Shown in pieces: positions 1 through 64,000 of a stretch of 64,000 nt of DNA. The stretch comes from Thioclava marina (GTDB lineage Bacteria > Pseudomonadota > Alphaproteobacteria > Rhodobacterales > Rhodobacteraceae). How positions within the stretch are numbered: the first letter of the stretch is position 1; each line of letters opens with the position of its first letter. The stretch lies in NCBI RefSeq assembly GCF_002020135.1, contig NZ_MPZS01000001.1:310001-374000 (forward strand), read 5' to 3'. The notes beneath the pieces are model-generated. The model searched no databases. It saw only the letters and a program-made list of their open reading frames with translations, and had not been told where the DNA came from. Both the position numbers and the translations under genes were made by a program.

Positions 1-34
1 TGTCATGGTAGCCCTTGGCGATCAATTCGGTCAT
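1..34 (-). CDS. 5' end of a gene cut by the window edge (bamA expected by position)
   Basis: Eleven codons are visible, beginning MTELIAKGYHD, behind an AGGAGAGA ribosome binding site. The gene follows rseP on the same strand after about 125 bases. In many proteobacteria, Rhodobacterales included, bamA (outer-membrane assembly factor) comes next in this cluster, so bamA is the positional expectation. The visible residues do not look like a signal peptide and are too few to identify the protein. Confidence 0.4.
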   Translation of the reverse strand, partial: MTELIAKGYHD

Positions 35-160
35 CGTCTCTCTCCTTGCACGCAACGGATGCGTCCAAGACGAGAGTTAGCCGCCGAAGATGGCTTCATT
101 TCGGGCCAATTGCGGCAAAATTGTGGCAAGGCGCTCCAACGACAGGCGCCCGGCCCGCGC

Positions 161-1510
161 TCAACAGGTCAGATCGTTCCACAAACCGAACAGCATCAGA
201 GTCAGCACCAGCGCGAGCCCCACCGACATGAAGGCGTTCATCAGCCGATCCGACGGGGGCTTGCCCACGATCGCCTCATAGAGATGGAACATCAGGTGAC
301 CGCCATCGAGAACCGGGATCGGGAACAGGTTCAGGAAGCCCACGGCCGTCGAGAGCACCGCGATGAACCAGATGAAATCGACCGGACCCGATTTCGCCGC
401 CGCCGCCGAGGTCTCGGCGATGCGCAGCGCGCCGGTGAGGTTACAGCTCGAGATCTGCTGCGCGATCATCGCCCGGATCCCCGAGATCGACTGCGTGATG
501 ATCCCCCAGGTCTGGCTCACGCCACTGGTGACGGACTCGAGCAGCCCGACAGGCTCGGTCACCGGCTCGAACATGTAGCTGCCGGTGGCCCCGATCAGGA
601 AGCGGGTCTCGAAGGTTCCGTCGCCCACGGGCAGATCGGTGCGGCGCGGCACCAGCGTCACCGAGAAACTCTCGCCCTCGGTGCCATCGCGTGACGGGCG
701 CCAGATATCGAGCGCGACCGGCGCGCCGTTCCCCGCCCTGATCACCTCTTGCAGGTCGATGAACCGCCACGCGGGCGTGCCGTCGATCGCGGTGATCACG
801 TCGCCGGTGCGCAGACCGGCGTCATAGGCGGCCGAACCCGGCTGGATCCCGGCAAAGCGCGAGGGAAAAAGCTGCGGCCCCGTGACGGTCAGATCCTGTC
901 CGCCGCGCTCGACCTGATAGGACAGATCCGGGCCGCCCGGCACTTTCTCGATCAGCGCACCGAGCGCTTCGTAATCGGGCGTGGGCGTGCCGTCGACCGC
1001 CTTGATCACATCGCCGCTCTCGAGCCCGCCGGGGCCTTGCGGCAATTCCACGACCGTCTGGATCGCGGGCGTATCGATCGCGCGTCCTGTCCAGAGCGAG
1101 AGACCCGCGATCACAAGGATCGACAGGATGAAGTTGAAGACCGGCCCCGCCGCAACGGTGGCCGCCCGCGCCCAAAGCGGCGCGCCATGCATCGTGTGGC
1201 GACGCTCCTCGGCGCTCAGCTGCGCCATTTCCGCCTCGTCCGCCCCTGCCGAAGCGGCATTCGCATCACCGAGGAACTTCACATAGCCCCCGAGCGGGAT
1301 CGCGGCGATCTGCCAGCGCGTGCCGCGCTTGTCGACGCGGCTGATCAGCTTGGGGCCGAAACCGAGCGAGAAGACCTCCGCCTTGATCCCCGAAAGCCGC
1401 CCGATGATGTAATGGCCGTATTCATGCACCGCCACGATGATCGAAAGCGCGATGACGAAGGCCACGACGGTATACAGCAGATTGCCGAATTGGGGCAGCA
1501 GGTCCAACAC
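161..1510 (-). CDS. rseP: RseP-type site-2 zinc metalloprotease
   Basis: 449 aa membrane-embedded M50 protease, which cleaves anti-sigma factors and remnant peptides within the inner membrane. The zinc motif HEYGH is at residues 29-33 in the first membrane segment. Two PDZ-like regions lie at about 130-200 and 215-280, and the second active-site motif LDGGH starts at residue 401. The start is GTG, directly after the dxr stop (TGAGTG), with GGAAGGA upstream, so the two genes are translationally coupled. It is the last complete gene of the pyrH-frr-uppS-cdsA-dxr-rseP block. Length and motifs are normal for the family. Confidence 0.96.
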   Translation of the reverse strand: MLDLLPQFGNLLYTVVAFVIALSIIVAVHEYGHYIIGRLSGIKAEVFSLGFGPKLISRVDKRGTRWQIAAIPLGGYVKFLGDANAASAGADEAEMAQLSAEERRHTMHGAPLWARAATVAAGPVFNFILSILVIAGLSLWTGRAIDTPAIQTVVELPQGPGGLESGDVIKAVDGTPTPDYEALGALIEKVPGGPDLSYQVERGGQDLTVTGPQLFPSRFAGIQPGSAAYDAGLRTGDVITAIDGTPAWRFIDLQEVIRAGNGAPVALDIWRPSRDGTEGESFSVTLVPRRTDLPVGDGTFETRFLIGATGSYMFEPVTEPVGLLESVTSGVSQTWGIITQSISGIRAMIAQQISSCNLTGALRIAETSAAAAKSGPVDFIWFIAVLSTAVGFLNLFPIPVLDGGHLMFHLYEAIVGKPPSDRLMNAFMSVGLALVLTLMLFGLWNDLTC

Positions 1511-2689
1511 TCAGATCCTTCCCTGTTCACTTATCACCAGCGCACGGGCGCGCGCTTCGGCATCGCAGTCCAGAACCATATCGAGATCGACCGCGGCAAT
1601 TCCAAGACCTTGGCCTTTCGACATATCCTCGAGCACCGCCTCGACCAGCGCGGCCATCTGAAGAAAACCGATCCTACCCGCGATGAAAAGATCGAGCGCG
1701 ATTTCCTTCGCGGCATTGAAGACGGTGCCCGACAGCCCACCGGTCTCCATCACCTCGCGCGCAAGGCGCAAAGCGGGGAAACGCTCGGTGTCGGGGGCGC
1801 GGAATTCGAGACTGCCGATCGCGGCAAGGTCGAGCCGCGCCACCGGCAGTTTCTGCCGCTCGGGCCAGTTCAGCGCATAACCGATCGCATGGCGCATGTC
1901 GGGCACGCCCAGATGCGCCATCAACGCGCCATCGCGGAAGCCCACGATCGAATGCACGATGCTCTGTGGATGGACGAGCACCTCGATCTGCCTAGGCGTG
2001 AAACCGAAAAACTCTTTCGCTTCAATGACCTCCAGGGCCTTGTTGAACATGGATGCGGAATCGATCGTGATCCGCTGACCCATGTTCCAATTGGGATGCG
2101 AGGAGGCCTCGGCGACCGTCGCCTGCGCCAGCCGCTCGAGCGGCCAGTCGCGAAACGCGCCGCCCGAAGCGGTGATGATCACCCGCTCGACCGCGCCGAT
2201 CTCTTCGCCCACGAGACCCTGAAAGATCGCGGAATGCTCGCTGTCCACCGGCAGGATCGTCGCGCCATGGGCGCGCGCCTCGGCCATCAGCAAAGGCCCC
2301 GCCGTGACCAGAGATTCCTTGTTGGCGAGCGCCAGAGTGGTGCCTTGCGACAGCGCCGCGAAGCCCGGCGCCAGGCCCGCCGCCCCCACGATCCCCGACA
2401 TGATCCAGTCCGCGGGACGATGGGCGGCCTCGATCAGAGCCTGCGCCCCGGCCGCCGCCTCCACGCCCGATCCGGCAAGCGCCTCGCGCAGCGCGGGCAG
2501 GCAGTCTTCGAAAGCGGTCACGGCGATATCGGCCTTGAGCGCGCGGGCCTGTTCGGCCAGTCGCGCGACATTGCGCCCACCGCTCAGCGCGACCACGTCA
2601 TAGGCTTCGGCCCCGCCCTGCCCCATCAACAGGTCAAAGGTGCTCTCACCGATCGAGCCGGTCGCGCCGAATACCGAAACCTTGCGCAT
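1511..2689 (-). CDS. dxr: 1-deoxy-D-xylulose 5-phosphate reductoisomerase
   Basis: 392 aa cytosolic enzyme that converts DXP to MEP with NADPH, the first committed step of non-mevalonate isoprenoid synthesis. The N-terminal Rossmann motif GATGSIGES is at residues 8-16. The metal/substrate motif VDSEHSAIFQ places Asp150 and Glu152 as metal ligands. Further landmarks are NKESLVTAG (about 124-132) and the substrate loop VHPQSIVHS. It sits between cdsA (2-base gap) and rseP (no gap), next to uppS, which uses the isoprenoid product. Confidence 0.97.
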   Translation of the reverse strand: MRKVSVFGATGSIGESTFDLLMGQGGAEAYDVVALSGGRNVARLAEQARALKADIAVTAFEDCLPALREALAGSGVEAAAGAQALIEAAHRPADWIMSGIVGAAGLAPGFAALSQGTTLALANKESLVTAGPLLMAEARAHGATILPVDSEHSAIFQGLVGEEIGAVERVIITASGGAFRDWPLERLAQATVAEASSHPNWNMGQRITIDSASMFNKALEVIEAKEFFGFTPRQIEVLVHPQSIVHSIVGFRDGALMAHLGVPDMRHAIGYALNWPERQKLPVARLDLAAIGSLEFRAPDTERFPALRLAREVMETGGLSGTVFNAAKEIALDLFIAGRIGFLQMAALVEAVLEDMSKGQGLGIAAVDLDMVLDCDAEARARALVISEQGRI

Positions 2690-2691
2690 GA

Positions 2692-3489
2692 TCAGCTTCC
2701 CGTCAGCGGCAGGGGCATCACCTGCGAGATCAGCATCAGAACGACGACCGCCCCCGTGAGCGCATCGAACCGATCAAGCACGCCGCCATGGCCAGGGATC
2801 AGCGACGAGCTGTCCTTGACCCCGGTTGCGCGCTTGATGGCACTCTCGGCAATGTCGCCAAGCTGTCCCGCGAAGGCCAGAAGCGGCGAGATCCAGATCA
2901 TCGCCAGACCGCCCCCCAGACCCGCGAAGATCGCCCCCACGATCGCCGCCCCGACCCAGCCCGCAACCGTGCCCGACCAGGTTTTCTTCGGGCTCACCTT
3001 CGGCCAGAATTTCGGACCGCCCAATGTGCGTCCGACAAAATACCCTGCAATATCAGAGACAACCACCACAGCGACGATCCAGGTGATCGCCCCGAGCCCC
3101 GCCCCTTCGCGCAGTGCCACCAGCCCGTATCCGGTGAGCATGATCGCCAGCGAATAGGCAAAGGCCACGCCGCGCCGCCCCGCCACGATGATCGCCGCAA
3201 CGATCGGCACGATCAGCAGATAGACCAGCCCCAACGGCTCGTGGATGACGAAGACAAAGCCAAGCAGGACCGCCGCCACCAGCCCGAGCCCCACCGCCTT
3301 GCCCGGACGACCGGGCGCGAGCATAGTGACCAGTTCCCAGACCATGAGGCCGGTGACCAGAACGGAAAGCCCCGCAAAGATGGCGCCACCCTGCCAGATC
3401 GCCGCAACGCCGATCGCGACCATGGCGAGCCCGGAGGCTAGACGCGGAAGCAGATCGCCCCATTTGCCAGAGTTTGAGCCCCCGTTCAC
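2692..3489 (-). CDS. cdsA: Phosphatidate cytidylyltransferase
   Basis: 265 aa polytopic inner-membrane enzyme making CDP-diacylglycerol from phosphatidate and CTP. The C-terminal family signature is present from residue 216: SAIKRATGVKD, then PGHGGVLDRFD. The rest is hydrophobic helices. The start is GTG overlapping the uppS stop, indicating coupling. Family length is usual. Confidence 0.95.
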   Translation of the reverse strand: MNGGSNSGKWGDLLPRLASGLAMVAIGVAAIWQGGAIFAGLSVLVTGLMVWELVTMLAPGRPGKAVGLGLVAAVLLGFVFVIHEPLGLVYLLIVPIVAAIIVAGRRGVAFAYSLAIMLTGYGLVALREGAGLGAITWIVAVVVVSDIAGYFVGRTLGGPKFWPKVSPKKTWSGTVAGWVGAAIVGAIFAGLGGGLAMIWISPLLAFAGQLGDIAESAIKRATGVKDSSSLIPGHGGVLDRFDALTGAVVVLMLISQVMPLPLTGS

Positions 3490-4244
3490 GAGGCGACCCC
3501 GCCGAAGCGGCGTTCGCGCCCCTTGAAGCGCGCCAAAATCTCGGCAAGCTCCCCAGGTGTGAAATCGGGCCAGAGCGTCGGCGTGAATTCATATTCCGAA
3601 TAGGCCGCCTGCCACGGCAGGAAATTCGAGGTGCGCGTCTCTCCCGAAGAGCGGATCACCAGATCCGGGTCAGGCATGCAGCGCGTGTCGAGCCGGGCCG
3701 AGATCGCGGCTTCATCTACCTCGTCTTCGGTAATCCGCCCCTCGGCCAGATCCCGCGCAAGTTCCAGCGCGGCACGGCGCAGCTCGTCGCGACCGCCGTA
3801 ATTGATCGCGACCGCCAGCGTCAGCTTGGTGTTGCCCCTGGTGCGCGCTTCGATCGAATCCATCGTCTCGCGCAGAAGCGGGTCGAGCCGGGTGCGATCC
3901 CCGATAAAGCGCAGCTCGACACCCTGACGCGACAGCTCTGCCGCCTCGCGCTTGATCATCAGCCGGAACATCTTCATCAGCCCGAGCACTTCCTGCGTCG
4001 AGCGTTTCCAGTTCTCGGTCGAGAAGGCGTAGATCGTCATGTAACGGATGCCGAGGCCGGGCGCGGCCTGCACGATCTTCTTGATCTGCTCGGCCCCCTT
4101 GCGGTGCCCGGCGAGACGCGGCCAGCCGCGCTGGGTCGCCCAGCGGCCGTTGCCATCCATGATGATCGCGACATGAAGCGGCGCGCGCCCCTCGCCCTGC
4201 GGCTCGGGCGAGGTTTCGGCAATATCCGTGGTGCTCAGCGCCAT
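3486..4244 (-). CDS. uppS: Isoprenyl transferase (undecaprenyl diphosphate synthase)
   Basis: 252 aa cis-prenyltransferase producing the C55 lipid carrier for peptidoglycan from IPP and FPP. The catalytic motif IIMDGNGRWA (Asp30, Gly31, Asn32, Gly33, Arg34, Trp35) is intact. So are YAFSTENWKRS and the C-terminal SSGETRTSNFLPWQAAYSE region. The first 20 or so residues are a short hydrophilic extension. It is followed by cdsA with overlap and preceded by frr. Confidence 0.96.
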   Translation of the reverse strand: MALSTTDIAETSPEPQGEGRAPLHVAIIMDGNGRWATQRGWPRLAGHRKGAEQIKKIVQAAPGLGIRYMTIYAFSTENWKRSTQEVLGLMKMFRLMIKREAAELSRQGVELRFIGDRTRLDPLLRETMDSIEARTRGNTKLTLAVAINYGGRDELRRAALELARDLAEGRITEDEVDEAAISARLDTRCMPDPDLVIRSSGETRTSNFLPWQAAYSEYEFTPTLWPDFTPGELAEILARFKGRERRFGGVAS

Positions 4245-4286
4245 CTGCGGATCGATCCTCCCATCTGCGGGTCGAGGCCTGCGGCC

Positions 4287-4850
4287 TCAGACCTGCATGA
4301 TCTCCGCCTGCTTGTTCTCAAGCGCCTTGTCGACCACCGCGATATGCTTCTTGGTGATTTCCTCGACCTCGGCCTCCCAGAACTTCACATCGTCTTCCGA
4401 CATGCCGTTCGACTTGGCCTTCTTGATCTGGTCCATGCCGTCGCGGCGCACGTTGCGGATCGCGACGCGGGCATGCTCGGCATATTGCGCGGCGACCTTG
4501 GTGAGCTCCTTGCGGCGCTCTTCGTTGAGTTCGGGGATCGGCAGCATGATGATCGTGCCATTGGTCTGCGGGTTGATGCCCAGACCGCTCTCGCGGATCG
4601 CCTTTTCGACCACGCCCACGAGCCCCTTGTCCCAGATATTGATGGTGACCATGCGCGGCTCGGGCACGTTCACCGTGCCAAGCTGGTTGATCGGGGTGGT
4701 CTGGCCATAGGCCTCGGCGGTGATCGGTTCGACCATCGAAGCAGAGGCGCGGCCGGTGCGCAGCGAGGCGAACTCGTGCTTGAGGGCCGTCATCGCGCCA
4801 TCCATGCGGCGCTCGAGGTCATCGGTGTCGATCTCAATCTCGTCGGACAT
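4287..4850 (-). CDS. frr: Ribosome recycling factor
   Basis: 187 aa factor that splits the post-termination ribosome together with EF-G. The start [20 protein letters not shown] was chosen because the family begins there; the open frame runs 28 codons further upstream without family similarity. RTGRAS (in [16 protein letters not shown]) and the C-terminal [21 protein letters not shown] helix are typical. The ribosome binding site is weak (GGAAAC). It lies between pyrH and uppS, the usual order. Confidence 0.96.
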
Positions 4851-4955
4851 TGTTCTTGTTTCCGTCTTGGTTGCAGCCTCGGCTCCGAGATGTATCCCAG
4901 AGCCGCGGCGAAAACTAGCTTTTGTGACAGGCAAGCGACCCCGCGGGCTCGCGGC

Positions 4956-5687
4956 TTACCCCTGAACCTTGGTATAGGTACCCTCGCCCGCGAGAATTCC
5001 GCGGAACCCGCCCGGCTCGTCGAGCGAGAAGACGATGATCGGCTTGTTGTTGTCCCGCGCGAGCGCAATCGCCGAGGCATCCATCACGCCGAGATTCTTT
5101 TGCAGCACCTCGTCGTAGCTGACCGTGTCATAGCGCTTGGCGTCGTCGAATTTCTTCGGATCCTTGTCATAGACCCCATCGACTTTCGTACCCTTGAAGA
5201 TCGCTTCGCACGACATTTCGTTGGCGCGCAGCGTCGCGGCCGTGTCGGTGGTGAAATAGGGGTTGCCGGTGCCGGCAGCAAAGATGCAGACCCGTTTCTT
5301 CTCCAGATGGCGCACCGCGCGGCGGCGGATGTACGGTTCGCAGACCTGATCCATCGGGATCGCCGAGATCACGCGCGTGAACACGCCAAGCCCCTCGAGC
5401 GCCGATTGCATCGCCAGCGCATTCATTACCGTCGCCAGCATGCCCATGTAATCGGCCGTGGTGCGTTCCATCCCCTGCGCCGAGCCCGCAAGCCCGCGGA
5501 AGATGTTCCCGCCGCCGATCACCATGCAGATCTCGACGCCGAGATCGTGGACCGACTTCACCTCTTGCGCAATGCGCGCGACGGTCGGCGGGTGCAGGCC
5601 ATAGCCCTGATCCCCCATCAGCGCCTCGCCCGAGATCTTCAGCAGCACGCGTTTGTATTTGGCCGCCGGATGCATCTCCGTGCTCAT
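4956..5687 (-). CDS. pyrH: Uridylate kinase
   Basis: 243 aa cytosolic kinase phosphorylating UMP to UDP for nucleic acid and cell-wall precursor synthesis. The bacterial UMP kinase start [25 protein letters not shown], and the C-terminal nucleotide region [14 protein letters not shown] are all visible. ATG at 5687 is preceded by an excellent AGGAGG, so the longer open frame upstream is not used. It is first in the minus-strand block and divergent from miaA across about 120 bases, which must hold both promoters. Confidence 0.97.
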
Positions 5688-5806
5688 TCGATCCTCCTGA
5701 GGGCTGTTGTCATCGCGGCGCAAAATGTCGCAAATGGGGTCCGGGTTCAACCTCTCGCGAGAGGGCGCGGCCCATTGTCCGACCTTCCCGCCGCAAAGAG
5801 CCGCCG

Positions 5807-6697
5807 ATGCGCCCGATCCTGCCCGAAATTCCGCCTCACCTGCCGGTCCTGATCGCCGGTCCCACGGCGAGCGGAAAATCGGCGCTGGCGCTGGAGCTTG
5901 CCGAGCACGATGGCGGGGTCGTGGTGAATGCCGATGCGCTCCAGGTCTGGTCGTGCTGGCGGGTGTTGAGCGCACGCCCCTCTGCCGAGGACGAGGCCCG
6001 CGCACGCCACCGCCTATATGGTCACAAGCATCCCGGAGAGCCCTATTCGGTCGGCCATTGGCTGCGCGAAATCGCGCCACTACTGGAGGCTCATCGCGCG
6101 GGCGGCCCCCGTCCCATCATCGTCGGCGGGACGGGGCTGTATTTCACTGCCCTCACCGAAGGGCTGGCCGAAATTCCCGAAACGCCGCCCCCGATCCGCG
6201 ATGAGGCCAATGCGCGTCGTCTCGCCGAGGGCCATGAGGGGATGCTGGCCGAACTCGACCCTGCGACCCGCGCGCAGATCGATCCGCTCAACCCCATGCG
6301 CGTGCAACGGGCCTGGGAGGTAATGCGCGCAACCGGCGAGGGGTTAGCCGCCTGGCAGGATCGCACCCCTCCGCCGCTTCTACCTCTTGCCGAATGCATG
6401 CCGCTTCTCCTTACGCCCGATCGCGACTGGCTGGCTGAACGTATCGACCGGCGCTTCGATCTGATGCTCGAGGAAGGCGCGCTCGAAGAGGCGCGCGTGA
6501 TCGAGCCGATCTGGGATCCCGAGGCGCTTTGGGCGCGGGCGATCGGCGCCCCCGAACTCATCGCATATCTGCGCGGCGAACTTGATCTGGAGGCGGCGCG
6601 CATCGCTGCGCAGGCGGCTTCCCGCCAATATGCCAAGCGGCAACGCACATGGTTTCGTAGCCGGATGAAGGATTGGCACAAGATCGCGTATGCGTGA
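5807..6697 (+). CDS. miaA: tRNA dimethylallyltransferase
   Basis: 296 aa enzyme adding the isopentenyl group to A37 of tRNAs that read UNN codons. The P-loop GPTASGKS is at residues 18-25. VNADALQVW stands where most relatives have a DSxQxY motif, and VGGTGLYF is at about residue 105. The C-terminal [14 protein letters not shown] segment is characteristic. It is divergent from pyrH and ends 41 bases before the AraC regulator. Confidence 0.95.
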
Positions 6698-6738
6698 CCA
6701 AGCGAGCACAGCCGCGCGGATGATCGCAAGAAAATCTG

Positions 6739-7719
6739 TTGGTTTGGAAGGGGTTGAAGGATATCCTCACACCCGAACTGGATCGGGATCAGCCAATCGT
6801 GAAGCTCTTTTCCACCCCGCCGCTGTCGCAGCTTGCGCAGTCGAAACCGTCCCTCGCACCGCGCAAGCCCGAGAGCGTGGCGGCACCGACCGCCGCGATC
6901 ACGAGTACCCGGCAGACATCTTCTTTGAGCGATCAAACGCCCTCGACCCCGCGGCTGATGCAGATCGCGCGCCTGGCGCAAGGCGGGCGCTGGCGGGTCG
7001 AAGCGATGCGCGCGCTTTCCGAGCCCTGCCTGCTGTGGTTCACCCGCGGTCAGGGCCGGATCACGCTGGGCGGGGTCACTCGCGGATACGGGCCCAATAA
7101 CGCCATCTTCATTCCATCCGGGGTCATTCACGGCTTCGAAGTCAGCGCTCAGACCCATGGCCAAGCGCTGTTCTTCGGGCGCGACAGCGCGCTCGAGCTG
7201 CCCCATTCCGCCCATCATCTGCGCATTCGCGAGGCGATGGCGCAGGGCGAGATCAACGCACTTCTCGAGGCGATCCAGCGGGAAATCAACAGCGAGCGGC
7301 CCGCCTCGGACCGCGCCTTGCGCAGCCATCTCGGCTTGCTCAGCGTCTGGCTCGAACGTCAGATCGAAAGCAATGCAACAGAGGCGATCCGGCCGAGCGC
7401 CGCGCGCAAGCTGGTCTCGCGTTATTCCGCGCTGGTCGAGCGCGATTTTCGCTCCGGCGTCAGCGTCGGGGATCTCGCAGCAGAACTGGGCGTTACGCCT
7501 ACCCATCTTGCGCGCGCCTGTCGCGAAGCCTGTGGCAAGGGCGCGCTGGAACTGTTGCAGGATCGCCGTCTTTACGAGGCGCGCCGCCTGCTGTGCGACA
7601 CGCAGACCCCCGTCAAGGAGATCGCGCGACAACTGGGCTATCGCAGTCCAGCTTATTTCACCCGCGCCTTTCAGGCGGGCACAGGGAACACACCGCTCGC
7701 GTTCCGTCGCGCAGGCTGA
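6739..7719 (+). CDS. AraC-family transcriptional regulator
   Basis: About 326 aa. The N-terminal half looks like a cupin sensor (FTRGQGRITLGGVTRGYGPN, then FIPSGVIHGFE). The C-terminal 100 residues hold the double helix-turn-helix, with first helix VGDLAAELGVTPTHLARACREA and second PVKEIARQLGYRSPAYFTRAFQ. The effector is unknown. The start is uncertain: TTG at 6739 or 6754, or GTG at 6799; GGAAGGGG lies directly before 6754. Its target is not evident from the flanking genes. Confidence 0.88.
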   Translation: MVWKGLKDILTPELDRDQPIVKLFSTPPLSQLAQSKPSLAPRKPESVAAPTAAITSTRQTSSLSDQTPSTPRLMQIARLAQGGRWRVEAMRALSEPCLLWFTRGQGRITLGGVTRGYGPNNAIFIPSGVIHGFEVSAQTHGQALFFGRDSALELPHSAHHLRIREAMAQGEINALLEAIQREINSERPASDRALRSHLGLLSVWLERQIESNATEAIRPSAARKLVSRYSALVERDFRSGVSVGDLAAELGVTPTHLARACREACGKGALELLQDRRLYEARRLLCDTQTPVKEIARQLGYRSPAYFTRAFQAGTGNTPLAFRRAG

Positions 7720-7741
7720 ATGCGCGGTGCCGGGGCGCGCT

Positions 7742-7806
7742 GCAACGCACCCCACCGAGCCCCGCCTCATGGCGCCGCAACGCCCCCCACCGAGCCCCAA
7801 CTCATG
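7742..7806. repeat. Two-copy 30-bp tandem repeat
   Basis: Copies at 7742-7771 and 7777-7806 share GCAACGC(A/C)CCCCACCGAGCCCC followed by CTCATG, with a 35-base period and about four differences. They fill the space between the convergent AraC gene and the chemoreceptor gene, and the second copy covers the last codons of the latter. No function is evident. Confidence 0.8.
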
Positions 7807-10003
7807 CCGCGGTCTTTTCGCGCGACATCGATTGCTGCAACGTAAATGACGAGACAGAGCTGAGCAGACGGGCGCTCTCCCCAAGCATCGCGCGACTGGC
7901 GGCGGCACTGCGATCGAACATCGCGGCGCTACGTTGCGCGGCCTGATCGAGTTGGTGCACGGCGGCGTTGATCTCGGAAATTCCGCTTGCCTGTTCGCCC
8001 GAGGAGGCCGCGATTTCCGACACGCGGTCGTGGATCTCGCGCACGGAGCTCACGATGCGTTGCAAAGCCTCTCCGGTCTGACCAACCAGGGTTACGCCGG
8101 AATGGACCTGGGTGTCGGATGAGGCGATGAGTTCGGAAATCTCCTTGGCCGCTTCGGAGGAGCGTTGCGCGAGCGCCCGGACCTCGGAGGCCACGACGGC
8201 AAACCCGCGTCCCGCCTCGCCCGCGCGGGCGGCTTCGACGCCTGCGTTGAGGGCGAGCAGGTTGGTCTGGAAGGCGATATCGTCGATCACCGAGGTGATA
8301 CGCGAGATTGCCTTGGCAGAGGTCTCGATCTCGGCCATGGCCGCCACCGCGCTTTTGACCACCTCTGCCCCGCTTTCGGCGTGACCGCGGGCCTCGGTGG
8401 CGAGCGACCGGGCCGATTGCGCCCCTTCCGCGGCAGATTGCACCGAGACCGTCAACTCATTGAGTGCCGCCGCCGTTTCCTCGAGCGTTGCGGCATTACG
8501 CTCGGTCTGCGCGCTGAGTTCCTCGGCGGAGGAGGCAACGGATTGCGCCTCACCATCGATCAGATGCGCCCCACGTTCGATCTGGGCAAGTGACTGCGAC
8601 AATTGCTCGACCGCCGCATTGAAATCGCCGCGCAATTTCTCGTATTCGCCGGTCAGCGTCTCGTCGATGGTGATCGAGAGATTGCCGTTCGCGAGCGCAT
8701 CGAGACCACGGGCCAGAACGGCCACGGTATACGCCTGTTCTTCGAGGGCGCGGCGGGCCTCTTCCTCGCGGGCGCGAAGCGCGTTCTGCTCGTCGGCTTC
8801 AGCCTTGCGACGTGCGGCCTCAACCTCTTGCGCGGCATCGCGGCGCGCGGCCTCGACCTTGTCGATTTCTGCCTGCCGGGCCGCTTCCACTCGGCGCGCG
8901 TTTTCTTCTTCCTCGCGCAGAACACGTTGCATTTCTTCGTTTTTCTCGCGGTTTTCTGCAAAGATGACAAGGGCGCGCGCCATGTCGCCAAGCTCGTCCT
9001 TTCGCTCGACGCCGCGCACATCGGTTTGAGTGTCACCCTCCGCGATTGCGCGGGTGGCGCGGGCGAGCGCCCCGATCGGGCGCACGATGCGCCCGCCCAG
9101 AAACCAGGCCAGCAGGGCCGAGATCACGAATGCCGCGCTCACCAAAAGGGCCGATATCTTGCCGATCATCGATCGAAGGGCGGAAATTTCCGCGACGTTG
9201 AGAGATTGCGTGATCACACCCACAACCGCGCCGGAATAGTCCCGGATCGGATCGGCGCGCATCACATGGGCTTCGCCATTGATCGTGAGCGCCTTGTCGA
9301 TCGGTTCGCCAAGGCGCAGCTCCTCCAGCTCTCCCGGCGAGAGAAAAGAACTATCCCCGACGGTCGAGACGAGTCGCTTCGGCTCCCCCTCGCCCACGGG
9401 CGGCAGCGCGTAATATTCGTAGATCGCGCCGGTCGTTTTGGAGAGCGCATCGAGGAACCCCTGACCGATATCGAGCCCCACCTCTACCGTACCGACCTGC
9501 TTTCCCTGATAGAAAATCGGGGCGACGCCGCGCGCGCCGATCCCGGCCTTTCCCGTTTCCAGCGCCGAGATAGGCTTGCCGCTCCTGTTGGCGTCCACCA
9601 CGGTCTTGCGGAAGGCGGAGAGATCATCGCCGCGCTTGTCGAGATTGTGAATGCGGATGAGAGAGGTCGCAGGCGCGGTATGGAATTGCAGCTGCGCAAT
9701 GCCGGTCCTGTCGCGCAAGACGGGCCATTCCGGCGCCAGAAGCGCCTCCAGCGCGGCATCGTCGCGCTCTGCCACCGCCTTTTGCACCGGAGGCAGGCCC
9801 GCGATCAGGAGCGCACGGTCGAGCGCCTGTATCTCGGCCGAATGCACCGCACTCATCAAACGTTCCTCGGCAGAGGAAAGCGCGCGATTGCGCGACATGT
9901 CCTCGACCCGGTTTCCGACCCAGAACAGCCCCGCGGCCATCAGCGCACAAGCGAACAGAGCGATTCCAATGGGAAGGAAAAGGATCTGACGGCGAATTGT
10001 CAT
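7802..10003 (-). CDS. Methyl-accepting chemotaxis protein
   Basis: 733 aa inner-membrane chemoreceptor. A first membrane helix (about 8-28) is followed by a periplasmic sensor of about 260 residues (CACHE-like, inferred) and a second helix (about 280-305, [22 protein letters not shown]). HAMP follows, then an unusually long charged coiled coil rich in [15 protein letters not shown]-type heptads (about 365-440), then the signalling hairpin with [23 protein letters not shown]. No C-terminal NWETF-type CheR tether is seen. ATG at 10003 was chosen for its GGAG and the following membrane helix; the longer frame upstream is not protein-like. The ligand cannot be told. Confidence 0.93.
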
Positions 10004-10172
10004 GGGACAGGCTCCGAAGCTGCTTTGCCTTCGGATTAGGACCGATTCCCTAAGATCGCGTTCACATTCGACGGAAACACCCAGTCTCGGGAGCAATGGG
10101 CCGGGATTTCGTCCCCTGCGCGTCGATGTCCGAGTGCTCGGCACGTTCTGGCGCCTTCGAGACAACAAAAAA

Positions 10173-10198
10173 GGGCCGCGCTCGAGAGAGCGCGGCCC
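10173..10198 (-). terminator. Rho-independent terminator of the aldehyde dehydrogenase gene
   Basis: A perfect 11-bp stem (GGGCCGCGCTC/GAGCGCGGCCC) with a GAGA loop. On the minus strand it is followed by TTTTTTGTTGT, so it ends transcription from the aldehyde dehydrogenase gene. Confidence 0.9.
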
Positions 10199-10220
10199 CG
10201 GCCTTGGGGAGGAAGACCGA

Positions 10221-11747
10221 TCAGAAGAACCCGAGCTTGTTCGGGTTGTAGCTCACCAGCATGTTCTTGGTCTGCTGGTAATGGTCGAGCATCATCTTGT
10301 GGGTCTCGCGACCGATGCCCGACTGCTTGTAGCCACCGAAGGCCGCGTGAGCCGGATAGGCGTGGTAGTTGTTCACCCAGACGCGGCCCGCTTCGATGCC
10401 GCGACCGAAGCGATAGGCGCGCGAACCGTCACGGGTCCAGACGCCGGCGCCGAGGCCGTACATCGTGTCGTTCGCGATCTCGAGCGCTTCGGCCTCGTCC
10501 TTGAAGGTCGTGACCGAGACGACCGGCCCGAAGATCTCTTCCTGGAAGACGCGCATCTTGTTGTGGCCCTTCAGGATCGTCGGCTGGATATAGTAGCCGT
10601 TCGCCAGATCGCCGTTGAAGCGTGCGGCGTTGCCGCCGGTGAGCACTTCGGCGCCCTCTTCGCGGCCGATGGTCAGGTAGGACATGATCTTGTCATGCTG
10701 TTCCTGGCTGGCCTGGGCCCCGACCATCGTCTCCATCAGGCGCGGGTCGCCTTGCTTGATGGCTTCGACGCGGGCGATGCAGCGCTCGATGAACTTCTCG
10801 TAGATGTCTTCCTGGATGAGCGCGCGGCTCGGGCAGGTGCAGACCTCGCCCTGGTTGAAGGCAAAGAGCACAAAGCCTTCGACCGCCTTGTCGAGGAACG
10901 CATCATCCTCGGCCATCACGTCGGAGAAGAAGATGTTGGGCGACTTGCCGCCCAGTTCGAGCGTGACCGGGATCAGGTTCTCGGTCGCGGCCTGCATGAT
11001 CTTGCGGCCCGTCGCGGTCGACCCGGTGAAGGCGATCTTGGCGATCCGCGAGGAGCGCGCCAGCGCCGCACCGACTTCCGCGCCGAAGCCGTTGACGATG
11101 TTGAGGGTGCCGGCGGGCAGCAGGTCGGCGATGACTTCCATCAGCACCATGATCGCCGCCGGGGTCTGCTCGGCCGGTTTCATCACGATGCAGTTGCCCG
11201 CGGCCAGCGCCGGGGCCAGCTTCCATGCCGCCATCAGGATCGAGAAGTTCCACGGGATGATCTGGCCGACGACGCCCAGCGGCTCGTGGAAGTGGTAGGC
11301 GACGGTGTCGTTGTCGATTTCCGACATCGTGCCTTCCTGGCTACGCAGGACGCCCGCGAAGTAACGGAAATGGTCAACCGCCAGCGGAATATCGGCGGCC
11401 GTGGTCTCACGGATCGGCTTGCCGTTGTCCCAGGTCTCGGCGGCCGCGATCAGGTCGAGGTTTTCCTCGATCCGGTCAGCGATCTTGAGCAGGATGTTCG
11501 AACGCTCGGCCGGCGAGGTCTTGCCCCAGGCATCCTTGGCGGCGTGCGCGGCGTCGAGCGCCAGCTCGATATCGGCTTCGGTCGACTGGGCGACTTCGCA
11601 CACCTTGCCGCCGGTGATCGGGGTGATGTTGTCGAAATACTTGCCTGCGACGGGGGCAACGAACTTGCCGCCGATGAAGTTGTCGTAACGGTCGCGGAAC
11701 GGCGAAACCGAAACGCCCTTGAATTCAGGTGCCATATCGTTGGCCAT
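10221..11747 (-). CDS. NAD-dependent aldehyde dehydrogenase (ExaC/AcoD type)
   Basis: 508 aa cytosolic enzyme oxidising short aldehydes such as acetaldehyde to acids. The subgroup motif [12 protein letters not shown] is present, with catalytic Cys303; [14 protein letters not shown] holds the general base and [11 protein letters not shown] the cofactor loop. ATG at 11747 follows GGGAGGAAAGACC. Members of this subgroup are typically controlled by AcoR-like activators, and such a gene, shortened, lies directly upstream. The promoter carries an inverted repeat CTGTCTC-N6-GAGACAG about 112 bases before the start. The physiological aldehyde is inferred, not shown. Confidence 0.93.
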
Positions 11748-11858
11748 GGTCTTTCCTCCCTGTTGTGATCGCAACCACCTCTGTTGCGCGTCATGAGAAG
11801 GAGCATGTCCGCTCCCGCGAATCGTGCATAGCCGTCCTGATCTGGTGGAATGACTCAT

Positions 11859-11878
11859 CTGTCTCAGCGACGAGACAG
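11859..11878. promoter_or_regulatory. Operator: inverted repeat CTGTCTC-N6-GAGACAG
   Basis: Perfect 7-bp half-sites around AGCGAC, 112-131 bases upstream of the aldehyde dehydrogenase start. The same half-sites with the same 6-base spacing occur at 13127-13146 before the adjacent regulator gene. This makes it a strong candidate binding site for that regulator. Confidence 0.8.
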
Positions 11879-11943
11879 GTGCAGGCGCAGAAAGAGGTGA
11901 TTTTTCGTGATAGAAAACGCTCAAAGCCAATAAAACAAGGCGA

Positions 11944-11959
11944 TACGACTTTAGTCGTA
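11944..11959. promoter_or_regulatory. Perfect dyad TACGACT-TT-AGTCGTA
   Basis: A 7-bp perfect inverted repeat with a 2-base spacer, about 200 bases upstream of the aldehyde dehydrogenase start and beyond the regulator gene's terminator. It is probably a second operator, bound by a different protein because its half-site is unrelated to CTGTCTC. The binding protein is unknown. Confidence 0.5.
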
Positions 11960-12015
11960 GAGGTCCGCACCAGCCCGTGAAGGGCCGATTCACCCTCGCA
12001 ATGCCGGCATGAAAA

Positions 12016-12035
12016 CGGGGGGCGAATGCCCCCCG
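12016..12035 (-). terminator. Terminator of the GAF-Fis regulator gene
   Basis: Hairpin CGGGGGGC-GAAT-GCCCCCCG, followed on the minus strand by TTTTCAT, 24 bases after the regulator stop. It separates the regulator transcript from the aldehyde dehydrogenase promoter region. Confidence 0.85.
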
Positions 12036-12058
12036 ATCAATCTCTTGCCGGTGACGGA

Positions 12059-13030
12059 TCAGACCCCGAGATTGAGCGCCTTGGCCTTGCGGTAGAACGT
12101 CGCCCGCCCGATCCCGAGATCGCGCGCAGCCGCCGAGACATTGCCGCCATTGCGCGCGAGCGCCCGGGCCATCTCGGAGCGCTGCGCCTCCTCCAGCCCG
12201 TTTCGGATCCCCTGTTCGAGCAGATCCGACGCGGGAAGCTGGCCGATCTGGCCCGCCTCGATCCCCAGATGACGCCGCGCCGCGCGGGTCGCCCCCACGA
12301 CGAGGTCGTCGCGATCGAGAGCAAGCAGCATCACCCCCTGCGCCCCGGCCTCACCCGATCCCGTCGACAGGATGCGCGCCCCATCGTAGGAGGCGCGAAA
12401 CAGATCGGCCTCGATCCGATGCGCCGCGTCCTGCACGGTCAGAGCCACGAGACGCGCATAGCCCTCTGTCATGTCCGACCGCGCGGAACTGACATCGATC
12501 ACGCCCGCCAGATCACCCTGAGCGCCGAAAATGGGCGAGCCCATGCAGGTCAGAACCGTGTTGCGGGTGCGGAAATGCTGGTCGCGCCAGACGGTCACGG
12601 GGCGCGCCTCGGCCAGACAGGTTCCGATCCCGTTCGTCCCTTCGGAGCCCTCGGACCAGTCCGAACCCGGCGCGAGGTTCGAGGAATGGAAATCGTTCAC
12701 ATCGGCCTCGCGCAGACGCTCGTCGAGGACCAGACCGCCCGCATCCGACAAGAGCACGGTGCACCCCGCATCCCCCGCCGCCCGCGCGAGCCGGTCGAGC
12801 ACCGGCGAGGCGATGCGCATCATCAGTTCGGCCTTCTCGCGCCGCTCGCGCATCTCTACCTCGGTCAGCCGGTCGTTGCGGCGGGTCGTCTCGGGGTCGA
12901 TCTGGTGATGCAGGAGCGAACGCCGCCAGCTCGCGGCAAAGCCTGCCCGACCGGCGGATTTGGGCGAGGAAACGACCTCGCGAACGATATCGGCATGATG
13001 GCGAGGAACGCCCGTATGCAGTGCCGGCAT
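12059..13030 (-). CDS. AcoR-like GAF-Fis regulator lacking the AAA+ domain
   Basis: 323 aa. ATG at 13030 follows GGGAGG. The N-terminal part matches AcoR-type activators: [10 protein letters not shown], then a GAF-like domain (about 75-200) with [11 protein letters not shown] and a DQHF-type segment. A short PAS-like linker ([17 protein letters not shown]) runs straight into a C-terminal Fis helix-turn-helix ([22 protein letters not shown]). The roughly 240-residue sigma-54 AAA+ ATPase of full-length AcoR (Walker A, GAFTGA) is absent with no frameshift, so this is a compact DNA-binding protein rather than a sigma-54 activator. It probably senses an aldehyde or alcohol and controls the downstream aldehyde dehydrogenase and itself through CTGTCTC-N6-GAGACAG. 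Confidence 0.88.
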
Positions 13031-13125
13031 GCGAAAGCCTCCCTCTCTTGCGCAGCCCCTGAGGCTGGAAAGGTTAGGCCGATTCGGACCTTTCACAACG
13101 AAAATTCGCCGTGAGGGCGGAAAAA

Positions 13126-13147
13126 ACTGTCTCGGGGTCGAGACAGT
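13126..13147. promoter_or_regulatory. Second copy of the CTGTCTC-N6-GAGACAG operator
   Basis: ACTGTCTC-GGGGTC-GAGACAGT, an 8-bp perfect inverted repeat between the rlmE stop and the regulator start, about 97 bases before the latter. Half-site and spacing equal those at 11859-11878, which suggests autoregulation. Confidence 0.8.
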
Positions 13148-13153
13148 CCGCGC

Positions 13154-13891
13154 TCAGTCCTCCTCGTGCCGGCGCCCCCGAAATCCTTGCGCAACCACGA
13201 ATTTTTCCGAGCTGTCCGAGCGCGAGGCGGGCGGTTTCACATTCGCGACCTTGGTGAAATTTTTCTTCAGGATGTTGAGCAGACCCTGCTCCGCCCCGCC
13301 CGCGAGCACCTTGGCAACGAAGGTACCGCCCTCTTCGAGCACGTCGAAGGCGAACTCGGCCGCCGCTTCGCACAGCGCGATGATGCGCAAATGGTCGGTG
13401 TTCTGGTGGCCAGAGCTGGCCGCGGCCATGTCCGACATCACCACATCGGCATTCCCGCCAAGCCAGGCCTTCACCTTGTCGTCGGCCCCTTCGGAAAGGA
13501 AATCGAGCTGATGAATCTCGGCGCCCGCGATCGGGTCGACCTCCTGCAGGTCGACGCCCAGAACGGTGCCGACCTTCTTGCCCGACTTTTCTCCCAGAGC
13601 GTTGACCCGCTTCACGGCGACCTGGCACCAGCCGCCGGGCGCGCAGCCCAGATCGACGACCCGCGCGCCGGGCACGAGGAAGCGATACTTGTCGTCAAGC
13701 TCGAGGATCTTGAAAGCCGCACGGCCCCGGTAGCCCTCTTTCTTTGCGCGCTGCACATAAGGATCGTTGAGCTGACGCTCGAGCCAGCGGGTCGAGCTCA
13801 GCTTGCGGCCCTTCGCGGTTTTCACGCGCACGCGCAGATCGCGCTGGCCGCGCCCGGAGGTGTTCTTGCCTGTCGGTGTCTTCGTCATCAT
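13154..13891 (-). CDS. rlmE: 23S rRNA 2'-O-methyltransferase (FtsJ/RrmJ family)
   Basis: 245 aa SAM-dependent methyltransferase for U2552 of 23S rRNA. The SAM-binding motif [14 protein letters not shown], the catalytic Asp in [12 protein letters not shown], the motif [11 protein letters not shown] and the terminal [21 protein letters not shown], with late Lys and Glu, fit the K-D-K-E family. The N-terminus carries about 35 extra basic residues ([20 protein letters not shown]), common in alphaproteobacterial members. The gene start overlaps the ppx stop by 4 bases. Confidence 0.95.
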
Positions 13892-15033
13892 TCCATCTCT
13901 TCAAGAACGCCATCGGCGGCCATTTGGGCGTATAGCAGCCCCTCGCGCAAGCCCCGGTCCGCCACCGACATCTGGTCGGTCGGCCAGACCCGCATCAGCG
14001 CCTGCAAGATCGCAGCCCCCGACATGATCAATGTGTGCCGGTCGCGCCCGATGCGCGGATCCATGCGTCGCCCTTCGGGCCCGAGCTGCAGGAACGAGCG
14101 GATCACCGCGTCGATCTGGCCCGAATTCATCGTCAGCCCGTCCACGCGGTTGCGGTCATAGCGCTTGAGACCGAGGTGGCAGGCCGCGACCGTGGTCACG
14201 GTGCCCGAGGTGCCGATGATCTGGAAGCCGTCTTGGGGACTGCCCGCCGCATAGGGGGTGAAATCGGCCAGTTTTTCCTCGAAGAACCAGCTCATCAGCG
14301 CAAAACGCGCCGCATCATCCTCGACATCGGCGAACTGGTCCTTGAGCGTCGCAACCCCCAGCGGCACCGAGATCCAGTCCACGACCCGCGCGGCCGGCAC
14401 CGGCCCGTCGGGCTGGTTGAACCCCTGCGAGAGCCGCATGATCGCGCGGGCGCGGTCGCCGGGCGGCACGTCCTCGAGGTCGATCCAGACAAGCTCGGTC
14501 GAGCCGCCGCCGATATCGACCACCAGCACCTGTTCGGACCTGGGCGAGACCAGCGAGGCGCAGGAAATCACGGCAAGCCGCGCCTCTTCCTCGGGCGGGA
14601 TGATCTCCAGTGGGAGCCCCGTCTCGCGGCGCACGTAGCGCAGGAAATCGCGGGCGTTCTTGGCGCGGCGGCAGGCCTCGGTCGCAACGAGCCGCATCCG
14701 CTTCACGCCATGCGCCTCGATCTTGCGCCGGCAGATCTGGAGCGCCTGCACGGTACGGGCCATGGAGCTGCGAGAAAGCCGGCCATAGGTCTCAAGACCC
14801 TGACCGAGCTGGACCGCCTTGGAAAAGCTGTCCACGACCTGAAACTGAGAGCCCTTCGGACGGGCGATCAGCATCCGGCAACTGTTTGTACCAAGATCAA
14901 GCGCGGCATAGAGCCCCTCGCCTGTCTTGGCGGTCTGGGTCGCGGGTGGCTCGACCTGAGCCGGTTTCACCGCTTGCGCGGGGTTCACAGCTTTCGGGAG
15001 CGCGCCCGCCGACCGGCGACGCCTGGGCGCCAT
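13888..15033 (-). CDS. ppx: Ppx/GppA-family phosphatase
   Basis: 381 aa exopolyphosphatase/pppGpp phosphatase-like enzyme of the ASKHA fold. The phosphate-1 motif is [17 protein letters not shown], and the second phosphate motif [14 protein letters not shown] is intact. The start [10 protein letters not shown] at 15033 is preferred because GGAGGG lies 8 bases upstream; ATG at 15054 is possible. A Pro/Ala-rich linker precedes the domain. It is coupled to rlmE by overlap. The roughly 295 bases upstream to the EF-hand gene contain no convincing gene. Confidence 0.92.
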
Positions 15034-15328
15034 GATCACGCCCTCCGATTTCAAGTTGTCATAAAACTATCGGTTCGGGCGATCCGGTTCAAGGGAGCGT
15101 GACGCGGAAGTGAAGGATCTGCGGGAACCATTTGATCGACAGCGCCGCGAGGCCCGAGACGTGGCGGGGCGCAACGAGACTATCCAAAGCGCGAACATAT
15201 AAGGGGGCGGACATCCGTCCGCACTCCGCCACGCAATCTTGGCCCCTGCGCCGCGCCGCCGAAAAACGCCCGGCCGAAAAGGCTTGGGCGGTGTCGCGCC
15301 ATACAGCCGATGGGCCTCGGGCGGACCC

Positions 15329-15769
15329 TTACTGCGCGGGCTTCATCGCGAAATCGTCCAAAGTGATGCCGCCATCGCCATTCTTGTCGAGCTGAGTGAA
15401 CCATTTCACGGTACTGGCCTGGAACTCGTCCAGGCTCACCAGCCGATCGCCGTTTGCGTCGGTCGCCTCCATCCGCATACCGTCCGCCATCTTCTGCATC
15501 TGCTCGCGTTGTTTGCCTTCATAGCCCGCAACGTCATTGGCACGCGCCTCGTCGAAAATCGCGTGCTCTTCGAGATCGAGCATCCCGTCCTCATTGGCAT
15601 CGAAGGAGGCGAAGACATCGCCGCGCATCGCTTCGAGCTCGGCCAGCGTCGCGATGCCATTTCCGTCGCGGTCCCAGGTGGACATGAATTGCTCGGCGGG
15701 GGTCTCGGCCTGCGCCGCCAGCGGCAGGCTCAGAAGAAGGGCGGCGATCAGGGAAAAGCTCTTGGTCAT
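15329..15769 (-). CDS. Secreted EF-hand calcium-binding protein
   Basis: 146 aa with a signal peptide (about residues 1-21, cleavage after LPLAAQA). Four EF-hand-type loops are visible: DRDGNGIATLAEL, DANEDGMLDLEEH, DANGDRLVSLDEF and DKNGDGGITLDDF, all with Asp at the calcium-ligating positions. It is probably a periplasmic or exported calcium buffer or sensor. The binding partner is unknown. The start follows a weak site. Confidence 0.9.
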   Translation of the reverse strand: MTKSFSLIAALLLSLPLAAQAETPAEQFMSTWDRDGNGIATLAELEAMRGDVFASFDANEDGMLDLEEHAIFDEARANDVAGYEGKQREQMQKMADGMRMEATDANGDRLVSLDEFQASTVKWFTQLDKNGDGGITLDDFAMKPAQ

Positions 15770-16091
15770 GGTCTCGCTTTCTATGCGTTGCGTGAATGGG
15801 CACATGCCGGGCCATCGATTTTGCGACCGACCCCGGCCCGATCTAAGAGGCGGCGGCCGCAAAAGAATGTGCCAGATCGCCGCGCGACCAATCCGCCGCA
15901 GCCTCGCTTGAGCCCCGCTCATCATCTTGTCGCGGATTTTTCCGATCCCGCGCGGTAGCCCTGCCCCCGCCGCGCCTGCTATCACCTCTCGCACGGACAG
16001 GCTTACGTCGCTGAGCCGCGACGGAATGTCGAAATTCCACCGCGCGCCACGTCGCTTTCGCGCAATTCTGAACTCGTGAGGAGAGATTCGC
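15770..16091. other. 322-base divergent intergenic region
   Basis: Lies between the EF-hand gene (minus) and the C1 operon (plus) and should hold both promoters. No riboswitch, long hairpin or coding sequence was recognised. A GAGGAGAGA ribosome binding site serves the plus-strand gene. A near-match to a sigma-54 site on the minus strand has one base too many between its GG and GC elements. Confidence 0.5.
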
Positions 16092-16400
16092 ATGGCACAG
16101 ATCACCTTGGTCTATTGGCGCGACATCCCGGCCCAGATCATCGCGGGCAAGGGACGCCGGGGCGTCAAGAAGCCGCTCCCCGAGCGGTTCGAGCAGGCGA
16201 TCGACCGTGCGGCGATGAAAGTGGGCGCACGCGACAGCGACGCCTATCTGGCCGAATGGCGCAAGGTGGTCGAGGGCGATGAGCCCGGTGACGATGCCGA
16301 AGCCGCCGAAGCCGTGCTGGCGCGAATTCTCTCCAAGTATGACGACGCGCATCTGCGCGCTTTGATTGCCAATGACGGCTGGGACCCCACGTCGTCCTAA
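16092..16400 (+). CDS. PF13769-type 'virulence factor' domain protein of the C1/corrinoid operon
   Basis: 102 aa small soluble protein, beginning AQITLVYWRDIPAQIIAGKG with a KKPLPERFEQAIDRAAM segment. It resembles the small family named 'virulence factor' in databases. Despite the name, its consistent neighbours are MetF-like reductase and methyl-THF:corrinoid methyltransferase genes, as here (13 bases to the next gene). A role as accessory to corrinoid-dependent methyl transfer is inferred. No catalytic motif is recognisable. Confidence 0.75.
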   Translation: MAQITLVYWRDIPAQIIAGKGRRGVKKPLPERFEQAIDRAAMKVGARDSDAYLAEWRKVVEGDEPGDDAEAAEAVLARILSKYDDAHLRALIANDGWDPTSS

Positions 16401-16413
16401 GGGAGAGATGCGA

Positions 16414-17298
16414 ATGGCACTTGTGAATTTCCGCCGCGAGGCGCCGCGCCCGCCGGTCAACGGCAAGATGGAGGCGCTTCTGGAAGGCGCTTCGGTCGAA
16501 GTGATGCCGCGCACCGCCGCGAAGGTGGAAAGTTTCCGTGCCCTTTTTGCCCCCGGAACGCGCGTCTATATCGCCCATATCGAGGGCACCCCGATCGAGG
16601 AAATGCTCGCCACCGCCAGGCGCCTGCGCGACGAGGGCTTCGAGCCGATGCCGCATTTTCCCGCGCGCATCATCCGCGATGCGGCTCAGCTGAATGACTG
16701 GGTGCAGCGCTACAAGGGCGAGGCCGGGGTTCAACAGGCACTTCTGCTGGGCGGCGGCGTCAAAGAACCCGTGGGCGAGATGCATTGCGCGATGCAGATG
16801 ATCGAGACCGGCGCGTTCGACGGCTTTGCCCGCCTGCATGTCGCGGGCCACCCCGAGGGCAATCGCGACATCGACCCCGATGGCGGCGAGGCCGAGGTGA
16901 TGGCCGCGCTCAAGCTGAAACAGGATTTCGCGAACCGCACCGATGCCGATATGGCGATCGCCACCCAATTCGCCTTCGAGGCCGGTCCGATCCGCGACTG
17001 GGCCACGCGTCTGGAGGCCAACGGGATCGAGATGCCGGTCCATCTGGGCGTGGCCGGTCCCGCCAAGCTGCAAACGCTCCTGAAATTCGCCATCGCCTGC
17101 GGCGTGGGCCCCTCGCTGAAAGTGCTGCAAAAGCGCGCCCGCGATGTGACCAAGCTGCTCCTGCCCTTCGAGCCGACCGACCTCCTGACCGATCTCGCGC
17201 TGGATCGCCCGTCGAATATCGAAGCCGTGCATTTCTTCCCGCTGGGCGGTATCACCGCGACAGCCAATTGGATCGCCGAACAGAGAGGCCATGAATGA
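16414..17298 (+). CDS. Methylenetetrahydrofolate reductase-like protein
   Basis: 294 aa MetF-type TIM barrel expected to use FAD to make 5-methyl-THF. Residues VYIAHIEGTPIEEML, the ARIIRDAAQLNDW segment, VAGHPEGN and ATQFAFEAGPIRDW follow the MetF pattern of sheet ends. The sequence is divergent from housekeeping MetF, so the cofactor is unproved. ATG at 16414 has AGGGAGA 7 bases upstream. The last codons overlap the next gene (ATGA), so methyl-THF producer and consumer are coupled. Confidence 0.85.
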   Translation: MALVNFRREAPRPPVNGKMEALLEGASVEVMPRTAAKVESFRALFAPGTRVYIAHIEGTPIEEMLATARRLRDEGFEPMPHFPARIIRDAAQLNDWVQRYKGEAGVQQALLLGGGVKEPVGEMHCAMQMIETGAFDGFARLHVAGHPEGNRDIDPDGGEAEVMAALKLKQDFANRTDADMAIATQFAFEAGPIRDWATRLEANGIEMPVHLGVAGPAKLQTLLKFAIACGVGPSLKVLQKRARDVTKLLLPFEPTDLLTDLALDRPSNIEAVHFFPLGGITATANWIAEQRGHE

Positions 17299-18278
17299 CC
17301 CGCACCGTCCTTGAGTCCAAAACCAAAACCGTCGTGATCGGCTTTGACGAGCCCTTCTGCGTCATCGGGGAGCGGATCAACCCCACGGGCCGCAAGAAGC
17401 TCGCTGCCGAGCTTGAGATGGGCGATTTCTCGACCGTCGAGAAAGACGCGCTCGAGCAGGTCGCCTGTGGCGCGACGGTTCTGGACATCAACTCGGGGGC
17501 GGTCTTTTCGAACAAGATGGCCGAGGACCCGCGCTATGCGGACAACAACTTCGTCGAACCGCCGCTGATGCGCGATCTGATCAGCCGCGTTCAGGCGGTC
17601 GTCGATGTGCCGCTGTGCATCGACAGCTCGGTGCCTGCCGCGTTGGAGGCCGGTCTGGAGGCCGCCGAAGGCCGTCCGCTGCTGAACTCGGTCACGGGCG
17701 AGGAAGAGCGGCTGGAGCTGGTTCTGCCGCTGGTGAAGAAATACAACGTGCCGGTCGTGGCGATCTCGAACGACGACACCGGGATTTCCGAAGACCCCGA
17801 TGTCCGTTTCGCCGTGGCCAAGAAGATCGTCGAGCGCGCCGCCGATTTCGGCATCCCCGCGCATGATATCGTCGTGGATCCGCTGGTGATGCCGGTGGGC
17901 GCGATGGCCACCGCTGGCCGTCAGGTCTTCACGCTGGTCAACCGCCTGCGCGAGGAACTGGGCGTGAACACCACCTGCGGCGCGTCGAACATCTCCTTTG
18001 GCCTGCCCAACCGTCACGGGATCAACGGGGCTTACCTTCCGATGGCGATCGGCGCGGGCATGACGAGCGCGATCATGAACCCGGTGCGCAATCAGGAGAT
18101 GGAGGCGATCCGCGCCGCCAACCTGCTGATGAATCACGATCCGAACGGGATGGAGTGGATCAAGCTCGCCAAGGTGCTCGATGCGATGAAGGAAGAAGGC
18201 GTGAGCTTCGCCGAAGCCTCGGCCGCCGCAGCTGCTGCTGGTGGCGGGCGTCGCGGCGGGCGTCGTCGTCGCGGCTGA
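17295..18278 (+). CDS. Methyltetrahydrofolate:corrinoid methyltransferase (pterin module of split methionine synthase)
   Basis: 327 aa pterin-binding TIM barrel homologous to the folate domain of MetH and to AcsE. FCVIGERINPTGRKKL, TVLDINSGAVF, PLCIDSSVPAALEAGL, VVDPLVMPVG and TTCGASNISFGLPNR are the substrate-binding loops. It passes the methyl of 5-methyl-THF to a separate corrinoid protein, for which the gene at 48724 is the candidate. The C-terminus is odd: an Ala-rich stretch ending GGGRRGGRRRRG, resembling the tail of the homocysteine module at 46332. It is followed by a strong terminator. Confidence 0.92.
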   Translation: MTRTVLESKTKTVVIGFDEPFCVIGERINPTGRKKLAAELEMGDFSTVEKDALEQVACGATVLDINSGAVFSNKMAEDPRYADNNFVEPPLMRDLISRVQAVVDVPLCIDSSVPAALEAGLEAAEGRPLLNSVTGEEERLELVLPLVKKYNVPVVAISNDDTGISEDPDVRFAVAKKIVERAADFGIPAHDIVVDPLVMPVGAMATAGRQVFTLVNRLREELGVNTTCGASNISFGLPNRHGINGAYLPMAIGAGMTSAIMNPVRNQEMEAIRAANLLMNHDPNGMEWIKLAKVLDAMKEEGVSFAEASAAAAAAGGGRRGGRRRRG

Positions 18279-18300
18279 TTGGCCAGGAAATTTCGCGAAA

Positions 18301-18327
18301 CGCCCGGGTCTCGGCCCGGGCGTTTTT
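18301..18327 (+). terminator. Terminator of the C1 operon
   Basis: Hairpin CGCCCGGG-TCTCGG-CCCGGGCG followed by TTTTTC, 22 bases after the methyltransferase stop. Confidence 0.92.
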
Positions 18328-18330
18328 CTT

Positions 18331-18767
18331 TGTGCCGAGAGCAAAGGGCCGTCAGGCGCTGCGCGGGCCGCTCGCATCGCGGATCCCGCCTCCGACCGTT
18401 GCCCGAACGCGATCAATCCGAGCCTGTCTCATCGCCCTTTTCACGGCAAAAACGGAGCGCCCGACCCGTCAATCCAGAAAATTCGCGGAAACTTCGCACC
18501 ATCCCGTTTCCATTTTCTTAACAAAGCGTTTCCCAACCCACGTATCAATCACAACGATTCGCTTTTTCGTGACCCAAGCGTTTCCATTTTGGCGTCAATA
18601 TCGCGAGGATTGGCGGAATCTGGCAACAACAAGACGTGGAAGCGGCAAGAACACGCCACTATATCTGCGACGGCCTCAAAAAATTCTAATTAACGGTCAA
18701 ATATTTACTGGAAGAAGTTCATGTCCTGTGCCTAGTCTGGACCACCAACCTGGGAAGACGCACTGCC
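18331..18767. other. 437-base AT-richer leader region
   Basis: No gene recognised. The stretch 18440-18720 is visibly richer in A/T than its surroundings. It contains an exact 12-base direct repeat CGTTTCCATTTT (18505-18516 and 18579-18590) and a second repeated AAGCGTTTCC (18524-18533 and 18576-18585). Near its end a four-codon open frame (18721-18735, Met-Ser-Cys-Ala) follows a GGAAG site. Promoter and leader of the DUF2927 gene are likely here. Confidence 0.5.
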
Positions 18768-20246
18768 ATGCGTATTACATGTCTGCCGCGCGACGCGGCC
18801 GCCTTGGTGCCTGCCAGCACCGAGGCGGCCCCGCGCAACTGCCGCGCTGTCACGCGGTCCGAAAAACTTGTCCGCCTCCTCGCCGCCGTGATGGTGACGG
18901 GAGCACTGTCGGCCTGCGTGCCGAGCACGCCCGAGGTGACCGCCACGCGCGGTCCCGCGCAGCTGCTCGACCTGCCGCTCGCCGATCCGGTGCCGGGACT
19001 GTCGAATCCCGTGCCCGCCGCACGGCTGCCCGACAATTCGCATCTGGGCCGCGACTTTCTCGAACTGAGCTTCTATCTCGAATCCGGCCGTCAGCTGCCG
19101 CGTTTCACGCGCTTCGAAGGCCCGGTCTCGATCACGCTTGCGGGCAACGCCCCGCCCGTCGCCCAGACCGAACTCAACCGCCTCGTGCGCCGCCTTCAAA
19201 CCGAGGCCGGGTTGCGCGTCTCGGCCCAGCCGGGCAATGCCAACACGATCTCTGTGCAGTTCGTGCCGAAATCCCAGATGCGACGTGCGGTGCCCGACGT
19301 CGCCTGTTTCGTCGTCCCGAACGTCACGAGCTGGTCGGATTACCGCAGCTCGCGCGGATCGGCGCGCTCGGACTGGACGAAGCTGACCCAGCGCCATTCC
19401 GCGACTGTCTTCATCCCCGAACCCGCGACTCCGCAGGAGATCCGCGATTGCCTGCATGAAGAGGTCAGCCAGGCGCTCGGACCGGTGAACGATCTCTACC
19501 GCCTGCCCGATACCGTCTGGAACGACGACAATTTCCATACTGTGCTCACCGGCTTCGACATGACGATTCTGCGCGCCTATTACGACCCGGCGCTGCGTTC
19601 GGGCATGAGCCGGGCCGAGGTGCAGGCCGCCCTGCCCGCCATTCTTGCCCGGGTCAACCCGGCGGGCGGCCAGATGCGCGGCCTTCCCGAAGACCCGACC
19701 CCGCGCGCCTATGTCAAGGCAATCGCCACCGCGCTCGGCTCGGGCGCAAGCGATACCCGCCGCCGCGCCGCAGCCCGTCAGGCAACCCAGATCGCCGCCG
19801 CGCAGGGCTGGACCGACAGCCGCGCCGCCTTCGCGTGGTTCGCGCTGGGACGGCTGAGCATGAAGACCGATCCCGACGTGGCGATCCGCTCCTATCTCAA
19901 TGCGGGCGCGATCTATGCCCGCACGCCGGGCGCGGGCATCCAGGCCGCCCATATCGACATGCAGCTCGCCGCCTTCGCGCTGGGAACGGGCCGCGCGCAG
20001 GATGCGATCGCGCTGGTGAACCGCTCGCTCTCGCCCGCCATTTCCGGCGAGAATGCCTCGCTCATGGCCACGCTCTACATGATCCGCGCCGAGGCCTATG
20101 CCCAGCTCGGCAATGCCACCCAGGCCGAGCAGGCCCGTCTCGACATGGAGCAATGGGCACGCTATGGCTTTGGTTCGGACGCGGCGGTACGCCGCCGTGC
20201 AAGCGAAGTGGCCGCGCTGGCCGATGCGGGTGCGCGGATGAACTGA
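18768..20246 (+). CDS. DUF2927-family lipoprotein
   Basis: 492 aa. After a basic N-terminus, a hydrophobic segment ends in the lipobox LSAC (VMVTGALSAC), so Cys50 is the likely lipidated residue. The middle region (about 95-310) matches the DUF2927 pattern (FLELSFYLESGRQLPRF; IRDCLHEEVSQALGPVNDLYRLPDTVWND), a zincin-like look without a clear HExxH. The C-terminal 170 residues are helical and TPR-like (AFAWFALGRLSMKTDPDVAIR). It is probably anchored in the envelope. The function is unknown. Confidence 0.82.
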   Translation: MRITCLPRDAAALVPASTEAAPRNCRAVTRSEKLVRLLAAVMVTGALSACVPSTPEVTATRGPAQLLDLPLADPVPGLSNPVPAARLPDNSHLGRDFLELSFYLESGRQLPRFTRFEGPVSITLAGNAPPVAQTELNRLVRRLQTEAGLRVSAQPGNANTISVQFVPKSQMRRAVPDVACFVVPNVTSWSDYRSSRGSARSDWTKLTQRHSATVFIPEPATPQEIRDCLHEEVSQALGPVNDLYRLPDTVWNDDNFHTVLTGFDMTILRAYYDPALRSGMSRAEVQAALPAILARVNPAGGQMRGLPEDPTPRAYVKAIATALGSGASDTRRRAAARQATQIAAAQGWTDSRAAFAWFALGRLSMKTDPDVAIRSYLNAGAIYARTPGAGIQAAHIDMQLAAFALGTGRAQDAIALVNRSLSPAISGENASLMATLYMIRAEAYAQLGNATQAEQARLDMEQWARYGFGSDAAVRRRASEVAALADAGARMN

Positions 20247-20283
20247 GCCGGGCGCGCCCCGGCCGAGGCCGGGAGGGGCGCGA

Positions 20284-20451
20284 ATGTATGTTCTGGCAGG
20301 GATCGTGATCGGGCTTTTGCTCGGTGACTGGCGGGCGCGAAAGCGCGGCGGCAACGCGCTCGACCGGGCGCAATACGCAGCGGTTCACGCCATCGCCCTT
20401 GGCATGGTCGGCATCTTCATCACCATCCTCGTCAACCGCATCTGGGCCTGA
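20284..20451 (+). CDS. 55-aa two-helix membrane peptide
   Basis: ATG at 20284 follows a strong GGGAGGGG. The product starts MYVLAGIVIGLLLGDWRARK and ends MVGIFITILVNRIWA: two hydrophobic segments (about 2-15 and 36-52) joined by a charged loop. It sits 37 bases after the DUF2927 gene and 14 bases before the VWA gene. Codon use and position support a real gene. The function is unknown. Confidence 0.72.
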   Translation: MYVLAGIVIGLLLGDWRARKRGGNALDRAQYAAVHAIALGMVGIFITILVNRIWA

Positions 20452-20465
20452 GGGGGCCGGGGCGC

Positions 20466-21647
20466 ATGTTCCTGCCATTCTTCGATGCTCTCAGACGCGC
20501 CGGGGTGCCGGTCTCCCTGCGGGAATATCTGAGCTTTCTCGAAGGGCTGGCGGCGGGGCTTTGCACCTACGATATCGACGGGTTCTACTATTTCGCCCGC
20601 GCCGCGATGGTGAAGGACGAGCGTTTCCTCGACCGTTTCGACCGCGCCTTCTCGGAGGCCTTCTCCGGCCTCGAAGCCATCACCCCAGACGACGTTCTGG
20701 AAGCGGTCGACATCCCTGAGGACTGGCTGCGCAAACAGCTCGAAAAGCACCTTACGGAAGAGGAAAAAGCCCAGATCGAGGCGCTTGGCGGGTTCGACGC
20801 GCTGATGGAGACGCTGAAGAAACGTCTCGAGGAACAAAAGGGCCGCCATCAGGGCGGAAGCAAATGGATCGGCACGGGCGGCACCTCGCCCTTCGGCGCC
20901 TATGGCTACAACCCCGAAGGCGTGCGCATCGGCCAGAGCGAAAGCCGCCACCAGCGCGCCGTGAAGGTCTGGGACAAGCGCGAGTTCCGCGATTTCGACG
21001 ACACGGTCGAACTGGGCACGCGCAACATCAAGGTGGCGCTCAAGCGCCTGCGCCAATGGGCGCGGCACGGCGCGCATGAAGAACTCGACCTGCCCGGCAC
21101 GATCCGCGCCTCTGCGGAGGCCGGTTATATCGACGTGAAGACCCGCCCCGAGCGGCACAACGCGGTGAAGGTGGTGCTTTTCCTCGATGTGGGCGGTTCG
21201 ATGGATGCCCATGTGAAACTGGTCGAGGAGCTGTTCTCCGCTGCGAAATCCGAGTTCAAGCATCTCGAACACTGGTATTTCCACAACTGCCTCTATGAGG
21301 GCGTGTGGAAATCGAACAAGCGACGCTGGAACGAGGCCACCCCCACCTGGGACGTGCTGCATCGCTACGGGCCCGATTACAAATGCATCTTCGTGGGCGA
21401 CGCCTCGATGTCGCCTTACGAGATCACCCATCGCGGCGGCGCGAACGAGCATTGGAACGACGAGGCGGGCCATGTCTGGCTGACGCGCGCGCGCGAGCAA
21501 TGGCCCGATCACACCTGGCTGAACCCGATTCCCGAACGGCTCTGGTCCTATACCCAGTCGATCGAGATCATCCGCGAGATTTTCGCGGGTCGGATGCATC
21601 CGCTGACGCTCGAGGGGATCACGGCGGCTATGAAGGAGCTTGGATGA
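20466..21647 (+). CDS. VWA-domain (CoxE-like) protein
   Basis: 393 aa soluble protein. The N-terminal helical part (VSLREYLSFLEGLAAGL) is typical of VWA proteins paired with MoxR-type AAA+ ATPases. The C-terminal von Willebrand A domain begins VKVVLFLDVGGSMD. The metal site reads Asp241-Val-Gly-Gly-Ser245, so the usual DxSxS has Gly for the first Ser. HWYFHNCLYEGVW and CIFVGDASMSPYEI are later domain landmarks. No MoxR gene is adjacent here. It overlaps the next gene by ATGA. Confidence 0.88.
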   Translation: MFLPFFDALRRAGVPVSLREYLSFLEGLAAGLCTYDIDGFYYFARAAMVKDERFLDRFDRAFSEAFSGLEAITPDDVLEAVDIPEDWLRKQLEKHLTEEEKAQIEALGGFDALMETLKKRLEEQKGRHQGGSKWIGTGGTSPFGAYGYNPEGVRIGQSESRHQRAVKVWDKREFRDFDDTVELGTRNIKVALKRLRQWARHGAHEELDLPGTIRASAEAGYIDVKTRPERHNAVKVVLFLDVGGSMDAHVKLVEELFSAAKSEFKHLEHWYFHNCLYEGVWKSNKRRWNEATPTWDVLHRYGPDYKCIFVGDASMSPYEITHRGGANEHWNDEAGHVWLTRAREQWPDHTWLNPIPERLWSYTQSIEIIREIFAGRMHPLTLEGITAAMKELG

Positions 21648-22018
21648 GCAAGCTGCGCTACCTCTGGGCCCATCACAAACCCGCCTCGATCGGCTTCATC
21701 CTCGCAGTGACGCTCGCGCTCTTTTTCGGCGGTAAGTTCGTCACCCGTGCGGTCTACTGGTCCGACCCCGCCCATCGTCACCAAAGCCCCGAGCCCTGGA
21801 TGACGCCGGGCTATATCGCCAAGAGCTGGCACCTCCAGATCGAGGAGGTCGACGCGATCCTCGGCATCGAGAATGGCCCCGCCCTCGTAGGCTATGGGCG
21901 CCCGACACTCGACCGCATCGCCAAAGCCACCGGCCAGCCCGTCGGAGACCTGCTGCACAAGCTCTCGCTCGGTCTGCCAAAGGCGATCGCCGATCAAGAG
22001 GCGAATGCGCCGAAATGA
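21644..22018 (+). CDS. Small membrane-anchored protein of unknown function
   Basis: 124 aa. One membrane helix (about 14-34, PASIGFILAVTLALFFGG) is followed by a soluble region (ARSWHLQIEEVDAILGI-like, then GRPTLDRIAKATGQPVGDL). It is coupled on both sides by ATGA overlaps with the VWA and DedA genes, suggesting the three products act together. The C-terminal half slightly resembles a helix-turn-helix-like fold. No function can be assigned. Confidence 0.75.
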   Translation: MSKLRYLWAHHKPASIGFILAVTLALFFGGKFVTRAVYWSDPAHRHQSPEPWMTPGYIAKSWHLQIEEVDAILGIENGPALVGYGRPTLDRIAKATGQPVGDLLHKLSLGLPKAIADQEANAPK

Positions 22019-22620
22019 GCTTGACCGAGATCACCGACTGGCTGCTGGCGCAGGTGCCGGTCTACGGGCCCTGGCTGCTCGGGCTGACGACCTTTCTCAG
22101 CTGCCTCGCAATCCCCGTGCCCTCCTCGCTGATGATGATCGCGAGCGGTGCCTTCGTGTCCTCGGGCGATCTCGATCTGATCACGGTCACAAGCGCGGCT
22201 TTCGGGGGGGCGGTGCTTGGCGATCAGGTCGGCTTCATCCTCGGGCGCAAGGCCGAACGCCTCCTGCCCCGCCCCGGCACGAAACGCGGCGCGCTGATCG
22301 AGAAGGCGCTCGCGGCGCTGCGCAAACGCGGCTCGGTGACGGTGTTCCTGTCGCGCTGGCTGTTCTCGGCGCTTGGTCCCTGGGTGAACCTCGCCGCGGG
22401 TCTGTCGGGCTATGCCCATCGCCGCTTCACCATGGCCGACATCGCGGGCGAAGCGGTCTGGGTGACCTCCTATGTCGGCCTCGGCATCGCCTTCGGCGCC
22501 AATCTCGACGCGGCCGCCGATCTTGCGGGTAACGCGCTGGGGCTGATGGCGGCGGGGGCTGCGGCTTTCGGCTTCGGCTGGTGGCTCTGGCACGCGGCCA
22601 AACGCGCGCCCAAAGCGTGA
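22015..22620 (+). CDS. DedA-family membrane protein
   Basis: 201 aa, about five hydrophobic segments. The DedA/VTT pattern is visible: LSCLAIPVPSSLMMIASGAF, GAVLGDQVGFILGRKAERLL, and the conserved Arg/Gly motif FLSRWLFSALGPWVNLAAGLSGY. Family members act as lipid scramblases or flippases for undecaprenyl phosphate or phosphatidylethanolamine. It overlaps the preceding small membrane gene. Confidence 0.92.
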   Translation: MSLTEITDWLLAQVPVYGPWLLGLTTFLSCLAIPVPSSLMMIASGAFVSSGDLDLITVTSAAFGGAVLGDQVGFILGRKAERLLPRPGTKRGALIEKALAALRKRGSVTVFLSRWLFSALGPWVNLAAGLSGYAHRRFTMADIAGEAVWVTSYVGLGIAFGANLDAAADLAGNALGLMAAGAAAFGFGWWLWHAAKRAPKA

Positions 22621-22666
22621 TCACGGGACGCTTGATCACGGGGCCGCGAGCCGCCATATCCCTCCC

Positions 22667-23362
22667 ATGCTGATCCGCTTCCTGCCCCTTCTGCTGCTTT
22701 TGCTCTATGGCCTTGCCATGTGGCATTTCTCGACCTGGCAACTCAAACGCCAGCTCGACGGCAATTCGCGCCGGTTGCGCGACAGCAAGCTCGACCCTTA
22801 CCTCGACCGTCTCGCCGCCGCGCTCGAGGTGCCCGAGGTGCCCGTCCATGTCTATCAGATCGCCCCGGTGAACGGGCTCGCCGCCCCCGATGGCCGCGTC
22901 TTCATCACCGAAGGCTTCATGGAGAAATATCGCGCCGGAGAGGTCTCCCCCGAGGAACTGACATCGGTCGTGGCGCATGAGCTGGGCCATGTCGCCCTGG
23001 GCCATTCGCGCCGCCGCATGATCGACTTTTCCGGCCAGAACGCGCTGCGTGCCGTGCTGATGACGGTGCTCGGTCGCTTCATTCCCTTCCTTGGCGTGTG
23101 GATCGCGAACATGATCACCACCGCGCTCGCCGCGCGGCTCAGCCAGCGCGACGAGTTCGAAGCCGATGAATTCGCCTCGGCGCTGCTGATCAAGGCCGGG
23201 ATCGGCACCGACCCGCAGGTGAGCCTGTTTCGCAAGCTCGACGCGCTGACGAAGAATTCAGCTCAGGGCGTTCCCGCCTGGCTGCTGACCCACCCCAAGA
23301 CGCCAAGGCGCATCGCCGCGATCGAGGCCAACGCGCAGCGCTGGTCACGTACAGCCCCCTGA
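22667..23362 (+). CDS. M48-family membrane metallopeptidase
   Basis: 231 aa. An N-terminal membrane helix (about 2-18) is followed by a peptidase domain with the zinc motif VVAHELGHVALGH and the third-ligand region EFEADEFASALL. GLAAPDGRVFITEGFME is the typical strand before the active site. Probably a membrane quality-control protease of the HtpX/YcaL kind facing the periplasm. It ends HPKTPRRIAAIEA, the usual family ending. Confidence 0.92.
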   Translation: MLIRFLPLLLLLLYGLAMWHFSTWQLKRQLDGNSRRLRDSKLDPYLDRLAAALEVPEVPVHVYQIAPVNGLAAPDGRVFITEGFMEKYRAGEVSPEELTSVVAHELGHVALGHSRRRMIDFSGQNALRAVLMTVLGRFIPFLGVWIANMITTALAARLSQRDEFEADEFASALLIKAGIGTDPQVSLFRKLDALTKNSAQGVPAWLLTHPKTPRRIAAIEANAQRWSRTAP

Positions 23363-23418
23363 TTTTCCTTACTTTCGCCGCGCGCACCCGATAATCTCCC
23401 CGCCAAGAGGGCCCGGCA

Positions 23419-24693
23419 ATGACGAGCAGCGAAATCGGACAGGTGCGCAAACGCCGGGTGTTCTACATCCCCGGCTACGACCCGATTCACCCCCGCCGCT
23501 ACCGCGAGCTCTACCGCAAGGAAGGCGCCGAACAGGCGCGCATCTCCGGCTACGAGATCGCGCTCGCCCCGAAACGCGCAGGCGGGCCCTATGGCTGGCA
23601 TGTCACCTCCACCCAAGGTGGCACGGAGGTCGAGGCCGATATCGAAGTGCTCGTCTGGTCCGATATCGTGCGCTCTTCGATGGGCAAGTCGATCCCGGCG
23701 ACCTACGGACAACTGATCCGCACTGCATCGACCTACATTTTCTCGGGCGCGCTCTTCCGGCTGATGCGGTTGCGCAAGGGCCCGGTGATCGCGGCGCTCT
23801 ACCCGATCGTCGCGCTCATCTTGCAGGCCCTGATCGGGATCGCCCTCGGCTGGGCCGCTGCTGCGCTCGCACTGCGCCTCCTCCCCGATTTTCCGCTGAA
23901 ATGGCTCGCAGGTCTCACCCTCGCGAGCGCGATCCTCACACTCGTGCTGCGCTGGCTCCGGGCGAAAGACGGCAGGTTCTTCGCCTATTACCTGATGCAT
24001 GACTACGCGTTCACGGCACGTTGGGGCGGGGCGAACCCGCCCGAGCTCGAAACCCGCATGGGTGAATTCGCGACCCGCATCGCAGAGGCCCTGCAAGAGG
24101 ACTGGGACGAGGTCCTCATCGTCGGCCATTCCTCGGGCGCCCATCTCGCGATCTCGATCCTCGCCGACCTGATCCGCGACAACCGCCTGCCCCCTTCCTC
24201 TTGGAAAAAATATCCCGGGGGGCGCGCGTCAGCGCGCGGGGCAGAGCCCCCGGCGCTCTCCTTCCTCTCCCTCGGTCAGGTCGTGCCGATGGTCAGCTAC
24301 CTGCCCCGCGCCACTCGGTTGCGTGCCGATCTGGCCTTCCTCTCCACCCGACCCGAGCTTTTCTGGCTCGACGTGACGGCCCCCGGTGACGGGTGCGCCT
24401 TCGCGCTTTGCGATCCGGTCGCGGTCTCGGGCGTGGCTCCCGAAGGCCAGATCCACCCGCTGGTGATCTCGGCCGCCTTCACGCAAACGCTCAGCCCCGA
24501 ACGCTGGAAGGCGTTGCGATGGCGCTTCTTCCAGCTCCATTTCCAATATCTCTGCGCCTTCGACCGGCCCGGCGATTACGACTATTTCCGCCTCACCGCC
24601 GGACCGATGACACTCGCGCGGCGCTTCACCGGGCGGCCCGCGTCGAAAAGCCGGATCACCACGCCCGCAAACCGGTTTACGACCACCTCATGA
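23419..24693 (+). CDS. Membrane alpha/beta-hydrolase-like protein coupled to a P450
   Basis: 424 aa. It starts FYIPGYDPIHPRRYRELYRKE, with a hydrophobic hairpin at about 118-170 (two membrane segments). The serine nucleophile motif is GHSSGAH (VLIVGHSSGAHLAISILADL), so a serine esterase or lipase-like reaction is likely. At about residues 260-278 a copy of the dispersed genomic hairpin repeat is translated in frame (WKKYPGGRASARGAEPP), an insertion that near relatives may lack. The stop overlaps the start of the P450 gene (ATGA). The substrate is unknown. Confidence 0.8.
   Translation: MTSSEIGQVRKRRVFYIPGYDPIHPRRYRELYRKEGAEQARISGYEIALAPKRAGGPYGWHVTSTQGGTEVEADIEVLVWSDIVRSSMGKSIPATYGQLIRTASTYIFSGALFRLMRLRKGPVIAALYPIVALILQALIGIALGWAAAALALRLLPDFPLKWLAGLTLASAILTLVLRWLRAKDGRFFAYYLMHDYAFTARWGGANPPELETRMGEFATRIAEALQEDWDEVLIVGHSSGAHLAISILADLIRDNRLPPSSWKKYPGGRASARGAEPPALSFLSLGQVVPMVSYLPRATRLRADLAFLSTRPELFWLDVTAPGDGCAFALCDPVAVSGVAPEGQIHPLVISAAFTQTLSPERWKALRWRFFQLHFQYLCAFDRPGDYDYFRLTAGPMTLARRFTGRPASKSRITTPANRFTTTS
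24199..24252 (+). repeat. Dispersed hairpin repeat, copy A (inside a coding region)
   Basis: Order as in the other copies: CTTGG, A-rich AAATATCCCGGGGG, a variable inverted repeat (GCGCGCGTCAGCGCGC), then GGGGCAGAGCCCCC. It lies within the hydrolase gene and keeps its reading frame. Confidence 0.85.
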
Positions 24694-26066
24694 GCCAGTC
24701 GCCCTATCTGCCGCCCAAACCCACACCGCGCCCCGATCGCGTTTCGCTCTGGCGTTATCTCCGGCTGTTCAAATCCGACATCCTCTCGGCCCAGCCCGCG
24801 CGGCTCTACCGTGCCTGGATGGCCGAGTTCCGCACGCCGTTCTTCCGATCCTACATGTGCAACGATCCGCAGCTGGTCGATCTGGTGCTGAAAGAGCGCC
24901 CGATGGATTTCCCGAAATCCGACCGGGTCCGCGAGGGGTTGAAGCCGCTCCTGCGCGAGAGCGTCTTCATCACCAATGGCGAGCAATGGCTGCGCCAGCG
25001 CCGTATCATCGACCCGGCCTTCGAGGGAGGAAAGCTGCGCGAGACTTTCCCGGCGATGTGGGCGGCGGGTCAGGCCTGCGTCGGGCGCATGAAGGCCAAG
25101 ATCGGTGCCGAGCCTATTGAAATCGAAAGCGAAACCTCACACGTCGCCGCCGATATCATCTTTCGCACCCTCTTCTCGATCCCGATCGAGGATGAGACCG
25201 CCAGCGCGGTCTTCTCCGAGTTCAAATCCCATCAGCGCGCCTCTCCCGTCGTCAATCTCGGCGCCCTGCTGCCGCTGCCGCGCTGGTTTCCACGCTTTCA
25301 TGCGCGCCAGACCAAGGAGACCGCCAAACGCATCCGCGCGCTGATCGAAAAACTCACCGCCGCGCGGGCCAGGCAGATCTCGGCGGGAACCGCGCCGGAC
25401 GATCTGGCGACGAAGATCATGACCACGCCCGACCCGCAGACCGGCGCGCGTTTCAGCACCGAAGAGATGATCGATCAGGTCGCGATCTTCTTTCTCGCGG
25501 GGCATGAGACCTCGGCTTCGGCGCTTGCCTGGGCGCTTTACCTGCTCGCGACGAACCCCGAATGGCAGGACCGGATCGCGGCCGAGGCGAAGACCGTATT
25601 CGAGGCAGGAAACCCCGATTTTTCGATGCTGGGCAAGTTGAAGCTCTCTCGCGCGGTGTTTCGCGAGGCGATGCGCCTCTACCCGCCCGTGCCCATGTTC
25701 GTGCGCGAGGCGCGCTGCCCCGAGAGCTTCCGCGGCCGCGCGGTCAAACCCGGCTCGCAGGTGGTGATCTCGCCCTGGCATCTACACCGCCACGAGCGGC
25801 TCTGGGACAATCCCGACGGGTTCGACCCCGCCAGGTGGGAGACGGAAAACGGCAAGGCCTGCCTGCGCGCGGCCTATATTCCCTTTTCCACCGGCCCGCG
25901 CGTCTGTCCCGGTGCGGGTTTTGCGATGGCCGAGGGGCCGCTCTTGCTCTCGATGCTGGTGGGCGCGTTTCGGTTCGGCCCTGTCGAGCGGCGCGCACCG
26001 GTGCCGGTCGCGCATCTGACCGTGCGCGGGAAGGACGGGATCTGGCTCAATATTTCTGAGCGTTGA
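24690..26066 (+). CDS. Cytochrome P450
   Basis: 458 aa heme monooxygenase. The I-helix oxygen motif is AGHETSASALAW, the K-helix ExxR is FREAMRLYPPVPMF, and the heme loop is FSTGPRVCPGAGFA with Cys406 as axial ligand. No membrane anchor or fused reductase is seen, so an external ferredoxin system is expected. ATG at 24690 overlaps the hydrolase stop; the longer frame upstream is a shadow. The substrate is unknown; coupling to a membrane hydrolase suggests a lipophilic one. Confidence 0.95.
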   Translation: MSQSPYLPPKPTPRPDRVSLWRYLRLFKSDILSAQPARLYRAWMAEFRTPFFRSYMCNDPQLVDLVLKERPMDFPKSDRVREGLKPLLRESVFITNGEQWLRQRRIIDPAFEGGKLRETFPAMWAAGQACVGRMKAKIGAEPIEIESETSHVAADIIFRTLFSIPIEDETASAVFSEFKSHQRASPVVNLGALLPLPRWFPRFHARQTKETAKRIRALIEKLTAARARQISAGTAPDDLATKIMTTPDPQTGARFSTEEMIDQVAIFFLAGHETSASALAWALYLLATNPEWQDRIAAEAKTVFEAGNPDFSMLGKLKLSRAVFREAMRLYPPVPMFVREARCPESFRGRAVKPGSQVVISPWHLHRHERLWDNPDGFDPARWETENGKACLRAAYIPFSTGPRVCPGAGFAMAEGPLLLSMLVGAFRFGPVERRAPVPVAHLTVRGKDGIWLNISER

Positions 26067-26166
26067 GGGGGTGCTGCCCCGTCGCCGGAGGGCGACAGGA
26101 AATGGCCGAACAGGGGGCGCCGCCCCCGCTCGCGTTGCGAGCCCCCCGAGGTATTTTTAGCAAGAT
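26067..26166 (-). repeat. Dispersed hairpin repeat, copy B
   Basis: Read on the minus strand it begins CTTGCTAAAAATACCTCGGGGGG, then a short inverted repeat (GCTCGCAACGCGAGC), then GGGGGCGGCGCCCCC, and ends in a second GGGGCAGCACCCCC. It fills the gap between the convergent P450 and kinase genes, where it could terminate both. Confidence 0.8.
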
Positions 26167-26175
26167 GAAGAGGGA

Positions 26176-26850
26176 TCAGTCGCGGATGACCAGATCGGCG
26201 GCGCGGCTTTCGCGGGTGATCGTGCGGCCGTTGGGCAGGTCGTTCTCTTCGACGCGGCGTTTCACCTCGGCGAGATCCAGCCCCTGCTCTTGCCATCGGC
26301 GGGCGAGACGTTGTCGCAGCACCTCTTCGGGCAGGTCGATGCGGATCGAGAGATCGAAAAGCGGGAAGAGATCGCGCCATCCGGGCCGGGTCAGGAGCAA
26401 GTAATTGCCCTCGACGATCAGAAACCTGGCGCTGCCCGGGACCGATGCGCCAGCGGGCACGGCGGCATCGGCGGCGCGATCGAAAACCGGTACCAGCACG
26501 TCTTCCCGCGCCGTTTTCAGACACTGCAGAAGAGCGGCGAAACCTTCCGTATCAAAGGTTGCCGGGGCACCCTTCACCTGACGCAGCCCGCGTTCGTCGA
26601 GCCAGTCATTGTCGCGGTGAAACCCGTCCATCGCAACGACCGCGGCCTCCGGGCCGAGCGCCTCGGCCAGCTCGTGCGCGATATGGGACTTGCCCGCGCC
26701 CGGGCCGCCCACGACCGCGATCAAGAGCCGGTCACCGTCGAGCTGACGGATATGGGCGGCGAGATCGGCGCGCGGAACCTGGAGTTCGCTCTCCATGAAG
26801 GCACCGTGATCGCCCATCGGGCCATTGCTGTCGCCAAGCCAGTCGGACAT
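26176..26850 (-). CDS. P-loop nucleoside/sugar kinase-like protein (YggC/FrcK type)
   Basis: 224 aa kinase of the uridine kinase/pantothenate kinase superfamily. Walker A is VVGGPGAGKSHIAHELA, followed by VVAMDGFHRDNDWLDERGL, FDTEGF, and VEGNYLLL. The C-terminal LARRWQEQGLDLAEVKRRVEENDLPN is typical of the YggC/fructose-transport-kinase group. The phosphorylated substrate cannot be told. The start is ATG 26850, with a later in-frame ATG at 26796 possible. It follows thiE by 7 bases. Confidence 0.85.
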   Translation of the reverse strand: MSDWLGDSNGPMGDHGAFMESELQVPRADLAAHIRQLDGDRLLIAVVGGPGAGKSHIAHELAEALGPEAAVVAMDGFHRDNDWLDERGLRQVKGAPATFDTEGFAALLQCLKTAREDVLVPVFDRAADAAVPAGASVPGSARFLIVEGNYLLLTRPGWRDLFPLFDLSIRIDLPEEVLRQRLARRWQEQGLDLAEVKRRVEENDLPNGRTITRESRAADLVIRD

Positions 26851-26857
26851 GAGGCCC

Positions 26858-27475
26858 TCAGCCCATCGCCGCGATCAAGCGCCCCAAAGCGCCCGACGGA
26901 TCTTCCTCGCGCCAGATTTCCTCGCCCAGTGCGAACCAGTCGGTGACCGGGGCGAATTCGGCGATCAGCGCCTCGTTCAGCGCGCCCTCGGCCACGACCG
27001 GCACTTCGATCATCTCGGACCACCACTGGAAAAGATCGTGCTCGGCACGGGTGCCGGTGCCGAGCGTGGTTTCCCCCACCGGACCGAAGCAGACGTAATC
27101 GGCCCCCGCCTCGCCCGCGTTCATCCCCTCGTGGCGCGAGGCGCCGCAATGAGAGCCCACGATCGCATCCTGCCCCAGCGCCTTGCGTGCGGCGCGGATC
27201 TGGCGCGCGCCATCGGTGAAATGCACACCGTCGAGCCCATGGCGTTCGACGAGGCCCAGATGGGTCTCGATCACCAGCGCCACATCGCGGGCATGGGAAA
27301 CTTCGCGCATCGCATCGGCTGCGCGGCCGATCTCGTATTCGTCGCGGCTCGCCAGGGCCAGGCGGATGCAGGCGACCTCATGGGCGTCGAGCACCGAGGC
27401 CAGTTTCGGCGCGAACTCCGCCGCGTCGAAAGCGGGCGGGGTGATCAGGTAGATTTGCGGACGATCCTCGGCCAT
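26858..27475 (-). CDS. thiE: Thiamine phosphate synthase family protein
   Basis: 205 aa TIM barrel expected to join the thiazole and pyrimidine phosphates into TMP. Landmarks: the LVIETHLGLVERHGLDGVHFTDG segment, GSHCGASRHEGMNAGEAGADYVCFGPV and the phosphate loop VVAEGALNEALIAEF. Some residues differ from housekeeping ThiE, so a TenI-like role cannot be excluded. No thiamine riboswitch was seen upstream. It is divergent from the RNA methyltransferase gene. Confidence 0.82.
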   Translation of the reverse strand: MAEDRPQIYLITPPAFDAAEFAPKLASVLDAHEVACIRLALASRDEYEIGRAADAMREVSHARDVALVIETHLGLVERHGLDGVHFTDGARQIRAARKALGQDAIVGSHCGASRHEGMNAGEAGADYVCFGPVGETTLGTGTRAEHDLFQWWSEMIEVPVVAEGALNEALIAEFAPVTDWFALGEEIWREEDPSGALGRLIAAMG

Positions 27476-27575
27476 GATCGGGCTCCTTTGCGGCTTTGGG
27501 GCCTCTTAGCGCAAGGCGCGCGGCCTTGCCAGTGCCAGCTTGCGCGACTAGGAGGGGCGCGAAAGGACCGACCTC

Positions 27576-28322
27576 ATGCCCGACCTGCCCGATCCCGCCC
27601 AGCCTGCCTTCATCCTCGTGCGCCCGCAGATGGGCGAGAATATCGGGGCGGCGGCACGTGCAATGCTGAATTTCTCGCTGCGCAAGATGCGGCTGGTGGA
27701 TCCGCGCGATGGCTGGCCGAACCCCAAGGCGGTGGCGATGGCATCCGGCGCGGCGGGTCAGGTGCTCGATTTCGCGGGTGTCTTCGACAATGTGGCCGAG
27801 GCGGTGGCCGATTGCGACTATGTCTTCGCCACGACCGCGCGGGGACGCGAGCTGCCGAAGCCGATTTTCACGCCCGAGGCCGCGATGGTCGAGGCGCGCA
27901 AACGCATTGTCGCGGGCCAGAAGGTCGGCATCCTCTTCGGGCCCGAGCGCACGGGGCTGGAGAATGACGACATCATCCGCGCCAATGCGATCATCACCGT
28001 GCCGGTGAACCCCGAGTTCTTCTCGCTCAACCTCGCGCAGGCCGTGTTGCTGACGGCGTATGAGTATTCGCGCCATACGATCGAGGCGGTGCCGGTCGAT
28101 CCGGGCCTTGCGGGGCATGACCCGGCAAGCGCCATCGAGGTCGAGAAGCTTGGCGATCATTTCGAGATGCGGCTCGAGGAGGCGGGGTTCTTCCACCCGC
28201 CCGAGAAGGCGCCGATGATGAAGCGAAACCTGCGCAACATGTGGACACGCTTTGCGATGACACGCTCGGAGGTGCAGACGCTGCATGGCGCGCTGCGACA
28301 AATTCTCCGCGGTCGCGACTGA
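27576..28322 (+). CDS. trmJ: tRNA (cytidine/uridine-32-2'-O)-methyltransferase
   Basis: 248 aa SPOUT-class methyltransferase. The knotted-fold motifs are visible: FILVRPQMGENIGAAARAM (motif 1), ILFGPERTGLENDDI (motif 2) and TVPVNPEFFSLNLAQAVLLTAYE (motif 3). The C-terminal helical extension fits TrmJ. It modifies position 32 of the anticodon loop. Confidence 0.92.
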   Translation: MPDLPDPAQPAFILVRPQMGENIGAAARAMLNFSLRKMRLVDPRDGWPNPKAVAMASGAAGQVLDFAGVFDNVAEAVADCDYVFATTARGRELPKPIFTPEAAMVEARKRIVAGQKVGILFGPERTGLENDDIIRANAIITVPVNPEFFSLNLAQAVLLTAYEYSRHTIEAVPVDPGLAGHDPASAIEVEKLGDHFEMRLEEAGFFHPPEKAPMMKRNLRNMWTRFAMTRSEVQTLHGALRQILRGRD

Positions 28323-28361
28323 CGCTTGGTCAAATCGCGCGACTGGCCCATCTTAGGGTCC

Positions 28362-29072
28362 ATGTGGCGAGTGATCCGTGTCTCTTTTCTGGCCTTGGCA
28401 GCGGGCGGGACCTTGGGCCTGCTGGCGCTGTTGTGGTTCTACCCGGTGCTTGCGGCGGGGATCTGCCCGCGTTGTTTCGGGCTGGACCGGGCCGCACCCG
28501 CCATCTTCGTCGACCGCGCCATGCCGCGTGACGATCGCCGCGCACTGGTCGAGACGATCGACGCCGCCCGCGCGCAAGTCGCGCGTTTCTATCCCGAGCG
28601 CGCGGCCCACAGCCGCATTCTGGCCTGCTCCACGGAAGAGTGCGACCGGCGGCTGGGCGGGCGCGGGGCCGCCGCAGTGACCTATTCGTTGGGCCCTTGG
28701 GCCGTGGTGCGCGTGGCCCCGCGCGGGCTGACCGGGACGATCCTCGCCCATGAGCTGGCCCATACCGAGACCCATGCCCGGCTTGGCATGCTGGGACAGA
28801 TCCGCGGCAAGATGCCCGCCTGGTTCGACGAGGGGCTCTCGGTGCTGGTCTCGGATGATCCGCGCTATCTCAATCCCGGCGCCGGGATTGAACGGTGCAA
28901 GGCCCTGCCCGATCAGCCCCTGCCCGTCTCGCCTTTCGAATGGGCGCCACTGGCCGGGCGCGATAACGGGCTTTATGCGCAGGCGGCCTGCGCTGTGCTG
29001 ATCTGGGCGGCGCATCAGGGGGGCGACCCGGCGATCCTCGCCCGGCTCGACACCGGCACGGCCTTTCCCTGA
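28362..29072 (+). CDS. Membrane-anchored gluzincin-like peptidase homologue
   Basis: 236 aa. One N-terminal membrane helix (about 5-30) is followed by a domain with LAHELAHTETHARLG and, about 25 residues on, WFDEGLSVLVSDD. The HExxH plus downstream Glu arrangement is that of gluzincin (peptidase MA-like) proteins. Several Cys are present (CPRCF, CSTEEC). ATG 28362 has AGGG upstream. The substrate is unknown. Confidence 0.78.
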   Translation: MWRVIRVSFLALAAGGTLGLLALLWFYPVLAAGICPRCFGLDRAAPAIFVDRAMPRDDRRALVETIDAARAQVARFYPERAAHSRILACSTEECDRRLGGRGAAAVTYSLGPWAVVRVAPRGLTGTILAHELAHTETHARLGMLGQIRGKMPAWFDEGLSVLVSDDPRYLNPGAGIERCKALPDQPLPVSPFEWAPLAGRDNGLYAQAACAVLIWAAHQGGDPAILARLDTGTAFP

Positions 29073-29124
29073 GCGCAAGGCGGATTGCACTTGACCTTGG
29101 CGCGCCTGCGCAGAAAAAGAAGCC

Positions 29125-30174
29125 ATGGCACAGGCATCTCTGAAAATCGACCTCGACGCCGTGGTCGCGAATTGGCGCGCTCTCGATGCGCGCTCTGGTG
29201 AGGCAACGCGCACGGCTGCGGTCGTGAAGGCCGACAGCTACGGGCTGGGGGCTGCGACGGTCGCACCCGCCCTCTATCGGGCCGGCGCGCGCGCGTTCTT
29301 CGTGGCGCTCACCGAGGAAGGCGCGAAGCTGCGTCCGCATCTGGGCGAGGATGCGCAGATCTTCGTGCTGGGCGGCCATATGGCCGGCGATGCCGAGGCG
29401 ATCCGCGCGGGACGCCTGATCCCGATGCTGAACTCGCCCGAGCAGATGGCGCGCCATCTCGAGGCGCTGCCCGACGCGCCGTTCGGCGTGCAGCTCGATA
29501 CCGGCATGAACCGGCTCGGGATGGAAAACGAGGACTGGCAGGAGGCCGCGCCTGCACTGCTCGAACGCGGCATCGAGCTGGTGATGAGCCACCTCGCCTG
29601 TGCCGACGAGCCCGAGCATGAGATGAACGCGCGCCAGCTGGCGGAGTTCAGGCGGATGACGGACGGGATGGCCGTAAAGCGCTCCCTTTCGGCCACCGGC
29701 GGCATCCTGCTTGGCCCCGATTATCATTTCGACCTCACCCGTCCAGGCATCGGTCTCTATGGCGGACGCCCCTTCGAGGCGGCGCTAGGCGTGGCGACCC
29801 TGTCGCTCCCGGTGATCCAGACCCGCGTGGTCCAGCCCGGCGAAACGGTGGGCTACGGCAATGCCTGGCAGGCCGAGCGGATCACCACGATCGCCACCCT
29901 CGCCGCCGGTTACGCGGACGGGATCCACCGGGTGCTGTCGAACATCACCGATCTTTATGCGGGCGATATCCCCTGCCCGCTGCGCGGCCGGGTCTCGATG
30001 GACCTGCTGACCGTGGATGTGACCGATCTCGACGAGGTGCCCGATACGCTCGACCTGATCGGTCCCTATCAGGGCGTCGATGCGCTGGCCGATGCCGCGG
30101 GCACGATCGGCTATGAGCTGCTGACGGCGCTCGGGCCGCGCTACAACCGGGTCTATTCGGAGCAGACCGGGTGA
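29125..30174 (+). CDS. alr: Alanine racemase
   Basis: 349 aa PLP enzyme supplying D-alanine for peptidoglycan. The PLP lysine is Lys35 in AAVVKADSYGLG. LDTGMNRLGM, the VGYGNAWQAER region and the C-terminal RVSMDLLTVDVTDL are diagnostic. It overlaps the MlaE-type permease gene by GTGA, so a cell-wall gene heads the lipid-transport genes. Confidence 0.96.
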   Translation: MAQASLKIDLDAVVANWRALDARSGEATRTAAVVKADSYGLGAATVAPALYRAGARAFFVALTEEGAKLRPHLGEDAQIFVLGGHMAGDAEAIRAGRLIPMLNSPEQMARHLEALPDAPFGVQLDTGMNRLGMENEDWQEAAPALLERGIELVMSHLACADEPEHEMNARQLAEFRRMTDGMAVKRSLSATGGILLGPDYHFDLTRPGIGLYGGRPFEAALGVATLSLPVIQTRVVQPGETVGYGNAWQAERITTIATLAAGYADGIHRVLSNITDLYAGDIPCPLRGRVSMDLLTVDVTDLDEVPDTLDLIGPYQGVDALADAAGTIGYELLTALGPRYNRVYSEQTG

Positions 30175-30962
30175 GCGTGCAAGCGCTCACCTCTCCCCTT
30201 GCGGCGCTCGGGCGGGCGACGCTGGCGCTTTTCGCCGCCACGGGTCGGCTGACCTTCTTCGTCGGCCAGACGCTGAGCCACCTGATCCGTCCGCCTTTCT
30301 ACGCGCGTGAATTCTGGCTGGCCTGTCTCAATATCGGCTGGCTGTCACTGCCGGTAGTCGGGATGACCGCGCTTTTCACCGGCGCGGCACTGGCGCTGCA
30401 AATCTATGCGGGCGGCGCGCGCTTTTCGGCCGAACAGGTCGTGCCCTCGATCACCGCGATCGGCATGGTGCGCGAGCTTGGCCCGGTTCTGGGCGGCTTG
30501 ATGGTGGCGGCGCGCGTCGCCTCCAGCATCGCAGCCGAGATCGGCACGATGAAAGTGACCGAACAGATCGACGCGCTGACCACGCTCTCCACCAACCCGA
30601 TGAAATACCTCACCGTCCCGCGCGTCGTGGCGGCCACGCTTTGCGTGCCGATCCTCGTGGGCATTGGCGACATCATCGGGATCATGGGCGGCTGGATGGT
30701 CGGCACGACACGGCTTGGCTTCAACTCGGCCACCTATCTCAAGAACACCTGGGATTTCCTGGAATTTTGGGACGTGGGTTCGGGCCTCGTGAAGGGCGCG
30801 GCCTTCGGCTTCATCGTGGCCACGATGGGCTGCTATCACGGGATGAATTCGGGCCGGGGCGCGCAGGGCGTGGGCCGAGCAACGAAATCCGCCGTGGTCG
30901 CGGCCTCCGTTGCGATCCTTGCCGCGAACTACCTGCTGACGGAGGCCTTCTTCTCGGCATGA
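30171..30962 (+). CDS. mlaE: MlaE-family ABC transporter permease
   Basis: 263 aa inner-membrane permease of the Mla/Tgt lipid-transport type. GTG start overlapping alr. The MlaE pattern includes FTGAALALQIYAGG, VRELGPVLGGLMVAARVASSIAAEIGTMKVTEQIDAL and a C-terminal SAVVAASVAILAANYLLTEAFF. Followed by the ATPase with ATGA overlap. No MlaD (MCE) gene is present in the next positions. Confidence 0.92.
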   Translation: MSVQALTSPLAALGRATLALFAATGRLTFFVGQTLSHLIRPPFYAREFWLACLNIGWLSLPVVGMTALFTGAALALQIYAGGARFSAEQVVPSITAIGMVRELGPVLGGLMVAARVASSIAAEIGTMKVTEQIDALTTLSTNPMKYLTVPRVVAATLCVPILVGIGDIIGIMGGWMVGTTRLGFNSATYLKNTWDFLEFWDVGSGLVKGAAFGFIVATMGCYHGMNSGRGAQGVGRATKSAVVAASVAILAANYLLTEAFFSA

Positions 30963-31705
30963 TCACGCTTGAAGCCCTCACCAAGAGCTTCGGCTCCAAA
31001 CATGTGCTGCGCGGCGTGGACCTCGTGGTGCCGACCGGGCAATCGACCGTGATCATCGGCGGTTCGGGCACCGGAAAATCGGTGCTGCTGAAATGCATCC
31101 TCGGGCTGATCGAGCCTGATGGCGGCACGATCACGCTGGACGGCGCGGATGTGCGGGTCGGCGACCGCGACGCCTTTCTCGCGCGCTTCGGGATGCTGTT
31201 TCAGGGAGGCGCGTTGTTCGACAGCCTCTCGGTCTGGGAAAACGTGGCCTTCCGCCTGCTGCGCGGCTCGCTCAAGCGCCCGAAACCCGAGGCACGCGAG
31301 ATCGCCATCGAGAAGCTGCGCCGCGTGGGCCTGTCACCGGATGTGGCCGATCTCTTCCCGGCAGAGCTCTCGGGCGGGATGCAGAAGCGCGTAGGCCTTG
31401 CGCGCGCCATCGCCGCCGAGCCCGAGATCATCTTCTTCGACGAACCCACGACCGGGCTCGACCCGATCATGGCGGGCGTCATCAACGAGCTGATCCGCGA
31501 GATCGTGACCGAGATGGGCGCGACCGCGATGACGATCACCCATGACATGTCCTCGGTGCGCGCGATTGCCGACCGGGTCGCGATGCTGCATGCGGGCAAG
31601 ATCCGCTGGGAAGGCCCGATCGCTGAAATGGACGCAACACCAGACCCTTACGTGCAACAGTTCATCCATGGTCGCGCCGAGGGCCCGATCGAGACGCTGC
31701 GCTGA
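30959..31705 (+). CDS. mlaF: MlaF-family ABC transporter ATP-binding protein
   Basis: 248 aa. Walker A is GGSGTGKS, the signature is LSGGMQKRVGLARA, Walker B is EIIFFDEPTTGLDP, and the H-loop is TITHDMSSVRAIADRV. LFQGGALFDSLSVWENVAF is typical of MlaF. It powers the permease encoded just upstream for phospholipid transport across the periplasm. Confidence 0.95.
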   Translation: MITLEALTKSFGSKHVLRGVDLVVPTGQSTVIIGGSGTGKSVLLKCILGLIEPDGGTITLDGADVRVGDRDAFLARFGMLFQGGALFDSLSVWENVAFRLLRGSLKRPKPEAREIAIEKLRRVGLSPDVADLFPAELSGGMQKRVGLARAIAAEPEIIFFDEPTTGLDPIMAGVINELIREIVTEMGATAMTITHDMSSVRAIADRVAMLHAGKIRWEGPIAEMDATPDPYVQQFIHGRAEGPIETLR

Positions 31706-31768
31706 GAGCGCGTGACTTCGCGCCCCCTTGCGGCTAGACCAAAAATGAAGACCGTCTCGCGAGGGCCC

Positions 31769-32206
31769 ATGCTGAAATTCGCCAATCTGGCGCTGCTGAT
31801 CCTGTTTCCCATCGCCTGGGCCGCGCCGCTTCTGCGCGCGGGGCTGCTGCCGTTCTTCGGGCTCGACACGATCTCGGTGCTCAGCGGGCTCCAGACGCTG
31901 TGGCAAAAGGATATCTTCCTCGCCGTCGTGGTCAGCTTCCTTGCCCTCTTCGCCCCCTATCTCAAGGTGATCGGCATCGCGCTGATCCAGTTCGACCTTG
32001 CCTCGCCCAAGCTCAAACCGGCACTGAACCTGCTGGGCAAGCTCGCCATGGCCGATGTCTTCCTGATCGCGATCTATATCGTTGTCGCGAAAGGCGTGGG
32101 CGTGGGCCGGCTCGAGACCGGCTGGGGGCTCTACTTGTTTACCGCCTGTGTCGGCGCCTCCTTCGCGATCTCGCATCTGGAGACGAAAAAGGCGCCGCAG
32201 GCCTGA
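31769..32206 (+). CDS. PqiA-like membrane protein
   Basis: 145 aa with about four membrane helices and a FDLASPKLKPALNLLGKLAMADVFLIAIYIVVAKG segment resembling one half of paraquat-inducible protein A. The start LKFANLALLIL at 31769 has GAGGG upstream; earlier GTG/ATG starts lack a site. Position after MlaE/MlaF suggests a role in the same envelope lipid pathway, as PqiA works with MCE proteins elsewhere. Confidence 0.78.
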   Translation: MLKFANLALLILFPIAWAAPLLRAGLLPFFGLDTISVLSGLQTLWQKDIFLAVVVSFLALFAPYLKVIGIALIQFDLASPKLKPALNLLGKLAMADVFLIAIYIVVAKGVGVGRLETGWGLYLFTACVGASFAISHLETKKAPQA

Positions 32207-32220
32207 GCCCCGGCGCCTTT
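32188..32220. terminator. Bidirectional terminator hairpin
   Basis: A 10-bp stem (AAAGGCGCCG/CGGCGCCTTT) spans the end of the PqiA-like gene. It lies between convergent genes: T-rich sequence follows on both strands, so it can end both transcripts. Confidence 0.8.
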
Positions 32221-32243
32221 CGGGTGTTCTTTCGGTTTCAGTC

Positions 32244-32471
32244 TCAGTGCACCGAGACCGGCGCCAGATCGTTCTGGCGGGCCAGCACGAAGGCCAGCTT
32301 GCGATCCTTGACCAGTGCGAGGCGCTCGCCATCGCTGTCATGGACCGCATAGAGATGATCCACGCCAGCCAGCTCCGCCTGCAATTCCTTGGGCAGATCC
32401 TGCACCGCCACTTCGCGGACATAGACGATGGGCTGCTCACCCTTGTCGCCAAAATCGAATTTCGTGTTCAT
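32244..32471 (-). CDS. DUF1150-family small protein
   Basis: 75 aa soluble protein, beginning MNTKFDFGDKGEQPIVYVRE, with LYAVHDSDGERLALVKDRKLAFVLARQNDLAPVSVH. The start is set by AAGGAGA. DUF1150 genes commonly accompany small heat shock genes in alphaproteobacteria, as here: 34 bases after hsp20 on the same strand. A link to proteostasis is inferred. Confidence 0.9.
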   Translation of the reverse strand: MNTKFDFGDKGEQPIVYVREVAVQDLPKELQAELAGVDHLYAVHDSDGERLALVKDRKLAFVLARQNDLAPVSVH

Positions 32472-32505
32472 GCGCGTCTCCTTTCCTGCCGTTCCTGCCG
32501 AGGCC

Positions 32506-32916
32506 TCATTTCCGGGCGATCGGGATGGTTTGCACAATCGTCTCGGGGTGGGCCCGCTTGAGATCGACATGCAAGAGCCCGTTCTCGGTCGTGGCCCCCG
32601 CCACCTCGACGCCATCGGCCAGAACGAAGCTGCGCTGGAAGGCGCGCGCCGCGATGCCGCGATGCAGGAAGATCCTCTCTTCCTCGTCGTCGGATTGGCG
32701 TCCCCGGATCACCAGCGCCCGATCTTCGAGCGTGATCGACAGGTCCTCCTCGCGAAAGCCCGCGACGGCCAAGGTGATGCGGAAGGCATCCTCGCCGCGC
32801 TGTTCGATATTGTAGGGGGGATAGGCGTCCGACCCTTTCGCGGTGCGCTCCACCAGCCGCTCAAGCTGATCGAAGCCCAGAAGGTAGGGATGTGCGCCAA
32901 AGCTCAGTTTCGTCAT
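32506..32916 (-). CDS. Hsp20-family small heat shock protein
   Basis: 136 aa alpha-crystallin chaperone holding unfolded proteins. The core holds [20 protein letters not shown] at the start of the domain and the A-x-x-x-NG-L-L motif ([12 protein letters not shown]). The C-terminal I-x-I type anchor is TIPIARK. It resembles IbpA and rhizobial class A proteins. Expression is probably heat-induced through the sigma-32-like promoter and the ROSE-like leader directly upstream. Confidence 0.95.
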
Positions 32917-32978
32917 CAGGCAAGCCCTTGTTCAAGCGACGTTGCGAAAACGGACCCCGGCAACCGGCAATCCGCCTG
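32917..32978 (-). promoter_or_regulatory. ROSE-like RNA thermometer in the hsp20 leader
   Basis: The 62-base leader can close on itself: 5' CAGGC (32978-32974) pairs with GCCUG directly before the AUG (32921-32917). An inner GUUGC/GCAAC stem follows. The last hairpin is CGCUU-GAAC-AAGGG: it sequesters the AAGGG ribosome binding site and contains a G-G mismatch inside UCGCU, matching the ROSE U(U/C)GCU rule. Established for small heat shock genes of rhizobia; the assignment here is by eye. Confidence 0.65.
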
Positions 32979-32984
32979 AAACAA

Positions 32985-33013
32985 ATATGGGCGGGGTGCC
33001 CGCGCGCCGCAAG
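32985..33013 (-). promoter_or_regulatory. Sigma-32-type promoter of hsp20
   Basis: On the minus strand CTTGCGG, 14 bases, then GCCCATAT, close to the RpoH consensus CTTGAAA-N11-15-CCCCATNT. The predicted start, about 6-7 bases downstream, falls at the first base of the ROSE-like leader. Confidence 0.7.
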
Positions 33014-33134
33014 AGGCGGAACTGTAACCAAGGCGCGGATTTTTCTCCTAAGTGTTTCGCAAACTGCTATATTGCAGGTCTCGCCCGGTCGTTTCAGTCG
33101 AGTCGGGAGATCGTTGTTTTCGTGACAGGACCGG

Positions 33135-33362
33135 ATGCCGGACATGAATGCCCATATCGAGATGAACCACGAAGAAGTGCTGCGTGTGAAACTCGAGGTA
33201 CTCAAACGCGAACATCGCGATCTCGACGAAGCGATCCACGCCCTCACCGAAACCGTCCATTCCGATCAACTGCGCTTGGTGCGCCTGAAAAAGCAGAAAC
33301 TGGCGCTCAAGGACCAGATCGCACGGATCGAGGACCAGCTCACCCCCGACATCATCGCCTGA
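33135..33362 (+). CDS. DUF465 (YdcH-like) small protein
   Basis: 75 aa highly charged helical protein ([39 protein letters not shown]), a coiled-coil pattern typical of DUF465. ATG 33135 has AGGA six bases before; ATG 33144 is an alternative. It lies about 70 bases before purE. The function is unknown. Confidence 0.85.
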
Positions 33363-33433
33363 GCCCGCCGCAAGGCCTTGCCGCGACGGCACAGATTTCT
33401 ATAGTGCGCGCTCCATCTGCGAGAGGGGATTTC

Positions 33434-33919
33434 ATGGGCGTGAAAGTGGGAATCATCATGGGCAGCCAGTCAGACTGGCCCACGATGAAAGAAGCGGCGA
33501 CTGTTCTCGACGAACTCGGTGTGGCCTATGAGGCTAAGATCGTCTCGGCGCATCGCACGCCCGACCGCCTCTGGGACTATGGAAAGACCGCCGTCGATCG
33601 GGGCCTGCATGTGATCATCGCGGGTGCAGGCGGCGCGGCCCACCTGCCCGGCATGATGGCCTCGAAGACCCGCGTGCCGGTGATCGGCGTGCCGGTCCAG
33701 ACCCGCGCGCTCTCGGGTGTCGACAGCCTCTATTCGATCGTGCAGATGCCGAAAGGCTTCCCGGTCGCGACGATGGCGATCGGCGCGGCGGGTGCTGCCA
33801 ATGCCGGCCTGATGGCAGCAGGCATCCTCGCGCTCGATGATCCCGAACTCGCCGCGCGGCTCGATGACTGGCGCGAGGCGCTTTCGGCCTCGATCCCGGA
33901 GGAACCGCAAGATGACTAA
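33434..33919 (+). CDS. purE: N5-carboxyaminoimidazole ribonucleotide mutase
   Basis: 161 aa purine enzyme converting N5-CAIR to CAIR. The active-site start [23 protein letters not shown], and [14 protein letters not shown] are intact. ATG 33434 follows GAGAGGGG. It overlaps purK by 8 bases, the usual coupling of the two-step route. Confidence 0.97.
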
Positions 33920-34976
33920 TCCCCTGCCCGCCGGTGCGATCATCGGCATCCTTGGCGGCGGTCAGCTTGGCCGGATGCTCTCCGTCGCGGCCTCGCGCCT
34001 TGGCTACAAGACCCATATCTTCGAGCCCGGCGCGAACCCGCCCGCGGGCGAGGTGGCTCATGCGGTGACCACCGCGCCCTATGAGGACGAGGCCGCGCTG
34101 CGCGCCTTTGCCGAAGCCGTGGACGTGATCACCTATGAGTTCGAGAACGTGCCGACCTCGGCGCTCGATCTTCTCGAAAGCCTCAAACCCATCCGTCCGA
34201 ACCGCCGCGCGCTCGCAGTCAGCCAGGATCGTCTGGTCGAGAAGGCCTTCCTCAACGATCTGGGCCTGCCGACCGCACCTTTCGCCGCGGTGGATGATCT
34301 GACCGACCTGAAAGAGGCGATCGCCGAGATCGGCTGCCCCGCGATCCTCAAGACCCGCCGCTTCGGCTATGACGGCAAGGGTCAGGTGGTGATCAACGCT
34401 CCCGAAGAGGCCGAAGCGGCGCTCGCGGATATGAAAGGCGCGCCCGCGATCCTCGAAGGCTTCGTGACCTTCTTCAAGGAGGTCTCGGTGATTGGCGCGC
34501 GTGCAGAAGACGGCGCGATTTCCTGCTTCGATCCGGGCCAGAACAAGCACGAGGACGGCATCCTGCGCACGACCACCGTGCCTGCCGCGATCACCGATGC
34601 GCAGCGCACCGACGCGGTGCTGCTCGCGGCCAAGATCCTCAACAAGCTCGATTATATCGGCGTGATGGGGGTGGAGCTGTTCGTCACGCGCGACACCCTG
34701 ATCGTGAACGAGATCGCTCCGCGCGTGCACAATTCGGGCCACTGGACGCAGGCGGGCTGCGCGGTCGACCAGTTCGAGCAGCATATCCGCGCCGTAACCG
34801 GCTGGCCGCTGGGCGATGGTTCGCGCTATGCCGATGTCGAGATGGAGAACCTGATCGGCGACGACATGGACCGGGTGCCCGCGCTTGCGAAACTCGCGCG
34901 CTACCAGATCCATCTCTACGGCAAGGCCGAGGTGAAACCGGGCCGCAAGATGGGACATGTGAACCACATTCTCTGA
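33912..34976 (+). CDS. purK: N5-carboxyaminoimidazole ribonucleotide synthase
   Basis: 354 aa ATP-grasp enzyme carboxylating AIR with bicarbonate. [18 protein letters not shown] is the N-terminal motif, TYEFENVP and [14 protein letters not shown] the ATP-grasp residues, [14 protein letters not shown] the metal-binding site. Followed by a strong terminator. Confidence 0.97.
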
Positions 34977-34994
34977 AGCCACGCTGACATAGCA

Positions 34995-35028
34995 AAAGCG
35001 CCGGCCCGTGCCAGCGGGCCGGCGCTTT
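34995..35028 (+). terminator. Terminator of purEK
   Basis: A 14-bp perfect stem (AAAGCGCCGGCCCG/CGGGCCGGCGCTTT) with a TGCCAG loop followed by CGTTTCTG. Confidence 0.92.
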
Positions 35029-35062
35029 CGTTTCTGATCCGGTCAGAGTGCTTAACGCAGGT

Positions 35063-35866
35063 TCACTTCGCCGCCACCGTGAAACGCGTGCCCCAGGGGT
35101 CCGTCACGCTGTCACCGAAGCGCTCGGAGAATTGCGCGAGCGCCTCGGGCTCTGCACGTAGCCCCACCTCGGCCAGACCCGTCGCGGGTTGGTGGCGTTC
35201 CTTCGCGCCGCGGCTGTTCCAGACGTTCGTCGCGAGGTGGTGGTGATAGCCGCTCCAGCCGTGGAAATTCGCCCCCGGATAGCGCGCCATCACATTGGAG
35301 CCAAGCGTATCGCGATAAAAGGGCTCGGCCGGATCGAGCGCGCCCACCTGAAGGTGCACATGCCCGATGACGGTGCCGCTCGGCGCCCCACGCCACGGAG
35401 CGCGGGCCTCGGCCATCACGTCGCGCAGATCGAGCCGCTCGGTCGCCATCAGGATCTGATCGCCCTTGCGCGGCCAGTCCTCGCGACCCCGGTCGCGGTA
35501 AATCTCGATCCCGTTGCCTTCGGGGTCCGACAGGTAGAGCGCCTCGCTCACGAGGTGATCCGAGGCCCCTTCCAGCCGCCAACCCTTCTCGGCCGCGCGG
35601 TTGAGCCAGGCGCCCAGATCTGCGCGTTCGGGCAGAAGGAAGGCGGTGTGAAAAAGCCCTGCCTCTTCGCAGCCCGATTTGCGGGCGGTCTTGTCGGCCT
35701 GGAGTTGCACAAGCACCTGACCCCCGACCCCGTAGCGCGCCTCGGAAGCATCGCGAGAGATCCGCTCCAACCCGATCACATCCTCGTAGAAGGTGCCGAC
35801 CCGATCGAGGTCATGGACCACGAGGGTCACATGCCCGATCTGAACGATTGCATCACTGGTTGCCAT
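35063..35866 (-). CDS. VOC-family dioxygenase-like protein
   Basis: 267 aa with two vicinal-oxygen-chelate modules (IGHVTLVVHDLDRVGTFYEDVIGL at the N-terminus; IGHVHLQVGALDPAEPFYRDTLG at about 165), the CatE/ring-cleavage type layout. Metal ligands His in each module and Glu in GNGIEIYRDR are visible. A substrate cannot be named. It lies 12 bases downstream of the DoxX gene. Confidence 0.88.
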   Translation of the reverse strand: MATSDAIVQIGHVTLVVHDLDRVGTFYEDVIGLERISRDASEARYGVGGQVLVQLQADKTARKSGCEEAGLFHTAFLLPERADLGAWLNRAAEKGWRLEGASDHLVSEALYLSDPEGNGIEIYRDRGREDWPRKGDQILMATERLDLRDVMAEARAPWRGAPSGTVIGHVHLQVGALDPAEPFYRDTLGSNVMARYPGANFHGWSGYHHHLATNVWNSRGAKERHQPATGLAEVGLRAEPEALAQFSERFGDSVTDPWGTRFTVAAK

Positions 35867-35878
35867 CTTGGCCTCCTC

Positions 35879-36280
35879 TTATTTCCGCGTTGGGCGGAGC
35901 GCATAGGCCCCGTCCCCGAGCAGCGCGAGCGCAAATTGCACCGCAGCCCACATCATCGGGTATTCCCAGCCGCCGCCTTGGTTGGCAAAGCTGAACCCAT
36001 TGGCCCAATGCGCGGTGAAGGCCGCGCCGAGCAGGATGAAGGCAAGCCCGAACGAGACGATCCGCGCGTAGATCCCCGCGATCAGGGCAAGGCCGCCCAC
36101 AATCTCGGCGATCATCGTCACCACCCCGAGCCAGCCCGGAAGGCCGAGCGACTGGAAGAAACCCATCGTGCCCGCAGGGGTGAAGACCAGCAGTTTGGTC
36201 AGCCCGTGCGTCAGGAACAGAGCCCCCGTCACGAGGCGCAGAACGAGAATGCCATAAGGCGCAAGTTTGGTATCGGTCAT
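35879..36280 (-). CDS. DoxX-family membrane protein
   Basis: 133 aa with four hydrophobic helices (GILVLRLVTGALFLTHGLTKL; GVVTMIAEIVGGLALIAGIYARIV), typical DoxX. It is divergent from the LysR gene and followed by the VOC gene, forming a small unit probably controlled by that LysR. Confidence 0.9.
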   Translation of the reverse strand: MTDTKLAPYGILVLRLVTGALFLTHGLTKLLVFTPAGTMGFFQSLGLPGWLGVVTMIAEIVGGLALIAGIYARIVSFGLAFILLGAAFTAHWANGFSFANQGGGWEYPMMWAAVQFALALLGDGAYALRPTRK

Positions 36281-36420
36281 TTTGATCTCCCGTGGCCGCC
36301 GCCTCTCCGAACCCCTGTCCGGTGCCTTGCAGCCTTTGCATGGGCGGAAGATGATCCATCCTTTCTTCCAATGAAATGGTTATGGTATGGAATGACTTTC
36401 CACATTATGTTCTCAATGTA

Positions 36421-37320
36421 ATGGATATCACCGATCAGCTCCGCGCCTTTGTCGCCACCGCCCAGACCGGCTCCTTCACCGCGGCCGCCGAGCGGCTGGG
36501 GATTTCGAACCGGCTTACCTCGAAATACGTGGCCGAGCTTGAGGAGCGGCTCGGCACGCGGCTCTTGCAGCGCACGACCCGGCGCGTCGGCCTGACCCCC
36601 GCAGGCGAGCGAATGCTGGCAGAGGCCCCTGCGCTGCTCGACGGGCTCGACGATCTGCTCAGCGAGGTCTCCGAACAATCACGCGGGTTTTCCGGAAGCC
36701 TGCGGATCTCGGCCCCGGTCACGTTCGGCGAGGTCTACGTCGCCGAGATGCTCGCCCGCTTCGCCGCCCCGCATCTGGATCTGACGATCGACCTGCAGCT
36801 TTCGGATGCGCAGACCGATCTGGCCGCCGAAGGGATCGACCTCGCTTTTCGTATCGGCATGCTGAGCGATCACAGCCTTCGCGCGCGCAAACTCTGCGAT
36901 ATCGGGATGCGGGTCGTGGCTTCGCCTGATTATCTCGCCCATCGCGAGCGCCCCGAACGCCCCGAGGATCTCGCGCGGCACCGCTGCATCCATGACACAA
37001 ATCACGGCCCCACCCGGCGCTGGCGCTTCCGTAATGGCGGCAGTGTGCTCGACGTGCCGGTGCCTGCGCAGATCATGGTCAACAGTGCGCGCGCCACCTG
37101 CGAGCTGGCGCTGGCCGGGCACGGGATCGCCTATGGGCCCGATTTCGTGATGGCCCCCGAGATCGCGGAGGGACGGCTGGTGTCGGTATTCCCGCCCGAA
37201 ATCCTCCATGACACCGCGCTTCACGCCGTCTATCTCGACGGGCCGAAACTGCCGCGCAAACTGCGCGCCTTGATCGAATTCGCCCGCGAGGATGCACGCA
37301 AGGCCTTCGATCCGCTCTAG
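36421..37320 (+). CDS. LysR-family transcriptional regulator
   Basis: 299 aa from ATG 36421. The N-terminal winged helix is FVATAQTGSFTAAAERLGISNRLTSKYVAELEERLG; the effector domain follows from about 90. It is divergent from doxX-VOC over 140 bases containing an imperfect dyad TGGAATGACTTTCCA, a plausible operator. The effector is unknown. Confidence 0.92.
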   Translation: MDITDQLRAFVATAQTGSFTAAAERLGISNRLTSKYVAELEERLGTRLLQRTTRRVGLTPAGERMLAEAPALLDGLDDLLSEVSEQSRGFSGSLRISAPVTFGEVYVAEMLARFAAPHLDLTIDLQLSDAQTDLAAEGIDLAFRIGMLSDHSLRARKLCDIGMRVVASPDYLAHRERPERPEDLARHRCIHDTNHGPTRRWRFRNGGSVLDVPVPAQIMVNSARATCELALAGHGIAYGPDFVMAPEIAEGRLVSVFPPEILHDTALHAVYLDGPKLPRKLRALIEFAREDARKAFDPL

Positions 37321-37332
37321 GCCAGCGCCGGA

Positions 37333-37890
37333 TCAGCCGCCAGCCGAGCGTTTGAGAGCCTGCGTGATCTGTGGCGGCTCGGGCGCCTGCCCCTCCGCCC
37401 GCTGATCCATCATGTCCTCGACAAAGAGGCTCAGAAGCGCGCCGCGACCGTTCACCCCGGCCTTGCGATAGATCGCGGCGCTTTGCGCCTTCACCGTGCC
37501 TTCCGAGGTTTCGCGCAGCGCCGCGATCTCGGAGATCGACAGCCCCTTGATCGCGAAAAGCGCCACCTCGCGCTCTGCTGCCGTCAGCCCCCAATCGGCG
37601 AAACGCTGCTCGAGCAGGTCCTCGAAGGCCGAGGTCGCAAGCCGCAGCCGATCGCGGGTCCGGGCCCCGTCGCGCAACGCACTGGCAAGCGCGAAGGCCC
37701 CCAGCCCGAGCCCGAGGACAAGGCCTAGCGCCGCACCGATCTCGAGGATCTCTCGACTTTGCCAGCTGATCGGCGCGGGATAGAGGCCAAAAACAGAAAG
37801 AAGAATATCGGAAACGAAAAACAGCGCGCAGACCGCTTGAAGCAGCAGAATGGCGCCCACGACCGCCGTTCGGCGGTAACGAGACTTCAT
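37333..37890 (-). CDS. Membrane-anchored LuxR-type regulator
   Basis: 185 aa. Two membrane helices (about 8-30 and 48-68) precede a C-terminal LuxR helix-turn-helix (LTAAEREVALFAIKGLSISEIAALRETSEGTVKAQSAAIYRKAG). No receiver or ligand domain is present. It is last in a unit with two secreted PepSY-type proteins, 21 bases after the nearer one, so it probably acts on that unit or reports on the envelope. Confidence 0.88.
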   Translation of the reverse strand: MKSRYRRTAVVGAILLLQAVCALFFVSDILLSVFGLYPAPISWQSREILEIGAALGLVLGLGLGAFALASALRDGARTRDRLRLATSAFEDLLEQRFADWGLTAAEREVALFAIKGLSISEIAALRETSEGTVKAQSAAIYRKAGVNGRGALLSLFVEDMMDQRAEGQAPEPPQITQALKRSAGG

Positions 37891-37911
37891 CGGCCTTTAC
37901 CTGTCGCCGGC

Positions 37912-38391
37912 TCAATCGTCATCATCGCCGCCACCGTCATCCCCGCCGCCATCGTCGGACCCGCTATCCGAACCACTGTCGGAATCACTGTCGGAGCCGC
38001 CATCGTCAGATCCCTCCGAGCCGCCGCTGTCGCTCTCCGAGTCCGATTCGCTCCGGTCATCGGAGTCGCCGCTGTCCGAGGTCGTCCCAGGCGAGCTTCC
38101 ACCCCCCTCGGAGCGCAAACGGTCGTTACCGAGGATCGGCGCACGCCCCTTGCGTGACAGATCGCGCAGGATCTCGCCGGTGCGCGGATCAAGGACGATC
38201 TCGCGCTCGATATCCTTACGCTCCGCAGTGATCCGGATCCGGCCGAGGAAGGATCGCTCGACCTCGATCTCGCGATAGCCATAGGCACGCAATTGCCGGA
38301 CCACCGCCTCGGTGGCGGTTTCCGCGACGGCCTGCCCCGTCCCGGCGACCAGCGCCACGAGACCCGCGACCACGAAGCTTCGCCTCTTCAT
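37912..38391 (-). CDS. Secreted PepSY-like protein with Asp/Ser/Gly-rich tail
   Basis: 159 aa. A signal peptide (RRSFVVAGLVALVAGTGQAVA) is followed by a PepSY-like domain (VVRQLRAYGYREIEVERSFLGRIRITAER; EIVLDPRTGEILRD). The last 60 residues are a low-complexity acidic tail of Ser, Asp and Gly. ATG 38391 has GGAGAG upstream. The acidic tail suggests cation binding. Confidence 0.85.
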   Translation of the reverse strand: MKRRSFVVAGLVALVAGTGQAVAETATEAVVRQLRAYGYREIEVERSFLGRIRITAERKDIEREIVLDPRTGEILRDLSRKGRAPILGNDRLRSEGGGSSPGTTSDSGDSDDRSESDSESDSGGSEGSDDGGSDSDSDSGSDSGSDDGGGDDGGGDDDD

Positions 38392-38427
38392 TCCCACGCT
38401 CTCCAGATCTTCCTCAAGCGTGACTAT

Positions 38428-38450
38428 GCCCGGTGCATGATGCACCGGGC
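38428..38450. other. Strong hairpin between the two PepSY-type genes
   Basis: GCCCGGTGCA-TGA-TGCACCGGGC, a perfect 10-bp stem, without a following T-run. It may be an RNA processing or stability element lowering expression of the downstream genes. Confidence 0.6.
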
Positions 38451-38464
38451 AAGCCACTCAACCA

Positions 38465-38953
38465 TCAATCGTCGTCGCTGCCGCCCGAGTCGTGATCACC
38501 CGAGTCATGATCGCCGGAATCGTGATCACCGGAATCGTGATCGCCCGAGTCATGATCGCTCGTCTCGTGGTCCGAACCCGAGTGATCGTCCTCGCGGTCC
38601 GAGCTGTGATCGTCATCCATCGAATCGTGATCCTCCCCGTCATCGTCGGAGAAATCCTCGGAGCGGGTCTGGACGCTCACGCCCTGAGTCATGTCCGCAC
38701 CGGCCCGCGCCCGGTAGGTTTCCTGGCTGCGGATCTGGCCCGTCGCGCGATCATAGATCACCTCGATCTTCGTGCCGTTCGGGTTGTAGCCCTCGGCCTT
38801 GACCTCGGTCGGGCCGACTTCGATCTCGATATTGGTGAAACCGTTCTGCTGCAGATTGGCGGCAATCCCGTCGGTCGACACCTCGGCCAGGGCGAAATGC
38901 GCACCAGCGGCCAGAATGGCCAGCGCGGCGAGCGGGGTTTTCATGGTCATCAT
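38465..38953 (-). CDS. Secreted PepSY-type protein with His/Asp repeat tail
   Basis: 162 aa. The signal peptide is MKTPLAALAILAAGAHFALA. The PepSY-like domain holds IAANLQQNGFTNIEIEVGPTEVKAEGY and KIEVIYDRATGQIRSQE. The last 65 residues are an acidic, His-rich tail with at least five DHDSG units. Several adjacent ATGs exist; 38953 has GGAGG seven bases before. The tail should bind metal ions such as Zn or Ca. First gene of the PepSY/LuxR unit. Confidence 0.85.
   Translation of the reverse strand: MMTMKTPLAALAILAAGAHFALAEVSTDGIAANLQQNGFTNIEIEVGPTEVKAEGYNPNGTKIEVIYDRATGQIRSQETYRARAGADMTQGVSVQTRSEDFSDDDGEDHDSMDDDHSSDREDDHSGSDHETSDHDSGDHDSGDHDSGDHDSGDHDSGGSDDD
38484..38558 (-). repeat. Five 15-bp in-frame tandem units encoding DHDSG
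   Basis: Five consecutive 15-base units. They differ only at synonymous positions (CAC/CAT, GAC/GAT, TCG/TCC), so the protein repeat looks maintained by selection. Confidence 0.85.
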
Positions 38954-39076
38954 CGTCATTCCTCCGAATATGGGCTGCCGCGATCACGGCAAGGTGAGGC
39001 CAAGATCAGGCCCCTCCCCCCACCGGTCCATCGGTCCGAAGGTTAGACAGCGGGTTTCAAACCTAAGTCGAAAGCC

Positions 39077-39094
39077 CATAAACCTAGGTTTATG
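39077..39094. promoter_or_regulatory. 18-bp perfect palindrome upstream of the PepSY/LuxR unit
   Basis: CATAAACCTAGGTTTATG is a perfect palindrome 124-141 bases before the first PepSY gene. A second partial site with AAACCTA (39059-39065, minus TAGGTTT) lies about 21 bases away, two helical turns. Size and symmetry fit a LuxR-type dimer site; the encoded LuxR is the candidate. Confidence 0.65.
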
Positions 39095-39099
39095 CCGAC

Positions 39100-40332
39100 T
39101 CAGCCCTCCATTTCGAAGCCCAGGTGACGCGCTACGGTGAACACGTCCTTGTCGCCACGACCGCACATGTTCATCACGATGATATGGTCTTTGGGCAGAT
39201 CAGGCGCGATCTTCATCACATGCGCCAGTGCGTGCGAGGGCTCGAGCGCCGGGATGATCCCCTCAAGCCGGCAGGAGAACTGGAACGCCTCCAGCGCTTC
39301 CTTGTCGGTGATGTTCACATATTCCGCGCGGCCCGTGTCGTGCAGCCAGCTATGCTCGGGCCCGATGCCCGGATAGTCGAGCCCGGCCGAGATCGAGTGC
39401 CCTTCGAGGATCTGCCCGTCCTCGTCCTGCAACAGGTAGGTCCGGTTGCCATGCAGCACGCCCGGGCGCCCGCCGGTGAGCGAGGCGCAATGCTCCATCT
39501 TCTCGTCGACACCATGGCCGCCAGCCTCGACGCCGATGATGCGCACCGAAGGATCATCGAGGAATGGGTGGAACAGGCCCATCGCGTTCGAGCCGCCGCC
39601 GATCGCCGCGATCAGCGTGTCGGGCAGACGGCCCTCGCCTTCCTGTTCTTCCAGTTGCCAGCGGACTTCCTTGCCGATGACCGACTGGAAATCGCGCACC
39701 ATCGCCGGATAGGGATGCGGGCCCGCCACCGTGCCGATGCAATAGAACGTGTCGCGCACATTGGTCACCCAGTCGCGCAGCGCATCGTTCATCGCGTCCT
39801 TCAGCGTGCCCCGGCCCGATTTCACCGGCACCACCTCGGCGCCCAGAAGGCGCATGCGGAAGACGTTGGGCGCCTGACGCTCGACATCCGTCGCGCCCAT
39901 ATAAACCACGCATTTCAACCCGAAGCGTGCGCAGACCGTGGCCGTCGCCACACCATGCTGACCCGCACCGGTCTCGGCGATGATCCGGGTCTTGCCCATG
40001 CGCTTTGCCAGCAGGATCTGCCCCAGCACGTTGTTGATCTTGTGCGCGCCGGTGTGGTTGAGCTCATCGCGCTTGAGATAGATCTTCGCGCCGCCCAGCT
40101 CCTCGGTGATCCGGGGGGCGAAATACAAGGGCGACGGACGGCCCACGTAATATTTCCACAGATGGTCCATCTCGGCCCAGAACTCCGGGTCGGTCTTGGC
40201 CTTCTCGTATTCCTCTTCCAATGCGAGGATCAGCGGCATCAGCGTCTCGGAGACGAACCGCCCGCCGAAAATGCCGAACCGCCCGTTCTCGTCGGGCACG
40301 TTCATGAAGGAATTGATCAGGTCGTCGGCCAT
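39100..40332 (-). CDS. trpB: Tryptophan synthase beta chain
   Basis: 410 aa PLP enzyme condensing indole and serine. The PLP lysine is Lys98 in [31 protein letters not shown], and GRGDKD near the C-terminus are conserved. It appears monocistronic; trpA is not adjacent. GAGGTGAGCC precedes the start. Confidence 0.97.
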
Positions 40333-40403
40333 GGCTCACCTCGCGCGTCTGTTCCGCAAAGCTCTAGCGTCAAAGCGCGGCGAGATAAATCCCCCCGCCC
40401 CTT

Positions 40404-40506
40404 CTTCTTGACCCAAATATCTCGGGGGAGTCTCCGCAGGAGACGGGGGCAGCGCCCCCTTTCTCGCGCATGATTTGTCGCCATCGGCGACGGGCAGAGC
40501 CCCCTT
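40404..40506 (+). repeat. Dispersed hairpin repeat, copy C
   Basis: CTTGACCCAAATATCTCGGGGG, an inverted repeat (GTCTCCGCAGGAGAC), GGGGGCAGCGCCCCC, and then a further GCCATCGGCGACGGGCAGAGCCCCC element. It occupies the 224-base gap between trpB and the dctD-like gene. Confidence 0.8.
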
Positions 40507-40556
40507 CCCGATCGCCAATCATCGCCCCCCGCAGACAGGGGGCGAAGCGCTTTCCG

Positions 40557-41888
40557 TCACAGATAATCCGCGCGCGCGAGCCCGTATTTCGCCATCTTCT
40601 CGTTGAGCGTCCGGCGCGGCAGGCAAAGCTCTTCCATCACCGCCGAGATAGACCCTTTGTGGCGGCGCATCGTATTGTCGATCAGCATCTTTTCGAAGCT
40701 CTCGACATATTCCTTGAGCGGCTTGCCCTCGGTGGTGATCGCGGCCGGTCCCGCCTCTTCGTCATCGGCCATCAGGAGCGACGCGATCGAGCCCGAGCCG
40801 CGGCGCGATTGCAGGACGGCGCGTTCGGCCACGTTGATGAGCTGGCGGACATTGCCCGGCCAAGGCGCCTGCAACAGCTGCGCGGCCTCCTGCGCGGTCA
40901 CCTCGGGCACGTCGCAGCCGTATTCATCGGCGAATTGCTCGGACATGCGGTTGAAGAGGGTCAGGATATCCTCGCCGCGCGCACGCAGCGGCGGCAGGGT
41001 AATCTTGAGGGCGGCCAGGCGATAATAGAGGTCGGGGCGCAGCGCGTCCTCGACCGTCTTGCCCTCGCCATGGGTGTTGCAGATGGCGACGATCCGGGTT
41101 TCGGCGGGCGCGCCCTGATCGTTGATGAATTGCAGAAGACGTGCCTGAAGCGATTGGCTGAGCGCCTCGACATCCTCGAGACACAGCGTGCCCCCGCGCG
41201 CTTCCTCGACGAGCGGCAGACCGCCCTCTTCGACCGGGCCGAAAAGCTTGGCGGCCAGCGCTTCTTCCGTCAGCGCCGCACAGCTCACCACGACGAACTT
41301 CTTGCCCGCGCGCGGGCCGGTCGCATGCAACGCATGGGCGACCAACGTCTTGCCGGTGCCGGTCTCGCCGTCGATCAGCACGTGCCCATCGGCCTGGGAG
41401 AGATCGAGAATGTCCTCGCGCAGACGCTCCATCGGCTCGGAGGTGCCGATCAGCTTGCCCATCACCTTCTCGCCCTCGGCGAGATCGCGGCGCAGCGCCC
41501 GATTGTCGAGCGTCGTGCGGCGCATCTGCGTCGCGCGCTTGGCCAGCTCCGTCATCCGATCCGGCGAGAACGGCTTTTCCATGAAATCCATCGCGCCGAG
41601 CCGCATCGCCTCGACCGCCATCGGCACATCGCCATGGCCGGTGATCATGATCACCGGAAGACCGCTGTCGATCCCCATCAGGCGCTTGAGAAAGGCCATC
41701 CCGTCCATGCCCGGCATGCGGATATCCGAGATCACCACCCCCGGCCAGTCCGGTCCGATCTCCTTGAGCGCCTCTTCCGCGCTTGCGAAGGTCGCGGTGT
41801 CGAATCCCGACAGCGCCAGCCACTGGCTGACCGACTGCCGCATATCTTCCTCGTCATCGACGATCGCCACTTTCAACGTTCTTGCCAT
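40557..41888 (-). CDS. dctD: DctD-like response regulator with degenerate sigma-54 contact motif
   Basis: 443 aa. The receiver domain has Asp11, Asp12, phospho-acceptor Asp55 and Lys105. The AAA+ domain keeps Walker A GETGTGKT (174-181). Where the family has GAFTGA there is only LFGPVEEGG (215-223), and Walker B reads TLCLED instead of TLFLDE. A C-terminal Fis-type helix follows (KGSISAVMEELCLPRRTLNEKMAKYG). It therefore probably does not activate sigma-54 polymerase in the usual way. Paired with the DctB-like kinase gene 3 bases upstream. C4-dicarboxylate sensing is inferred from homology; no transporter is adjacent. Confidence 0.85.
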   Translation of the reverse strand: MARTLKVAIVDDEEDMRQSVSQWLALSGFDTATFASAEEALKEIGPDWPGVVISDIRMPGMDGMAFLKRLMGIDSGLPVIMITGHGDVPMAVEAMRLGAMDFMEKPFSPDRMTELAKRATQMRRTTLDNRALRRDLAEGEKVMGKLIGTSEPMERLREDILDLSQADGHVLIDGETGTGKTLVAHALHATGPRAGKKFVVVSCAALTEEALAAKLFGPVEEGGLPLVEEARGGTLCLEDVEALSQSLQARLLQFINDQGAPAETRIVAICNTHGEGKTVEDALRPDLYYRLAALKITLPPLRARGEDILTLFNRMSEQFADEYGCDVPEVTAQEAAQLLQAPWPGNVRQLINVAERAVLQSRRGSGSIASLLMADDEEAGPAAITTEGKPLKEYVESFEKMLIDNTMRRHKGSISAVMEELCLPRRTLNEKMAKYGLARADYL

Positions 41889-41891
41889 GTC

Positions 41892-43706
41892 TTACTCCGC
41901 GGCCCTGATGGACCTGTTCTTGTCCGATAGCAGCGGCAGCTGGACCTCGAAGACCGCACCCCCGCTCTCGGAATTATGGGCGGTCAGACGACCGCCGAAG
42001 TCACTAATGATGGAAGAGGAAATCGCGAGACCCAACCCGGTTCCCTCTCCCGGTTTTTTTGTTGTCCAGAACGGCTCGAACAGCTTGTCGAGATCGGTGA
42101 TCCCGGGGCCGTTGTCGCGCACGCTCAGCACCGCCGTCTCGCCGCTGGTGAGCAGGATCTCGACCTGCGGCTCTTCCACCGATTTGGTGGCGTCGAGCGC
42201 GTTTCGCAACAGGTTGATGATAACCTGCTCGAGCCGGATCCGGTCGGCCATCACCATCACGGCGGCGCGCGGCATCGTTCGGATGATGTGGACCTTGCGG
42301 GTCTTGAGCTGCGGCTCCATCATCGAGAGCGCCTCGGAGAGCGCCGAGCGCAGATCGACGGGCTCGAAGGCTTCGCCGCCCTTGCGGGCATAGGATTTGA
42401 GCTGGCGCGTGATCGCCCCCATCCGCCCGATCAGATCGTCGATACGCTGGAAAGACGACAGCGCCTCCTCGACGCGGGCGCGCTGCAAAAGCAGCTTCGC
42501 GCCCGCCAGATAGGTCTTCATCGCGGCCAGCGGCTGGTTGAGCTCGTGGCTTACCGCCGCCGACATCTCGCCCAGAGCCGCCAGTTTCGACGACTGCGCC
42601 AGCGTCTGTTCGGCCACGGCGAGATCCTTCTGCGCCTTCTCGCGTTCCGCGATCTCGCGGCTCAGACGGGCGTTGAGCGCGCGCAGCTCCGCCGATTCGG
42701 CACGCAGCGCCTGGCTTTGCCGACGCGCGCGCCGCGAGAGGCCATAGAAGACGAAGGCCAGCAGGATCGCGAAGCCCATGATCTGCAAGGCCAGCACCGC
42801 ATTCACCCGCTCGCGCACGGAATCGTAGCTGGTAAAGGCGATCATCTTCCAGCCACGGAAGGGGATGCGCGCCTCGGTGCGCATCACCGCCTGACCGCGC
42901 AAGTAAGCGTCGGGCGCCTCGTTCGCCCAATCGGCCGTCGCCTGAAGCGCGCGCTGGATCGCCGAGGGCGCCGAGCGCGCCGCAAGCGCCTCGGCCATGG
43001 TGACGCCGCGCCAGCGCGGCTCGGTCGTCAGGATGATCTTTCCTTCGCTGTCGACCACCGCCAGCGCATCCGAAATCCCCGCCCAGGCCCGCTCGAATTT
43101 CGATAGATCCGCCTCGACCACGATCACACCGACGGGACGGTTGTCCTGGATCACCGCGCGCGAATAGTCGAATTCCGTGCCGCCCGCCTCGTTCGTATTG
43201 ACCGAGAAGATCGTCCCCCGCGATCGCGTCGCATCGACGAAAAAGGGAGTGTTGGAGAAATTCATCCCGATCTGGGTGCGATTGGTCGACGCGACGACGC
43301 GGCCTTGCATATCCAGAAGCCGGATCGAGGCGACCGCAACCTCCTTGCGCGCCGTGATCAGCTGCGCCGAGGCAGTGGAATAATCCGTCGTATCGAGCGC
43401 CTGCGTGAGCTGCGGATCGCGCGCCAGCAGCAGCGGCACGACGGAAGTCCGCTGCAGCTCCGACATGATGTTGCCGGTGTAAAGCGCCAGACGCAGCTCG
43501 GTGCGCACCCGCGTGGTTTCCGTGAAACGCTGGGTAAGCCATTGATTGGTCACCCACATCACCGCCCCCGCGAGCACGAGGATCACCACGACCGCGATGC
43601 GCAGCATCCAGCGCGAACGCCGCGTGCGACCGATCGGGCCGAAACCGCTGTCGCCCTCGGGCAGCGGTTCCTGCAGGATCAGCGGGTCTGGCATCGCTTG
43701 CGTCAT
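41892..43706 (-). CDS. dctB: DctB-like sensor histidine kinase
   Basis: 604 aa. A membrane helix (about 34-54) is followed by a periplasmic sensor of about 240 residues (PAS/CACHE-like), a second helix (about 300-325), a coiled coil, and the kinase core. The H-box is SHELNQPLAAMKTY with His387; the N-box NLLRNALDA and G-box DNGPGI and GLGLAIS are intact. It phosphorylates the adjacent regulator. The ligand is inferred to be a dicarboxylate. Confidence 0.9.
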   Translation of the reverse strand: MTQAMPDPLILQEPLPEGDSGFGPIGRTRRSRWMLRIAVVVILVLAGAVMWVTNQWLTQRFTETTRVRTELRLALYTGNIMSELQRTSVVPLLLARDPQLTQALDTTDYSTASAQLITARKEVAVASIRLLDMQGRVVASTNRTQIGMNFSNTPFFVDATRSRGTIFSVNTNEAGGTEFDYSRAVIQDNRPVGVIVVEADLSKFERAWAGISDALAVVDSEGKIILTTEPRWRGVTMAEALAARSAPSAIQRALQATADWANEAPDAYLRGQAVMRTEARIPFRGWKMIAFTSYDSVRERVNAVLALQIMGFAILLAFVFYGLSRRARRQSQALRAESAELRALNARLSREIAEREKAQKDLAVAEQTLAQSSKLAALGEMSAAVSHELNQPLAAMKTYLAGAKLLLQRARVEEALSSFQRIDDLIGRMGAITRQLKSYARKGGEAFEPVDLRSALSEALSMMEPQLKTRKVHIIRTMPRAAVMVMADRIRLEQVIINLLRNALDATKSVEEPQVEILLTSGETAVLSVRDNGPGITDLDKLFEPFWTTKKPGEGTGLGLAISSSIISDFGGRLTAHNSESGGAVFEVQLPLLSDKNRSIRAAE

Positions 43707-43751
43707 GCGCGAAGTCTAAGCCAGAGGCAAAGCTGCAACAAGCACGGGCGG

Positions 43752-44420
43752 TTAGGCGCTCTCGAGCACCGAAGTCAACGCGCGGAAAAGCGCCGCCCCG
43801 TCGGCGCCGCCTTGCGCATCCTCGATCACACGTTCGGGATGCGGCATCATGCCCAGCACACGGCGGTTTTCCGACAGCACGCCCGCGATATCGTCGACCG
43901 AGCCGTTGGGGTTCTCGACATAGCGGAAAGCCACGCGATCCTCGCCTTGAAGCCGCGCCAGCCCTTCGGCGTCGATCTGGTAATTGCCGTCGTGATGGGC
44001 GACCGGGATCACGATCTCCTGCCCCGCCTCGTAGCCGGAGGTAAAGGCGCTGTCGGTGGTCGCGACACGCAGCGACAGGGGTTTGGAGACGAATTTCAGC
44101 CCCGCATTGCGCATCAGGGCGCCCGGCAGAAGCTTCATCTCGGTCAGCACCTGAAACCCGTTGCAGATCCCCAGCACATAGCCGCCGCGCCCCGCGAAAT
44201 CGGCCACCGCGCGGCCGATCGGCGAGCGCGAGGCGATTGCGCCGCAGCGCAGGTAATCGCCGTAGGAGAAACCGCCCGGCACGCCGATGATATCGACACC
44301 GGCGGGGATCTCGGTCTCCTTGTGCCAGACCTTGACGACCTCGGCCCCGGCCTGCGCGAAGGCCACGCTCAGATCACGGTCGCAATTCGAACCGGGGAAG
44401 GTGATGACGGCGGCTTTCAT
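43752..44420 (-). CDS. purQ: Phosphoribosylformylglycinamidine synthase, glutaminase subunit
   Basis: 222 aa class I glutaminase. It starts [16 protein letters not shown]. The nucleophile loop is [13 protein letters not shown], and the C-terminal HPERV supplies His of the triad. It supplies ammonia to PurL, which is not in the window. It follows purS after 90 bases that contain a hairpin repeat copy. Confidence 0.96.
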
Positions 44421-44455
44421 GGGCGCAAACTCCTAGCCAAAAGTTTCGCGCCCTC

Positions 44456-44502
44456 GAATTGGCGCAAATATCCCAGGGGGTCCGGGGGAGGATCCCCCGG
44501 CG
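44456..44502 (+). repeat. Dispersed hairpin repeat, copy D
   Basis: ATTGGCGCAAATATCCCAGGGGG followed by the hairpin CCGGGGGA-GGA-TCCCCCGG, between purS and purQ. It interrupts the otherwise compact purCSQ operon and lacks the GGGGGCAGCGCCCCC end. Confidence 0.75.
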
Positions 44503-44510
44503 CGGCGCGA

Positions 44511-44750
44511 TCAGGCGATCTCGATCGTGTATTTCTCGATCACGGTATTGGCGAGCAGCTTCTCGCACATATCCTTGACCTCGGCCTCGGCCGCAGCCTT
44601 GTCGGTCGCGGCCAGATCGAGCTCGATCACCTTGCCCTGGCGCACGGCCTCGACACCGCCGAAGCCCATATGGCCAAGCGCGTGGCGCACGGCCTCACCT
44701 TGCGGGTCGAGCACCCCATCTTTCAGCATCACATGAACGCGGGCTTTCAT
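44511..44750 (-). CDS. purS: Phosphoribosylformylglycinamidine synthase subunit PurS
   Basis: 79 aa subunit bridging PurL and PurQ. It starts KARVHVMLKDGVLDPQGEAVRHALG, the PurS signature; the C-terminal EKLLANTVIEKYTIEI is typical. ATG 44750 has AAGGAG. It lies between purC and purQ. Confidence 0.96.
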   Translation of the reverse strand: MKARVHVMLKDGVLDPQGEAVRHALGHMGFGGVEAVRQGKVIELDLAATDKAAAEAEVKDMCEKLLANTVIEKYTIEIA

Positions 44751-44764
44751 CCGGGAGGCTCCTT

Positions 44765-45526
44765 TCAGTTGATCAGCGTCGGTTTGATCGGCTGCGTGTT
44801 CGTGGGCAGCACGCCCAGACGCTTGGCCACTTCGGTATAGGCATCGGTCAGCGAGCCGAGATCGCGGCGGAACACGTCCTTGTCGAGCTTCTGGCCCGTC
44901 TTGATGTCCCACAGGCGGCAGCTGTCGGGGCTGATCTCGTCGGCAACGATCAGGCGCATGAAATCGCCATCCCAGATCCGGCCGATCTCGATCTTGAAGT
45001 CGATCAGCTTGATGCCCACGCCGTAGAAGACGCCGGTGAGGAAGTCGTTCACCCGCAGTGCCAGCGCCACGATATCATCGAGATCCTGCTGGTTGGCCCA
45101 GCCGAAGGCGATGATGTATTCCTCGGGCACGAGCGGATCGCCGAGCTCGTCGTTCTTGTAGCTGTATTCGACGATCGGGCGCGGCAGCGGCGTACCCTCC
45201 TCGAGACCCAGACGCTTCGCGATGGAGCCCGCCGCGAAATTGCGTACGATCACCTCGAGCGGCACGATCTCGACCTGGCGGATCAACTGCTCGCGCATGT
45301 TGAGCCGCTTGATGAAGTGGTTCGGCACGCCGATATTCGCGAGGCCCGTCATGAAATACTCGGACAGGCGGTTGTTCAGGACACCCTTGCCTTCGATCGT
45401 CGCTTTCTTCTGCGCGTTGAAGGCGGTCGCGTCGTCCTTGAAATACTGCACGAGCGTTCCGGGCTCGGGGCCTTCATACAGGATCTTCGCCTTGCCTTCG
45501 TAGATCTTCTTGCGCCGGGGTGCCAT
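44765..45526 (-). CDS. purC: Phosphoribosylaminoimidazole-succinocarboxamide synthase
   Basis: 253 aa SAICAR synthetase. [11 protein letters not shown] is the N-terminal ATP-binding motif, [17 protein letters not shown] and [12 protein letters not shown] conserved elements, [12 protein letters not shown] the active-site loop. First gene of the purC-purS-purQ operon. Confidence 0.97.
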
Positions 45527-45801
45527 CGCGTCTCCGTTCTCGCTAGGCGCGGAAAGGTCGGGTCAGAGGCTGCGCGCCGCAGATAGCGCTTCGCCCCCGC
45601 GCGCCTTCCGCGAAAGGGTGTTGATCGCCCTATAGGCCAAGCCCGCCCTTGCCGCAAGGCAAAGCGCAAGGGCTTTCACAATGAAACACACCCACGTCAA
45701 AGCGCCCCGAAATGAGATTTTCGGGCCCCTTTGCTCTTGCGGGCGGCGGCAGGGGCGTGCATATCCAAGGTAACGGATACTTTACCGGGAGGAAGCAGGC
45801 G

Positions 45802-46119
45802 ATGACCACCTTCGACGATCGCGAAAACGCCTATGAAAACAAGTTCGCCCATGATGCCGAACTTCAGTTCAAGGCCGATGCGCGCTGCAACAAGATGCTG
45901 GGCCAATGGGCCGCGGGGCTGCTGGGCAAGACCGGCGCCGAGGCAGAGGCCTATGTCGTCAGCGTCGTGAAATCGGATTTCGAGGAAGCCGGGCACGAAG
46001 ACGTCTTCCGCAAGCTCTCGGCCGATCTGGGCGAGAAGGCCGACGAGGCCACGATCCGGGCGAAAATGGCCGAATGCATGGCCGAGGCGCGCCGCCAGGT
46101 GGTCGAAGAGGCAGAGTAA
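45802..46119 (+). CDS. DUF1476 protein, F1-ATPase inhibitor zeta-like
   Basis: 105 aa helical soluble protein: MTTFDDRENAYENKFAHDAELQFKADARC-type start (first 20 residues MTTFDDRENAYENKFAHDAE) then GKTGAEAEAYVVSVVKSDF. DUF1476 is the family of the zeta subunit that inhibits the F1-ATPase of Paracoccus; the N-terminal segment is the inhibitory part there. ATG 45802 has GGGAGG. Assignment rests on family similarity. Confidence 0.88.
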   Translation: MTTFDDRENAYENKFAHDAELQFKADARCNKMLGQWAAGLLGKTGAEAEAYVVSVVKSDFEEAGHEDVFRKLSADLGEKADEATIRAKMAECMAEARRQVVEEAE

Positions 46120-46140
46120 TCTCCGCCTGCCCCAATTCCA

Positions 46141-46175
46141 AAAGGCCGGGTGCGCGAGCACCCGGCCTTTTTCTT
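46141..46175 (+). terminator. Terminator after the DUF1476 gene
   Basis: AAAGGCCGGGTGC-GCGA-GCACCCGGCCTTT, 13-bp perfect stem, followed by TTCTTT. Confidence 0.93.
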
Positions 46176-46331
46176 TACGGGCTTCTTTACGGACCACCTT
46201 CAACCCGTATCCTCAAACGCCGCTCAAGACCTTCATGAAGGAAAGGAATTTGCCAATTCCGCCCCATCATGGCAGGAGAAGACCCAACCGCCGCGCCCGA
46301 CGCGGCCCATTTGTATTTTGACGAGGCCCCG

Positions 46332-47342
46332 ATGACCGACGCGCTGAGCCGCCTTCTTGAGACCCGCGACTGGTTGATGACCGATGGCGCGACGGGCACG
46401 AACCTGTTCAACATGGGTCTGAGCTCGGGCGATGCGCCGGAGCTGTGGAACGCGGACGAACCGGCAAAGATCGCCAAGCTCTACTCGCTTTCGGTCGATG
46501 CGGGCTCGGACCTGTTCCTGACCAACAGCTTCGGCGGCAACGCCTCGCGCCTGAAGCTGCACAATTCGCAACACCGGGTGCGCGAGCTGAACCGGCTGGC
46601 CGCCGAGATCGGCCGCGAGGTCGCCGACAAGGCGGGCCGCACCGTGGTCGTGGCGGGCTCGATGGGCCCCACAGGCGAGATCTTCGCGCCGATGGGCACG
46701 CTGACCCATGAGCTCGCGGTCGAGATGTTCCATGAACAGGCCGAAGGGCTGAAAGAAGGCGGCGCGGATGTGCTCTGGGTCGAGACGATCTCGGCGCCCG
46801 AGGAATACAAGGCCGCGGCCGAAGCCTGCCAGCTTGCGGGCATGCCCTGGTGCGGCACGATGAGCTTCGACACGGCGGGCCGCACGATGATGGGCGTGAC
46901 CTCGCAGGCGATGGTCAACATGGTCGACAAGCTGGCCTACCCGCCGCTGGCCTTCGGCGCGAATTGCGGCGTTGGCGCCTCGGACCTGCTGCGCACCGTG
47001 CTTGGCTTTGCCGCGACCGGCACCGAGCGCCCGATCATCGCCAAGGGCAATGCGGGCATCCCGAAATATGTCGACGGCCACATCTGCTATAACGGCACGC
47101 CCGAACTGATGGCCGAATATGCGGTGATGGCGCGCGATTGCGGCGCCACGATCATCGGCGGGTGCTGCGGCACGATGGCCGAGCATCTCGTGGCGATGCG
47201 CGAAGCGCTGGAGACCCGCCCGCGCGGCCCGCGCCCGACGCTCGAGGAGATTTCGGCCAAACTGGGCGGGTTCTCGTCCGAAGATGACGGGCTGGGCGAA
47301 GGCGGAGCCAAGCGCGAGCGGCGCGGGCGTCGGCGCGGCTGA
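46332..47342 (+). CDS. Homocysteine S-methyltransferase module (split methionine synthase)
   Basis: 336 aa TIM barrel with the zinc ligands of the MetH/BHMT homocysteine domain: Cys212 in GANCGVG and Cys278-Cys279 in GGCCGT. DGATGTNLFNMG and TNSFGGN are substrate loops. It should take a methyl from methylcobalamin on a separate corrinoid protein to make methionine. The C-terminus ends GGAKRERRGRRRG, similar to the pterin module at 17295. Upstream lie palindromes CTTCATGAAG (46231-46240) and GGAATT-TGCC-AATTCC (46245-46260). Start 46332 is favoured over 46269. Confidence 0.92.
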   Translation: MTDALSRLLETRDWLMTDGATGTNLFNMGLSSGDAPELWNADEPAKIAKLYSLSVDAGSDLFLTNSFGGNASRLKLHNSQHRVRELNRLAAEIGREVADKAGRTVVVAGSMGPTGEIFAPMGTLTHELAVEMFHEQAEGLKEGGADVLWVETISAPEEYKAAAEACQLAGMPWCGTMSFDTAGRTMMGVTSQAMVNMVDKLAYPPLAFGANCGVGASDLLRTVLGFAATGTERPIIAKGNAGIPKYVDGHICYNGTPELMAEYAVMARDCGATIIGGCCGTMAEHLVAMREALETRPRGPRPTLEEISAKLGGFSSEDDGLGEGGAKRERRGRRRG

Positions 47343-47361
47343 GAGCGGTCGGGGTCAGATT

Positions 47362-47413
47362 GGGGGCGCTGCCCCCCGGCCTGACGGCCTCCCCCCGGGA
47401 TATTTGAACCAAG
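47362..47413 (-). repeat. Dispersed hairpin repeat, copy E
   Basis: Minus-strand reading CTTGGTTCAAATATCCCGGGGG, a GGCCGTCAGGCC inverted repeat, GGGGGGCAGCGCCCCC. It lies between the convergent homocysteine methyltransferase and radical SAM genes. Confidence 0.85.
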
Positions 47414-47470
47414 AGGAAGAGAGGGTCGGGATTTCCCGGCGGATGGAATATGCGCGCGCTGCAGACGAGA

Positions 47471-48565
47471 TCAGAACAGTTCGAGCTGATCGCCCGGCCG
47501 GGGCGGGATGTGGAACTGCGTCACGTCCAGTTCGGGCAGCTGGCGCACGAAGCCGAGCCTTTTGCAGCTGAGCCGGAAGCGTTGCTGCAACAGTTCGGCC
47601 ATCTCGCCTTCCCCCTTCATCCGCGCGCCGAAGCGCGGATCGTTGAGCCGTCCGCCGCGCATGTCGCGAATCCGGCCCAGAACTTTTTCAGCCTTGCCGG
47701 GGTGGTGACGCTCCATCCAGTCGGCGAAGAGCGGCGCCACCTCATGCGGCAGGCGCACCGGCATCATCGCGGCGGCCTTCGCCCCGGCCCTGCGCGCCTC
47801 GGTCAGGATCGCCTCCAGCTCGTGATCGGTGAGGCCGGGGATCATCGGCGCGGCCATCACGCGCACGGGGATGCCGGCGCGCGAGAGTTCGCGGATCATG
47901 CGGATACGGGTCGGCGGGCTGGGCGCGCGCGGCTCCATCTGGCGGGCCAGTTTCGCATCGAGAGTCGTGACCGAGACCCCCACCTGCGCGAGCCCTGCCT
48001 CAGCCATCGGTGCGAGAATGTCGAGATCGCGCAGGATCGTCGAGCCGCGGGTGACGATCGAGACCGGGTGGCGATAGGTCCAGAGCACCTCGAGCACGCG
48101 GCGCATGATCTCCATCTTGCGTTCGATCGGCTGGTAGGGATCGGTACTCGTACCGATGGCCAGCACCTGCGGGCGGTAGCTTTTCTTGCGCAGCTCGTCC
48201 TCCAGCACCTGCGGCGCCTCGGGCTTCGCGATCAGCCGGGTCTCGAAGTCCAGACCCGCCGAAAGACCGAGATAGCCGTGGCTGGGGCGCGCGAAACAGT
48301 AGATGCAGCCATGCTCGCAGCCGCGATAGGGGTTGAGCGAGCGCTCGAAGGGCACATCGGGCGACTGGTTGCGGGTGATCACCGAGCGCGGGCGTTCCAC
48401 CGAGACCTCGGTGCGGATCAGGCGTTCCTCTTCCGCGATGTCCCAGCCGTCATGCTCGGGCGCGCGGGCATACGGTTCGAACCGGCCCGCCGGGCGCGAG
48501 GCAGCGCCGCGCGCACGCAGGCGCTCGGACGGGTTCGCGGGGTGAAGATCGAAGGGCAGACTCAT
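47471..48565 (-). CDS. PA0069-family radical SAM protein
   Basis: 364 aa. The iron-sulfur motif is GCEHGCIYCFARP, with Cys83, Cys87 and Cys90. SLNPYRGCEHGC and SVTTLDAKLARQMEPRAPSP are landmarks of the SplB-related PA0069 group. Substrate unknown. It lies between two genes of the split methionine synthase but on the opposite strand, so a link is not implied. Confidence 0.88.
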   Translation of the reverse strand: MSLPFDLHPANPSERLRARGAASRPAGRFEPYARAPEHDGWDIAEEERLIRTEVSVERPRSVITRNQSPDVPFERSLNPYRGCEHGCIYCFARPSHGYLGLSAGLDFETRLIAKPEAPQVLEDELRKKSYRPQVLAIGTSTDPYQPIERKMEIMRRVLEVLWTYRHPVSIVTRGSTILRDLDILAPMAEAGLAQVGVSVTTLDAKLARQMEPRAPSPPTRIRMIRELSRAGIPVRVMAAPMIPGLTDHELEAILTEARRAGAKAAAMMPVRLPHEVAPLFADWMERHHPGKAEKVLGRIRDMRGGRLNDPRFGARMKGEGEMAELLQQRFRLSCKRLGFVRQLPELDVTQFHIPPRPGDQLELF

Positions 48566-48723
48566 GCCCGAAATCTAGAACGAAATGAGAACATTTGCCA
48601 AGTGGAGTCCCGCCGAACCCGCCTGAGGTCGGACAAAACACCGCGTATGTCGCAATTCGCCAAGACTTGACGGGGCCCCGGCCCCACCACAAAGGTAACA
48701 CCGGCTCGCAGGAGAACGCACAC

Positions 48724-49425
48724 ATGGCCGAAGACGACGACGATATCATCCTCTCCGAACTCGACGATGACGAGCTCACCGCGCAGATGATGGATGACCT
48801 CTATGACGGTCTCAAGGAAGAGATCGAGGAGGCCACCCGGATCCTGCTCGATCGCGGCTGGACCCCCTATGACATCCTGACCAAGGCGCTGGTCGCCGGG
48901 ATGACGATCGTGGGCAACGATTTCCGCGACGGCATTCTGTTCGTGCCCGAAGTCCTGCTGGCCGCGAACGCGATGAAGGGCGGCATGGCCATCCTCAAGC
49001 CGCTCCTGGTGGAGACCGGCGCGCCGCGCATGGGCAAGATGGTGATCGGCACGGTGAAGGGCGATATCCACGATATCGGCAAGAACCTTGTCGCGATGAT
49101 GATGGAAGGCGCGGGTTTCGAGATCGTCGATCTGGGGATCAACAATCCGGTCGAGAACTATCTCGACACGGCCAAGGCCGAAGGCGCGGATATCATCGGC
49201 ATGTCGGCGCTGCTGACCACCACGATGCCCTACATGAAGGTCGTGATCGACACGATGAAGGAACAGGGCATCCGCGACGATTACATCGTTCTGGTGGGCG
49301 GGGCCCCGCTGAATGAGGAATTCGGCAAGGCGATCGGCGCCGATGCCTATTGCCGCGATGCCGCCGTGGCGGTGGAGACCGCGAAGGCCTTCATTTCGCG
49401 CAAGCACAATCAGGTCGGCGTCTGA
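48724..49425 (+). CDS. Corrinoid (B12-binding) protein of the split methionine synthase
   Basis: 233 aa. A helical cap domain (about 20-95) is followed by a cobalamin-binding Rossmann domain with GDIHDIGKN: Asp114-x-His116-x-x-Gly119 is the lower-ligand motif. LLTTTMPYMKVVI and VLVGGAPLNEEF complete the domain. The N-terminus is strikingly acidic (MAEDDDDIILSELDDDE). It carries the methyl group between the pterin module (17295) and the homocysteine module (46332). A MetH-type reactivation domain is absent. CAGGAGAA precedes the start. Confidence 0.93.
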   Translation: MAEDDDDIILSELDDDELTAQMMDDLYDGLKEEIEEATRILLDRGWTPYDILTKALVAGMTIVGNDFRDGILFVPEVLLAANAMKGGMAILKPLLVETGAPRMGKMVIGTVKGDIHDIGKNLVAMMMEGAGFEIVDLGINNPVENYLDTAKAEGADIIGMSALLTTTMPYMKVVIDTMKEQGIRDDYIVLVGGAPLNEEFGKAIGADAYCRDAAVAVETAKAFISRKHNQVGV

Positions 49426-49467
49426 TCCCGCGACATCTGAGCGGAATACAGCCCAGCCATGCATCGC

Positions 49468-49498
49468 AAAGGCCCCGTTTTTTTCAGCGGGGCCTTTT
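49468..49498 (+). terminator. Terminator after the corrinoid protein gene
   Basis: AAAGGCCCCG/CGGGGCCTTT stem around a T-rich loop, followed by TTTC. It separates this gene from the downstream small gene. Confidence 0.88.
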
Positions 49499-49546
49499 CA
49501 TATGCCCCCTCGCGCCCCATACTCTAAAAGACGGAGGATACGCGAT

Positions 49547-49705
49547 ATGCCGCTGCCACATTTCCTGCTGCTGATCCTGTTCGTGATCGTTCTGGCCGGG
49601 GCCACGATCTGGGCCTTTGCCGCCTCGGGCGTGCCGATGGCCACGCTCGGGCTGATGGTCCTGATCGCGGCGGGCGTTGCACGGATGATGGCACGGGTGG
49701 AATGA
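49547..49705 (+). CDS. 52-aa membrane peptide upstream of DUF1638
   Basis: ATG 49547 follows GGAGG. It starts MPLPHFLLLILFVIVLAGAT and has two hydrophobic helices, ending MMARVE. It overlaps the DUF1638 gene by ATGA, so the two are coupled. The function is unknown. Confidence 0.75.
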   Translation: MPLPHFLLLILFVIVLAGATIWAFAASGVPMATLGLMVLIAAGVARMMARVE

Positions 49706-50364
49706 CCACCCTTCCCGGTGATGTTACCCTTTCCAAGGACGGTCTGGCGCCCGAAGGCACGGGTCGGCTCTTGCTGATCGCCTGCGGGGCGCTCGCGCGT
49801 GAGATCCTGGCGCTCAAGCAGATGAACGGCTGGGATCACATTGACCTGACCTGCCTGCCCGCGAACCTGCACCTTTACCCCGAGAAGATCACCGACGCGG
49901 TGACCGCAGCGGTCGAGAAATTTCGCGCTGCCTATGACGATATCTTCATCGTCTATGCCGATTGCGGAACGGGCGGGCAGCTGGAGGCGCGCTGTGCCGA
50001 GCTTGGCGTCGAGATGATCGCGGGGCCGCATTGCTATTCCTTCTTCGAAGGCAATGCGCTCTTTGCCGAGAAAGCCGAGGATGAAATCACGGCCTTCTAC
50101 CTCACCGATTTTCTCGTGCGCCAGTTCGACGCTTTCGTCTGGCGCCCGATGGGGTTCGACCGCCATCCCGAGGTGGTGCCGATGATGTTCGGCAATTACG
50201 ACCGGCTGATCTACCAGGCGCAGACCGACGATCCGGCGCTCGACGCGAAGGCGCGCGAGGCGGCCGATCGGCTCGGCCTGCGTTATGAGCGGCGCTTTAC
50301 CGGCTATGGCGATCTGGCCACCAGTCTGACCCAATTCGCCGCCAAATCGGGCCGAGCGGTTTAA
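49702..50364 (+). CDS. DUF1638-family protein
   Basis: 220 aa soluble protein with the family pattern: LLLIACGALAREILAL, DLTCLPANLHLYPEKI, VYADCGTGGQLE, GPHCYSFFEGN. Conserved Cys and His suggest metal or corrinoid chemistry. DUF1638 genes often neighbour corrinoid methyltransferase genes, as here after the B12-binding protein. A role in that methyl transfer is inferred only. Confidence 0.88.
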   Translation: MTTLPGDVTLSKDGLAPEGTGRLLLIACGALAREILALKQMNGWDHIDLTCLPANLHLYPEKITDAVTAAVEKFRAAYDDIFIVYADCGTGGQLEARCAELGVEMIAGPHCYSFFEGNALFAEKAEDEITAFYLTDFLVRQFDAFVWRPMGFDRHPEVVPMMFGNYDRLIYQAQTDDPALDAKAREAADRLGLRYERRFTGYGDLATSLTQFAAKSGRAV

Positions 50365-50451
50365 CTCCGTTTGAAATTTCCTTAAACAGCGACCGAAATG
50401 CTTGGCTTCGCTGCATCGCGGCGATATTTGCGAAGCAAATCCGAAATTCAC

Positions 50452-50480
50452 GGCCCGCCCCTCCCCGGTCGCGGGCCTTT
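50452..50480 (+). terminator. Terminator-like hairpin before the SulP gene
   Basis: GGCCCGC/GCGGGCC stem with a 12-base C-rich loop and TTTGCTTT after it. It probably ends the DUF1638 transcript; it may also act as a leader structure for the SulP gene 20 bases downstream. Confidence 0.7.
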
Positions 50481-50499
50481 GCTTTACAGGAAGAGCCTT

Positions 50500-51975
50500 A
50501 TGACTCTGTCGCAATGGCGCAGCCAGTGGACTGGCAACACCCGCGCCGACATCCTCTCCGGTCTCGTGGTGGCGCTCGCGCTGATCCCGGAGGCCATCGC
50601 CTTCTCGATCATTGCGGGCGTGGACCCGAAAGTCGGCCTCTATGCCTCCTTCATGATCGCCACCGTGACTGCGCTTTTCGGCGGCCGTCCGGGCATGATC
50701 TCGGCCGCGACGGCGGCAACGGCGGTGCTGATGGGTACGCTGGTGCGCCAGCACGGGCTCGACTATCTGCTCGCCGCCTCGATCCTCGCCGGGGTGATCC
50801 AGATGATCGCGGGCGCGCTGAACCTCGGCACGGTGATGCGCTTCGTGTCGAAATCGGTGATGACCGGCTTCGTGAACGCGCTGGCGATCCTGATCTTCAT
50901 GGCGCAATGGCCGGAGCTCGATCCCAGCAAGGTGCCGCCGATCACCTATGCGCTGGTGATCGCCGGACTTGCGATCATCTACCTTCTGCCGCGCGTCTTC
51001 CGCGCCATCCCCTCGCCGCTGATCGCGATCCTCGTCTTGAGCGCGGTGACCATCGGCCTCGGCCTCGACGAGGTGCATACCGTGGCCGATATGGGCGCCC
51101 TGCCCGACCAGCTTCCCTCGCTGTTGATCCCCGACATCCCCTTCACCTTCGAGACCTTGCAGATCATCCTGCCCTATTCGGTCGCGGTGGCGGTGGTCGG
51201 GCTTCTCGAAAGCCTGATGACGCAGAACATCGTCGACGAGATGACCGACACGCGCTCGGACCGCAAACAGGAATGCTATGGTCAGGGCATCGCGAATGTC
51301 TGCTCGGGCTTCATCGGCGGCATGGCCGGTTGTGCGATGATCGGCCAGTCGGTGATCAACGTGACTTCGGGCGGGCGCACGCGCCTGTCGACCCTGACCG
51401 CAGGCGTCGCGCTCCTGATCTTCTGCGTGGTGCTGGGCGAATGGGTCGGCCGCATCCCGATGCCCGCGCTCGTGGCGATCATGATCATGGTCTCGATCGG
51501 CACCTTCAGCTGGGCCTCGATCGGCCAGCTGCGCACGATGCCGATGTCGTCGAACGTCGTGATGCTGGCGACCGTGGCTTTCGTCGTCGTCACCCATAAC
51601 CTCGCGATCGGCGTGCTGGTGGGCGTTCTGCTGTCGGGGATCTTCTTCGCGGGCAAGATCGCACAGATGACCGAGATCACCTCGCGCCTGAACGAGACCC
51701 ACAACCTGCGCACCTATTACATCAAGGGCCAGGTCTTCTTCGCCACGGTCGAAGAGTTCAACCGCGCCTTCGACTTTCAGGAAAAGCTCGAGCGCGTCGT
51801 GATCGACCTCACCCATGCCCATATCTGGGATATCTCCTCGGTCGCGGCGCTGGACCGGGCAGTGGGCAAGTTCCGCCTCGCGGGCACGGAAGTGAAGGTC
51901 GTCGGGATGAACCACGCGACCGAGACGATCATCGACAAGCTGTCGAATGGCGGTCAGGTCGCAGCCGGGCACTGA
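50500..51975 (+). CDS. SulP-family anion transporter with STAS domain
   Basis: 491 aa. About 10-12 membrane helices ([42 protein letters not shown]) and a C-terminal STAS domain (about 390-491; [31 protein letters not shown]). The substrate could be sulfate, bicarbonate or another anion. AGGAAGAG sets ATG 50500. Confidence 0.93.
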
Positions 51976-52012
51976 GCCGGCGCACGCCTTCCTGCGAGGG
52001 CGTCCGAAACGC

Positions 52013-52038
52013 AATGAGGGGGCCGAAGCCCCCTCATT
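52013..52038. terminator. Hairpin between convergent SulP and cyclophilin genes
   Basis: AATGAGGGGGC-CGAA-GCCCCCTCATT, an 11-bp stem usable in both directions. Confidence 0.8.
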
Positions 52039-52065
52039 CAGACCCGCCAGAGCGGATCGCTCGGA

Positions 52066-52654
<589 letters not shown>

Positions 52655-52662
<8 letters not shown>

Positions 52663-53161
52663 CGGCGGCCACCTTCACCGAGATCATGCGGTCGGGATTG
52701 CGCGGCGGCTCGCCGCGCGCGATCTTGTCCACATGCTCCATGCCCGAAATCACGCGGCCATAGACCGTGTATTGACCGTTCAGGAAATGGTTGTCCTTGA
52801 AGTTGATGAAGAACTGCGAATTCGCCGAGTTCGGGTTCATCGAACGCGCCGCACCCAGCGTGCCGCGATCATGCGGGAGCTTCGAGAACTCGGCCGGAAG
52901 ATCGGGATATTGCGACCCGCCGGTGCCTGCGCGTCCGGGGTTGTAATCCTTCTCCATATTGGCGTTCTGCACATCGCCCGTCTGGGCCATGAAGCCCTCG
53001 ATCACACGGTGGAAGGCCACGTTGTCATAGGCGCCGTCGCGGGCGAGCTGCTTCATGCGCTCGGCGTGCTTGGGGGCCACATCGGAAAGAAGTTCGATCA
53101 CGACCGGCCCGTCCTTGAGCTCGATGATGATGGTGTTTTCGGGATCCTTGATCTCGGCCAT
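52655..53161 (-). CDS. Cytoplasmic peptidylprolyl isomerase (cyclophilin)
   Basis: 168 aa without signal peptide. VAFHRVIEGFMAQTGD, NSQFFINFKDNHFLNGQYTVYGRV are the active-site segments. AAGGAGGA precedes ATG 53161. First gene of the cyclophilin pair and divergent from pgk. Confidence 0.95.
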
Positions 53162-53338
53162 TGGGTCCTCCTTTGAGATTTGGCCGACCATAGGAGCGGG
53201 GCCCTTGCCCGGCAAGGACAAAGCGCCGCAGTCTGGCCGCGATCGTTGACGCGACCCATCGCCGCAGGGCAAGAATATCGCAAGCCGCGGGAGCGGGCCG
53301 CACGATCGATGGCCCCCCGCGTCCCAAGGGAGAGAAAC

Positions 53339-54532
53339 ATGGCTTGGAAAACCCTCGATGAGGTCGATCTTGCGGGCAAGGTCGCACTGGTGCGTGTCGA
53401 TATCAACGTGCCGATGGAAAACGGAAAAGTGACCGACGCGACGCGGATCGAGAAGATCGTGCCCACCGTGCGCGACATCCTCGCCAAGGGCGGCAAGCCG
53501 GTGCTGCTGGCGCATTTCGGCCGCCCCAAGGGACAGGTCGTCCCCGAGATGAGCCTCGCGCCGCTGGTGCCCGCACTGCAAGCCGCGATCGGCGCGCCGG
53601 TGAAATTCGCAAGCGACTGCGTCGGCGGTCCGGCGAAGGAAGCCGTGCAGGCGCTTGGCGCGGGCGAGGTGCTCTTGCTCGAAAACACGCGCTTCCACGC
53701 GGGTGAGGAAAAGAACGACCCGATGCTGGCCGCCGAGATGGGTGCGCTGGGTGAGATCTATGTCAACGACGCCTTCTCGGCCGCGCACCGGGCGCATGCC
53801 TCGACCGAGGGAATCGCGCGTGTTCTTCCGGCCGTCGCGGGCCGACTGATGGAGGCCGAGCTGAAGGCGCTCAACGCCGCCCTTGGCGATCCCAAGCGCC
53901 CGGTCACGGCCGTGGTCGGTGGCGCGAAGGTCTCGACCAAGCTCGACCTGCTGGGCAACCTCGTGAGCAAGGTCGACCACCTGATCATCGGCGGCGGCAT
54001 GGCCAATACCTTCCTCGTGGCGCAGGGCGTCGACGTCGGCAAATCGCTGGCCGAGCGCGACATGGCCGACACGGCGCGAGAGATCATGGACAAGGCGAAG
54101 TCTGCCGGCTGCGCGATCCACCTGCCCGTCGACGTGGTCGTCGCGCGCGAATTCAAGGCGGGCGCCGAGAACGAGACCGTCGCGAACGACGCCTGCCCCG
54201 CCGACGCGATGATTCTCGATGCGGGTCCGAAATCTGTGGAACAGATTGCCTCGGTCTTCGAACATTCCAAGACGCTGATCTGGAACGGCCCGCTCGGCGC
54301 CTTCGAGATCGCGCCTTTCGATGCCGCCACCAATGCGGCGGCGGCCAAGGCGGCAGAGCTGACCCGCGCGGGCAAGCTGATCTCGGTCGCGGGCGGCGGC
54401 GATACGGTGGCGGCCCTCAACAAGGCCGACGCGGCGAAGGACTTCACCTATATCTCGACCGCCGGTGGTGCTTTCCTCGAATGGATGGAAGGCAAGGAGT
54501 TGCCCGGCGTGGCCGCCCTCGAGCGGGGCTGA
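53339..54532 (+). CDS. pgk: Phosphoglycerate kinase
   Basis: 397 aa glycolytic/gluconeogenic kinase. [40 protein letters not shown] and the C-terminal [14 protein letters not shown] nucleotide loop are intact. AAGGGAGA sets ATG 53339. It is followed at once by the SDR gene and then the aldolase gene. Confidence 0.97.
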
Positions 54533-54533
54533 G

Positions 54534-55334
54534 ATGACGGGCCCGCGTGGCTGGGCGCTGGTGACCGGGGCCTCTTCGGGCATCGGTCTGGAGCTGGCGC
54601 GCTGCGCGGGCGCCGAGGGCTACAATCTCGTGCTCTCGGGGCGGGACGAGGCGGCGCTGGCCGATCTCGCCCGCCATATCGAGGCGGCGAGCGGCGTGAC
54701 CGCTCGTCCCTGCCCTGCGGATCTATCGAAACCCGGCGCGGCCGGGGATCTGTGGACGCGGGCCTGCGCGCTCGCCGAAGGGCCGATTCATGTGCTGGTG
54801 AACAATGCCGGTCTCGGGCGCTATGGTGATTTCGCCTCCGATACGGATGGCGACGCGCGGGAAGACGAGCTGATCACGGTGAATATCGTCGCCGCGACCG
54901 AGCTGATGCGGCTCGCCATTCATGCCATGCGCCATCGCGGCGCGGGGCGGGTGCTGAACGTGGCCTCTGCGGCGGGCTTCATGCCGGGGCCAAACATGAG
55001 CGTCTACCACGCCTCGAAAGCCTACCTGCTGCATCTGAGCGAGGCCGTCGCCGAGGAACTGAAATCCACCTCGATCACCGTCACGGCGCTGTGCCCCGGC
55101 GCAACCCGCACCGCGTTTTTCGAGCGCGCCGAGACCGAGACGACCTGGCTGATGAAACTGACACCGATGCCGAGCGCTGAAACTGTCGCGAAAGCGGGCT
55201 GGCGGGCCTGCATGGCGGGGCGGCGCGTGGTGGTGACGGGCGCCGACAACAAGCTTTTCACCTTCCTGACCCGGCTCGCCCCTCGGCGGTTGGTGACGAT
55301 GCTGACCGGCTGGTTTTTGCGCCGCGCGGGCTGA
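54534..55334 (+). CDS. Short-chain dehydrogenase/reductase
   Basis: 266 aa Rossmann protein. GASSGIGLEL cofactor motif, NNAGLG, catalytic Ser with YHASKAYLL (Tyr-x-x-x-Lys). The GHATR-like C-terminal part resembles DltE/YqjQ type members. The gene begins one base after the pgk stop. Substrate unknown. Confidence 0.9.
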   Translation: MTGPRGWALVTGASSGIGLELARCAGAEGYNLVLSGRDEAALADLARHIEAASGVTARPCPADLSKPGAAGDLWTRACALAEGPIHVLVNNAGLGRYGDFASDTDGDAREDELITVNIVAATELMRLAIHAMRHRGAGRVLNVASAAGFMPGPNMSVYHASKAYLLHLSEAVAEELKSTSITVTALCPGATRTAFFERAETETTWLMKLTPMPSAETVAKAGWRACMAGRRVVVTGADNKLFTFLTRLAPRRLVTMLTGWFLRRAG

Positions 55335-55432
55335 AATTCGCGTCCTTACCGATTGTTAGCGTCACCAGCGTTGCATCGACTCTGCACAAAACCTATCCCT
55401 TCGGTGACCCACATCCCGCAGGAGGAATCCCC

Positions 55433-56326
55433 ATGTCGAACGCCCAGCAAACCGAAAAGATGCGCGAAGGCAACGGCTTCATCGCAGCCCTCGACCAGTC
55501 CGGGGGCTCCACGCCCAAGGCGCTGCGGCTCTATGGCATCGAGGAAGACGCCTATGACGGCGAAGAGCAGATGTTCGACCTGATCCACGAGATGCGCTCG
55601 CGGATCATCAAATCGCCCGCCTTCACCGGCGAGAAGGTCGTGGGCGCGATCCTGTTCGAACAGACGATGGACCGCGAAATCGACGGCATTCCGACCGCCA
55701 CCTATCTCTGGGAAAAGCGCGGTGTGGTGCCCTTCCTGAAGATCGACAAGGGGCTGGAGGCCGAGGCGAATGGCTGCCAGCTGATGAAGCCGATCCCGGG
55801 CCTCGACGAGCTTCTGTCGCGCGCGGTCAAGGCGGGCATCTTCGGCACGAAGGAACGCTCGGTGATCTCGGCGGCCAATCCCGCCGGCATCAAGGCGGTG
55901 GTCGATCAGCAGTTCGAGCTGGGCGCGCAGGTGCTGGGCCATGGGCTCATGCCGATCATCGAGCCGGAAGTGACGATCTCGATCGCGGACAAGGCCGAGG
56001 CCGAGGAGATGCTCCTGTCCGAGATCCTCACCCATCTCGACGCCCTGCCCGAAGGCAAGCAGGTGATGCTGAAGCTCTCGCTGCCCACGAAGGCGAACCT
56101 CTACAAGCCGCTGGTCGATCATCCGAAGGTGCTCAAGGTCGTGGCCCTCTCGGGCGGCTATTCGCGCGACGAGGCCAATGCGAAGCTCGCGCAGAACACC
56201 GGCATGATCGCGTCGTTCAGCCGTGCGCTGACCGAGGGGCTTTCGGCACAGCAGACGGATGCGGAATTCGACGCGATGCTGGGCGAGGCGATCTCTTCGA
56301 TCCACGCGGCTTCGGTGGCTGGCTGA
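55433..56326 (+). CDS. Class I fructose-bisphosphate aldolase
   Basis: 297 aa. GFIAALDQSGGSTPKALRLYG start, VPFLKIDKGLEAE and GLMPIIEPEV, and the Schiff-base region VMLKLSLPTKANLY are typical class I residues. No metal site of class II is present. With pgk it forms a small glycolytic neighbourhood. GGAGGAATCCCC precedes the start. Confidence 0.94.
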   Translation: MSNAQQTEKMREGNGFIAALDQSGGSTPKALRLYGIEEDAYDGEEQMFDLIHEMRSRIIKSPAFTGEKVVGAILFEQTMDREIDGIPTATYLWEKRGVVPFLKIDKGLEAEANGCQLMKPIPGLDELLSRAVKAGIFGTKERSVISAANPAGIKAVVDQQFELGAQVLGHGLMPIIEPEVTISIADKAEAEEMLLSEILTHLDALPEGKQVMLKLSLPTKANLYKPLVDHPKVLKVVALSGGYSRDEANAKLAQNTGMIASFSRALTEGLSAQQTDAEFDAMLGEAISSIHAASVAG

Positions 56327-56373
56327 TCGCAGGCGGCCTTCGCCACTCACCGGCGGCAGACCTTACGGGCCAA

Positions 56374-56430
56374 GGGGGCGCTGCCCCCTCGCCCGTTCCG
56401 GGCTCACTCCCGGGAATATATTTATCCAAG
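56374..56430 (-). repeat. Dispersed hairpin repeat, copy F
   Basis: Minus-strand reading CTTGGATAAATATATTCCCGGG, an imperfect GCCCGGAACGGGC inverted repeat, GGGGGCAGCGCCCCC. It lies after the aldolase gene, just before an ordinary terminator. Confidence 0.85.
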
Positions 56431-56433
56431 TCG

Positions 56434-56468
56434 AAGGCAGGAGCGTTTCAGCGCGCTCCTGCCTTTCG
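56434..56468 (+). terminator. Terminator after the aldolase gene
   Basis: AAGGCAGGAGCG/CGCTCCTGCCTT, 12-bp stem with an 8-base loop, then TCGCGTTT. Confidence 0.85.
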
Positions 56469-56545
56469 CGTTTAAGAAAAGCTGTCTTGCCCGTGCAACA
56501 GCACCGCGGAGCCGCGAAAATCTTTGAGAAATCGACCATCTGGGG

Positions 56546-56578
56546 GATTCCCTTGGCGAATCACTTATGCGATGATTC
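56546..56578. promoter_or_regulatory. Cluster of three GANTC (CcrM) sites before ftsB
   Basis: GATTC at 56546, GAATC at 56558 and GATTC at 56574, all within 33 bases and 64-99 bases before ftsB. CcrM methylates GANTC and times cell-cycle promoters in alphaproteobacteria. Use here is inferred. Confidence 0.5.
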
Positions 56579-56644
56579 CCGAAACGGCCCGAGAGAGGCC
56601 GGGGCACGCACCGGACAGGCGGCCCCAAGATGCGAGGCAGGATG

Positions 56645-56941
56645 ATGACGTTGAAGCGCCCCACGATCGGGCCCCTGATTTCCGTGACCGTGGCAGTGGT
56701 GCTGGGCACCTATTTCGCCTTCTCGGCCGTGCAGGGCGAGTACGGCATCCTGCGTCGCGTCCAGATCGAGGCGGAGATCGAAGCCAAGCGCGCCGAACGT
56801 GATGACCTACGCGTTCAGGTCGACCGGATGGCCAATCTCACCCATCGCCTTTCGGATGATTATCTCGACCTCGATCTTCTCGATGCGCGTGCCCGCGAGG
56901 TTCTGGGCGCCATGCGCTCCGACGAGATCGTGATCCGCTAG
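56645..56941 (+). CDS. ftsB: FtsB/DivIC-type septum formation initiator
   Basis: 98 aa bitopic division protein: one membrane helix (about 10-30), then a coiled coil (RRVQIEAEIEAKRAERDDLRVQVDRM) and a C-terminal LDLDLLDARAREVLGAMRSDEIVI. Acts with FtsL and FtsQ. Start 56645 or 56642. It sits upstream of pdhA, a common alphaproteobacterial order. Confidence 0.88.
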   Translation: MTLKRPTIGPLISVTVAVVLGTYFAFSAVQGEYGILRRVQIEAEIEAKRAERDDLRVQVDRMANLTHRLSDDYLDLDLLDARAREVLGAMRSDEIVIR

Positions 56942-57050
56942 GGCCTCGGTCGAAACCGCGCCCTTCTGCCCTATTTCAATCGTGATAGCCATTTTCCCCG
57001 CGCCATGCCGCGGGGTCATTGCCATTGCCCCGGCTTTGATATATGAAATG

Positions 57051-57064
57051 GTTTAACGTTGAAC
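57051..57064. promoter_or_regulatory. Near-perfect palindrome in the pdhA promoter
   Basis: GTTTAACGTTGAAC, a 14-base palindrome with one mismatched pair, 27 bases before the pdhA start. It could be an operator for the pyruvate dehydrogenase operon. The regulator is unknown. Confidence 0.4.
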
Positions 57065-57090
57065 TATTCCGGCCAAGGGAGGTCTGACCA

Positions 57091-58116
57091 ATGGCAGTAC
57101 GGAAAGGCTCGGCGAGCGGCGCCAAAGCGGGCGCGAATGTCTCGGCCGAGGAACTCAAGAAATTCTACAATGACATGCTGCTGATCCGGCGCTTCGAAGA
57201 GAAGGCGGGTCAGCTTTACGGCATGGGTCTGATCGGCGGCTTCTGCCACCTCTATATCGGGCAGGAAGCGGTGGTCGTGGGCCTCGAGGCCGCCGCGAAA
57301 GAGGGCGACAAGCGCGTGACCTCCTATCGCGATCACGGACATATGCTGGCCTGCGGGATGGACCCGAAAGGCGTGATGGCCGAGCTCACCGGGCGCGAGG
57401 GTGGCTACTCGAAGGGCAAGGGCGGCTCGATGCACATGTTCTCGAAAGAGAAGCATTTCTACGGCGGCCACGGCATCGTGGGCGCGCAGGTACCGATCGG
57501 CGCGGGCCTCGCCTTCTCGGACAAGTACAAGGGCAATGACAACGTCACCTTCGCCTATTTCGGTGATGGCGCAGCCAACCAGGGTCAGGTCGCAGAGACC
57601 TACAACATGGCCCAGCTCTGGGATCTGCCGGTCGTCTTCGTGATCGAGAACAACCAGTATGCGATGGGTACGAGCGTCAAGCGCGCCACCAAGTCGCCCG
57701 ATTTCTACGAGCGCGGCATCGCCTACGGGATCGCGGGCGAAGAGGTCGACGGGATGGATGTGCTGGCGGTGAAGGCCGCGGGCGAAAAGGCGGTCGCGCA
57801 CTGCCGCGCGGGCAAGGGCCCGTATATCCTCGAGATCAAGACCTATCGCTATCGCGGCCACTCGATGTCGGACCCTGCGAAATACCGCACCCGCGAGGAG
57901 GTCCAGAAGATCCGCGAAGAACGTGACGCGATCGAACATGTCCGCCAGCTGCTGCTGACCGGCAAGCATGCGACCGAGGACGAACTCAAGCAGATCGACA
58001 AGGACATCAAGGCGATCGTCAACGAGTCCGCAGATTTCGCCAAGGAAAGCCCCGAGCCCGCGCTCGAGGAGCTCTGGACCGACATTTACGCCGAAACGGC
58101 GCCGCAGAACGCCTGA
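57091..58116 (+). CDS. pdhA: Pyruvate dehydrogenase E1 alpha subunit
   Basis: 341 aa thiamine-diphosphate enzyme subunit. [20 protein letters not shown] (GDG...N motif for the cofactor), [15 protein letters not shown], and the [19 protein letters not shown] loop are intact. It decarboxylates pyruvate with PdhB. AGGGAGG precedes the start. First gene of pdhABC. Confidence 0.97.
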
Positions 58117-58130
58117 GGGGGGAAGAACAG

Positions 58131-59501
58131 ATGGCAACCAAGATTCTGATGCCCGCGCTCTCGCCCACGATGGAAGAGGGCACGCTGGCGAAATGGCTCA
58201 AGAAAGAGGGCGATGCGATTTCGGCCGGTGACATCATCGCCGAGATCGAGACCGACAAGGCGACGATGGAATTCGAAGCGGTCGATGAGGGCACGCTGGG
58301 CAAGATTCTCGTGCCGGAAGGCACGAGCGGCGTGAAGGTCAATGACCCGATCGCGGTACTGCTTGAGGAAGGTGAGGATGCGTCGGCGGCGGACGAGGCC
58401 GAAGCGCCCAAGACCGAGGCGGCTCCGGCTCCGGCCAGCGCCCCGGCCAAGGCGAAGGCACCCGAGGCCGAGGACATGCCCAAGCCCGACACCAGCCCGG
58501 ACTGGCCGGAAGGCACGAAGATGAAGACGCAGACCGTGCGCGAGGCGCTGCGCGATGCGATGGCCGAAGAGATGCGGCGTGACGAGTCCGTCTTCCTGAT
58601 GGGCGAGGAAGTCGCCGAATATCAGGGCGCCTACAAGGTCAGCCAGGGGCTGCTCGACGAGTTCGGTGCGCGCCGCGTGATCGACACGCCGATCACCGAG
58701 CACGGCTTTGCCGGCATCGGCGTCGGGGCGGCGTTCGGTGGACTTCGTCCGATCGTCGAATTCATGACCTTCAACTTCGCGATGCAGGCGATCGACCAGA
58801 TCATCAACTCGGCGGCGAAGACGCTTTACATGTCCGGTGGCCAAATGGGTGCGCCGATGGTGTTCCGCGGCCCGAACGGCGCGGCCGCTCGCGTGGGCGC
58901 CCAGCACAGCCAGGATTACGGCGCGTGGTACGCCCATATTCCGGGCCTGAAAGTCGTGCAGCCCTATTCGGCGGCCGATGCGAAAGGCCTGCTGAAATCG
59001 GCGATCCGCGATCCGAACCCGGTGATCTTCCTCGAAAACGAGATCCTTTACGGCCGCTCCTTCGAGGTGCCGGATCTGGAAGATTTCACCATCCCCTTCG
59101 GCAAGGCGAAGATTTGGCGCGAGGGTGCAGACGTCACCATCGTCAGCTGGGGCATCGGCATGAGCCACGCGCTGGAAGCGGCTGAAAAGCTTGCGAAAGA
59201 GGGGATCGAGGCCGAGGTGATCGACCTGCGCACCCTGCGTCCGATCGATTACGATACGGTTCTGGCCTCTGTGATGAAGACCAACCGCTGCGTGACCGTC
59301 GAGGAAGGCTTCCCGGTCGCAAGCTTCGGCAACCACCTCTCGGCAGTGATCATGGAGCGCGCCTTCGACTATCTCGACGCGCCGGTGATCAACTGCACGG
59401 GCAAGGACGTTCCGATGCCCTACGCGGCGAACCTCGAGAAGCTGGCGCTCGTGACCTCCGACGAGGTCGTCGAGGCGGTCAAAAAAGTCACCTATCGGTA
59501 A
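58131..59501 (+). CDS. pdhB: Pyruvate dehydrogenase E1 beta subunit with lipoyl domain
   Basis: 456 aa. The first 80 residues are a lipoyl domain with Lys43 in [12 protein letters not shown], followed by an Ala/Pro-rich linker, then the E1 beta catalytic domain ([35 protein letters not shown]). An E1 beta with its own lipoyl domain is a known alphaproteobacterial trait. It lies between pdhA and pdhC. Confidence 0.97.
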
Positions 59502-59513
59502 GGGGATAGCGCA

Positions 59514-60830
59514 ATGGCAACCCAGATTCTGATGCCCGCCCTGTCGCCCACGATGGAGGAAGGCACGCTCGCGAAATGGCTCGTGAAAGAGGGTGATACC
59601 GTCTCCTCGGGCGACATTCTCGCGGAGATCGAGACCGACAAGGCTACGATGGAATTCGAGGCCGTGGATGAAGGCGTGATCGGCAAGATCCTCGTGGCCG
59701 AGGGCACGTCGAGCGTGAAGGTCAACGAACCGATCGCAGTGCTGCTGGAAGAAGGTGAAGACGCTTCGGCCGCAGATGCCGCGGGCGCACCTGCTGCCGC
59801 GCCAGCGCCGGACGCCAAGGAAGAGCCCGCGCCTGCGAAAGCGGAAAGCAAGCCCGCCGCCCCTGCCCCGGCCGCGCCGCAAGGCTCTGACGGCAAACGC
59901 ATCTTTGCCTCGCCGCTCGCGCGTCGCATCGCCGCCGACAAGGGCGTCGATCTTGCCGCTCTGTCGGGCTCGGGCCCGAAAGGCCGGATCGTGAAGGCCG
60001 ATGTCGAGGCAGCCCAAGGTGGCTCGGCCGCAGCGCCCGCCGCATCCTCCGCAGCCGCCCCGGCCCAAGCCGCGGCCCCTGCCCCGGCCGCCGCGCCCAG
60101 CGTCTCCGCCTCGACTATCGCCAAGATGTACGAGGGCCGCGAATACGAGGAGATCGCCCTCGACGGGATGCGCAAGACCATCGCCGCGCGTCTCACCGAG
60201 GCCAAGCAGACAATCCCGCATTTCTATCTGCGCCGCTCGGTCAAACTCGACGCGCTGATGAAATTCCGCTCGCAGCTCAACAAGCAGCTCGAAGGTCGCG
60301 GCGTGAAACTTTCGGTCAACGATTTCATCATCAAGGCCTGTGCTCTCGCGCTGCAGGCGGTGCCGGATGCGAATGCGGTCTGGGCTGGCGATCGGGTGTT
60401 CAAGCTGAAACCCTCGGACGTGGCCGTGGCGGTCGCGATCGACGGCGGGCTGTTCACGCCGGTGCTGAAAGATGCGGAGAGCAAGTCGCTCTCGACCCTA
60501 TCGGCCGAGATGAAAGACCTCGCCACCCGGGCCCGCGACCGCAAGCTCGCGCCGCATGAATATCAGGGTGGCAGCTTCGCGATCTCCAATCTCGGCATGT
60601 TCGGGATCGAAAATTTCGACGCGGTCATCAACCCGCCGCATGGCGCGATCCTCGCCGTGGGCGCGGGCATCAAGCAACCGGTGGTGAACGCCGAGGGCGA
60701 GATCGAGGTTGCCACGGTCATGTCGATGACTCTCTCGGTCGATCACCGCGTGATCGACGGTGCGCTTGGCGCCGAGCTTCTCAAGGCGATCTGCGAGAAC
60801 CTCGAAAACCCGATGCTGATGCTCGCCTGA
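59514..60830 (+). CDS. pdhC: Dihydrolipoamide acetyltransferase (E2)
   Basis: 438 aa. One lipoyl domain (Lys43), an Ala/Pro linker, a peripheral subunit-binding domain ([23 protein letters not shown]), a second linker and the catalytic domain with [10 protein letters not shown] (His411, Asp415). Its lipoyl domain is nearly identical to that of PdhB. The E3 gene is not next; a terminator follows. Confidence 0.97.
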
Positions 60831-60855
60831 GCGCGACCGAGACCTGGAAACGACA

Positions 60856-60890
60856 GAAACGCCCGGACCGATCGGCCCGGGCGTTTCTCT
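60856..60890 (+). terminator. Terminator of pdhABC
   Basis: GAAACGCCCGG/CCGGGCGTTTC, an 11-bp stem, followed by TCTTTTC. Confidence 0.93.
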
Positions 60891-60905
60891 TTTCATATCA
60901 GCAAT

Positions 60906-61346
60906 CTAATCTTCACGCATCTCGCGCTGACGCATCGGCATCGCGTCGATTGTGGCAAATAGCACCTCCGCCGGAATTGGCGCGGCACGGTCGATCTTCA
61001 CCCCGCCATCCTTGCCGATCAGCAGCATCCGGAACCCGTCGACCCCAAGCTGCGCACGCAGCCCGCCTCCCGCGTCCGGCGAGGCATCGACCAGAACGAC
61101 GATATCGCGTTCGACAAGACCGGCTTTCTGCCCCAGCATCGTCTCGCGCGCAACAATATAGCGTTGATCATGCGGTGAAGGGGCAAAGATCACGATCAGC
61201 CGCTGCCTCCATCGGTAGAGCGAGAGGTCCTCCATCGTCCCGACAAACGCCTGAATTAGCGGTTCACTCGCCAGCGCGAATGACCCGCCCCCACCCACGG
61301 CGCAAAACACCGCAGTGGCAAGACCCATCTTGGTTCTCCAGATCAT
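60906..61346 (-). CDS. DUF4174-family secreted protein
   Basis: 146 aa. An N-terminal signal peptide (about 1-26, ending FALA) precedes a small thioredoxin-like domain (LIVIFAPSPHDQRY; RDIVVLVDASPD; FRMLLIGKDGGVKI). No CxxC is present. GGGAGA sets ATG 61346. The function is unknown. Confidence 0.85.
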   Translation of the reverse strand: MIWRTKMGLATAVFCAVGGGGSFALASEPLIQAFVGTMEDLSLYRWRQRLIVIFAPSPHDQRYIVARETMLGQKAGLVERDIVVLVDASPDAGGGLRAQLGVDGFRMLLIGKDGGVKIDRAAPIPAEVLFATIDAMPMRQREMRED

Positions 61347-61533
61347 CGCATTCTCCCGTCGAGCGTCTCAGGAAATACGCAAGCGGGCGCAGATCGGCTT
61401 GAAATTTCAGCACTTCGATCGGTCAATTAAGGCGATTTCACATTTTTTCGATCCGCGTTGATCTCAGTCACCGACAGGAAAACACAGTGCGGTAGATTCG
61501 GCCTGCTCTCACATCCAGAACAGGAGTTCGACC

Positions 61534-61872
61534 ATGGAATGGAAAAAAGAAATCGCCACCGTAAAGGACAATATGGGCGATTACGGAGCGAAACAGCCGG
61601 CCAGCGCACAGGGCTTCGGCGCTCTGCATCAAGCCGCTCTTGCTCCCGGTGCGCTTGGGACGAAAGAAAAGGAACTGATCGCGCTGGCCATCGCGATTGC
61701 CAAGCAATGTTCCTATTGCATCGGCTTCCACGTGCAGGCCTGTATCGAAGCGGGCGCCACGCGCGAGGAAGTCGAGGAGACGGTCAATGTGTCGGTCCTC
61801 ATGGGCGGTGGCCCCGCGATGATGTATGGCATGAAGACACTCGAGTGTTTCGACATTCTCTCGAAGGGATGA
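61534..61872 (+). CDS. AhpD-like carboxymuconolactone decarboxylase family protein
   Basis: 112 aa. The peroxidase-type motif CSYCIGFH supplies Cys59, Cys62 and His66, as in AhpD. LGTKEKELIALAIAIAKQC is the conserved helix. It may reduce peroxides or act in redox defence; a substrate cannot be named. Preceded by CAGGAG. Confidence 0.9.
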   Translation: MEWKKEIATVKDNMGDYGAKQPASAQGFGALHQAALAPGALGTKEKELIALAIAIAKQCSYCIGFHVQACIEAGATREEVEETVNVSVLMGGGPAMMYGMKTLECFDILSKG

Positions 61873-61904
61873 CCTTCGGGTTCTCCTGATCGCCAAAACA
61901 AAAA

Positions 61905-61936
61905 AAGAGGGCGAGCACCGCAGCGCTCGCCCTCTT
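61905..61936 (-). terminator. Terminator of cysE
   Basis: AAGAGGGCGAGC/GCTCGCCCTCTT, a 12-bp stem; on the minus strand TTTTGTTTTG follows. It may also serve the AhpD-like gene. Confidence 0.9.
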
Positions 61937-61954
61937 CTCAAACTCGATATCCGA

Positions 61955-62761
61955 TCAGCCGTTATGCAGGAGCTGGTCCATTTCGGAAGCCGGACGATCG
62001 CAGCCCGCATCGCCCACGATCTTTGCAGGCACGCCTGCGACGGTCTTGCAGCACGGCACTTCCGAGAGAACGACCGACCCGGCCGCGATCCGGGAATTGT
62101 CGCCCACCTTGATATTGCCCAGCACCTTTGCGCCTGCCCCGATCAGCACACCATTGCCGATCTTGGGGTGACGATCCTCGTCCTCCTTGCCAGTCCCGCC
62201 AAGCGTCACCGAATGGAGCATGGAGACATTGTCACCAACGACGGCGGTTTCGCCGATTACGATCGAATGGGCGTGATCCATCATAATGCCCCGACCGATG
62301 CGTGCACCGGGATGGATGTCGACACCGAAGAGTTCCGAGGCCCGCATCTGCACGAAATACGCCATGTCGCGCCGACCGTTGGCATAAAGCCAATGCGCGA
62401 CCCGATAGGCTTGCAACGCCTGGAACCCCTTGAAGAACAAGAGCGGCTGGAGAAGCCGGTGGCAGGCCGGATCACGCTCGAGCACCGCAACCAGGTCAGC
62501 CCGCGCCGCCTGCCCGAGATCGGGATCGGCGCGATAGGCCTCGTCAGCGATTTCGCGCAGGATCTGTTCACTCATCTCGCCCGAGGCGAGCTTCATCGAA
62601 AAGCGATACGCCAGAGCGCGCTCCAGCGACGGATGATGCAGCAAACCAGCATGGATCAACGCACCAAGAAGCGGTTCGTCACGCACCGCCGCGCGTGCCT
62701 CGTCGCACAGCCGTGTCCAGACTGGATCGACCGCCGCCACTTTCACCTGTTGTCTCGACAT
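61955..62761 (-). CDS. cysE: Serine O-acetyltransferase
   Basis: 268 aa left-handed beta-helix enzyme for cysteine synthesis. The N-terminal helical domain is followed by hexapeptide repeats with IHPGARIGRGIMMDHAHSIVIGE, VSMLHSVTLGGTGKEDEDRHPKIG and ILGN-type turns. The C-terminal tail is long enough for CysK contact (ends MDQLLHNG). In Rhodobacterales cysE commonly flanks the GTA cluster, as here. Confidence 0.95.
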   Translation of the reverse strand: MSRQQVKVAAVDPVWTRLCDEARAAVRDEPLLGALIHAGLLHHPSLERALAYRFSMKLASGEMSEQILREIADEAYRADPDLGQAARADLVAVLERDPACHRLLQPLLFFKGFQALQAYRVAHWLYANGRRDMAYFVQMRASELFGVDIHPGARIGRGIMMDHAHSIVIGETAVVGDNVSMLHSVTLGGTGKEDEDRHPKIGNGVLIGAGAKVLGNIKVGDNSRIAAGSVVLSEVPCCKTVAGVPAKIVGDAGCDRPASEMDQLLHNG

Positions 62762-62833
62762 CGGAACTCTCCCTCTTGGCGCGTGAGCCTAACACATAGG
62801 CTTTTTGTCGGATAGAGGAAGGGCTCGGCCCGA

Positions 62834-63118
62834 TTATCTCCTCCCAGTGCGCCAAAGCTCGAAAGCCTGACAGACGGCACCCAGCGTCGCGACCGGCAGC
62901 GTTCTTTCGTCCAACCCCACGCCAATTCGGCCCAGCGCCGCCGCCATAAGAGTCCCGTCACCCCAAATCGGATGGAGCCGCCCCAGCCGCTTGCGATAGA
63001 GATCCGCCGCATGAGCCTCGTCGAAAAGGCGCATCAACCGTCCATGGCGCTCTGCCTCGGGCCACAGCGTTGCGACCCGCGCCGCCGTAAGCAGATCTCC
63101 CTCACGCGCTCTCCGCAT
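62834..63118 (-). CDS. Small protein at the 3' end of the GTA cluster
   Basis: 94 aa, start RRAREGDLLTAARVATLWPE, containing LYRKRLGRLHPIWGDGTLMAAALGR. It follows the GTA gp15-type gene with a TGAGTGATG junction, so it is coupled to it. Similar small genes are seen downstream of gp15 in relatives. The function is unknown. Confidence 0.75.
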   Translation of the reverse strand: MRRAREGDLLTAARVATLWPEAERHGRLMRLFDEAHAADLYRKRLGRLHPIWGDGTLMAAALGRIGVGLDERTLPVATLGAVCQAFELWRTGRR

Positions 63119-63121
63119 CAC

Positions 63122-64000
63122 TCAGGCAAGAACCTGCACACGCTCAGTCAAACCGGGTCCGAAGACATCAGAGAGCTGCGCCACCTCAACCCAGAACGCT
63201 CCGGCAATGCCATCCACGGCCTTCTGCGCAGTCGAATAGGTCCATTCCGAATTGGTCAGAACGACCTCGCGCCGGATCGCCTCTCCTTCGAGTATCCGCA
63301 GCAGGTAACGCTCGGCCACCTCTCCAAGCGGAACATCCATCGCCTCCCAGTCATCGCCACCAATCCGCGTGCGCCGGACCCAGCTGAGCTTCCAGCCATC
63401 GGCTTTCTGCACCACCCGCAGATGGCATGGGGAAAGTGGTCGCAACCCGTTGCCAGCGAATGCCTGGACTGTGTGGATATAGGACGGGTCGTCGTAAGGG
63501 CGCGCAGCCGATCCAATCCGGTAGTGCCTTGCCATGTTGCGCGCGGCTGGGGCGAGCGCGATCTGTTGTGCCCGCCCATCCAGAAGCACCACAACCGAGC
63601 CTTCGGGCCAGACCACTGGCATCAGCGCATCGGTCCCGAGCTGTCCCCGGAGCCGCAGACTGAGATCCCAGATCCCCGGTTCGACCGGCTCCGCACGCTG
63701 GAACTGCAAGATCTCCCAATTGTCCGAAGACCCGTTTCCGATCGCGAGCGCATTGAGCCCCGACAGGACACCCGCTTCCAACGCCGTCTCGAACTCTCCA
63801 GAGATCAGCTCAACCCGCAAAGGCTCTCCCCGATCCCACAGGCCGCTTCGTGCCATTCTGAGTGGTGAAAGCGTTGTGCCGATCACCGCTTGGGTCCCGA
63901 ATTTCGAGTTCAGCTCATAGCCTGCGTCCTGAAGCCCCGAATAGACCGCGACCGCACCCGGCCATGGGCTGGCCGCGACAGCGAGATGCGGCGCATAAGG
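63122..64000 (-). CDS. GTA baseplate/host-specificity protein (gp15 type), C-terminal part
   Basis: The frame is open from the window edge to 63122; only the last 292 codons are seen. GEFETALEAGVLSGLNALAIGNGSSDNWEILQF-type and LRLRGQLGTDALMPVVWPEGSVVVLLDG segments (cited in part) match the C-terminus of the large GTA tail protein, as in RcGTA ORF15. It forms the tip of gene transfer agent particles. No disruption is visible. Confidence 0.85.
   Translation of the reverse strand, partial: PYAPHLAVAASPWPGAVAVYSGLQDAGYELNSKFGTQAVIGTTLSPLRMARSGLWDRGEPLRVELISGEFETALEAGVLSGLNALAIGNGSSDNWEILQFQRAEPVEPGIWDLSLRLRGQLGTDALMPVVWPEGSVVVLLDGRAQQIALAPAARNMARHYRIGSAARPYDDPSYIHTVQAFAGNGLRPLSPCHLRVVQKADGWKLSWVRRTRIGGDDWEAMDVPLGEVAERYLLRILEGEAIRREVVLTNSEWTYSTAQKAVDGIAGAFWVEVAQLSDVFGPGLTERVQVLA

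Follow-up and report, generated by a model that had tools for sequence, protein, structure and literature searches.

Rhodobacter capsulatus NtrC, HupR and TyrR are related to sigma-54 activators but work with sigma-70, and have kept the AAA+ domain; a shift from sigma-54 to sigma-70 is usually argued from proteins of this sort, in which AAA+ is changed but retained. Escherichia coli DhaR, which controls dihydroxyacetone kinase, likewise retains its central region. A Fis-type helix-turn-helix (HTH) without AAA+ occurs in the response regulators RegA/PrrA/ActR, in the company of a receiver domain and a histidine kinase. DhaR is said not to be a sigma-54 activator, as GAFTGA is missing (PMC3162934), and a GAF-containing regulator of alcohol dehydrogenase genes, AdhR, is described from Clostridium beijerinckii (PMC7017808). 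Closest to the present case is Ralstonia solanacearum, where AcoR (Rsc3129) lies beside ExaC (Rsc3128) and is predicted to regulate exaC, and where rpoN1 is needed for growth on ethanol (PMC4676750). An AcoR-exaC pair whose regulator is AAA-less is not named in the literature titles and abstract openings found, a scope outside which most subscription papers lie.

Such a pair is present in the window, the whole stretch of 64,000 nucleotides of Thioclava marina DNA (class Alphaproteobacteria) analysed here. In this part of the contig an FtsJ-family methyltransferase gene, probably rlmE (13157-13891), the regulator gene (12062..13030, stop codon 12059-12061) and exaC (10224..11747, stop 10221-10223) all lie on the minus strand. 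The 508-aa exaC product is an acetaldehyde dehydrogenase that passes the equivalog cut-off of NF050026 (AcaldDHExaC, NCBIfam; 935.7 bits vs 900). The reading frame of the regulator opens at GTG 13096; the start was taken to be ATG 13030, and a GGGAGG-containing block 5′ of this ATG is conserved across 13 aligned genomes. The resulting protein of 323 aa, whose nearest named record is from Thioclava pacifica (95%), consists of a GAF domain (PF01590, E 7e-13), a linking segment and a C-terminal Fis-type HTH (HTH_8, PF02954, E 9e-10), with no Pfam AAA family at E 0.001. A pattern search for Walker A and GAFTGA was negative in all 192 regulator loci assembled below. These results bear out the preliminary description, according to which GAF and Fis had been kept and AAA+ was gone, and domains and trees support a kinship of the regulator with AcoR-type activators together with the absence of AAA+. 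Its best NCBIfam match is E. coli DhaR, at 68 bits far under the cut-off of 551. A structure predicted from an alignment of 9 rows was of low quality (mean pLDDT 51.6).

Two identical inverted repeats, CTGTCTC-N6-GAGACAG, are found at 11859..11878 before exaC and at 13127..13146 before the regulator gene. Both are exact, in full agreement with the positions first described, and so are the distances of 112 bp to the exaC ATG (11747) and 97 bp to the regulator ATG (13030). We refer to these predicted sites, to which no strand is assigned, as operators. The 3.65-Mb genome contains only these two exact copies. Allowing up to two mismatches gives 9 places, and the pattern in reversed order gives 7, so that mismatched genome copies are near chance level.

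Conservation was examined in a first set of 61 genomes. An AAA-less orthologue was found in 20 of them, comprising all 16 of the genus and G019, G027, G031 and G032, with identities of 44-96% (16 aligned rows), and the repeat with at most two mismatches is present at all 20 loci. The exact core TGTCTC-N6-GAGACA occurs in 19/61 genomes, one of which (G057) has no regulator match, and the reversed pattern in 1/61. Two exact copies are present in ten of the 16 genus genomes; in nine of these they precede the regulator and exaC, one each, while in G010 the second exact copy lies elsewhere, outside such a pair. The site also goes with exaC when the gene is separated from the regulator. It still precedes exaC where this gene is on a different contig (G002, G004, G008, G013 and G015) or about 5-10 kb away (G005, G006, G012 and G014); among these nine genomes, the exaC site of G004 has two mismatches. 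In G085 and G264 exaC, again some 5-10 kb distant, likewise carries the site, giving six such genomes in total. The exaC genes of G020 and G258, genomes where the AAA-less regulator was not found, have no site at up to three mismatches in the stretch read.

We then considered a wider sample, in which 5-11 candidates were scored per genome and regulator 'absence' means absence among these. Within family f1 (295 genomes) an AAA-less match was present among the scored candidates in 49. The exact TGTCTC-N6-GAGACA motif occurs in 37 of the 49 genomes with a detected regulator vs 13 of the 246 without one (p 1e-25), and the reversed pattern in 5/295 genomes. The 12 exceptions among the 49 comprise nine with a His-type regulator (see below) and at least one TGTCGC half-site, and three with one-mismatch sites. 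In the class, a search of 385 genomes with a threshold of E 1e-55 gave nine more AAA-less regulators from other families and one further match, G363, with a different C-terminus. A search of 398 genomes of the phylum gave seven matches outside the class, all full-length and all from family f194. Two families were added (f63, 35/199 genomes with the AAA-less regulator; f174, 73/199), and the final set holds 192 AAA-less regulator loci including the window's own, all from one class; two genomes give two loci each. Dropped before the counts were L204 (no HTH), L181 (different C-terminus), and G779 and G1098 (partial); L005-L012 also stand outside them, being mostly duplicate genomes, with L009 and L011 as extra ones.

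Some of these relatives have features of their own. L204 (G877) has a frame that ends without an HTH and an adjoining exaC without a 10/10 site. L181 (G363) has an AcoR-like N-terminal half followed, by eye, by an apparent AraC-type HTH that replaces the Fis type. L156 (G121), L277 (G1401) and L279 (G1237) are AAA-less relatives in which the helix is SRATFYRM or SRATFYRL and the stretch read contains no exaC; an exact operator lies directly after the regulator gene in G121, and none was found in G1401 and G1237.

An exaC gene could be examined in 172 of the 192 loci, the other 20 having none to examine. Sites were scored as TGTCnC-N6-GnGACA, with 10 scored positions, the sixth base and the spacer being unscored, in stretches of unequal length. 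The highest-scoring site in the regulator-exaC interval, or before a distant exaC, reaches 10/10 in 148 loci, 9 in 23 and 8 in one (G1396), counts that come from related sequences, so that percentages across loci are not independent. In 180-bp control windows taken from within the regulator gene, a score of 9 is reached in 1/172 loci and 10 in 0/172. Conservation of the repeat beside orthologues had been set beforehand as a refutation test, which was passed, as 171 of 172 exaC genes have a site at 9 or 10 of 10. The repeat might instead serve another DNA-binding protein, with the regulator merely its neighbour, as could be suggested by the exact motif in 13 of the 246 genomes where the regulator was not detected. 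Yet the motif tracks the regulator across genera with the p-value given above, accompanies exaC copies distant from it and, in counts, varies at one base together with the regulator's recognition helix; we regard this possibility as very improbable.

The promoter was located by its register to the operator, with offsets numbered from 1 at the base that follows the repeat. Among 171 distinct exaC upstream regions, an A and a T four positions apart are found at offset 53 in 54% and at offset 52 in 25%, compared with 1.8% at the median offset; TGAC is found at offset 30 in 27% and at offset 29 in 13%, with a median of 0. After leaving out G015, a mispicked site within the 171, 134 of 170 distinct regions have the A..T pair at 52/56 or 53/57. 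Thus, a sigma-70-type promoter lies at fixed spacing from the exaC site, with the -35 element at offsets 29-34 and the -10 element at 52-57. In the window, the inferred exaC -35 is TATGCA (11825..11830, minus strand), conserved in the genus set and a poor match to TTGACA, and the inferred -10 is CATGCT (11802..11807, minus strand), at offsets 52-57. TATGCA, 28 bp past the operator, was also tried as a -10 and rejected, since the wider set puts the -35 there and the -10 at 52-57. The repeat is centred near -73 from the inferred exaC start.

A search for -24/-12-like sites in about 140 bp round the operator, short of the final bases ahead of some exaC starts, gave matches of at least 9/12 in 2/172 loci vs 10/860 for shuffles, i.e., no excess, in line with the original observation that a sigma-54 promoter is not seen. 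This bears on the idea that the short protein acts on sigma-54 promoters with the ATPase supplied by a separate full-length activator. Full-length AcoR-like proteins do occur in several genomes with the AAA-less form (e.g., G000:C1:827277), but the surroundings of the operator have a sigma-70-type register in place of any -24/-12 excess, which makes such a partnership highly unlikely. Least plausible of all, to the point of being nearly negligible, is a role of the repeat as an RNA hairpin: its 7-base arms and 6-base loop could pair, but it lies upstream of the inferred exaC promoter and would therefore be absent from the exaC transcript.

We consider it probable that a ligand-sensing, AAA-less relative of AcoR activates exaC with sigma-70-type polymerase from TGTCTC-N6-GAGACA. 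A dimer would occupy the operator with one Fis-type HTH per half-site, and the GAF region would sense acetaldehyde or a related aldehyde or alcohol. Bound near -73, the regulator would aid the housekeeping sigma-70-type polymerase, most likely via an upstream contact; in Thioclava, the second same-register copy before the regulator gene would provide autoregulation. We infer binding, the dimer, activation as opposed to repression, and the inducer from the sequences. The protein could alternatively be a repressor that sits on the repeat without inducer and is released once aldehyde occupies GAF. Aldehyde-responsive repressors are common, and in Thioclava a site precedes the regulator's own gene, as repression would have it. 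The exaC site, though, is 28 bp upstream of the inferred -35/-10 elements, in fixed register and with no overlap, and an upstream, non-overlapping position is the usual place of an activator. Enhancer-binding proteins such as AcoR are, moreover, activators (PMC7017808, PMC4676750). Repression therefore appears unlikely, if less so than the other alternatives, and activation remains our preferred reading.

The site before the regulator gene is far less widespread than that before exaC. A 10/10 site is present there in 22/192 loci, half of them (11) from the genus and the other 11 from outside it, which qualifies the initial proposal of operators in front of both genes. In the window, the inferred regulator promoter has its -35 (TTGTGA, 13093..13098, minus strand) in the same register as exaC and its -10 (TAACCT, 13071..13076, minus strand) with the A..T pair in a register shared by 12 of 13 regulator promoters, a set that includes G008 with a 9/10 site. 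The promoter register of the regulator-side site is seen in 11/11 cases in the genus and 3/11 elsewhere; the sequences thus point to in-register autoregulation for the genus only. Within the spacer of the regulator promoter (13077-13092), the block CGAATCG is identical in all 13 aligned genomes, which is unusual between -35 and -10; perhaps it is bound by a second protein. Extra exact sites elsewhere (nine site-strand cases in L080, L161 and L163-L166) are outside the promoter register, and several are inside open frames. One of them (L080:2027-2046, G010) is located about 93 bp 5′ of an iron-containing alcohol dehydrogenase frame and another (L164:2980-2999, G085) adjoins a cytochrome c gene, inside other open frames; the register was seen at neither.

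The base left unscored within each half-site goes with residues 313 and 308 of the regulator, which belong to the recognition helix (GRATFYR, residues 308-314; codons 12089..12109, minus strand). By half-site, in 172 loci many of which are near relatives, the sixth base is T in 159/170 half-sites of regulators with Tyr at 313 (10 G, 1 C), G in 129/164 of those with His (34 T, 1 A) and T in 10/10 of those with Asn. By locus, Tyr-type regulators have 75 T/T, 8 G/T, 1 G/G and 1 C/T, His-type 49 G/G, 30 G/T, 2 T/T and 1 A/G, and Asn-type 5 T/T. Residue 308 contributes: T/T is found in 63/64 loci with the Gly-Tyr combination and in 11/20 with Ser-Tyr. A near-strict rule of T with Tyr and G with His held in one family (106 T and 2 C for Tyr, 16 G and 2 T for His) and was weakened by wider sampling; G856, with Tyr and a G on both sides, is a counterexample to its strict form. 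We also compared the base across independent changes of the residue. A tree of 172 rows has 6 residue changes and 5 independent pairs, where earlier trees had one pair on supported branches. Coding the site as 'any G' gave 2.5 pairs in the same direction, 0 opposite and 2.4 with no difference (median p 0.5), and coding as 'both G' gave 1.6, 0.2 and 3.2 (median p 1), neither being significant with five independent pairs. The apparent link between residue 313 and the operator base is thus strong by count and tentative across independent events. The readable binding code suggested in the preliminary description is, judged from these sequences, graded and not strict.

Full-length relatives give an indication of where the regulator came from. 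The seven f194 loci (L304-L310), close relatives of one another from the same phylum and another class, have a full-length AcoR gene divergent to exaC (69-71% identity). GSFTGA is present in 7/7 of the proteins, and a -24/-12-like site (9-10 of 12) lies 56-89 bp before the exaC ATG in 7/7 loci, with TGTC-N10-GACA further upstream in 5/7. Their best operator scores are 8, 9, 10, 10, 10, 10 and 10, vs 7-8 for the reversed pattern, and some have a weaker second copy. As AAA-less and full-length systems have a like operator together with exaC, operator and target may have stayed in place through the loss of AAA+ and a change of promoter class. A tree was built from 36 AAA-less and 23 full-length proteins with the AAA+ columns retained (blank in AAA-less proteins), and in it a branch supported at 100/98 sets all the AAA-less ones apart; a tree of 50 and 20 gave the same split (SH-aLRT 92). 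On midpoint rooting the AAA-less proteins adjoin full-length proteins of family f171, whose loci contain no exaC and no 10/10 site (6-9 kb read, six loci).

Full-length AcoR-like genes elsewhere were also inspected. In eight stretches round such genes a strict -24/-12 search gave no promoter, and a TGTC/GACA search gave one repeat, with a different spacing. Among 20 stretches round those of f1 (L112-L131), exact GAFTGA is present in L125 only and Walker A in most (L122 was extracted wrongly, at 29 aa); looser loop patterns, applied to ten of the 20, gave nothing GAFTGA-like except in L125. Some full-length AcoR-like proteins of f1 may be sigma-54 independent too.

Domains, trees, the exaC promoter register (134/170) and the seven full-length AcoR-exaC loci together favour the earlier suggestion that a sigma-70-type regulator was derived from sigma-54 activators. 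Loss of AAA+ is the simplest reading on a tree whose root is not fixed, and we infer the direction of change. In its complete form, the proposal is that in an alphaproteobacterial ancestor an exaC activator of the AcoR type lost the whole of AAA+, its target changed from -24/-12 to -35/-10 with the operator core kept, and ATP-driven looping gave way to a contact activator; a later change of Tyr313 to His would have shifted the operator of many lineages from TGTCTC to TGTCGC. The f171 neighbours, without exaC or 10/10 site in the stretches read, slightly lowered our confidence in this history, which we hold to be about as likely right as wrong.

With one enzyme gene and a like operator in both promoter settings, the change is testable part by part, and the loci already supply a series of natural variants in operator and recognition helix. 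The analysis also predicts a regulator of acetaldehyde oxidation for many Alphaproteobacteria. Compared with the full-length AcoR-exaC systems of Ralstonia and f194, the AAA-less ones have a common target, GAF and a Fis-type HTH, with the operator core present in 5/7 f194 loci; the f194 loci differ by an AAA+ domain that carries GSFTGA and by their -24/-12-like promoter. AdhR (PMC7017808) is unlike the Thioclava regulator in that AAA+ is present, it depends on sigma-54 and it has three upstream sites. NtrC, HupR and TyrR keep the AAA+ that the Thioclava regulator is without, and RegA/PrrA/ActR have a receiver domain and a histidine kinase where the Thioclava regulator has GAF.
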